Below are positions 1-34,726 of a stretch of 34,726 nt of DNA, piece after piece (the first letter of the stretch is position 1; each line of letters begins with the position of its first letter). The notes below the pieces were generated by a model, which had not been told where the DNA came from, ran no database searches, and saw only the letters and a list, made by a program, of their open reading frames with translations. Both the position numbers and the translations under genes were made by a program. Source of the DNA: an uncultured Parvularculaceae bacterium (GTDB lineage: Bacteria > Pseudomonadota > Alphaproteobacteria > Caulobacterales > Parvularculaceae); contig CAJXLJ010000030.1 of the NCBI GenBank assembly GCA_913055785.1, positions 1-34,726 of the forward strand, given 5' to 3'.

Positions 1-220
1 GGTTATCGTTCAGGCGGAAGGACAGCAGCACGGCCTTCTTCAGCCACTGGTTCACGGTCCAGCCGTCGCCGGCTTTCTCGGCGACGCGGAGGCGGCCGCC
101 GTCGAGCCCGTCGAGGGCGGCTTCGATGGCGTCGCGCATTTCGCCGGTGGTCGCGGGAGAAATGGTGTCCCTTGTGTCCCAGGCGGCGTCGATGGTCTGC
201 TGAAGGTTCTGTTCGCTCAT
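1..220 (-). CDS. dapD: DapD, tetrahydrodipicolinate N-succinyltransferase (5' part only)
   Basis: The first 73 codons read on the minus strand from ATG at 220 and run off the left edge. The peptide begins [20 protein letters not shown] and contains [20 protein letters not shown], followed by [10 protein letters not shown]; this matches the N-terminal domain of DapD, where the RVAEK and [14 protein letters not shown] segments are highly conserved. The cytoplasmic enzyme transfers succinyl from succinyl-CoA to tetrahydrodipicolinate in the succinylase branch of the lysine/meso-diaminopimelate pathway. The catalytic left-handed beta-helix domain lies outside the window. It is on the same strand as the ATP synthase genes, but a TTGACA-type promoter sits just upstream, so it is probably transcribed on its own. 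Identification is confident; only the N-terminus is visible. Confidence 0.93.
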
Positions 221-254
221 GTTCCGGATGCAAGGTCTGTGAATGTCAGGCCGG

Positions 255-284
255 TGACAATACCCCGACACGGGGTCCTGTCAA
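255..284 (-). promoter_or_regulatory. Candidate dapD promoter with an embedded palindrome
   Basis: On the minus strand TTGACA (284-279) is followed after 16 bases by TATTGT (262-257), a plausible sigma-70 pair about 37 bases before the dapD ATG. The spacer and both boxes form an interrupted inverted repeat: outer arms TGACA/TGTCA (255-259 and 279-283) and inner arms ACCCCG/CGGGGT (262-267 and 271-276) around a 3-base centre. No T-run follows on either strand, so a terminator is unlikely. An operator, or simply a promoter that happens to be palindromic, fits better. Promoter assignment is by eye only. Confidence 0.5.
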
Positions 285-317
285 CACGCGGAAAGCCTTT
301 TGCGGCCTTGGTTTGCG

Positions 318-590
318 CTATTTGTCGCCGTTGCCGCCGTGGACCACCGACTCGAGCCAGTGAGCGAGATCGTCGGCGACGCGGTCGCGCCGTTCTTCAA
401 TGGCGCCGCCGAGCGCCGGCAGGAACCGCGAGGACATGAGCCAGTAAAGAAACCCGAAGGTCAGCGCGAGCCAGAACAACTGGCTCGGCCATGACGCCGG
501 ATCGAGCTGCGGCAGGCCGGCGGACCCGGCCTCCCCGTGGGCTTCTTCAGCCGCAGCAGCGGCGCTGATCACGAATGCGAAGACGGACAA
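318..590 (-). CDS. atpF': F0F1 ATP synthase subunit b' , truncated
   Basis: This encodes the N-terminal part of the b' stator subunit, which links the membrane sector to F1. It starts at TTG (590) behind a strong AAGGAGAGG ribosome binding site. Residues 34-58 hold the conserved membrane segment (PSQLFWLALTFGFLYWLMSS), followed by the family block around GGAIEERRDRVADDL. After residue ~75 the expected long amphipathic helix is absent: the ORF ends at 90 residues with an unrelated tail (HWLESVVHGGNGDK). Family members are usually about 160-200 residues. No continuation was found in the other minus-strand frames before dapD, and the b gene normally following is missing. It lies 35 bp after atpE. 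Either this is a rearrangement or deletion end-point, or an assembly join. Confidence 0.85.
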   Translation of the reverse strand: MSVFAFVISAAAAAEEAHGEAGSAGLPQLDPASWPSQLFWLALTFGFLYWLMSSRFLPALGGAIEERRDRVADDLAHWLESVVHGGNGDK

Positions 591-625
591 GGGTCCTCTC
601 CTTCAAGCGTTGGGCGTTATTCGCC

Positions 626-853
626 TTAGAACGTGTAGAGAATGATCATCGCGATCGCGAAGCCGAGCAGACCGGTGAATTCGGTCAGCGCGAAGGCGAG
701 AAGCATGGTCGGCTGGTTCTGCGCGGCGGCCGACGGATTGCGGAAAGCGCCGGAAAGAAAGTTGCCGAAGATGAGGCCAAGGCCGACGCCTGCGCCCGCG
801 AGCGGAATCGCCGCAAGGCCGGCGCCGATGAGTTTTGCTGCTTCTGCTTCCAT
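626..853 (-). CDS. atpE: F0F1 ATP synthase subunit c
   Basis: This is a 75-residue proteolipid of the rotor ring, the usual length. Two glycine-rich membrane helices (about residues 8-30 and 50-73) flank the polar loop RNP (38-40). The second helix carries the ion-binding carboxylate Glu58 in the context LTEFTGLL. The ring carries protons across the membrane and drives the central stalk. The ATG at 853 has a clear TAGGAG site 6 bases upstream. It sits between atpB (upstream) and atpF' (downstream) on the minus strand, the normal alphaproteobacterial F0 order. The ion ligand pattern looks proton-type rather than sodium-type, but that is inference. Confidence 0.96.
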   Translation of the reverse strand: MEAEAAKLIGAGLAAIPLAGAGVGLGLIFGNFLSGAFRNPSAAAQNQPTMLLAFALTEFTGLLGFAIAMIILYTF

Positions 854-932
854 TTTAGTCTCCTAAAGTTTCATTCGAGCCTTTGATCCCGTCGCCGCGG
901 TTGGCCCTTCAAACCGCGCGGGAAACTTAAAC

Positions 933-1724
933 CTAGTGGTCGGCGGCGTGCGCCGCGTCGCTTAGGTAAATACAGGTGAGAACCGCGAACACATAAGCCT
1001 GCAGCGCGGCGACCAGGAATTCGAGCGCCGTCACCGCGATGGCGCCGAGAAACGGCGCGATGCCGAACAGCATCACGGCGCTGCCCGTGCCGATCAGCGA
1101 AACGACAAAGCCGGCGAACAGCTTGAGGATCACGTGGCCGGCGAACATGTTGGCGAACAGTCGAATGGCGAGCGACAGCGGCCGCGACAGGAACGAGATC
1201 ACCTCGATCAGGCACAGGAGCGGCATCAGCCACAGCGGCAGGCCGGACGGCCAGAACAGTTTGAGGAACTTGAGCCCGTTCTTCATGAAGCCGTAAACGA
1301 TGACGATCGTGATCGTCAGCATCGCCAGCGCCAGCGTGACGATTACATGGCTCGTCGGCGTGAAGGTGTGCAGCTCATGGGCAAGGCCGGGCCAGGACGG
1401 GAGAAGCCCGAACAGGTTCATGATCAGGATAAAGATGAACAGCGTGAAGACGTAAGGGAAGAACTTGCGGCCGTCCGGGCCGATCGTGTCGCGCACGAGA
1501 TCGAAGGTGAACTCGTAAAACACTTCCGCCATCGACTGGATGCGTCCGGGGATCATCGCCGCCCGCCGCGTCGCCGCAAAGAAGAAGATCGTGATCGCGG
1601 CCGTGCCGATGATCATCCACAGCGCCGAATTGGTCAGGGATATATCGATCGAGCCGAAATGCAGGTCGACAATGGGCAGGATCTCGAACTGCTCCATCGG
1701 GCCGTCGGCGCGCTGATCAAACAT
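933..1724 (-). CDS. atpB: F0F1 ATP synthase subunit a
   Basis: This 263-residue polytopic membrane protein forms the stationary half-channels next to the c-ring. The diagnostic segment LSLAIRLFANMFAGH contains the essential arginine (Arg188 here, equivalent to E. coli Arg210), and the conserved asparagine and histidine follow in the same helix. About five to six hydrophobic segments are visible (roughly 33-52, 88-108, 125-145, 160-180, 195-220, 225-255). Length is normal for alphaproteobacteria. An internal ATG at codon 10 (MEQFEIL) could also serve as the start, but the first ATG leaves only 12 bp to the atpI stop, consistent with operon coupling. Confidence 0.96.
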   Translation of the reverse strand: MFDQRADGPMEQFEILPIVDLHFGSIDISLTNSALWMIIGTAAITIFFFAATRRAAMIPGRIQSMAEVFYEFTFDLVRDTIGPDGRKFFPYVFTLFIFILIMNLFGLLPSWPGLAHELHTFTPTSHVIVTLALAMLTITIVIVYGFMKNGLKFLKLFWPSGLPLWLMPLLCLIEVISFLSRPLSLAIRLFANMFAGHVILKLFAGFVVSLIGTGSAVMLFGIAPFLGAIAVTALEFLVAALQAYVFAVLTCIYLSDAAHAADH

Positions 1725-1736
1725 CTTCTGTCCCGT

Positions 1737-2039
1737 CTATTCCTTCAAGGAGCGCGATAAATTCCGCAGCCCCGCCGCAAACCCAAGCCCGATGCCGGCG
1801 AGAAGAAACCAGGGCGCGGTTCCGAGCCAGCGGTCGAGCCCCAGCCCCAGTAACGCGCCGACGAAAAGTCCGGCGAGGAGTTCCGAGGAGACGCGCATCG
1901 CCCGTCCCCATGCGGCCCCGCTGCCTTTCGGACTTTCCTCTTCCGGCTGTCCGCGCATCGCGTCCAGTCGCCGTGAGAACTCGTCCAATGGCGGCGGATC
2001 CTCTTTGCCGGCCCCATCTCGATCGATGGCGTCGCCCAT
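1737..2039 (-). CDS. atpI: ATP synthase accessory protein AtpI
   Basis: This 100-residue protein has an acidic, proline-containing N-terminus and two closely spaced membrane helices near the C-terminus (about 47-65 and 72-92: SSELLAGLFVGALLGLGLD, then the APWFLLAGIGLGFAAG segment). That is the AtpI/Ncg1 topology, and it opens the F0 operon as usual. AtpI assists c-ring assembly and may help supply Mg2+ in some bacteria. I placed the start at ATG 2039 (MGDAIDRDG) because the longer in-frame ORF to 2192 has an N-terminal extension unlike the family. The ribosome binding site is weak (GGCAGG). atpB follows after 12 bp. Confidence 0.88.
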   Translation of the reverse strand: MGDAIDRDGAGKEDPPPLDEFSRRLDAMRGQPEEESPKGSGAAWGRAMRVSSELLAGLFVGALLGLGLDRWLGTAPWFLLAGIGLGFAAGLRNLSRSLKE

Positions 2040-2215
2040 GAGCCTGCCCGAAAACGAGCGCACGCAGAACGCAGGCGCCCCTGTCAAATCGCGGCGGACC
2101 ATATAGGCGCCGCATCGCAGCGTCAAGCAAAGGAATTCGGGCGTAAGTGCTTGATTTTCAGCCTTGAAAACCAGCGCGGCGAGACGCCGCAAGAGGTCCC
2201 TGAAAAATGCGCCGG

Positions 2216-2569
2216 TCAGGCCTCGAGGATCATCTCAAACCCGCCAATGAGCATGCGTTTTCCGTCGAACGGAATATCCGTTTCGCTCATCATCTGCTCG
2301 AGTTCCCCGATGGCGAGTTTGTTGCCGGCCTCGCGCGCTTCCTTTGACGGCCAGACGATCCAGGAGAAGACGACCGCTTCCCCGTCCTCGGCTTTCACCG
2401 CCAAGGGAAACGAAGTGACCTTGCCGGCCGGAATGTCCTCGCCCCAGCATTCGACGACGCTGAGCGCGCCGTGCTTTTTGAAAACCGGGGCGCAGGCCTC
2501 GGCCATGGCGAGATACTGCTCGCGGTTGCCGTTCGGCACCGGGATCACAAATCCATCCACATAAGCCAT
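2216..2569 (-). CDS. DUF1428 family protein (YbaA-like)
   Basis: This 117-residue cytoplasmic protein matches the DUF1428/YbaA family along its full length. Recognisable blocks are YVDGFVIPVP at the N-terminus, the central VVECWGEDIP and GKVTSF, VFSWIVWPSK, and the C-terminal PFDGKRMLIGGFEMIL. Members have a dimeric alpha-beta barrel fold, and no reaction is established. The ATG at 2569 has a strong GAGGAGG site 6 bases upstream. The gene stands alone between atpI and smc with short gaps on both sides. Family assignment is firm; function is unknown. Confidence 0.92.
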   Translation of the reverse strand: MAYVDGFVIPVPNGNREQYLAMAEACAPVFKKHGALSVVECWGEDIPAGKVTSFPLAVKAEDGEAVVFSWIVWPSKEAREAGNKLAIGELEQMMSETDIPFDGKRMLIGGFEMILEA

Positions 2570-2651
2570 AAGCGCCTCCTCGGTCGGGTTTCAGGAGGTC
2601 AGTCTAGCCCCGGGAAAGTCAATTCCAAAGCGCGGAAAGGATTGGCGGCGC

Positions 2652-5600
2652 TTATTCCGCCGCCGCGAGCTGCTCGGCTTTCGTGAGATCGACGGATACG
2701 AGCTGGCTGACGCCGCGTTCGATCATCGTCACGCCGAACAGGCGGCTCATGCGCGACATGGTGAGCGCATGGTGGGTAATGATCACGAAACGCGTTTCGG
2801 TCTCGGCGGCCATCTCATGCAGCAGGCGGCAGAAGCGCTCCACATTGGCGTCGTCGAGCGGCGCGTCGACCTCGTCGAGGACGCAGACCGGCGCCGGGTT
2901 CGCCATGAACACCGCGAAGATCAGCGCGGTTGCGGTCAGCGCCTGTTCGCCGCCTGACATCAGCGACATCGAGGCGAGTTTCTTGCCGGGCGGCGAGGCC
3001 ATGATTTCAAGGCCGGCATCAAGCGGGTCTTCGGAATCAATGAGACGCAGCTCCGCCTGGCCGCCATTGAAAAGACGCTTGAAGAGGTTTGAGAAGTTGG
3101 CGTTGACGGTCTCGAAAGCCTCGAGCAGGCGCTGGCGCGCCTCGCGGTTGAGGCCGCCGATCGCCGACCGCAGCTTGCGGATCGCGCCCTCGCAGTCTTC
3201 CCGTTCCAGTCCGAGTTCTTCCAGCCGTTCGGAAACTTCTTTCAGTTCTTCGTCGGCCCGGAGGTTCACGCCGCCGAGATTTTCCCGTTCGCGCTTGTAG
3301 CGATCGAGCTTCTTCTCAACGTCGTCGCGTTCAGGAAATTCCTTGCCGTCCTTGTGTTCGGCGATGGCGAGAAGTTCGTCCGGCGCCGCCTCGCAGGTTT
3401 CACGCGCGAGATGGGTCGCTTCTTCAACCCGTTCGGCGGCGGCTTCGGCCTGCGCCTCAAGACGTGCGCGCGCCTCGCGGGCGTTCGCGGCTTCGGTGTC
3501 GGCGGCTTTCGCCGTCCTGTCCGCGGCCATTGCGCGTTCCTGGCCTTGCGCCAGCGCATCGGCGGCGTCGTTGCGTTTCGTTTCCGCGCCGGCGATCTGG
3601 TCGAGCAGGGCGACGCGTTTCTTTTCGATTTCGGCGGGCGCGCCGGCGGCGTCGTTGCGCGCCGCGCCTGTATCCTCAAGGCGTGATTGCAGTTCGTTGA
3701 TGCGCGCGGATGCGGTTTCGCCGCGAGTCGCCCAGACGCCGCGTTCGCGCGACAGTTCGGCGAGCCGGTCGGCGCGCATCTTTGCTTCGCGGGCGAGATC
3801 GTTATAGGCGGCGCGGGCTTCGCCGGCGCGGGCGCGGGCTTTCGAGACCTCATCGCGCGCTGCAGCGACGCCTTCGGAAATCAGCGCCGGATCGGGCAGC
3901 CCCGCGCGTTCCTCGTTCAGGCCGTCGCGGGCTTTTGCGGTTTCGACTTCGTCTTCGCCGAGGCGGGCGAGATGCTCGTCAATCGAGGCGATGCGAGTCG
4001 AGGCGCGTTCATATTCGCGCTCGAGTTCGCTGAGCGCGGTGCGCGCTGAATCGAGCGCCCGCCGCGCGTCGGAAAACAGCGAGCGCGCCTCGCGTTCGTT
4101 CGCCTGGCGCGTCCGGAGCGCTTCGAGCGCGGCCTCATGGGCGGCGTGCGCGGCGTTGCGGCGTTCTTCGGCGCCGTCGAAGTCGCGCTCAAGCACAAGC
4201 AGGCGGTTGCGCTGTTCGAGCCGGATCGCGGCGGCGGTTTTGGCGTCCGCATGCGCGACGAATCCGTCCCAGCGCCACAGGTCTCCGTCGCGCGAGACCA
4301 GCCGCTGGCCGGGTTTCAGCGATGCGCGCAAGCGTTCGCCGGAGCTGCGTTCAACGACGCCGATCGCGGCGAGGCGGCGGGCGAGCTGTGAAGGCGCGCG
4401 CACGAATTCGCTCAAAGGCCGCGCGCCGTCCGGCAGCGCATCGCCTGCGACAGACGCGCCGTATGCGGACCAGTGGGCGGGCGCATCCTCGTCCGTCGCG
4501 GCGCTTAAGTCGTCGCCAAGGGCGGCGGCGAGCGCGTTCTCATAGCCCGGATCGACCTCGATCATTTCGATCAGCGGACGCCAGTCCTCAGACTCGTTGG
4601 CGGCGAGCACCTTGCGCAACGCGTCGCGTTCGGCGTCGATTTCCGTGAGGCTTTGCTCGGCCCGGCGCAACGGTCCGCGCAGGGCGGATTCGCGTTCCTC
4701 GGCGCTTGAGCGTTCTTCCTCGGCGCGGTGGAAGGCCGCCTCGGCGGCGTTCGCGGCGTTTTCCGCCGTATTGAACTTCGCCTTCGCCTCTTCAAGCGCG
4801 CGCGCCTGTTCCGGCGTCGGCTCGATGAAGTCGCGTTCTTCCTGAAACGCCCGGCGCTGCTCGGCGATTTTTTCAAGCCGGCGTTCGGCGCTGGCGATGT
4901 TGAGGGCGATGGTCTTGCGTCGCGCGTCTATCTCGGCGGCCTCGGCGCTTTTCGCATCGAAGGCGCGTTCGATTTCTTCGAGCGCGGAGATCGCTTCGTC
5001 ACGGGCGGTTTCCGCCGCGCGCAGGCGGTCGGCTTCCGAGGCGGCGCGGGCGGCGAGCCCCTGTTCTTCACGGTTGAGCGTCGCGACTGCTTCTTCAGCG
5101 TCCGCGAGCAGGCTCTTTTCCCGGGCGATGTCTTCCTTGAGACGCTCGATTTCCGCCGTCAGCCGGTTGAGCTCCGCTTCGGCCCGGCGCGCCTCGTCGT
5201 CGAGACCTTCACGGGCGACAGTCATGCGGTGCAGCGCGGCGGCTTCTTCGGCTTCCTTGAGCCGCAACGGTTCGAGCGCTTCATGCGCGTCCGCCTGCGC
5301 CGTCGACGCGGCGGCGGCGGCGCGCGCCGTATCCTCGATCAGGGCGGAAATTTCCTGAAGACCTTGAGCGGCCTTTTCCTGCGCGGCGACTGCTTCGCGC
5401 CAGCGCAAATAGGAGAGCATCGCTTCGGTGCGGCGGATATCGCCGGAGACGTTGCGATAACGCGTCGCCTGACGCGCCTGCCGGGCGAGAGCGGTTTTCT
5501 GGTTTTCAAGTTCGCCGGTGACATCCTCGAGGCGTTCGAGGTTTTGTTCCGCGGCGCGCAGACGCAGTTCCGCCTCGTGACGGCGCGAGTGAAGCCCCGT

Positions 5601-6119
5601 CACGCCGGCGGCTTCTTCAAGCAGGCGGCGGCGGTTATGCGGCTTGGCGTTGATGAGTTCGGAAATCTGGCCCTGACGGACGAGAGCCGGAGAGTTGGCG
5701 CCGGTCGAGGCGTCGGCGAACAGGAGCTGCACGTCCTTGGCGCGTACTTCCTTCGCATTGATCCGGTAGATCGACTGCGTGCCCTCTTCCTTGCGGATAA
5801 TGCGGCGCGAGACTTCAAGCGTTTCCGCATCGTTGTATTCGGCGGGCGCCGAGCGGTCAGAATTGTCGAGGGTGAGGATCACTTCCGCCCAGTTTCTGGC
5901 GGGGCGCATCGAGGTGCCCGAGAAGATCACCGAATCCATGCCTTCGCCGCGCAGGGCCTTGGCGGAGGTCGCTCCCATCACCCAGCGCAGGGCTTCCAGA
6001 AGGTTCGACTTGCCGCAGCCGTTGGGGCCGACAATGCCGGTCAGCCCTTCGCGGATTTCAAAGTCGGTCGGCTCAACGAAGGATTTGAACCCGACCAGTC
6101 GGACATTGGTGAACTTCAC
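2652..6119 (-). CDS. smc: Chromosome segregation ATPase SMC
   Basis: This is a 1155-residue SMC protein, the normal length. Walker A GPNGCGKSN lies at residues 31-39. Long coiled coils (about 165-510 and 650-990) flank a hinge at roughly 510-640. The C-terminal head has the ABC signature MSGGEQ (1054-1059) and Walker B VCVLDE (1078-1083) with the D-loop DAPLDD after it. SMC works with ScpA/ScpB to compact and segregate chromosomes. I chose GTG at 6119 (VKFTNVRLVGFKSF) because homologs begin MKFTKLRL; the in-frame GTG at 6155 adds 12 residues and has its GGAG too close. The frequent Glu/Ala/Arg repeats give long antisense ORFs that are not genes. It lies downstream of the DsbA genes, an order often seen in alphaproteobacteria. 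Confidence 0.96.
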   Translation of the reverse strand: MKFTNVRLVGFKSFVEPTDFEIREGLTGIVGPNGCGKSNLLEALRWVMGATSAKALRGEGMDSVIFSGTSMRPARNWAEVILTLDNSDRSAPAEYNDAETLEVSRRIIRKEEGTQSIYRINAKEVRAKDVQLLFADASTGANSPALVRQGQISELINAKPHNRRRLLEEAAGVTGLHSRRHEAELRLRAAEQNLERLEDVTGELENQKTALARQARQATRYRNVSGDIRRTEAMLSYLRWREAVAAQEKAAQGLQEISALIEDTARAAAAASTAQADAHEALEPLRLKEAEEAAALHRMTVAREGLDDEARRAEAELNRLTAEIERLKEDIAREKSLLADAEEAVATLNREEQGLAARAASEADRLRAAETARDEAISALEEIERAFDAKSAEAAEIDARRKTIALNIASAERRLEKIAEQRRAFQEERDFIEPTPEQARALEEAKAKFNTAENAANAAEAAFHRAEEERSSAEERESALRGPLRRAEQSLTEIDAERDALRKVLAANESEDWRPLIEMIEVDPGYENALAAALGDDLSAATDEDAPAHWSAYGASVAGDALPDGARPLSEFVRAPSQLARRLAAIGVVERSSGERLRASLKPGQRLVSRDGDLWRWDGFVAHADAKTAAAIRLEQRNRLLVLERDFDGAEERRNAAHAAHEAALEALRTRQANEREARSLFSDARRALDSARTALSELEREYERASTRIASIDEHLARLGEDEVETAKARDGLNEERAGLPDPALISEGVAAARDEVSKARARAGEARAAYNDLAREAKMRADRLAELSRERGVWATRGETASARINELQSRLEDTGAARNDAAGAPAEIEKKRVALLDQIAGAETKRNDAADALAQGQERAMAADRTAKAADTEAANAREARARLEAQAEAAAERVEEATHLARETCEAAPDELLAIAEHKDGKEFPERDDVEKKLDRYKRERENLGGVNLRADEELKEVSERLEELGLEREDCEGAIRKLRSAIGGLNREARQRLLEAFETVNANFSNLFKRLFNGGQAELRLIDSEDPLDAGLEIMASPPGKKLASMSLMSGGEQALTATALIFAVFMANPAPVCVLDEVDAPLDDANVERFCRLLHEMAAETETRFVIITHHALTMSRMSRLFGVTMIERGVSQLVSVDLTKAEQLAAAE

Positions 6120-6436
6120 GCGTCTTTTCCCGGTAAAAAGGCGTCCGAAGCCCACTTCTCCGGAACGCCCAACTTTTCAGACGTTAATGATTGCCGATTC
6201 TGCCTGCAAGCCAACTGCGGCAGGCGCGGCTGGGGAAACTTAATCGCCAGCGTTTTCAAGCAGTTCGCCGGCCTCTGCGAAAGTCCGCGAGACAGGGAAA
6301 GGGTGGTGGGGAGCGGCATTTTCAAGGCTCTGGGCAACGGTGCGGCGGTTGAGTTTCAGCCGCTTTTCTTGACGTTTTCACTAGGAAATTCAAGCAATTG
6401 CTAGTTTTCGCCGCGACCAGCCCCGGCGCCGAGGGG
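6120..6436. other. 317-bp intergenic region upstream of smc
   Basis: I see no convincing gene here. The only minus-strand ORF of note overlaps the smc start and has no ribosome binding site or family resemblance. The region includes a perfect 10-bp palindrome AGCAATTGCT (6393-6402) and must contain the smc promoter, but I found no clear -35/-10 pair. A weak inverted repeat (CCCC...GGGG, about 6422-6437) lies just after the DsbA stop without a T-run, so I cannot call a terminator. Confidence 0.5.
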
Positions 6437-7123
6437 TTAATCCGCCGCCGGCGAGGCCTGTTCGATCGCCTGGTCGAAATCCTTCAGCGCCCAGCCATTG
6501 GTCAAGGGCGCGCCGTTGATGAAAAAGCTGGGCGTGCCGCCGACCCCGTATTCGTCGCGGGCGTTCCCGGCGACCCGGTTCAGGAGGTCGAGAAGGTCTT
6601 CGCGCCTTATGCAGGCCTCGAACGCGGCCTCATCCATCCCCGCTTCCATGGCGATCTTCTGAAGCTCGCGCCGAGGATTGTCGCCTTCGGCCCAGACTTC
6701 CTGCGTCTCGAACATCTTGTTCACTACCGCGAAATAGGCGGCGTTCCCGCCTTTTCCGGCGGCGCAGCGGGCGACCATCGATCCTGCAAATGTCAGCTGC
6801 GGATTGTGGGCGGGGAATTCGCGGAAGACGAACTTCACCTTGCCCGTATCGATGTATTTCGCCTTGAATTCCGGAAAGACCGCTTGGTGAAAGACTGCGC
6901 AGACCGGACAGGTGACGGACGCGTATTCAATCACCGTAACGGGCGCTTGCGGGTCGCCCAGCATCATGTCCGCAAACGCGCCTTCTCCGTAAAGGCTATC
7001 GGCCTCTTCGCTTGGCGCCGGCGCAGCGGCTTCTTCTTCCCTGGCGCCGCCGCAGGCGGCGAGAGTGGAAAAGCAAAGGGCCGCGAGCGCGGCCCCTGCG
7101 GGATGTGACTTTCCGAACCGCAC
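6437..7123 (-). CDS. DsbA-family thioredoxin-fold lipoprotein (CPVC)
   Basis: This 228-residue protein has a signal peptide ending in the lipobox LAAC (21-24), so it should be a membrane-anchored periplasmic lipoprotein. A DsbA/Com1-type thioredoxin fold follows: active site CPVC (72-75) after VIEYASVT, the inserted helical domain, and the cis-proline loop GGTPSFFING with Thr-Pro at 197-198. The expected role is thiol-disulfide exchange on exported proteins. The start is GTG at 7123, only 5 bp after the stop of the paralogous gene, so the two are co-transcribed and probably coupled. The centre dipeptide Pro-Val differs from the Pro-His of classic DsbA and of its neighbour, which suggests a different redox potential (inference). 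Confidence 0.9.
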   Translation of the reverse strand: MRFGKSHPAGAALAALCFSTLAACGGAREEEAAAPAPSEEADSLYGEGAFADMMLGDPQAPVTVIEYASVTCPVCAVFHQAVFPEFKAKYIDTGKVKFVFREFPAHNPQLTFAGSMVARCAAGKGGNAAYFAVVNKMFETQEVWAEGDNPRRELQKIAMEAGMDEAAFEACIRREDLLDLLNRVAGNARDEYGVGGTPSFFINGAPLTNGWALKDFDQAIEQASPAAD

Positions 7124-7128
7124 CGGGG

Positions 7129-7836
7129 TTATTCCGCCGCGTCCGCTTCAGCCTTCGCAAGCGCCTCATCGAGGGCCTTGGAAAGCTCTTCGGCGTTGCT
7201 GAAATGACGGAGCTGACCGTTGATGACGAAGCTCGGCGTCGATCTCACATTATACCGATTGCGGCCTTCCTCGACATTCTCATTGATGAGGTCGAGCAAT
7301 TCGTTGCGGCGAATACATTCATCGAACGCGGCCTCATCCATGCCGATCTGGGCGGCGACTTTTAGCAGTTCGTCACGCGGCGAGTCCGCCAGAACCCACG
7401 CCCGCTGGGTTTTGAACAGAGAGTCTATAACCAGGAAATACGCGTCGTCGCCGCCCTTGTCGGCGGCGCAGCGGGCGACCATCGAGCCGGCGATCGAAAG
7501 CTCCGGCGGCGACGTTGGAAACTCACGAAATACGAAATTGATCTTGCCGGTGTCGATGTAGTTTTCCTTGACCGTCGGGAAGGCGGATTCATGGAAGCTT
7601 GCACAATGCGGGCAGGTGACGGAGGCGTATTCGATCAGCGTCACGGTTGCATCGGGGTTGCCCTGGCTCATTTCCCCGAGCGCGCCTTCCGGGTCGTCGG
7701 CGCTGATGGTTTCCGCAGCATTATTGGCGGCCGCTTTGGGCTCGTCGGATGACGCGCCGCTGCAGGCGGCGAGGGAAAGTCCCATGGCCAGAAAAACGGC
7801 GTGCGCGGGAAAACGGCGATACGGGGAAAACGACAT
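7129..7836 (-). CDS. DsbA-family thioredoxin-fold lipoprotein (CPHC)
   Basis: This 235-residue paralog of the following gene has a signal peptide with lipobox LAAC (22-25), a Ser/Ala-rich linker, then the active site CPHC (75-78) in IEYASVTCPHCASFH, and the cis-Pro loop RSTPSFVING near the C-terminus. The Pro-His centre is that of oxidising DsbA. The segments SMVARCAA and FREFP are shared with the downstream copy, pointing to a tandem duplication. It should be an outer- or inner-membrane-anchored periplasmic oxidase. It is the first gene of a two-gene unit, 105 bp after the DUF721 gene. The family is clear; substrates are unknown. Confidence 0.92.
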   Translation of the reverse strand: MSFSPYRRFPAHAVFLAMGLSLAACSGASSDEPKAAANNAAETISADDPEGALGEMSQGNPDATVTLIEYASVTCPHCASFHESAFPTVKENYIDTGKINFVFREFPTSPPELSIAGSMVARCAADKGGDDAYFLVIDSLFKTQRAWVLADSPRDELLKVAAQIGMDEAAFDECIRRNELLDLINENVEEGRNRYNVRSTPSFVINGQLRHFSNAEELSKALDEALAKAEADAAE

Positions 7837-7941
7837 CCGGAAACCTTTCTTGCATCAACGGCGCGCCGGAAGAGAGCCGCCGGTCGCGAATTGGCGGGGA
7901 GAATCGCCGATAGGGCTCTGAGGCGCAAGCCCTTGAGGGGG

Positions 7942-8391
7942 CTAATTCCCTTCGTCGGTCTCCTTGTCGCGGCGGCTTACCGCAGCGCGGAACGACGCGA
8001 GAGCCTTGCCGAGCGGGCTCTCCCCGTCTTCGGCCGGCGGGGACGGCGCGGCGCGGCTGCGCTGCCGGATCGCGATATGGGCGACCGCGCCGGTTCCGAG
8101 ATAGCGGTTGACCCGCGCGATAAGTTCGCCGGTTTTCATCTGCAGGGCCGCCGCTTCCGCGCCGGACGGGGCGTAGACTTCAAGCGTGCGCCCGCCCTTG
8201 GGGCCGCCGGTCAAACGCCCCGGACGGCAAAGCCCGGCGATCTCAGGGCCGGCGATGTCTGGCCAGTTGTCGGCGAAGGCCGGTTCGACAAACTTTGTCT
8301 TGCGGGCGAGCGCCGCGAACACCGCAGACGCAGCGCGGCCGACGGCGGGCGCGGCGCGGCGAACGGGTCTGGTTTTCTGTTGATAGGCCAT
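7942..8391 (-). CDS. DUF721 (DciA-like) protein
   Basis: This 149-residue cytoplasmic protein has a DUF721 domain at about residues 15-110. The conserved pattern is a basic helix, W-P-D-I-A-G (44-49), then LEVYAPSGAEAAALQMK and the helix LIARVNRYLG. DUF721 is the core of DciA, the loader or recruiter of the replicative helicase DnaB in bacteria without DnaC/DnaI. The acidic/polar C-terminal tail (110-149) looks disordered. It is divergent from mutY, with 55 bp between starts, and precedes the DsbA pair; this neighbourhood with smc recurs in alphaproteobacteria. Whether this copy is the true helicase loader is inference. Confidence 0.85.
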   Translation of the reverse strand: MAYQQKTRPVRRAAPAVGRAASAVFAALARKTKFVEPAFADNWPDIAGPEIAGLCRPGRLTGGPKGGRTLEVYAPSGAEAAALQMKTGELIARVNRYLGTGAVAHIAIRQRSRAAPSPPAEDGESPLGKALASFRAAVSRRDKETDEGN

Positions 8392-8446
8392 TTGTTTTGT
8401 TGCGGGCTTTGCGAAACCGCCGCTGACGCATCATAACATCGCCGCC

Positions 8447-9517
8447 ATGGCCTTCGATACGCCCCGGGGAAAAAACCTGAACGCAATCGCGCCTGCGCTG
8501 CTCGCCTGGTACGATAAAAACGCGCGCGACCTTCCCTGGCGTGTGGGGCCTAAAGCGCGGAAAGCGGGCGCGCGTCCCGACCCTTACGCCGTCTGGCTTT
8601 CCGAAATCATGCTGCAGCAGACGACGGTGGCGACCGTTGCGCCGCGCTATGATGAATTCCTGAAACGCTGGCCGGATGTGAAAGCAATGGCCGCCGCGCC
8701 GCTGGACGAGATCACCGGCCAGTGGGCTGGGCTTGGCTATTACGCCCGCGCCCGCAATCTCCATAAATGCGCGCAAGCGGTGGCGGTTGAGCATGGCGGC
8801 GTCTTTCCGGATACGGAGGAAGCCTTGCGGGCGCTGCCCGGGATCGGCGCCTATACGGCCGCCGCGATCGCCGCGATCGCTTTCGACCGGCCGGCGCCGG
8901 TTGTCGACGGCAATATCGAGCGGGTGGTCGCGCGCCTCTTCGCTATCGAGACGCCGATACCCAAGGCGAAGCCGGAGATCAAAGAGCGTACGGGGTCGAT
9001 CTGGCCGAAGAAGCGTTCCGGCGATTTCGCGCAAGGCTTGATGGATCTCGGCGCCATGGTTTGCAAACCGAAGGCGCCGCTTTGCGATATGTGTCCGCTT
9101 GCGGGCTTTTGCGCTGCTTTCGCCCGTGGCGACGCGACAGCCTATCCGAAGCGCGCGGCGAAAAAGCCGAAACCGCAGCGCCGGGGCGCCGCCTTCGCGC
9201 TTGTCAATGCGAAAGGTGAGATGCTGTTCGAGCGGCGGCCCGAAAAAGGACTGCTTGGCGGCATGCTCGGCCTGCCGGGAACCGCCTGGACGGAAGAGGC
9301 GCCTGCCGACGGCTTGAAGCAAGCGCCGGCGAACGCGAACTGGAAAAAGACCGGCGAGGCGCAACATACCTTCACGCATTTCCATTTGACGCTTGAGATT
9401 TATGCAGCGCGCGCGCCGAGAGGGTTTCGGCGCGGCGCCGGTCAACAATGGCTTGCGCCTGAAGAAGCGCAACTGCCGACCGTCATGAAAAAGGCGGTTA
9501 AGGCGGCTTGCGATTAA
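8447..9517 (+). CDS. mutY: A/G-specific adenine glycosylase MutY
   Basis: This 356-residue protein removes adenine mispaired with 8-oxoguanine in base-excision repair. Visible marks: LPWR (29-32), SEIMLQQT with catalytic Glu53, the helix-hairpin-helix LPGIGAYTA (130-138), catalytic Asp154 in VDGNIERV, and the [4Fe-4S] ligands Cys206, Cys213, Cys216 and Cys222 with C-X6-C-X2-C-X5-C spacing. The C-terminal region (about 240-350) is the NUDIX-like domain that recognises 8-oxoG. Start at ATG 8447. Its end overlaps the convergent CPBP gene by 4 bp. Complete and normal in length. Confidence 0.96.
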   Translation: MAFDTPRGKNLNAIAPALLAWYDKNARDLPWRVGPKARKAGARPDPYAVWLSEIMLQQTTVATVAPRYDEFLKRWPDVKAMAAAPLDEITGQWAGLGYYARARNLHKCAQAVAVEHGGVFPDTEEALRALPGIGAYTAAAIAAIAFDRPAPVVDGNIERVVARLFAIETPIPKAKPEIKERTGSIWPKKRSGDFAQGLMDLGAMVCKPKAPLCDMCPLAGFCAAFARGDATAYPKRAAKKPKPQRRGAAFALVNAKGEMLFERRPEKGLLGGMLGLPGTAWTEEAPADGLKQAPANANWKKTGEAQHTFTHFHLTLEIYAARAPRGFRRGAGQQWLAPEEAQLPTVMKKAVKAACD

Positions 9518-10383
9518 GTGTTTTTGTTGCGCCCGCGGCTGTAGACCCAGATCAGCGGGAAGGCGGCGATTAACAGCGGGATCATCAATATGCTCTTGTC
9601 CGCGCCGCCGGAAAGCAGCTCGACCCCCGCCGGGCTTTGCGCGATCAGCGACGGCGTCTCAACGCCGTTGACCGGGAAACCGAACACCGGGCCTTGTGCG
9701 AATGTCCAGCCAAGATGCAGTCCCATCGGCAGCCACAGTCTTCCTGAGGCGAGATAGGCGTAGACAAGCTGCAAAGTAATCAGCATGGAGATTATGTTGC
9801 CGCTCAGGGTAGCGCCGGGCGTGACCGCATTGACGAGTACGGAAAGCGCGCACAGGCTGAACACGGCGAAATACTTGCCGAGCCCGTCCATCAGGTTCTG
9901 GAAGATATAGCCGCGAAGCACGAGCTCCTGCCAGAAGGCGGAAAGGGCGTAACGCGCGAGCAGGGCGAGCAGCGTCGCTGAAAAGAGCGCTGCGTCAGGT
10001 TCGCCGGCGTCCCACCAGCTGAGCCCTTCAACCGTAATCAGCCCGTTGAGAAGGTTCAAGACGAAAAACGCCGTCATGATCAGAAGGCTGACGAACAGCC
10101 CGAAAAAGACATCGAAGATGGCGCCGGGTCCGAAGGCGACGCCGAGAGACGCGATGCTCCTTCGGTCGAGAAAAAGCCTGGCGACGGCGACGGCGACGGC
10201 GGCGGCGATGGCGACGGCGCCAAGGCGTGCGAGCGAGCCTTTCGGCGCGCCGTCAAGGTATTGTTCGGCGAGAAATATGAGTAAGGCGGCGCCGCCGGCG
10301 AAGATCGCCGCGAAGATCGCCAGGCGCCATAACGTGCGCAAGCGTCCCTGTTCGCCGATTAAATACTGCCTCACGCTCACCAT
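9514..10383 (-). CDS. CPBP-family membrane protein, degenerate protease motifs
   Basis: This 289-residue protein has about seven to eight hydrophobic segments and the CPBP (CAAX protease and bacteriocin-processing) core. The three motifs can be aligned, but key residues differ. Motif 1 EExxxR reads QELVLR (Gln152-Glu153...Arg157). Motif 2 FxxxH reads VLVN (Asn185 in place of His). Motif 3 HxxxN/D reads HLGWT (His223...Thr227). The following GPVFGFPV is typical of the family. Family members are intramembrane Rce1-like glutamate proteases, so this one may be inactive or have a non-proteolytic role. It overlaps the mutY end by 4 bp on the opposite strand. Family call is good; activity is doubtful. 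Confidence 0.85.
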   Translation of the reverse strand: MVSVRQYLIGEQGRLRTLWRLAIFAAIFAGGAALLIFLAEQYLDGAPKGSLARLGAVAIAAAVAVAVARLFLDRRSIASLGVAFGPGAIFDVFFGLFVSLLIMTAFFVLNLLNGLITVEGLSWWDAGEPDAALFSATLLALLARYALSAFWQELVLRGYIFQNLMDGLGKYFAVFSLCALSVLVNAVTPGATLSGNIISMLITLQLVYAYLASGRLWLPMGLHLGWTFAQGPVFGFPVNGVETPSLIAQSPAGVELLSGGADKSILMIPLLIAAFPLIWVYSRGRNKNT

Positions 10384-10400
10384 CCCGAGTGATGGTGATG

Positions 10401-10487
10401 TTATGTGATAAAGTATCGAAACGCAATCATTGCGCCAGGAACGGCGACGAAAACGGATGCGCCGCCGATGAGCGCGCTGCTCATCAT
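10401..10487 (-). CDS. Possible 28-residue membrane peptide
   Basis: A short minus-strand ORF with two adjacent ATGs (10487, 10484) encodes a mostly hydrophobic peptide starting MMSSALIGGASVFVAV and ending FRYFIT. It fills the gap between the phosphatase stop and the CPBP start on the same strand. No good ribosome binding site is visible, and I know no family. It could be chance, since hydrophobic short ORFs are common in such sequence. Confidence 0.22.
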   Translation of the reverse strand: MMSSALIGGASVFVAVPGAMIAFRYFIT

Positions 10488-10537
10488 TCCGGTTTCGAAA
10501 GGTTCGGCGGCGGGCGGCGCGTTTCCAAGCGTGCGGT

Positions 10538-11437
10538 TTACTCTCCCGGCCAGGCGCGAAGCTGGTCGAGCTTGCGGGCGCGCTGCTCTTCGGGCGAGAG
10601 CGAGTAATCGCCGCCGAAGGCGGAGGATTCCCATGACCCGTAAGAGGGGTTCGGCAGCATCAGCCAGTCGCGGCCCCAATGCGCGGCGTTCGCGTCATAG
10701 ACCGCCTGCCGCTCTTCAGGGTCCCCGTGATAATCGTCAGTGAAGTCGCCGAAATTATCGCCGAGCAGCAACAGCACCCGGTAGTTTTTTGCGATCGCCG
10801 CACGGCGGGTTTTCTTTCGGGACGTCCAGTCCGGCTGCTCATTCTTGGTGAGCACGGTGTCGACGCCGTCTTTCATCGGGAAACCGAGTTCAGCGAGATT
10901 GCGCGCCGTGCCTTCTTCCACCTCTACGCTGCGGTTGGTGACGTAAAAGACCGTAACGCCTTTCGCGGCGGCGGCTTGCGTGAATGCGAGAGCGCCCGGC
11001 ACGGCGTCCGCTTCTCCCGCGGACGCCCAGGCGTCCCAGCTTGTTCCCGAAAAAGCTTCGCCGGTAGTCACCATCCACGCCTGATAGGGTGAATTGTCGA
11101 GCACGGTTTCGTCCGCATCGAGAATGATCGCGGGCGGAAGCGTTTCATAGCCCGCCTGCTGCACGTCCGGGGTCGCCGTCCAGCTCTTGTCTGCGAGCGC
11201 TTCATTGAGGCGCCTGGCGGCGAGTGCGTAAACCGCTTCCGCCGTCGCCTTGTATTCGACCGATTGCTGCATCCACAGCGTCGCGTTCAGCCGGTCGTCT
11301 GGCGCGGGGCCTGTCTGCGCCTCCGGCGCGGTTTCAGCTTGCGCGCCTTCGCGCGCGGGCGTCGTGGTCGCGCAGCCGGCGAGGGCGATGAGCGCGATCG
11401 CCGCGAGTGGTTTGAACGAGTTGTGAAAATGCCGCAT
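10538..11437 (-). CDS. 5'-nucleotidase/acid phosphatase, lipoprotein e(P4) family
   Basis: This 299-residue HAD-superfamily phosphatase is related to Haemophilus lipoprotein e(P4) and class B/C acid phosphatases. It has a signal peptide with lipobox LAGC (19-22), a Thr/Ala/Pro linker, then the catalytic DxDET (residues 107-111, AIILDADETVLDNSPYQ) with nucleophile Asp107. Motif II lies in VFYVTNRS, and motif III/IV in LLLLGDNFGDF. The expected role is surface or periplasmic dephosphorylation of nucleoside monophosphates, for nucleoside or phosphate scavenging. The ATG at 11437 is preceded by AAGGAGG. It is divergent from the lipocalin gene. Confidence 0.92.
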   Translation of the reverse strand: MRHFHNSFKPLAAIALIALAGCATTTPAREGAQAETAPEAQTGPAPDDRLNATLWMQQSVEYKATAEAVYALAARRLNEALADKSWTATPDVQQAGYETLPPAIILDADETVLDNSPYQAWMVTTGEAFSGTSWDAWASAGEADAVPGALAFTQAAAAKGVTVFYVTNRSVEVEEGTARNLAELGFPMKDGVDTVLTKNEQPDWTSRKKTRRAAIAKNYRVLLLLGDNFGDFTDDYHGDPEERQAVYDANAAHWGRDWLMLPNPSYGSWESSAFGGDYSLSPEEQRARKLDQLRAWPGE

Positions 11438-11533
11438 GGAATCCCGCCTCCTTGAACATACATAAAACTATACGCACGAATTCACCCCCGCACGTCAAAC
11501 GCTGCTTTAGCGCGGAAATACGACAGGATTATC

Positions 11534-12064
11534 ATGCGCCGGTTCGCCCCTTTCGTTTTGCTGCCTCTCGCCGCCTGCGCGAGCCCGCCGGTCAACCGCG
11601 CCGCCGAGGCTCCGCCTCTCGAAACCGTCGAGAGCGTCGATCTCGATCGCTATCTTGGCCGCTGGTATGAGATCGCCAGATTTCCCAACCGCTTTGAGAA
11701 AAACTGCGAAGGCGTCACCGCCGATTACGCCCGGCGCGAGGACGGGCTTGTTTCCGTCGTCAACACCTGCCGCAAGGGTTCGCCCGATGGCGAGGAAAAG
11801 GCCGCGAAAGGCCGCGCGCGCGTGGTCGATGAAGAAACCAATGCGAAGCTGGAAGTCAGTTTCTTCGGCCCCTTCTGGGGCGATTATTGGATCATTGGCC
11901 TTGCCGAGGATTATTCGCTCGCCCTCGTTGGCGAACCGGAGGGGCGTTATCTCTGGATATTAAGCCGTACGCCAACGATATCCGATGAAACGCGCGATGG
12001 CGCGCTCGGCGATCTTAGGCGCATGGGATATAATATCGACGCGCTATATTGGACGAAGCAGTGA
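11534..12064 (+). CDS. blc: Lipocalin lipoprotein (Blc-like)
   Basis: This 176-residue protein has a short signal peptide with lipobox LAAC (12-15) and a single bacterial lipocalin domain. The signature GRWYEIARFPNRFEKNC (42-58) includes the GxW motif at 42-44; the second conserved block is the DYWIIGL strand, and the third includes YLWILSRTP. Bacterial lipocalins are outer-membrane-anchored barrels that bind fatty acids or lysophospholipids, often under membrane stress. It is divergent from the acid phosphatase gene, with 96 bp between starts. The ribosome binding site is weak (AGGA). No operon partner is evident. Confidence 0.93.
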   Translation: MRRFAPFVLLPLAACASPPVNRAAEAPPLETVESVDLDRYLGRWYEIARFPNRFEKNCEGVTADYARREDGLVSVVNTCRKGSPDGEEKAAKGRARVVDEETNAKLEVSFFGPFWGDYWIIGLAEDYSLALVGEPEGRYLWILSRTPTISDETRDGALGDLRRMGYNIDALYWTKQ

Positions 12065-12077
12065 TACAGCGCTTCAA

Positions 12078-12587
12078 TCAAGACGCGTCTGTCCGAATGG
12101 AAATTGACCGACGTCCTTCGAGCACGTCTTTAAAGCCACGCCGTATTGCGGCTTGATCCGACTCTAATTCTCCGTGGCCTTGTGGAGCGTAAACACTATT
12201 TTTTAGATGTGTTTTGTCGAAATTATATCCCAAGCACTGCCCCATCGCAAAAAGTAACTCGATCAGCAAATCTAACCGCCTAATAGTCCATGTTTCCATT
12301 GAATCGAGTTTTGTTCCGAGATGATCTAAATATGCTTTCCAAGCTTCTCTTACGCGCTGTTCGCGTTGTGAAGTACCATTGAATTCAATGTCAATTGTGT
12401 TCAAGGCTTCCACATGCCCTGGGGATAAATTGGCCGCCCGAGTGGCAATAAGTGTACGGTAAATGACAAGTTTTCGATCCTGTTTTGTCTTTCTATCATC
12501 GAGGAAGCGCGTTAGTTGCACTGCGATTATTGGCCCCAGTAATATTGCGATCATTGTTAGCCAAGCAGTAAGTGAAACAGATTCCAT
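12078..12587 (-). CDS. Membrane-anchored protein of unknown function (possibly DUF6680)
   Basis: This 169-residue protein has one N-terminal membrane helix (about residues 6-26) and a cytoplasmic helical domain with the blocks LIATRAANLSPGHVEALN and IDIEF. These resemble proteins annotated DUF6680, but I am only moderately sure. Its DNA is visibly richer in A and T than all neighbours, with codons such as TTA, ATA and AAT that are rare nearby, which suggests recent acquisition. It sits 13 bp from the lipocalin stop (convergent) and its ATG is 5 bp from the ccrM stop, so it may be co-transcribed behind ccrM. No function can be inferred. Confidence 0.7.
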   Translation of the reverse strand: MESVSLTAWLTMIAILLGPIIAVQLTRFLDDRKTKQDRKLVIYRTLIATRAANLSPGHVEALNTIDIEFNGTSQREQRVREAWKAYLDHLGTKLDSMETWTIRRLDLLIELLFAMGQCLGYNFDKTHLKNSVYAPQGHGELESDQAAIRRGFKDVLEGRRSISIRTDAS

Positions 12588-12591
12588 AAAG

Positions 12592-13728
<1,137 letters not shown>

Positions 13729-13747
13729 TCAACCAAATTCTATGCGC

Positions 13748-13838
13748 CCTTCATCCTGAGGAGCAAAAATTCCTTCGCCCTTCGAGACGCGGGGCTTCGC
13801 CCCGGCTTCAGGATGAAGGAATTTTTGCGTCTCGAAGG
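13748..13838. repeat. Composite palindromic intergenic repeat
   Basis: Three inverted-repeat pairs are interleaved around a GGGGC-TTC-GCCCC hairpin (13791-13803): CCTTCATCCTGA (13748-13759) with 13808-13819; AAAAATTCCTTC (13765-13776) with 13815-13826; and CCTTCGAGACGC (13779-13790) with 13827-13838. All arms are perfect 12-mers. Such elements (CCTTCGAGACGC / ATCCTGAGGAG types) are common dispersed intergenic repeats in alphaproteobacteria. It lies in the ccrM leader, between the start codon and the promoter. Copy number cannot be judged from this window, where I see only this copy. Confidence 0.85.
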
Positions 13839-13895
13839 ATGGCGTCCTAGCGAACGTCAACCGAGAAGACGCATCAATCAAAGAGCGCGCACTTT

Positions 13896-13968
13896 GAGTC
13901 GCGCTCGAGTCCGCGTCAAGAGTCGGGAGAAATTTTTGAGCAAAGAGAAGGCGTTAACGGATCGGTAA
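13896..13968 (-). promoter_or_regulatory. Candidate ccrM promoter: CtrA-like box and three GANTC sites
   Basis: On the minus strand TTAC-CGATCCG-TTAAC (13968-13953) matches the CtrA consensus TTAA-N7-TTAAC with one mismatch. Downstream, toward ccrM, are three GANTC sites: 13920-13924, 13907-13911 and 13896-13900. In Caulobacter the ccrM promoter is activated by CtrA and silenced by full methylation of GANTC sites in its leader. The spacing here would place the three sites near and just after the transcription start. The resemblance is seen by eye; the control model is inferred from Caulobacter. Confidence 0.65.
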
Positions 13969-13974
13969 CAGATG

Positions 13975-14625
13975 TTAACCGGCGCGCCCGTATAGGTCGG
14001 GACAAGAGTCCGCATACAACATATTGTAGATCGGCGCGAAGCTTTTGCGGTGATGCGGCGTGACGCCGTGGGTTTCGAGCGCCGCGCGATGGGCCGGCGC
14101 CGCATATCCCTTGTTCCTGTCCCACGCATAGGCGGGGAATTCGCGGGCGAGTTCGCGCATCATCCGGTCGCGCGTCGTCTTGGCGATGATCGAAGCGGCG
14201 GCGATCGAAAAGGATTTGGCGTCGCCCTTGACGACCGTATAGGCGGGCGTCCGAAGTTTCGGTTTGATATTGCCGTCGATGATGCAGGCGGCGGGGCGCA
14301 CCGGCAGGTTCGCAACGGCGCGCGACATGGCGAGCAGCGTCGCCTGCAAAATGTTCTGCGTGTCGATTTCATCGACCGACGCGACGCCGACGCCGACCGC
14401 CGACGTCTTCCAGAGCGCGGTCGCGAGTTCGATGCGGCGCTTTTCGGTAAGGGTTTTTGAATCGCGCAGGCCCTCGGGGCATGTCGCCGGGTCGAGCACC
14501 ACGGCGGCGGCGACGACCGGTCCGGCGAGGGGTCCGCGCCCGGCTTCGTCGACGCCGGCGATCACGCCGGGAATCGAGTCCTCGATATCGAATGTGGGCG
14601 TCGTTTTCAGTTTTCGGGTCGGCAT
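13975..14625 (-). CDS. rnhB: Ribonuclease HII
   Basis: This 216-residue enzyme cleaves RNA in RNA-DNA hybrids and at single ribonucleotides in DNA. The metal-binding carboxylates are all present: Asp26 and Glu27 in GVDEAGRGPLAGPV, Asp117 in CIIDGN, and Asp135 in VKGDAKSFSIAAASIIAK. I placed the start at ATG 14625 (MPTRKLK), which has AAAGGA 9 bases upstream; the longer ORF to 14658 adds 11 residues without support. Its stop overlaps a GTTAAC sequence upstream of ccrM. The rnhB-ccrM pairing recurs in alphaproteobacteria. Confidence 0.95.
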   Translation of the reverse strand: MPTRKLKTTPTFDIEDSIPGVIAGVDEAGRGPLAGPVVAAAVVLDPATCPEGLRDSKTLTEKRRIELATALWKTSAVGVGVASVDEIDTQNILQATLLAMSRAVANLPVRPAACIIDGNIKPKLRTPAYTVVKGDAKSFSIAAASIIAKTTRDRMMRELAREFPAYAWDRNKGYAAPAHRAALETHGVTPHHRKSFAPIYNMLYADSCPDLYGRAG

Positions 14626-14688
14626 CGAGACGATCCTTTCAGGACCTCGCAATCTCACCCGATTCGGGAAGGCGTGCAGGCGAAACCG

Positions 14689-15894
14689 TCAGCCAAGCTG
14701 TTGCAGCTTGTCGGCGAGGCTCTGGCAGTCTTCCATGCTGTTCCCGAAAGCGACGCCGTAAAGCGCGCCGCCTTGCGTTTTTTCGCCGCCGTAAAGGCCG
14801 TAATCGAAGGCCGAAAGCGGCAGGAAGCGGCCTGATTTCACGAGGTCCTCGATTTTCGAAACGACCTCGCCCAAGGGGATTGAAAACTCCGCACGCAAGC
14901 CGCGGCTGGTTGCGGCGCCGATGCGCGCGCTCGCTGAGTCATGCAACAAGAGTTGCTGCGTGCAGGCGTTGGTTCGGAAATTGAGATCGTAAACCAGAAC
15001 GCGGCCGTCTTCGGTCAGTCCGGCGTCCATGCCGGCGATCCCGCGATAGCCGGCGGCGCGGGCTTTTTCGCCGATCTCGAGCGCCAGATCTTCCAGCGCC
15101 TGCGGCGGGGCGCAGCCGGCGCCGTAGAAATTGCCCGTATGCTGGAATGTTTCGGTCATCGCCTGCATGGCGCCGCCGAGATAATGCACTGCGGTTTCGA
15201 CAATCGCGAGGTTGGCGCACCAGGTGGCCTTGAACAGCTGGCGTTCCTCGATGACGACTTCTGCAAGATCGCTGTCGGTTTCCAGAAATGATGCAAGCGC
15301 CGCTTCGCCTTCCTCCGCGCTCGCGCAAATCCTGACGGCCGAGCCGCCGCCATTGGTCATGCCGGTGGCGGCCTTGAGAACGAACGGCTTTTGTTGAGTT
15401 AGGATCGCCTTGAACGCCTCGCGCGGCGGCGCGATGGTTCGCGGCGGAATATGCGCCGCCGGCGCCCAGTCATCGAGACGGGCCTTGTTGTTAAACCGCG
15501 CAATCAGCGCCGCCGCGTTGAGCCAGTTGACGCCGTCGATATTGCCGGCGGGGGAAAGGTGATTGGCGAGAATGCTCGCGCCGGCGGCGGATTCCCGTCT
15601 GGCGATCGCCAAACACTCTTCGTCGGTTTCATAGATGAGCGGCGTTGTCCTGTCGGTCAGGCCCGCCCAGTCGAACAGCATTCCCATTTCCGCATTGACG
15701 GCGGCGCGATGGATGATGACCCTGCCGCAGGGAGAGGAAAAACGGCTGTTCGAAGCCATCTCGTTGAGTCTCAATGGCGCGATGGCTTGCCATCGCCGCC
15801 AGGGGGGAAGCACCTTGCCCATGAAGACGGCGTTTTCCGGCATGTGCGGCGAGAAATCGAAAGCGGTTCTGACCGGCGGCAAGCGCGATGTCAT
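14689..15894 (-). CDS. ATP-grasp protein, second of a coupled pair
   Basis: This 401-residue protein has an ATP-grasp-like core (about 130-340): KPFVLKAATGMTNGGGSAV for the nucleotide-binding lysine and glycine loop, EVVIEERQLFK for the adenine-contact segment, and VLVYDLNFRTNACTQ for the metal-binding Asp/Asn pair. ATP-grasp enzymes join a carboxylate to an amine or thiol through an acyl-phosphate; substrates here are unknown. I chose ATG 15894 because its ATGA overlaps the stop of the upstream ATP-grasp gene by 4 bp; the GTG at 15900 is an alternative. The pair should be translated together. No peptidase, carrier protein or transporter is adjacent. Confidence 0.75.
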   Translation of the reverse strand: MTSRLPPVRTAFDFSPHMPENAVFMGKVLPPWRRWQAIAPLRLNEMASNSRFSSPCGRVIIHRAAVNAEMGMLFDWAGLTDRTTPLIYETDEECLAIARRESAAGASILANHLSPAGNIDGVNWLNAAALIARFNNKARLDDWAPAAHIPPRTIAPPREAFKAILTQQKPFVLKAATGMTNGGGSAVRICASAEEGEAALASFLETDSDLAEVVIEERQLFKATWCANLAIVETAVHYLGGAMQAMTETFQHTGNFYGAGCAPPQALEDLALEIGEKARAAGYRGIAGMDAGLTEDGRVLVYDLNFRTNACTQQLLLHDSASARIGAATSRGLRAEFSIPLGEVVSKIEDLVKSGRFLPLSAFDYGLYGGEKTQGGALYGVAFGNSMEDCQSLADKLQQLG

Positions 15895-16757
15895 GCGCAC
15901 GCACCCGGCGCTTGCGATTCCAGGTAATCGTAAAGCGCGCCCTGAAATGAATCCAGCAGTTTCATATGGCGTTCCGTCCGGGCGCCCATTGAAACCGTCG
16001 TGTTGACGTCGAGCAGCACCGGCGCGCCGTCGCGCTCCACATAGTCGAACTTGCCATAGTCGATCTGCAGGCTTTCGCGAATGCTTGCGAGGCCGGGCGG
16101 CGGCGCGTCGAGGATTTCATGAAAGTGGTGGTTCGTCGCCTTCACCAGCGGCGATTTCGATTTCAGTCTAGTGACGTAGTTGCGATCGCCGAAAAACGTC
16201 CAGCTTCGCGTGACGAAGTCTTCGCCTTCCTTTTCGGGCAAGAATTTCTCGACGACAAGGCGGTCGTCGGTCCACGCCCATGACGGCGCCTCGGCTTTCG
16301 CGGCGTAGATCGGATAATGCTTGAAGGGCAACGCGTTCATAAGCCGCGCGGGTGGTTTCAGCCCGTAGCGGCGCAGCATCGAGGATATGGCGCGGGCGGC
16401 CGTGGGCTTGTCTTTTTCCTCCGGCACGCCGTGATAGTTGAGATTGGTCTTGACGATCACCGGACCGTCATAAGCATCGTTGCGGGAAACGACATTGGCG
16501 CTGATGCGCCGTTTGGAAATGTCCGCGACGCGGCCGTTGACCACCGGGGCCGCGGCGCGCTCGCGGGCGAGCGCCTTTTCATCAACGAAAGTGCGCGCAA
16601 TGTGCGCAAAAGAGATGTCCGGCGTTCGCGAAAGTTCGCCCAGCGGCCGGACCAGGATGTCCGCTCCGGCCTTGCGCCAGAAACCGATCATTCCCTCCAG
16701 CATGAAATAGGGAGGGATGTCGCGTTCCTTGGCTGTCAGAATGTCGATCTTCAGCAT
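15891..16757 (-). CDS. ATP-grasp-like protein, first of a coupled pair
   Basis: This 288-residue protein begins MLKIDILTAKERDIPPYFML. Its C-terminal part resembles a RimK/glutathione-synthetase-type ATP-grasp: VIVKTNLNYHG, LVVEKFLPEK, then DYGKFDYVERDG and the metal-site motif LLDVNTTVSMG. I chose ATG 16757 because the preceding in-frame codons to 16799 have no ribosome binding site or family support. It ends in the ATGA overlap with the downstream ATP-grasp gene. Two different ATP-grasp ligases in tandem usually make a modified peptide or small amide product. Which product is not visible. Family confidence is moderate. Confidence 0.68.
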   Translation of the reverse strand: MLKIDILTAKERDIPPYFMLEGMIGFWRKAGADILVRPLGELSRTPDISFAHIARTFVDEKALARERAAAPVVNGRVADISKRRISANVVSRNDAYDGPVIVKTNLNYHGVPEEKDKPTAARAISSMLRRYGLKPPARLMNALPFKHYPIYAAKAEAPSWAWTDDRLVVEKFLPEKEGEDFVTRSWTFFGDRNYVTRLKSKSPLVKATNHHFHEILDAPPPGLASIRESLQIDYGKFDYVERDGAPVLLDVNTTVSMGARTERHMKLLDSFQGALYDYLESQAPGACA

Positions 16758-16854
16758 CCAATCCCCCGGCGCCCCTTCGCCGGCGGCGCGGACCAGCAAA
16801 AGCCATGGTTGTCCGCATTCGTTAAGGATTGGTTCAGGACATGCAAGGCTGCGT

Positions 16855-16944
16855 TCAGACGATCATCGCAGCCGTATAAAACGCTGGGGATAATGCTGCG
16901 GCGATAACGATCGCACACAGCACCAGCGACAGACAGGTCTTCAT
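16855..16944 (-). CDS. 29-residue hydrophobic peptide upstream of the ATP-grasp pair
   Basis: This short ORF starts at ATG 16944 behind a strong AAAAGGAGAGAGAAA leader. It begins MKTCLSLVLCAIVIAAALSP and ends AFYTAAMIV. It would form one membrane helix and carries two cysteines (positions 4 and 10). It precedes the ATP-grasp pair on the same strand with a gap of about 97 bp and follows the tautomerase gene. The ribosome binding site is among the best in the region, which supports translation. It could be a small membrane protein or, less likely, a substrate or leader for the ligases. No family is recognised. Confidence 0.5.
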   Translation of the reverse strand: MKTCLSLVLCAIVIAAALSPAFYTAAMIV

Positions 16945-16982
16945 TTTCTCTCTCCTTTTCTTTTGTGGTTGAGGCGCGGGGC

Positions 16983-17007
16983 GGCGGCGCTTCGGGCGAA
17001 GGCCGCC
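16983..17007. other. GC-rich hairpin after the tautomerase gene
   Basis: GGCGGC (16983-16988) pairs with GCCGCC (17002-17007), and CTTC (16990-16993) with GAAG (16998-17001), leaving a GGGC loop and one bulged G. No T-run follows on the minus strand, so intrinsic termination is uncertain. It may stabilise the tautomerase mRNA end. Confidence 0.4.
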
Positions 17008-17019
17008 GTCCCCGCCGGT

Positions 17020-17244
17020 TCAGGCGGCCTTGCCGGCGGCGAGCGCGTGAACGTCGGCCGGGTAAAGCTTGTGGCCGCCGATCGCCCAGTCTCCGCCTTC
17101 GACTTCATTGATGCGGACCCAGGTGACCTGGCGCATGTTTTCGCCTTCGACCTCGATCATCGCTTCGGTGACCTTGTCGATGAGATCGGCCTTCTGGTTC
17201 GGGGTGAATACGTCCTTGATAACGTCGATGGTGACGAGAGGCAT
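17020..17244 (-). CDS. 4-oxalocrotonate tautomerase family protein
   Basis: This protein is 74 residues including the initiator Met. After Met removal it has the essential N-terminal proline: [18 protein letters not shown]. The rest shows the small beta-alpha-beta tautomerase fold with the helix [21 protein letters not shown] and the strand VTWVRINEV. Members use Pro1 as a general base for keto-enol tautomerisation, and substrates vary widely. The start at 17244 is fixed by this proline and by the AAAGGAG site 8 bases upstream; the longer ORF to 17283 should be disregarded. It is divergent from the winged-helix regulator and followed by a small peptide gene. Confidence 0.88.
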
Positions 17245-17352
17245 GGTTGGTTCTCCTTTTCCTTGGTTCCCGCTCCGGACCATCCGTGAGCGGCGTCACG
17301 GCTTACCTAGGACGCGCCCGCCGGGCGCGCTTGGAGGGGATATGGAGAAAAT

Positions 17353-17388
17353 CGGGAGATTTCCCGGAAACCGGTTATAATCGGCGCA
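17353..17388 (+). promoter_or_regulatory. Leaderless promoter with overlapping palindromes
   Basis: A perfect TATAAT (17376-17381) ends 7 bases before the ATG at 17389, so transcription should begin at or next to the start codon and the mRNA would be leaderless. No ribosome binding site exists. Upstream, CGGGA-GATT-TCCCG (17353-17366) and the overlapping TTTCC-C-GGAAA (17360-17370) lie where the -35 would be, and no good -35 hexamer is seen. The arrangement suggests an operator or activator site. Confidence 0.55.
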
Positions 17389-18942
17389 ATGATCTATCAC
17401 TTCGACGACTATGAGCTCGACGGGGGCAAGGTCGAGCTGCGATGCAGGGGCGTTCCCGTGGCGGTCGAGCCGCAGGTCTTCGCGCTCATTCACCTGCTTG
17501 TCGAGAACCGCGACCGCATGGTCTCGAAGGACGAGATTATCGAGAAAATCTGGGACGGGCGCATCGTATCGGAATCGGCGGTGACGAGCCGGGTGAAGTC
17601 GGCGCGCAAGGCGCTCGGCGACGACGGCAAGCGCCAGGCGTTCATCAAGACAGTGCATGGACAGGGCTTCCGCTTTGTCGCCGAGGCGCGGGCGGCGAGC
17701 CCGCTTGTCCTGACGCCCGCTTCCGCGGCGCCGTCTGACGCGCAAAATCCGGCGCGAACGAAACCGTCGATCGCGGTTTTGCCGTTCCGGCTGGTCGGCG
17801 TCGCCGGTCCCCATGCGCCGATCGCCGACGCCCTGCCTGACGAGCTGATCTCGGCGCTGTCGCGTTTGCGCTGGCTGTTCGTGATCGCGCGCGGCTCGTC
17901 CTTCCGGTTTCGCGACGCGGATCCGGATGTCGCCGGCGTCGGCCGCGCGCTGAATGTCCGGTACTGCCTCTCCGGCGTTGTCGAGGTTGCGGGCGACCGC
18001 ATCGCCGTCACCGTTGAGCTCGCCGATACGCGCGACGGCGCCGCCGTCTGGGGCGAGCGCTACGCGGCTAAAATCGACGACATTCACAATATCCGCGAGG
18101 AGATCGTCTCACGCGTCGTCTCGGCGCTGGAAATCCAGATCACCATGAACGAGGCGATGGCGGCGCGATTGAAACCGCCCGAACAGCTCGACGCCTGGTC
18201 CGCCTATCACCTCGGCGTTCAGCATCTGCACCGCTTCAACAAGAAGGACAATGGAGCGGCGCAAGGCATGTTCGAGCGCGCCGTGGCGCTCGACCCGGCC
18301 TTCGCCCGCGCGCATGCGGGCCTTTCTTCCGCGCATTTTCAGAACGCGTTCCTGAAATATACGGGCGACCTCGCGGGCGATGTCGCGAGCGCGCGCCGTT
18401 ACGCCGAACGGGCGGTCGAAATCGATCCGCTCGATCCGTATGTCAATTACGTCATGGGGCGCGCGCACTGGATCGAGAACGATCTCGCCGGCGGCGCCGG
18501 CTGGTTCGACCGGTCGGTGTCGCTGAGCCCGAATTTCGCGCAAGGGGTTTATGTCAAAGGCTTCGCCAACGCCGTCCGCGGGCGCAGCGAGGAGGGGCGG
18601 CGCAATATCGACCTTGCGCTTCAGTTAAGCCCGCTCGATCCGTTCCGGTATGCGATGCTGGGCGTGCATGCGTTCATTCTTGTCGCCGAGGGCGATTACG
18701 CCGCCGCCGCGGGCTGGGCGGAGGACGCCGCCCGGGCGCCGGGCGCCCATGTGCTGATCGCCGCCATCGCCGCCGCGTGCCATGAGCTCAATGGCGACCA
18801 TGAAAAAGCGAAAGCCTGGGCGGCGAATGTGCGCGAGCGCAAACCGGACCTGACGCAGGAGGATTATTTCCGGGCGTTCCCGTTTGAAAACGCGACAACG
18901 CGCGAGCGCTTTTCAAAAGCGCTCGCGGTTCACGGGTTTTAA
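17389..18942 (+). CDS. Winged-helix (CadC/OmpR-type) regulator with TPR domain
   Basis: This 517-residue protein has an N-terminal OmpR/PhoB-like winged helix (about 1-100, with the recognition segment SESAVTSRVKSARKALGDDG and the wing TVHGQGFRFV). A TolB-like domain follows (about 125-260, KPSIAVLPFR ... YCLSGVVEVAGDRIAVTVEL), then tetratricopeptide-type helices (about 265-500). No receiver domain or membrane helix is present, so it is probably a cytoplasmic one-component regulator that senses a ligand or partner protein through the TPR part. Its promoter appears leaderless. It is divergent from the tautomerase gene and converges on the alpha/beta hydrolase with 3 bp between stops. Targets are unknown; the adjacent divergent genes are plausible. 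Confidence 0.88.
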   Translation: MIYHFDDYELDGGKVELRCRGVPVAVEPQVFALIHLLVENRDRMVSKDEIIEKIWDGRIVSESAVTSRVKSARKALGDDGKRQAFIKTVHGQGFRFVAEARAASPLVLTPASAAPSDAQNPARTKPSIAVLPFRLVGVAGPHAPIADALPDELISALSRLRWLFVIARGSSFRFRDADPDVAGVGRALNVRYCLSGVVEVAGDRIAVTVELADTRDGAAVWGERYAAKIDDIHNIREEIVSRVVSALEIQITMNEAMAARLKPPEQLDAWSAYHLGVQHLHRFNKKDNGAAQGMFERAVALDPAFARAHAGLSSAHFQNAFLKYTGDLAGDVASARRYAERAVEIDPLDPYVNYVMGRAHWIENDLAGGAGWFDRSVSLSPNFAQGVYVKGFANAVRGRSEEGRRNIDLALQLSPLDPFRYAMLGVHAFILVAEGDYAAAAGWAEDAARAPGAHVLIAAIAAACHELNGDHEKAKAWAANVRERKPDLTQEDYFRAFPFENATTRERFSKALAVHGF

Positions 18943-18945
18943 GGC

Positions 18946-19827
18946 TTACTCTTCGAGAAACGCCGCCACGGCCTCATAGGTTTCTTCCGGGCGGTCGAGC
19001 ATGATGAAATGGGTCGCGTCGTCGATGCGCTTCAGCGTGGCGGTTTTCGCATTGGCGTATTGCGCGGCGTAGGCGGCGTCGGTCTGTTCGGCGGCGAAGG
19101 GTCCGCCCGCGCGCCAGGGGTATAGCACCAGCATCGGCGCCCTGATGTTGGCGATCTCTTCGCGCAGGTCGCTGGTCAGCAATTCGTAAACCGCGTTCGC
19201 CGAGGTCTCCCGGTCCGAAGCAAGCGAGCCTTCAAGGATGATCGCCTGCGCCTCCGGCTCTCGCGCGGAAGCGGCGGCGAGCCCTCTTTGCTGGGCTTCG
19301 TGCTGTTCATCCGTAAACTGAAGAAGCTGGTCGCGCAGGGCGGCGGCGCGCGGTTCGGCTTCCGCAACCGTCTGCGCCCTCAGGAAAAACTGCGCAAGGA
19401 ACGGCACGCTGTCGACGATCACCACGTCGCCGATGCGGTCAGGCGCCGCGAGGGCGAGCTTCATCGCCATGAACCCGCCGAGGCTGTGGCCGACAATGAC
19501 GGCGTCCTCAAGGTTCTCGGCTTCAAGATAGGCTTCAAGCGCGGCGAGGCGTGTTTCGAGGAACGGCCCCTGGACAGGCGGAACGCCGGCGAAACCGGCG
19601 AGCGTGATCACATGCGTCTCGTAGCCAGGGCCGAGATCGGCTTTCAGCAGCGACCACACCTCGCCGCTGCTCGACAGGCCGGGAATGAACACCACCGGCC
19701 GGCCCGCGCCGGATTTTTCAACGACGAACGCCTGCGGGTCCGCCGCCCGGGACGGCGGAATACTCAAGGCCAGAATGGAAAGAACGCCCATCATGAGCGC
19801 CGGAATGATCGATAATGCCCTCGTCAT
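18946..19827 (-). CDS. Exported alpha/beta hydrolase
   Basis: This 293-residue protein has an N-terminal signal peptide (about 1-28, ending SRAAD). The alpha/beta hydrolase core shows the oxyanion segment VVFIPGLSSSGEVW, the nucleophile elbow GHSLGG with Ser115, and the catalytic His273 in DATHFIMLDRPEE; the acid residue is less certain. It should act in the periplasm on an ester, lactone or similar substrate. The ATG at 19827 has an excellent AAGGAGG site. Its promoter carries two palindromes of the same type and spacing as those before the XRE cassette at 23033, so it is probably a member of that regulon. Confidence 0.9.
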   Translation of the reverse strand: MTRALSIIPALMMGVLSILALSIPPSRAADPQAFVVEKSGAGRPVVFIPGLSSSGEVWSLLKADLGPGYETHVITLAGFAGVPPVQGPFLETRLAALEAYLEAENLEDAVIVGHSLGGFMAMKLALAAPDRIGDVVIVDSVPFLAQFFLRAQTVAEAEPRAAALRDQLLQFTDEQHEAQQRGLAAASAREPEAQAIILEGSLASDRETSANAVYELLTSDLREEIANIRAPMLVLYPWRAGGPFAAEQTDAAYAAQYANAKTATLKRIDDATHFIMLDRPEETYEAVAAFLEE

Positions 19828-19841
19828 GGGAGCCTCCTTGC

Positions 19842-19896
19842 TGTAAAGGAGACTTTACATATGCGTGACGCGCCGGTCTGTCAAGGGTGCTTTACA
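19842..19896 (-). promoter_or_regulatory. Paired-palindrome promoter/operator of the hydrolase gene
   Basis: Two 18-bp palindromes with 7-bp arms and a 4-bp spacer are present: TGTAAAG-GAGA-CTTTACA (19842-19859, perfect) and TGTCAAG-GGTG-CTTTACA (19879-19896, one arm mismatch). Their centres are 37 bp apart. On the minus strand an arm of the upstream palindrome supplies TTGACA (19884-19879), and after a 17-bp spacer TATGTA (19861-19856) overlaps the downstream palindrome. The hydrolase ATG follows about 22 bases after the expected start. This is the geometry of strong repression by a dimeric regulator. Confidence 0.82.
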
Positions 19897-19908
19897 AGCG
19901 TCTCCGCG

Positions 19909-20244
19909 TCAACCCATGCCGGGGACTGCGCCCTTGCCGAGATAGACCTCGATCCCGGCGATCTTGTCGCCTTCGAAGCGGATGAACTCGGCGAGCAGGG
20001 GCTGCGGCGCGACGTTGTGCCGGTAGCGGACCATGAACGCCGGATGCTCCCCGAAGATTTCGAGATCGACCGCCCAGCGGTCTCCCACCGACGGCCAGAT
20101 CGCGTCGAGCATCTTGTCGCGGTCGTTGAAATGGCCGAACGGCGATGAATGAATGAAGTTTGGAGTGAGGATTTTTTCGAGCGTTTCCCGGTCGCGGGTT
20201 TTGAACGCATTGAAATAAGCGCGGATGGTGTCTTCAGGAGTCAC
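19909..20244 (-). CDS. NTF2-like/SnoaL-type protein
   Basis: This 111-residue cytoplasmic protein has a cone-shaped NTF2-like fold pattern: N-terminal helix TIRAYFNAFKTRDRETLEKI, the strand-turn FIHSSPFGHFNDRDKML, and beta strands AFMVRYRHNV and IAGIEVYLG. Superfamily members are small-molecule-binding proteins or isomerases, and no specific function can be assigned. It lies on the same strand upstream of the hydrolase, but the hydrolase has its own promoter in the 81-bp gap. Family confidence is good at superfamily level. Confidence 0.8.
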   Translation of the reverse strand: MTPEDTIRAYFNAFKTRDRETLEKILTPNFIHSSPFGHFNDRDKMLDAIWPSVGDRWAVDLEIFGEHPAFMVRYRHNVAPQPLLAEFIRFEGDKIAGIEVYLGKGAVPGMG

Positions 20245-20313
20245 GGGCGCCGCTCCCCTTGCTGATGCGCGGCGTCAGCATCCATGTTTATTGTGTGATG
20301 TTCAACCTGGCCG

Positions 20314-20775
20314 TTACGCGCAAGGCGAATAGCGCCAGGACTGCGCCTTGCCGCCGTCGATCAGCGAGATCGTCGCTGTCAGCCGCTCGCCCGAGAGGGC
20401 GTAAGTTATTTTCTGCGGATAATCGTGAGCGGCGTTCTCGAAGGTGATAGCGGTTTCGGACGCCGCGCTCTCGGTGAAGGCCGTCGGGCCGTGTCCCCGC
20501 GGATAAGCCTGATAGACAAGACCGTCCGGTCCCGGTTCGATGCGCAACTGTTCGAAGAAGACAGGCGCGCCGTCATGAAGCGTGACGCTGAACCCGAACA
20601 GGTAGCCGCCGGGCGCGGCTGTCCATTGCTCTCGGGTCGCGCCGTCTTCGGACAGCCAGCAGCGGGCGAGCCATTCGGGCGCGCTTGCGTGTTTTTCGGT
20701 TGCGGCGTTCGCCGCGCAAACCGGCGCGGCGGCGATCATGGCGAACATTAAAACGGCGCGTCTGAAGCAAGGCAT
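20314..20775 (-). CDS. Exported DUF6265-type protein
   Basis: This 153-residue protein has a signal peptide (about 1-25, ending CAANAA) and a compact beta-rich domain resembling DUF6265. It includes EWLARCWLSEDG, TREQWTAAPGGYLFGFS and the C-terminal half with TFENAAHDYPQKITY and GGKAQSWRYSP. The WL-G-W start and the HDYPQ-I-Y block are the parts I rely on. The domain is lipocalin-like in appearance and has no known activity. It lies on the minus strand between the AraC regulator and the NTF2-like gene, possibly in one unit with them, with gaps of about 70 bp. Confidence 0.78.
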   Translation of the reverse strand: MPCFRRAVLMFAMIAAAPVCAANAATEKHASAPEWLARCWLSEDGATREQWTAAPGGYLFGFSVTLHDGAPVFFEQLRIEPGPDGLVYQAYPRGHGPTAFTESAASETAITFENAAHDYPQKITYALSGERLTATISLIDGGKAQSWRYSPCA

Positions 20776-20844
20776 ATCGGCCCCCTGTTATGGACAGGCC
20801 TCTCGTAGCGTTTTGGTCGGTTGGCTTCTTGTATCGTTCCGACA

Positions 20845-21642
20845 TCATGGCTGTGTGCGGTTGAGCGATTTCGCCAGCCCGGCGTTCAGCTCCGCCCATT
20901 CGCGGGCGGTGCAGCCGAGAAACCGGCGGAAATCGCGCGCCAGTTGCGGCTGGTCGAAATAGCCGGCGTCGAGCGCCGCGGCGGCCCAGCTTCGGCGCGT
21001 TTCGTCTTCGAGGGCGTCGAAGACGCGCCGGAAGCGGCGAATGGCTGTCAACAGGCGCGGGCTGACGCCGACCTCGGACCGGAAGATGCGCTGGAACTGC
21101 CGTTCGGACATGGACGCCGGCGGCGTGAAAGATTGATTGTCCATGATGCGCATGACGGCGTCGCGCACAGGCGCGAGCGGCTTCGCCTCGCGCATGTTTT
21201 CCTCGACGAATGTTTCGGCGAGGCCGGCGCCGGCTGCAAGATCTCCGGTCTTGCGAACGCGCGTCACGAGTTCGTCCGCCGCCTTTCCATAAAGGCTGCG
21301 AAGCTCGATGCGTTTGTCGGTTATGGAATCCATGGATCGTTTGACGAAGCCCTTCGCGCCGTCCGGGCGGAAGCGCACGCCGATGACGGCGACCTCGCCG
21401 GTCGCCGTGAGCGATAAGGGGCGCGTCAACTGTCCCGCCATGACCGCCGGCGCTTGCGGCGCATCGGCGCCGGTCTCGAGATAGGGCGCGCCCATATGCA
21501 CGATCAGCTCCGGCATTCCGTCGGGCGTGATCGGCTGCACCTCGCATTCGGACGGGGATTGATAGGTCCACACGCACTGGACGAAGGCGGCGAGAGACGG
21601 GCGCGGCGGCCTTTCTTCGTAGAGAATGTCGCGCGTTATCAT
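20845..21642 (-). CDS. AraC-family transcriptional regulator
   Basis: This 265-residue protein has an N-terminal sensory domain typical of the DUF6597 group (FVQCVWTYQSP, PDGMPELIVHMG, VIGVRFRPDGAKGF). A C-terminal AraC DNA-binding domain follows (about 165-255): the first helix-turn-helix at SMSERQFQRIFRSEVGVSPR and the second at AAAALDAGYFDQPQLARDFR. It should be a ligand-responsive cytoplasmic regulator. Start at ATG 21642. It lies just upstream of the DUF6265 and NTF2-like genes on the same strand, which may be targets. Ligand unknown. Confidence 0.9.
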   Translation of the reverse strand: MITRDILYEERPPRPSLAAFVQCVWTYQSPSECEVQPITPDGMPELIVHMGAPYLETGADAPQAPAVMAGQLTRPLSLTATGEVAVIGVRFRPDGAKGFVKRSMDSITDKRIELRSLYGKAADELVTRVRKTGDLAAGAGLAETFVEENMREAKPLAPVRDAVMRIMDNQSFTPPASMSERQFQRIFRSEVGVSPRLLTAIRRFRRVFDALEDETRRSWAAAALDAGYFDQPQLARDFRRFLGCTAREWAELNAGLAKSLNRTQP

Positions 21643-21723
21643 CGGTCCGCCCGCGGCGTTGTCTGCGCCCTTATTCTACCGGGGACCGGCGGGGAACGGT
21701 AGCTGCGCTTAAAAGCCGCCGCT

Positions 21724-22875
21724 TCATCCGAACAGATCGAGCTGCCCTGAAACTTCGGCGGGTACGCGGAAGAGGGTGAGGTCGAGCGGCGCGCGGTCGC
21801 GATTGAAGCCGAGCTTGACGCGCATCGCCGCGTTACGCTGGTTGATGAGCCGCGCATAGGGCGTCTTGATCTCGCCGCCGCGCGACCATTGCGGGTCGTA
21901 ATCGCGCCCGCCGTTCATCTCGCGGATATGGCGCATGATGCGTTTGGCGCGGCTCCGCGCGAACGCCTCGAGCCATTCCTGAAAAAGCGGCGAGACTTCG
22001 AGCGGCAGGCGCAAAATCGTGTGGGCGGAAAAGCTCGCGCCGAGCGCGGCGGCCTTTTCCATGATGGCTTCCATCTCGTCGTCATTGAGCCCCGGGATCA
22101 TCGGGCCGGTCATGATGCCGACCGGCACGCCGGCGTCGCTCAGTTTTTTTATCGCCTCGAAGCGCTTCGCCGGCGCCGAGGCGCGCGGCTCCATCGATCT
22201 TGCGAGCGCCTTGTCCTGAGTGGTGATCGACACCATCGCGCGCGTCAGGTTTTTTTCCGCCATGGGCGTGAGGAGATCGATGTCGCGGGTGATCAGATGC
22301 GCCTTGGTGAGCACCGTCACCGGATGATTGAATTTCGAAAAGACTTTCAGGATTCCGCGCATGATCAGGAAGCGCCGCTCGATCGGCTGGTAGGGATCGG
22401 TGTTGGTCCCCATGGCGATGACGCGCGGTTTATAATGTTTATCGGAGAGTTCCTTCTCCAATAGTTTGGGTCCGGACGGTTTCGCAAACAGCCTGGTTTC
22501 GAAATCCATCCCCGGCGACAGGCCCATATAGGCGTGGGTCGGCCGCGCGAAACAGTAAATGCAGCCATGCTCGCAGCCGCGATAGGGATTGATCGAGCGA
22601 TCGAAGCCCACATAAGGGCTCTTGTTGAAGGTAATGATCTTTTTCGGCGCCTCGAGCGTCACTTCGGTTCGAAGCGGCGGAAGCTCCTCGCCGTCATTGA
22701 CGTCATAGCCGGTCCAGCCGTCGTCGATTCCTTCCTTTTGCTCTTTCTCGTAACGGCCGGAAGTGTTGGAGCGCGCGCCGCGACCTTTCCCCGGGAGGGG
22801 CTCCCCCTTGGCGGCAGGGGCGTCCTCTTTGGGTGGGCGGCGAGGACGAAAGGAAAGGTGTGCGGCGCGCGCCAT
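21724..22875 (-). CDS. SplB-like (PA0069-type) radical SAM protein
   Basis: This 383-residue protein has a radical SAM cluster motif with CxxxCxxC spacing (Cys101, Cys105, Cys108 in YRGCEHGCIYCFARP), preceded by the family block SPYVGFDRSINPYRGC. Further family marks are AMGTNTDPYQPIERR and SITTQDKALARSMEPRA. It belongs to the PA0069 group related to spore photoproduct lyase SplB. A LexA-type SOS box lies 23 bp before the ATG, which supports a DNA-damage role. The substrate of the group is not settled. There is no clear ribosome binding site, and a TGATAG box at 22890-22885 suggests a very short leader. It is divergent from the XRE cassette. Confidence 0.9.
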   Translation of the reverse strand: MARAAHLSFRPRRPPKEDAPAAKGEPLPGKGRGARSNTSGRYEKEQKEGIDDGWTGYDVNDGEELPPLRTEVTLEAPKKIITFNKSPYVGFDRSINPYRGCEHGCIYCFARPTHAYMGLSPGMDFETRLFAKPSGPKLLEKELSDKHYKPRVIAMGTNTDPYQPIERRFLIMRGILKVFSKFNHPVTVLTKAHLITRDIDLLTPMAEKNLTRAMVSITTQDKALARSMEPRASAPAKRFEAIKKLSDAGVPVGIMTGPMIPGLNDDEMEAIMEKAAALGASFSAHTILRLPLEVSPLFQEWLEAFARSRAKRIMRHIREMNGGRDYDPQWSRGGEIKTPYARLINQRNAAMRVKLGFNRDRAPLDLTLFRVPAEVSGQLDLFG

Positions 22876-22898
22876 GGGGTGAGGCTATCACTGAAAGA

Positions 22899-22913
22899 GA
22901 ACAAATCAAGAAC
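22899..22913 (-). promoter_or_regulatory. LexA-type SOS box (GTTC-N7-GTTC)
   Basis: On the minus strand the sequence GTTCTTGATTTGTTC exactly fits the alphaproteobacterial LexA consensus GTTC-N7-GTTC. It lies 23 bp before the ATG of the SplB-like gene and would cover the -35 (GTTCTT, with TGATAG 17 bp downstream). LexA binding there should repress the gene until DNA damage. The match is exact, and the position is ideal. Confidence 0.75.
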
Positions 22914-22936
22914 ATTTTTTCACCAGAATCGTTAAG

Positions 22937-22992
22937 TTGACAAGGATGCTTGACAGGCGGCGGCGGCCTCACTATGTCAAGGATGCTTGACA
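22937..22992 (+). promoter_or_regulatory. Paired-palindrome promoter/operator of the XRE cassette
   Basis: Two 18-bp palindromes are present: TGACAAG-GATG-CTTGACA (22938-22955, one arm mismatch) and TGTCAAG-GATG-CTTGACA (22975-22992, perfect), with centres 37 bp apart. The right arm of the first supplies -35 TTGACA (22950-22955). After a 17-bp spacer TATGTC (22973-22978) forms the -10 and runs into the second palindrome. Transcription should start near 22985, about 48 bases before the first cassette ATG. A regulator bound here would block both promoter elements. The cassette's own XRE protein is the obvious candidate. Confidence 0.85.
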
Positions 22993-23032
22993 AACGGAGC
23001 CGCTGCGAAGCGGCGCGAAAAGGAGAGGGGCG

Positions 23033-23428
23033 ATGTCGGAACGGATCAGGAAAGCGAAGCGCCGCTACACGGTGACGACCATGTCCGTCATGCTCGCCTA
23101 TCTCGCGATAGTCTTCATCGCGTCGCAGCTGGAAGACCATGTGACAGGAACAGCTGCGTTAACCGCGCTTGCGCTGGCGCCGGTCATTCCCATGGCGGCC
23201 GCTTGCGTTTTCTATTTGCGCGTCCACCGGCAGATGGACGAGCGCGAACAGCGGATCAACGCCAACGCCGCCGGGGCGGCGCTGATCGTCGGTCTGCTGA
23301 CGGCTACGGCCGGCGGTTTTTTACAGTCCTTCGGCGTGATTGCGCTTGAAGATCCGATGTTGTGGTTCGGCTCGCTGCTGATCCTTGCTTGGGGTTTTGC
23401 GCGCATCGCCATGGGCGGGTTCGATTAA
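23033..23428 (+). CDS. Four-helix membrane protein A1 of the XRE cassette
   Basis: This 131-residue protein starts MSERIRKAKRRYTVTT and has four predicted membrane helices (about 16-33, 41-64, 80-98, 106-124). A charged loop between helices 2 and 3 carries MDEREQRINANAA, the most conserved part shared with the next gene. The layout recalls DUF2178/DUF3796-type small membrane proteins found with XRE regulators, but I cannot assign a family firmly. The ATG follows a strong AAAAGGAG site. It is the first gene of the cassette, about 48 bases downstream of the presumed transcription start. Function unknown. Confidence 0.85.
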   Translation: MSERIRKAKRRYTVTTMSVMLAYLAIVFIASQLEDHVTGTAALTALALAPVIPMAAACVFYLRVHRQMDEREQRINANAAGAALIVGLLTATAGGFLQSFGVIALEDPMLWFGSLLILAWGFARIAMGGFD

Positions 23429-23448
23429 GGCCGGGAAGGAGCGGGACG

Positions 23449-23844
23449 ATGTCGGAACGGATCAAAAAAGCGGGCAAGCGGTATCTGCTCGAATTTGGCG
23501 GGGCGATGACGCTCTATGTTGTTGTGCTGTTCGCCTCGATTTATGCAGCGAAAGGCATAGAGCAGGGGCCGACGCTGACAGCGCTCGCCCTCGCGCCGAT
23601 CGCGCCTGTCGTGCTCGCTTGCATCGCGTTTTTCCGTTTTTATCTGAACATGGATGAGCGAGAGCGCCGCATTCACGCTGATGCGGCGGCGTTCAGTCTC
23701 GTGATTGGCATATTCGCGGCGTTGACGCTCGGTTTCCTGCATTCTTTCGGCGTCTTCAAATTTGAATGGGACATGCTTTGGTTCGGGCCGTTCCTGATCG
23801 GGCTGTGGGGTGCGGTCCGCTGTGTTTTGAGGTTGCGGGACTGA
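23449..23844 (+). CDS. Four-helix membrane protein A2, paralog of A1
   Basis: This 131-residue protein, the same length as its neighbour, starts MSERIKKAGKRYLLEFGG and again has four membrane helices. The loop MDERERRIHADAA, the ALTALALAP segment, and the FLHSFGV and DMLWFG motifs match A1 position for position, so the two arose by tandem duplication. I placed the start at 23449, which has AAGGAGCGG upstream; the earlier in-frame start would run through the end of A1. They may form a heterodimer. The gene is separated by 20 bp from A1, and its stop is 1 bp before the XRE start. Confidence 0.85.
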   Translation: MSERIKKAGKRYLLEFGGAMTLYVVVLFASIYAAKGIEQGPTLTALALAPIAPVVLACIAFFRFYLNMDERERRIHADAAAFSLVIGIFAALTLGFLHSFGVFKFEWDMLWFGPFLIGLWGAVRCVLRLRD

Positions 23845-23845
23845 G

Positions 23846-24043
23846 ATGGAAAACCGCCTCAAAGATCTGCGTGCGGAGCGAAGCTGGTCGCAGGGCGATC
23901 TCGCCGAGAAGCTCGACGTGTCGCGCCAGACCGTGAATTCGCTGGAGCGCGGCAAATACGATCCCTCGTTGCCGCTCGCGTTCAAGATCGCGGACGTGTT
24001 CGGCCTTGCGATTGAAGAAATTTTCATACCGGAAAAGGAGTGA
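23846..24043 (+). CDS. Small XRE-family regulator (YozG-like)
   Basis: This 65-residue protein is a single Cro/cI helix-turn-helix: NRLKDLRAERSWSQGDLAEK, then DVSRQTVNSLERGKYDPSLP, and the closing helices AFKIADVFGLAIEEIF. This is the YozG-like group, which has no other domain and often sits beside small membrane proteins. The start is 1 bp after the A2 stop, implying translational coupling. As a dimer it could bind the two palindromes at 22938-22992 and repress its own operon. The identical architecture before the hydrolase gene makes that gene a probable second target. Family call is firm; binding sites are inferred. Confidence 0.93.
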   Translation: MENRLKDLRAERSWSQGDLAEKLDVSRQTVNSLERGKYDPSLPLAFKIADVFGLAIEEIFIPEKE

Positions 24044-24045
24044 GC

Positions 24046-24219
24046 ATGATGAAAACCACGAGATCATTCTTGAGCGCCCTCGCCATGGGCGTCGCCGTCG
24101 GCGCCGCGATGACAGTCGCGCTGGAAGATGCTGGTGTCGGGATCGCGCTTGGCGCGGCGGCGTTTATCGCTTTTGGCGGCGCGGCGGCCTGCCGCCGGTC
24201 CGGCGGCGGCGCATCCTGA
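24046..24219 (+). CDS. Small glycine-rich membrane protein B1
   Basis: This 57-residue protein starts MMKTTRSFLSALAMGVAVGA (ATG 24046, or 24049 as a close alternative). It begins 2 bp after the XRE stop with AAAGGAG inside the end of that gene. Glycine- and alanine-rich helices (GVAVGAAMTVALED, GIALGAAAFIAFGGAAA) suggest two tightly packed membrane segments of glycine-zipper type. It is paralogous to the gene at 24461. Unlike most neighbours it ends in a basic/Gly tail CRRSGGGAS. No family known to me. Confidence 0.78.
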   Translation: MMKTTRSFLSALAMGVAVGAAMTVALEDAGVGIALGAAAFIAFGGAAACRRSGGGAS

Positions 24220-24262
24220 TGCGGCGTCACATGTTTTTAGACCAGTGCAAGGGAGTAAAAAA

Positions 24263-24445
24263 ATGAAAGCAGTGATCTTGATCGCCAATGCGCTCGTCTG
24301 GGCCGCCGCGATGCTTATCGGCGCCCAGTATTTCGAGGGTCAGCCGATCGGCGAGACCTGGTTCTTGTGGATGATCGTCGGCTGGACGGTTGCCAACGGG
24401 CTGTTGGTCAGCTTTTTCGTCCGCAAGCCGCGGCGCAACGGTTAG
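24263..24445 (+). CDS. Small two-helix membrane protein C
   Basis: This 60-residue protein starts MKAVILIANALVWAAAMLIG and has two membrane helices (about 3-20 and 32-52) joined by a short polar loop, with a basic end FVRKPRRNG. ATG 24263 follows GGGAG with a 7-base A-rich spacer. The longer in-frame ORF upstream is rejected because it runs through B1 in another frame. It lies between the two B paralogs. Its function is unknown, but its conserved place in the cassette suggests a shared membrane complex. Confidence 0.75.
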   Translation: MKAVILIANALVWAAAMLIGAQYFEGQPIGETWFLWMIVGWTVANGLLVSFFVRKPRRNG

Positions 24446-24460
24446 GCGAGGGGGCCGCAT

Positions 24461-24625
24461 ATGAAGTCCCGTAAACATATCGGACAGGCTGTGGGCATGG
24501 GCGTCGGGGTCGGCGTCGCCATGGCGGTGGCGTTGCAGGACGTCGCCGTCGGCGCCGGGATCGGCGCTGCGATTTTCATCGCGATGATGGCGATCGGATC
24601 GCGGCGCAATGGCGAGTCTCAATGA
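24461..24625 (+). CDS. Small glycine-rich membrane protein B2, paralog of B1
   Basis: This 54-residue protein starts MKSRKHIGQAVGMGVGVGVA. It aligns with B1 through AMGVAVGAAMTVALED versus GMGVGVGVAMAVALQD and GIGAAIFIAMMAIG. Hence the cassette contains two duplicated pairs (A1/A2 and B1/B2) around the regulator. ATG 24461 follows GAGGGGG. It ends with the polar tail SRRNGESQ. The next gene (glycosyltransferase) begins about 53 bp later and belongs to a different pathway. Confidence 0.75.
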   Translation: MKSRKHIGQAVGMGVGVGVAMAVALQDVAVGAGIGAAIFIAMMAIGSRRNGESQ

Positions 24626-24678
24626 TGTGAGCCTTGCGGGCGCTGTCGCAACAGGCGCGGCGCCGTTATAAAGGGCCC

Positions 24679-25365
24679 ATGATCTCCGTCGTCATTCCGA
24701 CATTGAACGCCGAAGCGCGGCTCGCCGAATGTCTTGATGCGCTGGTGCGCGCGGCGATGAGCGGCCTCATCAAGGAAGTCATTGTCGTTGACGGCGGATC
24801 GGTGGACGCCAGCCCCGAAATCGCCGATGCGTTCGGCGCGACACTGTTGACGGCCCCGGCAGGAAGGGGCGGGCAACTGAAAACGGGCGGTGAAGCGGCG
24901 AAAGGCGGCTGGCTGTTGTTCCTGCACGCCGACACGATTCTTGAAGAAGGCTGGGAGCGCGAGGCCGGCGCCTTCATGAAGGAGGGTGACGCCCGCGCCG
25001 CTGTCTTCACGCTGCGCTTCGATGCGGAAGGGCTTGCGCCAAAACTTGTCGCCGCCGGCGCCATGGCGCGCACAAGACTGCTGAGCAGTCCTTACGGCGA
25101 TCAGGGATTGTTAATTTCACGCGCGCTTTATCAGGCGATCGGCGGTTACAAGCCCATGCCGCTGTTTGAAGATGTCGACATCATCCGCCGGCTGGTCCGC
25201 GCGAAAGGGCGCAAAGCGCTGCACGTTCTTGACGCCAGGGCGGTCACGTCCGCCGAACGCTACGAGCGTGACGGCTATCTCCGCCGCATTCTGAAAAATT
25301 TCTGGCATCTGATGCGCTTCCATCTCGGCGCTGCGCCGGAAACGCTGGCGAAGTCTTATCGATGA
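24679..25365 (+). CDS. Glycosyltransferase of the TIGR04283 (arsenosugar-associated) type
   Basis: This 228-residue GT-A family 2-like glycosyltransferase has the N-terminal nucleotide-binding strand MISVVIPTLNAEARLAECLD, VVDGGSVDAS, GRGGQLKTG, and the metal-binding LFLHADT. It matches the TIGR04283 family, defined from arsenosugar biosynthesis clusters. It overlaps the next gene by 4 bp (ATGA), and that gene is the partner TIGR04282 family, so the pair is typical. The presumed role is sugar transfer in a pathway that also occurs without arsenic genes; none are in this window. The start at 24679 is chosen over 24634 because the family begins with the MISVVIPTLN strand. Confidence 0.88.
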   Translation: MISVVIPTLNAEARLAECLDALVRAAMSGLIKEVIVVDGGSVDASPEIADAFGATLLTAPAGRGGQLKTGGEAAKGGWLLFLHADTILEEGWEREAGAFMKEGDARAAVFTLRFDAEGLAPKLVAAGAMARTRLLSSPYGDQGLLISRALYQAIGGYKPMPLFEDVDIIRRLVRAKGRKALHVLDARAVTSAERYERDGYLRRILKNFWHLMRFHLGAAPETLAKSYR

Positions 25366-25967
25366 GGCGCGGAACCCTCTTCATCTTCGTCAAGGCGCCC
25401 GTGGCGGGACGGGTCAAGACCCGGCTCGGGGCTGAAATCGGCATGGGCCGCGCCGCCGCGCTGTTCCGTATCCTGACGGAACGCGCCATCGCTGAAGCGG
25501 CGAAAGGCGACTGGGAGACGGTGCTGGCGGTCGATCCGCCGTCAGCGGTGAAGGGGTGGGGCGCGCTTTTCCCGCCGCGTATCAGGCGTATCGCGCAAGG
25601 CTCCGGCGATCTCGGCGCGCGCATGGGCCGCGTCTTCGAGCGCGCGCCGCCTGGCCCCGCGGTTATTATCGGCGCCGATGCGCCGGGCTTACGCGCACGG
25701 CATCTTGAGGACGCTTTCGCGCGCCTGCGGTCCGCCGACGCCGTCTTCGGTCCGGCGGAAGACGGCGGCTACTGGCTGATCGGCCTCAGGCGCCGCCGCC
25801 CCGCGCCGGACCTTTTCAACGGCGTCAGATGGTCGACCCGGCATGCGCTCAAGGACACGATGAAAACGCTGCCTGACGCGTTCGCCGCCGCCATGCTCAA
25901 TACGCTCGTTGACATCGATGAGGCGAAAGATCTTTCGCAGTTCGCTTTGCGCGCGACGGCGCGTTGA
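25362..25967 (+). CDS. TIGR04282/DUF2064 nucleotidyl- or glycosyltransferase-like protein
   Basis: This 201-residue protein starts MRRGTLFIFVKAPVAGRVKT, the hallmark KxPxxGxVKTRL of DUF2064 (a GT-A fold related to molybdopterin/cobalamin nucleotidyltransferases). Further marks are GDLGARMGRVF, VIIGADAPGL and GPAEDGGYWLIGL, then WSTRHALKDT. It pairs with the preceding glycosyltransferase through an ATGA overlap. The two together form the arsenosugar-associated glycosyltransferase pair, whose exact sugar acceptor is unknown. Complete. Confidence 0.9.
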   Translation: MRRGTLFIFVKAPVAGRVKTRLGAEIGMGRAAALFRILTERAIAEAAKGDWETVLAVDPPSAVKGWGALFPPRIRRIAQGSGDLGARMGRVFERAPPGPAVIIGADAPGLRARHLEDAFARLRSADAVFGPAEDGGYWLIGLRRRRPAPDLFNGVRWSTRHALKDTMKTLPDAFAAAMLNTLVDIDEAKDLSQFALRATAR

Positions 25968-25983
25968 GGCGTGTGGCGCATCC

Positions 25984-26013
25984 ATTGCGCAATGCAGATG
26001 TCGCGTTGCGCAA
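25984..26013 (+). promoter_or_regulatory. Two TTGCGCAA palindromes before the Tat-exported protein
   Basis: ATTGCGCAAT (25984-25993) and TTGCGCAA (26006-26013) are both perfect palindromes with centres 21 bp apart, two helical turns. They lie in the 161-bp gap before the gene at 26129. An additional perfect palindrome TTCCTGCAGGAA (26040-26051) lies between them and the gene. Operator function is a guess based on repetition and helical phasing. Confidence 0.45.
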
Positions 26014-26039
26014 ATAATAATGCAATTACAAGTAGCTGC

Positions 26040-26051
26040 TTCCTGCAGGAA
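26040..26051. repeat. 12-bp perfect palindrome TTCCTGCAGGAA
   Basis: A single perfect palindrome lies 77 bp before the start of the Tat-exported protein gene. It may be part of the regulatory region with the upstream TTGCGCAA pair. Confidence 0.4.
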
Positions 26052-26128
26052 TTAGGACATACGTTCAGTCTTGTCCGTTTTCATGACTTTGTTAATGTTC
26101 GCGCCGGGGAATGCAGGGGGCGGTATCA

Positions 26129-27616
26129 GTGACACTCGCAACAACTTCGTACAGCCGTCGACAATTTATGGGAACGGTTTCCGCCGTTGCGGTCGCCGGT
26201 TTGGCGCCGGCGCCCGCCGCCGCACAGATTTTCGGCGGCAAGAAGGGGCTCTCGGTTGATCCGGGCGGTCTGGCGGGGCCGTATTTCAAGGAGCTTCTTG
26301 AATTCGGCGCCGACGGCGTTGTCGTTTTCGGGCGGCGCATCCCATGGGTGAAGGCTGTCATTGCGCTGGTCGATATTCTCCAGCTCTGGAACAATGCGCC
26401 CATGGCGGACGGTTCGGTCGGCGGTTCCGGAATGCCGCCTGATCTGCTGGCGGTGGTCGCCAGCGGCGTCGATCCGACCGGCGTCGTTTCCTATCTTATC
26501 AATATCGACAGCAAGCTCGATGAAGCCAATCGCAAGCTCACCGAGATATCTGAAAAGATCGACAGCCTGTTTCTGGAGATCGCGCGGCTGAAGGAATATA
26601 TCCGGGAAGAGCATGTCCGGTCCGGGCTGCGCGACCGGCGCAATTCCGTGCAGACTGTTGTCGACCAGTATCGCGACGCCAAGAAGAACCTCACCTGGCG
26701 GATGGCCGACGCCGCCCGCGCGAGACAGTCGCTTGAGGTTGCGGAGGCGGCTTATCGGTCGAGAAAAAGCCGCGCCAACCGCCGCGTTCGCGACGCGGCG
26801 CAGTCCGAGCTTGACGCTGCAGTGGCGGAGGCCGCGCGTTTCCACGCCAATGAATACCGCCGCGATCTTGAAATCTATCGCCACAATCTCAACACGGCGT
26901 CCCGCGATTTGATGAACTACACGCGCCAGCCGGATGTGCGCGCGCCGTCGCCGACGATCGCCGTGACGCTGGCCATGGCGTTCGCCGTGGAAGAGTCGAT
27001 CCATCATGAACTCGGGCGCGCTGAGCGGGACTTCGAACCGGTGCGCGATGAATATACGCGATGGGCGGAGTTCGCTGACGACGCTTCCGTTTCAAAATCG
27101 GTGGCGAGCGGCGTCAACCGCTATCAGCGCTACCACCAGCAGCAGGTCGCCGCCGCGGGCACGGTCTGTCCGGGCGATCGTGTCGGCGTGAAGGAAGGTT
27201 TTCATCATCTTGCATATGCCCAGATCAACAAGCAGACCGGCTTCCTGCAGTCCAATCCGTTCGCCATGGGCGTGCTCTGCTATGCTTCGCTGAAACGCGA
27301 GGCGGAAGCGCCGCATCGCGCCGAGATCACTGTCATCTGGGAAAAGAAAAAAGACGAAAAACGCTGGCCGGATTGGGTCGAGACCTATCGGCGAGCCACT
27401 TGTCAGACCCGGCTCGCCACTTATACGGCGCGCGATCCGGAAGCGGAATTCAAAGCGCTGAAAATCGACGCCCATACGCGTCCCGCGCTGCGGGAGAATT
27501 TCGATAATTTCTTCCAGTGGCGGGCTTATGTATACGGCGCCGACGATGCAGCGGCGGAGCTCTACTATCTCAGCAGTATCCGCACGGTGCTTGCCGACGC
27601 CATCAATCACGCTTAA
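26129..27616 (+). CDS. Tat-exported coiled-coil protein of unknown function
   Basis: This 495-residue protein starts at GTG 26129, behind AGGGGG with an 8-base spacer; ATG 26111 has its purines directly against the codon and is less likely. It opens with a twin-arginine signal, SRRQFM at residues 9-14 and a cleavable AxA region before QIFGG. A hydrophobic region (about 75-140) is followed by long heptad-like helices (IDSKLDEANRKLTEISEKID and on through ~260), then a C-terminal domain with three cysteines and aromatic-rich segments. Some helical pore-forming proteins have a similar plan, but the resemblance is weak. It sits alone ahead of an M19 dipeptidase, 41 bp away. No family recognised. 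Confidence 0.72.
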   Translation: MTLATTSYSRRQFMGTVSAVAVAGLAPAPAAAQIFGGKKGLSVDPGGLAGPYFKELLEFGADGVVVFGRRIPWVKAVIALVDILQLWNNAPMADGSVGGSGMPPDLLAVVASGVDPTGVVSYLINIDSKLDEANRKLTEISEKIDSLFLEIARLKEYIREEHVRSGLRDRRNSVQTVVDQYRDAKKNLTWRMADAARARQSLEVAEAAYRSRKSRANRRVRDAAQSELDAAVAEAARFHANEYRRDLEIYRHNLNTASRDLMNYTRQPDVRAPSPTIAVTLAMAFAVEESIHHELGRAERDFEPVRDEYTRWAEFADDASVSKSVASGVNRYQRYHQQQVAAAGTVCPGDRVGVKEGFHHLAYAQINKQTGFLQSNPFAMGVLCYASLKREAEAPHRAEITVIWEKKKDEKRWPDWVETYRRATCQTRLATYTARDPEAEFKALKIDAHTRPALRENFDNFFQWRAYVYGADDAAAELYYLSSIRTVLADAINHA

Positions 27617-27657
27617 CAATTCCGCCTTTCGTCTGTCGGCGATAAAGGGAGGCGGCG

Positions 27658-28812
27658 ATGGTGAAATGGATCGGCGGCGTAGTTCTCGCGCTTGCGGCGC
27701 TTGGCGCGGGCTATTTCTTTCTGGTCGCGCCTTCGAGCGTTGACGATAAGCTCAACGCCGTCATTCCCCATGAGGCTTACAAGATCAGCGATGCGGCGAA
27801 GACGCTGCACGCGACCATTCCGGTGGCTGACCTTCACGCCGACACGCTGCTCTGGGCGCGCGACCCGGCGCGGCGCCACAAACGCGGACACACCGACGCG
27901 CCGCGCTTGATCGAGGGCGGCGTCCGCCTGCAGGTATTCACCGCCGTCACCAAGTCGCCGCCCGGTCAGAACTATGAAGAGAACGAAGCCGACAAGGATC
28001 AGTTGACGCAGCTCATGGTCGCCCAGCGCTGGCCGGTCAGGACATGGGGCTCCTTGTTCGGACGCGCCTTGTATCAGGCGGCGCGTCTGCGCGAACTGGA
28101 GAAAATGTCGAACGGCGCCGTGCGGATGACGCTCAACCGCGCCGATCTTCAGGCCGCCATCGACAACAATCAGCTCGCCGGCGTTTACGGTATTGAAGGC
28201 GCGCACCCGCTCGAAGGCGATATCGGCAATCTCGACAGGCTTTATGACGCCGGCTTGCGCGTCATCGGTCTCCAGCACTTCTTCGACAACGCGCTCGGCG
28301 GATCGCTGCACGGGATGAGCAATCAGGGTCTGACCGATTTCGGCCGCGCGGTTGTGGCGGCGGCTGAAGAAAAGCAAATGATCGTCGATGTCGCGCATTC
28401 CTCGGAAGCAACGGTCCGCGACGTGCTGGCGATGACGACACGGCCCGTCATTGTTTCTCATACGGGTCTCAAGGGCCATTGCGACAGCGCCCGCAACATT
28501 TCCGACGATCTCATGGTCGAGATCGCAGATGCCGGGGGGCTGATCGGCGTCGGCTACTGGGACGGCGCCGTGTGCGAACCGACGATGGAAAACATCGCCG
28601 CCGCTATTCATTACGCCGTCGGTCTTGTCGGCGCCGGGCATGTCGCCCTCGGTTCTGATTTCGATGGCTCGACGACGGTTCCCTTCGACGCTTCGGAACT
28701 TCCCGCGCTGACGCAGGCGCTGATGGACGAGGGGCTCGACGACGAAACCATCCGCGCGGTGATGGGCGAGAACGCCGTTCGCTTTTTTCTTGAAAACCTG
28801 CCGCAAAACTAA
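27658..28812 (+). CDS. Membrane dipeptidase (peptidase M19)
   Basis: This 384-residue zinc dipeptidase of the renal dipeptidase family has an N-terminal membrane anchor (about 5-23). The metal ligands are present: His60 and Asp62 in VADLHADTLL, Glu180 in YGIEGAHPL, His247 in VDVAHSS and His268 in IVSHTG, and Asp334 in GSDFDG. M19 enzymes hydrolyse dipeptides, including some containing D-residues, on the periplasmic side. The start has AAGGGAGG upstream. It may be transcribed with the Tat-exported protein ahead of it. Full-length and intact. Confidence 0.94.
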   Translation: MVKWIGGVVLALAALGAGYFFLVAPSSVDDKLNAVIPHEAYKISDAAKTLHATIPVADLHADTLLWARDPARRHKRGHTDAPRLIEGGVRLQVFTAVTKSPPGQNYEENEADKDQLTQLMVAQRWPVRTWGSLFGRALYQAARLRELEKMSNGAVRMTLNRADLQAAIDNNQLAGVYGIEGAHPLEGDIGNLDRLYDAGLRVIGLQHFFDNALGGSLHGMSNQGLTDFGRAVVAAAEEKQMIVDVAHSSEATVRDVLAMTTRPVIVSHTGLKGHCDSARNISDDLMVEIADAGGLIGVGYWDGAVCEPTMENIAAAIHYAVGLVGAGHVALGSDFDGSTTVPFDASELPALTQALMDEGLDDETIRAVMGENAVRFFLENLPQN

Positions 28813-28857
28813 AGCTGCGCAAGAACCGGGTCGCTGCCAGGGCTGGAGGATGATCTT

Positions 28858-28885
28858 TTCTCCGCGAAATTTCGCGAGGAGAAGG
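28858..28885 (+). promoter_or_regulatory. Hairpin covering the ribosome binding site of the SDR gene
   Basis: TTCTCC (28858-28863) pairs with GGAGAA (28878-28883), and GCGA (28864-28867) with TCGC (28872-28875), around the loop AATT; two bases (28876-28877) are bulged. The GGAGAAGG pairing region is the ribosome binding site of the gene that starts at 28889. Melting would expose it, as in RNA thermometers or translational switches. No T-run follows, so a terminator is unlikely. Confidence 0.5.
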
Positions 28886-28888
28886 TGA

Positions 28889-29650
28889 TTGAAAAGTCTT
28901 GAAGGGAAAACCGCCATCGTAACTGGCGCCAGCAGCGGCATCGGGCGCGCTGTCGCAAAACTGTTCGCAGAAGAGGGCGCCGCCGTCATCGTCGGCGCGC
29001 GGCGCAGCGAGCAGCTTGAAGAGCTTGTCTCAGAGATTACTGAACGGGGCGGCCGCGCTTATGCCTTCGCCGGCGATGTCCGCAACGACTCCTGCACCAA
29101 AGCCCTTGTCGATCTCGCCGTTACGTCATGCGGCGGTCTTGATATCGCCTTTAACAACGCCGGCACGCTGGGAGAGATGGGCGATACGGACGGCGTATCG
29201 GCTGAAGGCTGGCGTGAAACGCTGGAAATCAATCTGACAAGCGCTTTTCTTGCGGCCAGGCATCAGTTGCCGGAGCTGGAGAAAGGCGGCGGCTCCCTGA
29301 TCTTTACATCGAGTTTTGTCGGCTACACCGTCGGGATGCCGGGCATGGCGGCTTATGCGGCGAGCAAAGCCGGACTCATCGGCCTGATGAAGGCGCTGGC
29401 TGCCGAATACGGGCCGAAAGGCGTTCGGGTGAATGCGCTCTTGCCCGGGGGAACCGACACGGACATGGGGCGCGCTTTTGCCGACACGCCTGAAGCGGTT
29501 GAAGTCGTATGCAACCTTCATGCGTTGAAGCGCATGGCGCATCCGGAGGAAATCGCGAAGTCTGCGCTCTATCTCGCCTCTGACGCGAGCGCCTTTACGA
29601 CAGGTCATGCGCTTCTTGCTGATGGCGGCGTTTCGATCTTCAGAAACTAA
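28889..29650 (+). CDS. SDR-family oxidoreductase
   Basis: This 253-residue classical short-chain dehydrogenase/reductase has the NAD(P) motif TGASSGIG (12-19), NNAG (89-92), the catalytic Ser at about 141-142, and Tyr156/Lys160 in YAASK. VRVNALLPGGTDTDM near residue 185 and the C-terminal ALLADGG are standard. Arginines after the glycine motif (GARRS, 37-40) suggest NADP(H) preference. The start is TTG 28889 after GGAGAAGG with a 3-base spacer, and that site is masked by a hairpin. Substrate unknown. It lies behind the dipeptidase, perhaps in its transcript. Confidence 0.92.
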   Translation: MKSLEGKTAIVTGASSGIGRAVAKLFAEEGAAVIVGARRSEQLEELVSEITERGGRAYAFAGDVRNDSCTKALVDLAVTSCGGLDIAFNNAGTLGEMGDTDGVSAEGWRETLEINLTSAFLAARHQLPELEKGGGSLIFTSSFVGYTVGMPGMAAYAASKAGLIGLMKALAAEYGPKGVRVNALLPGGTDTDMGRAFADTPEAVEVVCNLHALKRMAHPEEIAKSALYLASDASAFTTGHALLADGGVSIFRN

Positions 29651-29784
29651 TTCGCCAACGGACTAGATACGCGGCCGGGCTGCATTGACGTTTGCCCGCC
29701 GCGCGGGGCGCATGCTAAGACCGCTCTATGTCATCGCCCGTACGCCGGGGGGCCGGAAGGCGTTGACTGGAAGGGGCGGCCAGC

Positions 29785-30966
29785 ATGACTGAATCCAATC
29801 AGACCTGCCAGAATTGCGGCGCGGGGCTTATCGGCGATTACTGCCACGCCTGCGGACAGCGCGGCGATGAGCCAAGGCGCGTCGTTATCGGTCTTGTTCA
29901 GGACTTTCTGGTCGACACGCTCGCCATCGACGGCAAGCTCGCGCGCACGATTTTTCTCCTGCTGACGCGGCCGGGACGCCTCGCGCGGCGGTATCTTGAC
30001 GGTCAGCGGGTGCGCTATTCGCCGCCTTTCCGGCTTTATCTTTTCACAAGCGTCTTTTTCTTCTTCGCGCTGTTCTGGAGCTTCGACGTCAAGCCAGGAG
30101 ACAATCAGGCGCCTGCGGCCGTGGAAGAGCAGCTTGAAGTTCTTGAGGGCGTCGATCCGCAAGCCGCCGAAGATACTAGGGAAGCCATTGAAGAAAACGG
30201 CGAACAGACGCCGTTTACCGAATCGAACTGGGAGGACGCCGATTACAATGGTCCGGCCTGGCTCGAGCCCTATGTGCAGCAACTCTATGAAGCCGGTCAG
30301 CAGGTTGTCGACGATCCGCGCCTGTTTCTCGCGGAGGTGAAAGAGAACCTGCCGCGCGTGTTATTGCTGGCGCCGATCGCCTATGCGCTGATCCTGCTGC
30401 TGCTCTATTTCTATCGCCGCAAGTTCTTCGTCTACGACCATTTCGTCGTCAGCCTTTACATGCACGCGGCGCTGTACGCCTATCTCCTGCTCGGGCTGCT
30501 GATCAGCAAGCTTCCGGTCGTCGGCTGGCTGGCCGCCGCTCCGGTTGCATGGGGATTGCTGCAGCCGCTCGCCGTGTTCCGGCAGGCCTATGGATCGAAC
30601 TGGATTTCGGTGATCGGCAAGTGGCTGATCTCGAACACGATCTACTGGACGCTATTGACCGTGATCATCACCTTCGGCCTCTCATACAGCCTCTATCAGA
30701 GCGGCGGGGAAGGGGGCGGCGACCGTTCCTTGAAGCCGCCCGCCCCGGAATCAAAAAGGCCCGCCGAGCGGCGGGCCTTTTTTGTCCGGTCTGTCGCGCC
30801 GCCGCCCTGTATCAGCGCCCGAAACGGGCGCCGGGGCGCTCATTCACGATGCGAAAGTCGCAATCGCAAGAGGGATGGCGATCGCCATCGCAACAATGGC
30901 GACAACGACATAAAACATGGCGGCGGAAGTATCGCCGTGTCCGGAGAGGTGGTCTCTCGAGGGTGA
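29785..30966 (+). CDS. DUF3667 membrane protein with a probable C-terminal frameshift
   Basis: The protein starts MTESNQTCQNCGAGLIGDYC with a zinc-ribbon-like CxxC...CxxC (Cys8, Cys11, Cys20, Cys23), then the DUF3667 block LTRPGRLARRYLDGQRVRYS and several membrane helices up to about residue 310 (LTVIITFGLSYSLYQ). As read, the frame then continues 85 residues through an intrinsic terminator (30753-30783) and across an antisense small gene, which is not credible. Removing one G from the G-run at 30712-30716 would give a stop at 30731-30733, just before the terminator, for about 315 residues. A sequencing indel or recent mutation is likely. Role unknown. Confidence 0.82.
   Translation: MTESNQTCQNCGAGLIGDYCHACGQRGDEPRRVVIGLVQDFLVDTLAIDGKLARTIFLLLTRPGRLARRYLDGQRVRYSPPFRLYLFTSVFFFFALFWSFDVKPGDNQAPAAVEEQLEVLEGVDPQAAEDTREAIEENGEQTPFTESNWEDADYNGPAWLEPYVQQLYEAGQQVVDDPRLFLAEVKENLPRVLLLAPIAYALILLLLYFYRRKFFVYDHFVVSLYMHAALYAYLLLGLLISKLPVVGWLAAAPVAWGLLQPLAVFRQAYGSNWISVIGKWLISNTIYWTLLTVIITFGLSYSLYQSGGEGGGDRSLKPPAPESKRPAERRAFFVRSVAPPPCISARNGRRGAHSRCESRNRKRDGDRHRNNGDNDIKHGGGSIAVSGEVVSRG
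30753..30783. terminator. Bidirectional intrinsic terminator
   Basis: A GC-rich stem GGCCCGCCG/CGGCGGGCC (30758-30766 with 30769-30777, 2-base loop) is flanked by an A-run (30753-30757) and a T-run (30778-30783). It can end transcription from both the DUF3667 gene (plus strand) and the 44-residue gene (minus strand). Confidence 0.9.
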
Positions 30967-30978
30967 ATATGTAGCCAT
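30844..30978 (-). CDS. 44-residue single-helix membrane protein
   Basis: This short gene starts at ATG 30978 behind TTAGGAGTAAGTA. Residues 1-19 are polar (MATYSPSRDHLSGHGDTSA) and residues 20-43 form one membrane helix (MFYVVVAIVAMAIAIPLAIA). A hairpin (about 30811-30826) and the bidirectional terminator follow it. A TTGACA box lies about 96 bases upstream. The set of ribosome binding site, promoter and terminator makes a real gene likely. Such small aa3-type oxidase subunit IV-like or stress proteins exist, but I cannot assign it. Confidence 0.68.
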   Translation of the reverse strand: MATYSPSRDHLSGHGDTSAAMFYVVVAIVAMAIAIPLAIATFAS

Positions 30979-31048
30979 TACTTACTCCTAACGCCCTGTT
31001 TTTATGGCGGAATTGCCTTTTTTATACGGGCCGTCACATAACTGTCAT

Positions 31049-31079
31049 AGAATATTGCGCACATTTTGCGCTTTGTCAA
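31049..31079 (-). promoter_or_regulatory. Candidate promoter of the 44-residue protein gene
   Basis: On the minus strand TTGACA (31079-31074) is followed 17 bases later by AATATT (31056-31051). The spacer contains GCGCA-AAATG-TGCGC, an inverted repeat; read on the plus strand it shows two TTGCGC steps 11 bp apart. Transcription would start near 31043, giving a leader of about 65 bases. The -10 is poor, so confidence is modest. Confidence 0.4.
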
Positions 31080-31177
31080 TGGTTGTCACAAAAGTGTTAT
31101 ATTGGGACAGCGCCGACAGCGTCCGCCGCGCCGGGAAAGGCTGCGAAGTGCGCTTATGGGACGGCGCGCGGCCGGAT

Positions 31178-32017
31178 CTATCGCTTGCGGTAATGCATGA
31201 CGCCCCAGGCCAGCCAGCCCTTGTCCGCGCCGTCGACCCAGTGCTGAAGCCCGGCCAGCATCCGGTCGACATAGTCGGCGGAGATCGCCGGTTCGAGGAT
31301 TCCGCGTTTTTCACGCAGCGCTTTGCCCACATGGTCGTAATGGGCGCGGAGTTGAGGGGTCAGGTCTTCGGTCTCGATCTCATCGAAACCGAGCGCGGTC
31401 AGCGTGCGCCGGTAGAAATCGAAGGAGGCGAGGCTCGCAAGGTGGATGCGGTCGTAGATCGGCTTGAGGACGCTGGCGTCGACGAGGCTGTCGGCCTGCA
31501 TGGGATCGGTGAAGATCAGCTCGCCGCCGGGTTTTAAAACCCGCGCCGCCTCGCTCAACACCTCGTTTCGGTCCGGCGCATGCAAAATAGCGTCCTGAGA
31601 CCAGACGATATCGAATGATCTGTCCGGTTCGGGAACGGCGTCGTACGACCCTTCGATGACGCGGATCTGGTCGGCAAGCCCCTGTTCGGCGGTCAGCATC
31701 CTGTTGCGTTCGTTTTCGACCCGCGAAAGATTGAGACAAGCGACATGCGCGCCGTACTTTCTCGCGAGAACGCGCGCGGCGCCGCCATAGCCTGAACCGA
31801 GATCGAGAATGCGCGAGCCCATATTGAGGCCCGTCAGCTTGGCCGCCAGATGCAGAACCGTTGCGCGGCTCGCCTCGCGAATGTCATCGGTGCGGTTGTA
31901 AAGACCGACATGAATATCTTCGCCGCCCCAGATCGCCGAATAAAAATTGTCAGCGTCTTCGCTGTCGTAATAGTCGCGGGCGACATCGACGATTTTGGCT
32001 TGCGCTTCACGCTTCAT
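31178..32017 (-). CDS. bsmB: Sarcosine/dimethylglycine N-methyltransferase
   Basis: This 279-residue SAM-dependent methyltransferase carries out the last two methylations of glycine betaine synthesis (sarcosine to dimethylglycine to betaine). Motif I LDLGSGYGG (71-79) follows the typical N-terminal block NFYSAIWGGEDIHVGLY. Further marks are VIEGSYDAVPEPDRSFDIVW and LKPGGELIFTDPMQAD. I chose ATG 32017 (MKREAQAKIV), which overlaps the bsmA end by 11 bp and implies coupling; the longer ORF to 32086 lies inside bsmA. With bsmA it makes the compatible solute betaine from glycine with three SAM. Confidence 0.93.
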   Translation of the reverse strand: MKREAQAKIVDVARDYYDSEDADNFYSAIWGGEDIHVGLYNRTDDIREASRATVLHLAAKLTGLNMGSRILDLGSGYGGAARVLARKYGAHVACLNLSRVENERNRMLTAEQGLADQIRVIEGSYDAVPEPDRSFDIVWSQDAILHAPDRNEVLSEAARVLKPGGELIFTDPMQADSLVDASVLKPIYDRIHLASLASFDFYRRTLTALGFDEIETEDLTPQLRAHYDHVGKALREKRGILEPAISADYVDRMLAGLQHWVDGADKGWLAWGVMHYRKR

Positions 32018-32855
32018 AGGTTTTCTCGGCGACGTGAATAAAAAAGTCAGGATCCTTTTCCTCGAAACTCTCCTGAAAGTCCCCATAGGTTTTGACGCGC
32101 TGGAAGCCGACTTCCTTCATGAGGTTACGCACATAGGTTTTGCGCAAAGGATACATGTTCAGATGATAAACAGCGCCGTCGGGAAACTCGTAGCGGAAAC
32201 GCGCGAGGCTCGCGTCCACATGTTCCGGCTCGGCGGTGACTTTTTCGCCGCAGTAATAATACTTGTGCTTGCTGCTGAAACCGTCGTCGAGAATGTTGTC
32301 GTAATTGCGCTGGTCGAGGATGAGAATGCCGTCATGTTTCAGGGCGGCGTAAAACTCCGCGAGCGCCCGGCGGCGGTCTTTTTCCTTGAACAGATGCGTG
32401 AATGAATTGCCGAGGCAAATGATGGCGTCGAATTTGCGATGAACATCCTTGTTCAGCCAGCGCCAGTCGGCCTGCGCAGTCTGCATCACGAGTTCGCGCT
32501 GGCGGGCGTTTTCAAAGGCTTTTCCGAGCATTTCGGCGGAGCCGTCGACGCTGAGAACGTCGAACCCCGCCTTCATGAGTTGTACGGAGTGAAAGCCTGT
32601 GCCGGTTGCGACATCGAGAACGGTTTTCTTGTTACGCGCCTTGAGCATATCGATAAAGAACCGCCCTTCGCTTTCCGCGCGGGCGTTCCAGTCTATGAGC
32701 TCGTCCCATTTTTCGACGAAGCTTTTGATATATTCCTTCTTGTAATGGTCGGTTTCGCGGACCTTGATCGGGTTGTCGCCGAAATCCTGCCCCGGCTTCC
32801 TGGCGCTGTCAGCGCTCTTTCGGCTCTTTTCAAAAGCCGCACATTGAGAAGACAT
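32007..32855 (-). CDS. bsmA: Glycine/sarcosine N-methyltransferase
   Basis: This 282-residue methyltransferase converts glycine to sarcosine and dimethylglycine using SAM. Diagnostic pieces are the long N-terminal block KVRETDHYKKEYIKSFVEKW, motif I VLDVATGTGFHS (79-90), ICLGNSFTHLFKEKDRR and ILDQRNYDNILDDGF, all characteristic of halophile-type GSMT. The first 25 residues are a poorly conserved extension. The ATG has AAGGGGCG upstream. A TATACT box lies about 105 bases ahead, and the leader has a hairpin with a T-run. The operon bsmA-bsmB suggests adaptation to salt (inference). Confidence 0.95.
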   Translation of the reverse strand: MSSQCAAFEKSRKSADSARKPGQDFGDNPIKVRETDHYKKEYIKSFVEKWDELIDWNARAESEGRFFIDMLKARNKKTVLDVATGTGFHSVQLMKAGFDVLSVDGSAEMLGKAFENARQRELVMQTAQADWRWLNKDVHRKFDAIICLGNSFTHLFKEKDRRRALAEFYAALKHDGILILDQRNYDNILDDGFSSKHKYYYCGEKVTAEPEHVDASLARFRYEFPDGAVYHLNMYPLRKTYVRNLMKEVGFQRVKTYGDFQESFEEKDPDFFIHVAEKTYEA

Positions 32856-32883
32856 GTCATCGCCCCTTGGTTATATGGCGCGC

Positions 32884-32916
32884 AAAAAGTCGCCCGCAAA
32901 ATAACGCCGTCGGGCG
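32884..32916 (-). promoter_or_regulatory. Terminator-like hairpin in the bsmA leader
   Basis: On the minus strand CGCCCG (32916-32911) pairs with CGGGCG (32896-32891) around a 14-base loop, and ACTTTTT follows at once. It lies about 30 bases before the bsmA ATG and inside its presumed transcript (TATACT -10 at 32964-32959). It could attenuate the operon. The stem is short, and no alternative pairing partner was identified. Confidence 0.35.
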
Positions 32917-32958
32917 CACTTTGCCGAAACGCATAAATGATCGGTCGGATTTTGCGGC

Positions 32959-32964
32959 AGTATA
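32959..32964 (-). promoter_or_regulatory. Candidate -10 box of the bsmAB promoter
   Basis: TATACT on the minus strand is a good -10. Only a weak -35 (TTCAAT, 16-bp spacing) is seen, suggesting activation. An inverted repeat TCGGA-TAATT-TCCGA (33006-33020) lies upstream at about -55 to -70, a possible activator site. Leader length to the ATG would be about 97 bases. Confidence 0.4.
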
Positions 32965-33105
32965 ACGGGCGCGACTGAGAATTGAACCGGCAAGCCGAAA
33001 TTAAATCGGATAATTTCCGAATGTGCGCTGTAACGCAACGTTCATGCGGGTTACGGCGTGTGAATAAAATTTGAAACTTTTATTTCTGAGCGGTGACTTG
33101 TTGAA

Positions 33106-33894
33106 TCAACTGTTTTTCGGCTTCGGCTGCGGACGCGTGAACACCCATTCTTTTTCTGATGACAGCGCTTTGGAGAATTTATATCCGCCTACGGAAAATT
33201 TCTTCAGGTCTTCCGCGCGGGTGATGCGGTTCTCAATGGCCCAGCGCGCCATCATGCCTCGCGCCTGCTTGACGAACAGCATCAGCGCCCGCGTTTTGCC
33301 GTCCTTGACTTCCTTGAAGTTCATCATGACGAACGGCGCTTTCAACGATTTGAGATCGACAGCCTTCGCGTATTCGTTGGAAGCAAGGCAGGCGACGGTT
33401 TTGTCGTCATGGCTTTTTAGCGCCTTGTCGAGTTCGCCCGCTATGACCGGCCCCCAGTAGGCGTGGAGATTGGCCCCGCGCGTGGTTTTCAGCCGCGAGC
33501 CCATTTCAAGGCGGTAGGGCTGGATCGCATCGAGCGGGCGCAGGAGCCCGTAAAGCCCCGAGAGAATCCGCAAATGGCTTTGCGCGAATTCAAGGTCGTC
33601 CTTTTCAAGCGTTCCCGCATCGAGCCCGCGATAGACGTCGCCGGCGAAGGTAAGCGCCGCCTGTTTCGCGCCGGCGATGCGCCCGCTCGTCTTGAACGCC
33701 TGAAAGCGCTGGTAATTCAAGTCGGCGAGGTCGTCCGAGACGCCCATCAGCTTCTTGATGTCTGCCTTCTTCAGTTTCTTCGCGACGGCGGCGATCTCTT
33801 CCGTGTCTTTCGCGAGCGCCGGCCTGGTCGCCTTCGGCGCATCCGGCGCAGGGTCGAAGTTCATCGCCTTGGCGGGAGAAAGAAGCATGAGCAT
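33106..33894 (-). CDS. yaaA: Peroxide stress protein YaaA (DUF328/UPF0246)
   Basis: This 262-residue cytoplasmic protein has the family start LMLLSPAKAMNFDP, the central LMGVSDDLADLNYQRFQAF, VYRGLDAGTL and LRILSGLYGLLRPLDAIQPY, and the C-terminal ARGMMARWAIENRI. E. coli YaaA limits free iron during H2O2 stress and binds DNA. Start at ATG 33894, with AAGGAAAAC upstream; a second ATG at 33888 is possible. It stands alone on the minus strand between bsmA and the FAD oxidase. Intact. Confidence 0.95.
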   Translation of the reverse strand: MLMLLSPAKAMNFDPAPDAPKATRPALAKDTEEIAAVAKKLKKADIKKLMGVSDDLADLNYQRFQAFKTSGRIAGAKQAALTFAGDVYRGLDAGTLEKDDLEFAQSHLRILSGLYGLLRPLDAIQPYRLEMGSRLKTTRGANLHAYWGPVIAGELDKALKSHDDKTVACLASNEYAKAVDLKSLKAPFVMMNFKEVKDGKTRALMLFVKQARGMMARWAIENRITRAEDLKKFSVGGYKFSKALSSEKEWVFTRPQPKPKNS

Positions 33895-33913
33895 GGTCGG
33901 TTGTTTTCCTTAT

Positions 33914-34726
33914 CTAGAGCATCTTGCCCGGGTTCATGACGCCCTTCGGATCTAGCGCGCGTTTGACGGCGCGCATCATTTCAAGTTCGACCGGGCTTTT
34001 ACGCTTCGCCAAAGTATCGCGGCGGTGGCGGCCGATTCCGTGTTCGGCGGAGATCGATCCGTCAAAGGAATCGATCACGTCATAAACCGCCGCCTCGATC
34101 GCCTCGCGCTTGTCATCGAGGACGTGAGGCGAGGCGCCTTCCGGGCCGACGACATCGTAATGGATATTGCCGTCGCCGATATGGCCGAAGGCGACGACCC
34201 GCGAGCCCGGCGCGAGCCGCTCGACTTCCGCGCCGGCTTGTTCGAGGAAAGCGGGAATGTCGCTGGTCGCCACGGAAACATCATGGCGCGCGCCGAGCCC
34301 TTCGCCGTTGATCGCTTCGGATATCGAATGGCGGATGCGCCAGAGCATCTCCGTCTGGGCTTCGCTTTCGGCGATCACCGCGTTCTCGATAAGTCCTTTG
34401 TCGAGAGCCCCGGCGAGCGTCTCTTCAACGCGGCCGCGCAAGGCGCCGCGTTCGCTTGCGGAAAACTCCATCAGCACATACCAGTCATGGCGCGCTTCAA
34501 GCGGGTCGCGCGTTTCCGGAATATGCTTCAGCACAAGATCGATACAGCGCCGCGACATCAGTTCGAAACTGGTCGCCGCGCCGCCGGTCGCCTCCTGCCC
34601 ATGGGAAAGAAGCGCGACCGCCTTTTGCGGCGAGGCGAGCCCCGCGCAGGCGGTGATTTTTTCGGCCGGCGGCGGGAACAGTTTCAGGACCGCGCCGGTG
34701 ACGACGCCGAGCGTTCCTTCCCCGCC
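33914..34726 (-). CDS. FAD-linked oxidase (GlcD/D-2-hydroxyacid dehydrogenase type), C-terminal part
   Basis: This encodes the last 270 residues of a flavin-dependent 2-hydroxyacid dehydrogenase; the gene enters from the right edge. It starts within the FAD-binding domain at GEGTLGVVTGAVLKLFPPP, followed by the substrate domain with HIGDGNIHYDVVGPEG (metal/active-site histidines), EHGIGRHRRDTL and the final NPGKML. Such enzymes oxidise D-lactate, glycolate or D-2-hydroxyglutarate. Family members of about 470 residues lack the [4Fe-4S] domain, and the C-terminus here stops right at NPGKML, consistent with that group. Exact substrate undetermined. Confidence 0.92.
   Translation of the reverse strand, partial: GGEGTLGVVTGAVLKLFPPPAEKITACAGLASPQKAVALLSHGQEATGGAATSFELMSRRCIDLVLKHIPETRDPLEARHDWYVLMEFSASERGALRGRVEETLAGALDKGLIENAVIAESEAQTEMLWRIRHSISEAINGEGLGARHDVSVATSDIPAFLEQAGAEVERLAPGSRVVAFGHIGDGNIHYDVVGPEGASPHVLDDKREAIEAAVYDVIDSFDGSISAEHGIGRHRRDTLAKRKSPVELEMMRAVKRALDPKGVMNPGKML

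Follow-up and report, generated by a model that had tools for sequence, protein, structure and literature searches.

Gene content of the locus

The window, a stretch of 34,726 nucleotides from an uncultured Parvularculaceae bacterium, carries a cassette of membrane protein and regulator genes and, on the opposite strand, a hydrolase gene. The cassette encodes two membrane proteins of 131 aa, MP1 (P0002; 23033..23428, + strand), with a DE motif at D69-E70, and MP2 (P0003; 23449..23844, + strand), which also has a DE motif, is helical and is read as having four membrane spans. Both lie directly upstream of, and on the same strand as, the gene for a CylR2-like XRE regulator of 65 aa (P0001; 23846..24043, + strand), and the three are probably co-transcribed. 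A hydrophobic, glycine/alanine-rich peptide of 56 aa follows (24049..24219, + strand), with relatives in the cassettes at L044 (two copies) and L057. The hydrolase gene (P0004; 18946..19827, - strand) encodes a 293-aa alpha/beta hydrolase (Pfam Abhydrolase_6, E 1.2e-20) whose hydrophobic N-terminus resembles a signal peptide as judged by eye.

The XRE protein matches HTH_3 (PF01381) with 62.6 bits against a cut-off of 23, and in its homologues S26, R27 and Q28 are conserved in 80/80 and N31 in 79/80. Its closest solved relative is PDB 9k3w, 'Transcriptional regulator, PbsX family' (E 9.8e-24, residues 2-62), on which no paper was found in the open-access literature searched. Classification as a type II antitoxin was rejected, with scores of 47.2 bits against 71.65 for NCBIfam Y4mF, 23.1 against 79 for HipB and 19.7 against 47.7 for HigA. 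For MP2, helices are predicted at residues 3-34, 41-48, 51-66, 70-99 and 109-130 (mean pLDDT 86.3). A PDB fold search with the membrane protein gave no match with E≤0.001. Assignment of the membrane proteins to DUF2178 (PF09946) was also rejected, as the scores of 14.2 and 13 bits fall below the gathering score of 22.8; 2 of 22 members match DUF2178 at E≤0.1, the best at 0.0051.

Paired palindromes at two promoters

The initial annotation described two 18-bp palindromes of the form TGTMAAG-N4-CTTKACA at each promoter, with centres 37 bp apart. Both pairs are present as described, except that one of the four sites has a mismatch. At the hydrolase promoter, palindrome 1 (19879..19896, TGTCAAGGGTGCTTTACA, 0 mismatches) supplies the −35 and palindrome 2 (19842..19859, TGTAAAGGAGACTTTACA, 0 mismatches) overlaps the −10. 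At the cassette promoter, the imperfect site is palindrome 1 (22938..22955, TGACAAGGATGCTTGACA, one mismatch), again supplying the −35, while palindrome 2 (22975..22992, TGTCAAGGATGCTTGACA, 0 mismatches) overlaps the −10. An overlay of the predicted promoter elements bore out the proposed layout of TTGACA, a 17-bp spacer and a −10 overlapping the second palindrome. The putative hydrolase elements are TTGACA at 19879..19884 and TATGTA at 19856..19861 (- strand), and those of the cassette are TTGACA at 22950..22955 and TATGTC at 22973..22978 (+ strand). Part of the palindrome motif is the promoter's own TTGACA, which counts against an operator reading. The geometry inferred earlier for the window is also correct, in that 37 bp places the paired sites on opposite faces of the DNA.

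A search of the 3.26-Mb genome, suggested by the initial annotation, found palindromes with ≤1 mismatch only at these four sites. Another 11 sites depart from the pattern at 2 positions; the pattern reversed as a control gives 12 sites at ≤2 mismatches. Within the window itself, 4 sites match at ≤3 mismatches where 1.13 would be expected, and 2 of 100 shuffles reached a count of 4. With window base composition and independent positions assumed, chance would give ~0.6 sites with ≤1 mismatch per genome and ~1e-7 pairs at one fixed spacing.

Association of the palindromes with XRE genes

Comparison with other genomes supports the proposal that one regulator, the cassette XRE protein, serves both promoters. 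In the 1350 bp upstream, 79/80 of the closest XRE homologues have a palindrome with ≤2 mismatches, although these loci are related rather than independent, most being Alphaproteobacteria by title and some others MAGs that could be mis-binned. The reversed motif occurs at 0/80, 20 scrambled palindromes at a mean of 0.4 and a maximum of 2/80 of the same loci, and a control region 1.5-2.85 kb downstream of the XRE gene contains the palindrome in 0/73. In these homologues the palindrome arms are better conserved than the flanking bases. Among further XRE loci in the order, the palindrome is present at 17/20 and the reversed motif at 0/20, so that genomes with the cassette and no palindrome, which would have spoken against the proposal, are few. 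The misses are L101 (Shewanella hanedai), L239, L258 (3-mismatch sites at best) and L247, for which the sequence covers just 608 bp. Plasmid-borne homologues (54-69% identity) behave similarly, with a ≤2-mismatch site within 1.5 kb upstream in 9/10, the reversed motif in 0/10 and scrambled palindromes (20) at a mean of 0.1 and a maximum of 1; the tenth, from Deinococcus, has a site 2.3 kb upstream. A haloarchaeon is among the plasmid-borne homologues with an upstream palindrome.

The association holds in the opposite direction. Searching with the operator pattern alone recovered an XRE gene in 50/59 regions. Four of the nine regions lacking XRE contain a TraB-family gene, and three a gene for a glycine-rich protein. 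Region L187 has a TraB-family gene, so that its operator match is not put down to chance. In G005, contig C23 retains the operator without an adjacent XRE gene at the cassette's usual position. Across 299 genomes, operator pairs were counted in 29 and 38, against 0 for the reversed pattern. As 265 of the 299 genomes in the order contain an XRE relative, co-occurrence at the genome level carries little information and the evidence is that of position. The XRE paralogue in the bacterium's own genome at C23 (48% identity; locus L121) has no ≤1-mismatch site and no pair. Since a matching XRE gene follows the palindromes in many distantly related bacteria and in one archaeon, the palindromes are very probably the binding sites of the XRE protein, with the hydrolase gene as one target.

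Pair spacing and the hydrolase link across loci

The 37-bp spacing itself does not extend to the family. The 73 scorable pairs span 18-60 bp, with 37 bp in 8, and the commonest spacing is 31-34 bp, or about three turns (42/73). In some genomes a third palindrome occupies the 37-bp gap. If the loci were independent, the helical phase of the spacing would be non-random (mean resultant 0.27, Rayleigh p 0.005) because of the 31-34-bp pairs, but many of these loci are related Sphingomonadales. Palindrome 1 ends in TTGACA in 65/73 pairs. A universal −10 at 17 bp was not upheld and is only partly seen, as TAnnnT peaks at 17 bp (9/73) but also at 21 bp (11/73).

Among the 30 best hydrolase homologues, 23 have an XRE gene ≤1.5 kb away, which marks the hydrolase as a recurrent gene of the module, here with its own operator. 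Only 7/30 of these loci have a site pair (≤3 total mismatches, ±1.5 kb), and a separate hydrolase operator is thus the exception. The same two-operator split is found in G194, with spacings of 37 and 36 bp, and in G030 an operator precedes the hydrolase gene.

Proposed mechanism and alternatives

The arrangement most probably represents an auto-repressing module resembling CylR1/CylR2, a reading drawn from sequence and held with considerable confidence. A dimer of the 65-aa XRE protein would bind TGTMAAG-N4-CTTKACA. The −35 would be masked at one site and the −10/start region at the other, and binding would thus shut the promoter. The XRE protein would thereby repress its own membrane-protein/XRE operon and, in trans, the alpha/beta hydrolase gene 3 kb away. 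The DE motif is invariant in the membrane proteins, one or both of which probably respond to an envelope or peptide signal and probably release or sequester the XRE protein, as proposed for CylR1/CylR2.

The XRE protein might instead activate from these sites, or both activate and repress, as many XRE proteins do, and three sites in a row in some genomes could allow graded control. However, the sites overlap the −35 and −10 instead of preceding the −35, and in Chloroflexota (loci L053, L074 and L111) the second site falls, by eye, just downstream of a TATACT −10, making activation unlikely. It is very improbable that the palindromes are bound by some other regulator, with its gene elsewhere in the genome, and that the XRE gene is just a neighbour. 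Operator loci without XRE do exist (9/59), but the association with this XRE subfamily holds across several phyla and one archaeon, and searching by operator pattern recovers XRE in the other 50 regions. The identical geometry of the two window promoters could also mean that one promoter was recently duplicated, with no regulation in common. This is scarcely credible, as the spacers and flanks differ between the two, G194 has the same split and G030 has an operator before its hydrolase gene.

Relation to known systems

The XRE protein is homologous over residues 3-61 to CylR2, a 66-aa XRE protein of Enterococcus faecalis (E 1.8e-12), the structure of which was reportedly described by Rumpel in 2004. 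LytTR-type regulator/membrane-inhibitor pairs resemble the cassette in co-encoding a DNA-binding regulator with a controlling membrane protein, but have a different DNA-binding domain and serve as an analogy only. The likeness to CylR1/CylR2 lies in a single-domain XRE protein of about 66 aa with a small membrane protein encoded beside it. CylR1/CylR2 itself controls a lantibiotic operon through quorum sensing. According to PMC3709268, CylR2 represses a promoter; its partner CylR1, with three predicted spans, is suspected to be a membrane protein, and signalling by the two may involve no phosphorelay. In contrast, the present cassette encodes two 131-aa membrane proteins read as having four spans and a DE motif, and its predicted targets are its own operon and an alpha/beta hydrolase. 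The open-access literature searched yielded no operator or regulon for such XRE proteins; PMC12457610 concerns a different XRE type. What is new here is a family-wide operator with small predicted regulons.

Wider significance

More tentatively, and with rather less than even confidence, the cassette may belong to a very widespread, uncharacterised envelope- or peptide-sensing module that controls scattered envelope-related genes through one deeply conserved operator code. Such a module, present in a haloarchaeon and across several phyla of bacteria, would consist of a small helical membrane protein with a DE motif and a CylR2-like XRE protein. Its targets may include the alpha/beta hydrolase, a glycine-rich membrane protein, a CAAX-type protease of the cassette and a TraB/PrgY/GumN protein, for which the operator is seen in four genomes belonging to two families. 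If this is true, the regulons of the module would be readable from genome sequence. With a conserved operator, target genes become predictable across many species, and membrane signalling of the CylR1/CylR2 type can be tested outside lantibiotic producers.

Operator pairs in the window and the genome

The initial annotation had placed paired palindromes at 19842/19879, before the gene of the alpha/beta hydrolase P0004 (18946-19827, minus strand), and at 22938/22975, before the XRE cassette; a scan of the window sequence recovered all four at these positions. The form given for them, TGTMAAG-N4-CTTKACA, holds exactly at three sites, while the site at 22938 carries a single mismatch. The promoter layout also stands: in both promoters TTGACA is followed after 17 bp by TATGTA or TATGTC, with the -35 element lying within palindrome 1 and the -10 element extending into palindrome 2. 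Nowhere else in the 3.26-Mb genome does the motif occur with one mismatch or none. A further 11 sites appear at two mismatches and are considered noise, as the reversed control motif gives 12 at up to two. No third pair occurs in this genome at 37-bp spacing with up to three mismatches allowed, nor at free spacing with the degenerate exact pattern.

Association of the operator with XRE homologues

Besides the 65-aa XRE protein P0001 (23846-24043, plus strand), the cassette has genes for two membrane proteins of 131 aa each. A shared repressor encoded by the cassette had been proposed, to be refuted by genomes carrying the cassette without the palindrome. Among the closest 80 of at least 482 confirmed XRE relatives in GTDB genomes, 79 have an upstream palindrome with up to two mismatches within 1350 bp (61 with up to one, 11 exact), although the loci include close relatives and the counts are not independent. 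The reversed motif was found at 0/80 loci, 20 scrambled palindromes of the same composition gave a mean of 0.4 and a maximum of 2, and a control stretch 1.5-2.85 kb downstream contained the palindrome in 0/73. Pairs, with one site at up to one mismatch and the other at up to two, occur at 58/80 loci and in none of the controls. By title these loci are mostly Alphaproteobacteria, with site-bearing examples from Chloroflexi, Herpetosiphon, Anaerolineae, Bacteroidetes, Planctomyces, Acidobacteria and Rudaea, some of which are MAGs with possible mis-binning. The single exception is a locus of Shewanella hanedai (L101).

To reach past the closest homologues, twenty further XRE loci were drawn from the matches listed for the taxonomic order, leaving out the top 12 and taking 15 at rough steps and five by hand. 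A site with up to two mismatches is present at 17 of them (reversed control 0/20). The three misses comprise L247, with 608 bp only to search, L258, with two three-mismatch sites 32 bp apart, and L239, where no site was found. Ten plasmid-borne homologues were picked for taxonomic spread among the matches listed (25 of 307 records), including Sporosarcina, Priestia, Paenibacillus, Arthrobacter and the archaeon Halocatena marina. Nine have the palindrome within 1.5 kb at up to two mismatches and five at up to one, with 0/10 for the reversed motif and a mean of 0.1 (maximum 1) for 20 scrambled palindromes. In the tenth, from Deinococcus gobiensis, a site with one mismatch lies farther off, 2.3 kb upstream, before an esterase-hypothetical-XRE gene row.

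The converse search started from the DNA pattern alone. Among 299 genomes of the order, pairs at a fixed 37 bp were found in 29 and free-spacing pairs in 38, with 0 for the reversed pattern in both searches. The places listed by these searches gave 59 regions in 48 genomes, and an HMM built from the 80 homologues detected XRE in 50 (E<1e-12). XRE relatives are abundant, occurring in 265/299 genomes, but take up little of any one genome; that operators and XRE genes lie within ~3 kb this frequently is therefore not chance.

The hydrolase as a module member

Of the 80 XRE loci, 32 encode a P0004-like hydrolase, at E<=1e-24 in 30 and as a weak match in two, with 28 of the 32 directly 3' of XRE on the same strand, judged from longest-frame starts. 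Conversely, XRE lies within 1.5 kb at 23 of the 30 best hydrolase loci of the order, reaching E<=1e-15 at 22; of the remaining seven, XRE is somewhat farther in three (the window and genomes G194 and G030) and absent from four. A site pair with up to three mismatches in total is found within +-1.5 kb at 7/30 hydrolase loci, making an operator directly before the hydrolase the exception, and P0004-like hydrolases are present in 8/59 operator regions. Gene order varies: G222 and G108 have operator-hydrolase-XRE in a single row, and G118 has the order operator-membrane protein-XRE-hydrolase. In G194, of the same genus, a radical-SAM gene separates cassette and hydrolase and each has an operator pair, at spacings of 37 and 36; the window has this layout plus three extra genes. 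Judged by this linkage and these layouts, the hydrolase recurs as a component of the module and has its own operator copy in the window, G194 and G030.

Spacing and promoter geometry

The initial annotation had treated the 37-bp spacing, or 3.5 turns, as an operator feature. Across the 73/80 XRE loci with a scorable pair, spacing ranges from 18 to 60 bp, with 32 bp in 18, 34 bp in 13 and 37 bp in only eight, so the window has a minority spacing. Pairs spaced 31-34 bp, about three turns, account for 42/73; this majority spacing places both sites on one face and may reflect cooperation. A helical-phase preference would be significant (Rayleigh p 0.005) with loci treated as independent, though many are close relatives. 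The conserved feature is that palindrome 1 terminates in TTGACA (65/73 pairs). By eye, the Chloroflexota loci L053, L074 and L111 have a TATACT -10 element followed by the second palindrome. Some genomes have three sites 18-19 bp apart, such as G282, where a single promoter has three perfect palindromes placed head to tail in 18-bp steps (L202:3087-3140). Divergent XREs at L185, L186 and L226 (41-44% identity to P0001) accompany a shifted operator, approximately TGTAAA-N6-TTTACA, at 37-bp spacing, which suggests co-change of protein and DNA.

GANTC is the CcrM methylation site of Alphaproteobacteria. It lies 6-9 bp after palindrome 1 in 25/90 spacers (L055, L061, L070, L077, L081, L096 and others), 24 of these 25 being Sphingomonadales by title and genus, and is absent from both window spacers. 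Approximately two are expected from local density, and shuffling gives a mean of 4.9 and a maximum of 16; among control pentamers, TCNGA occurs in 9/90 spacers and six others in 0-3. The motif may tie the promoter to cell-cycle methylation.

Proteins of the cassette

Among solved structures, the XRE protein is closest to 9k3w (E 9.8e-24) and to CylR2 (E 1.8e-12). Ser26, Arg27 and Gln28 are invariant in the 80 homologues and Asn31 is present in 79, a stretch which, from the fold, we take to be the recognition helix. An Asp-Glu is invariant among the membrane proteins, for which modelling gives long helices (mean pLDDT 86.3). No Pfam family scored above its cut-off for the copies in the window, and no PDB fold was matched at E<=0.001. 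By analogy with CylR1/CylR2, the membrane proteins would lift XRE repression. Three small hydrophobic peptides lie 3' of XRE at 24049-24625. Relatives of the first (24049-24219) occur in cassettes of genomes from the same genus, and by eye the third is similar to the first. In a cassette of genus g5, a membrane protein similar to CAAX proteases (Rce1-like, E 1.7e-15) is encoded just 3' of XRE (L176:376-1383).

Operators without an adjacent XRE

The nine XRE-less regions of the 59 comprise four with a TraB/PrgY/GumN gene, three with a glycine-rich protein, L178 in genome G005, and L195, a contig end. In four genomes, at L174, L173 and L236 (genus g5) and at L187 (G183, another family), a TraB/PrgY/GumN gene adjoins an operator pair that lacks an XRE gene within ~3 kb. 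The L174 protein matches PF01963 (E 2.3e-69) and is 83%, 82% and 43% identical to those of L173, L236 and L187, respectively. A Sphingomonas plasmid has a TraB/GumN gene 3' of XRE.

The glycine-rich protein, of 283-284 aa, follows an operator pair with no nearby XRE in three genomes (L175:3137-3991, L172:2274-3125, L237:552-1169). It has hydrophobic stretches and a glycine/cysteine-rich C-terminus. The L175 protein is 76% identical to that of L172 and 77% to that of L237; no Pfam match was found for L175 and no NCBIfam match for L175 or L172.

At 14 compared loci, which represent about 10 genomes because some are one place represented twice, the cassette region is flanked by a radical-SAM gene and, at its opposite end, by a gene similar to the one at window 24634 (by eye a glycosyltransferase). 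In G005 the operator pair is retained at the usual gene position of the cassette (L178:3087-3417, contig C23), with an 86-aa protein in place of the membrane protein and XRE genes; its XRE lies on another contig, where a separate operator pair is spaced 37 bp. Taken with the loci of the TraB and glycine-rich proteins, this comparative evidence points to small regulons that would be controlled from a distance. Given the TraB-family gene at L187, the operator there is not considered a chance occurrence, and the same gene makes a wide membrane-signalling module slightly more probable. It is possible, if somewhat short of an even chance, that the membrane proteins and XRE form a widespread module with one operator code and scattered envelope-related targets.
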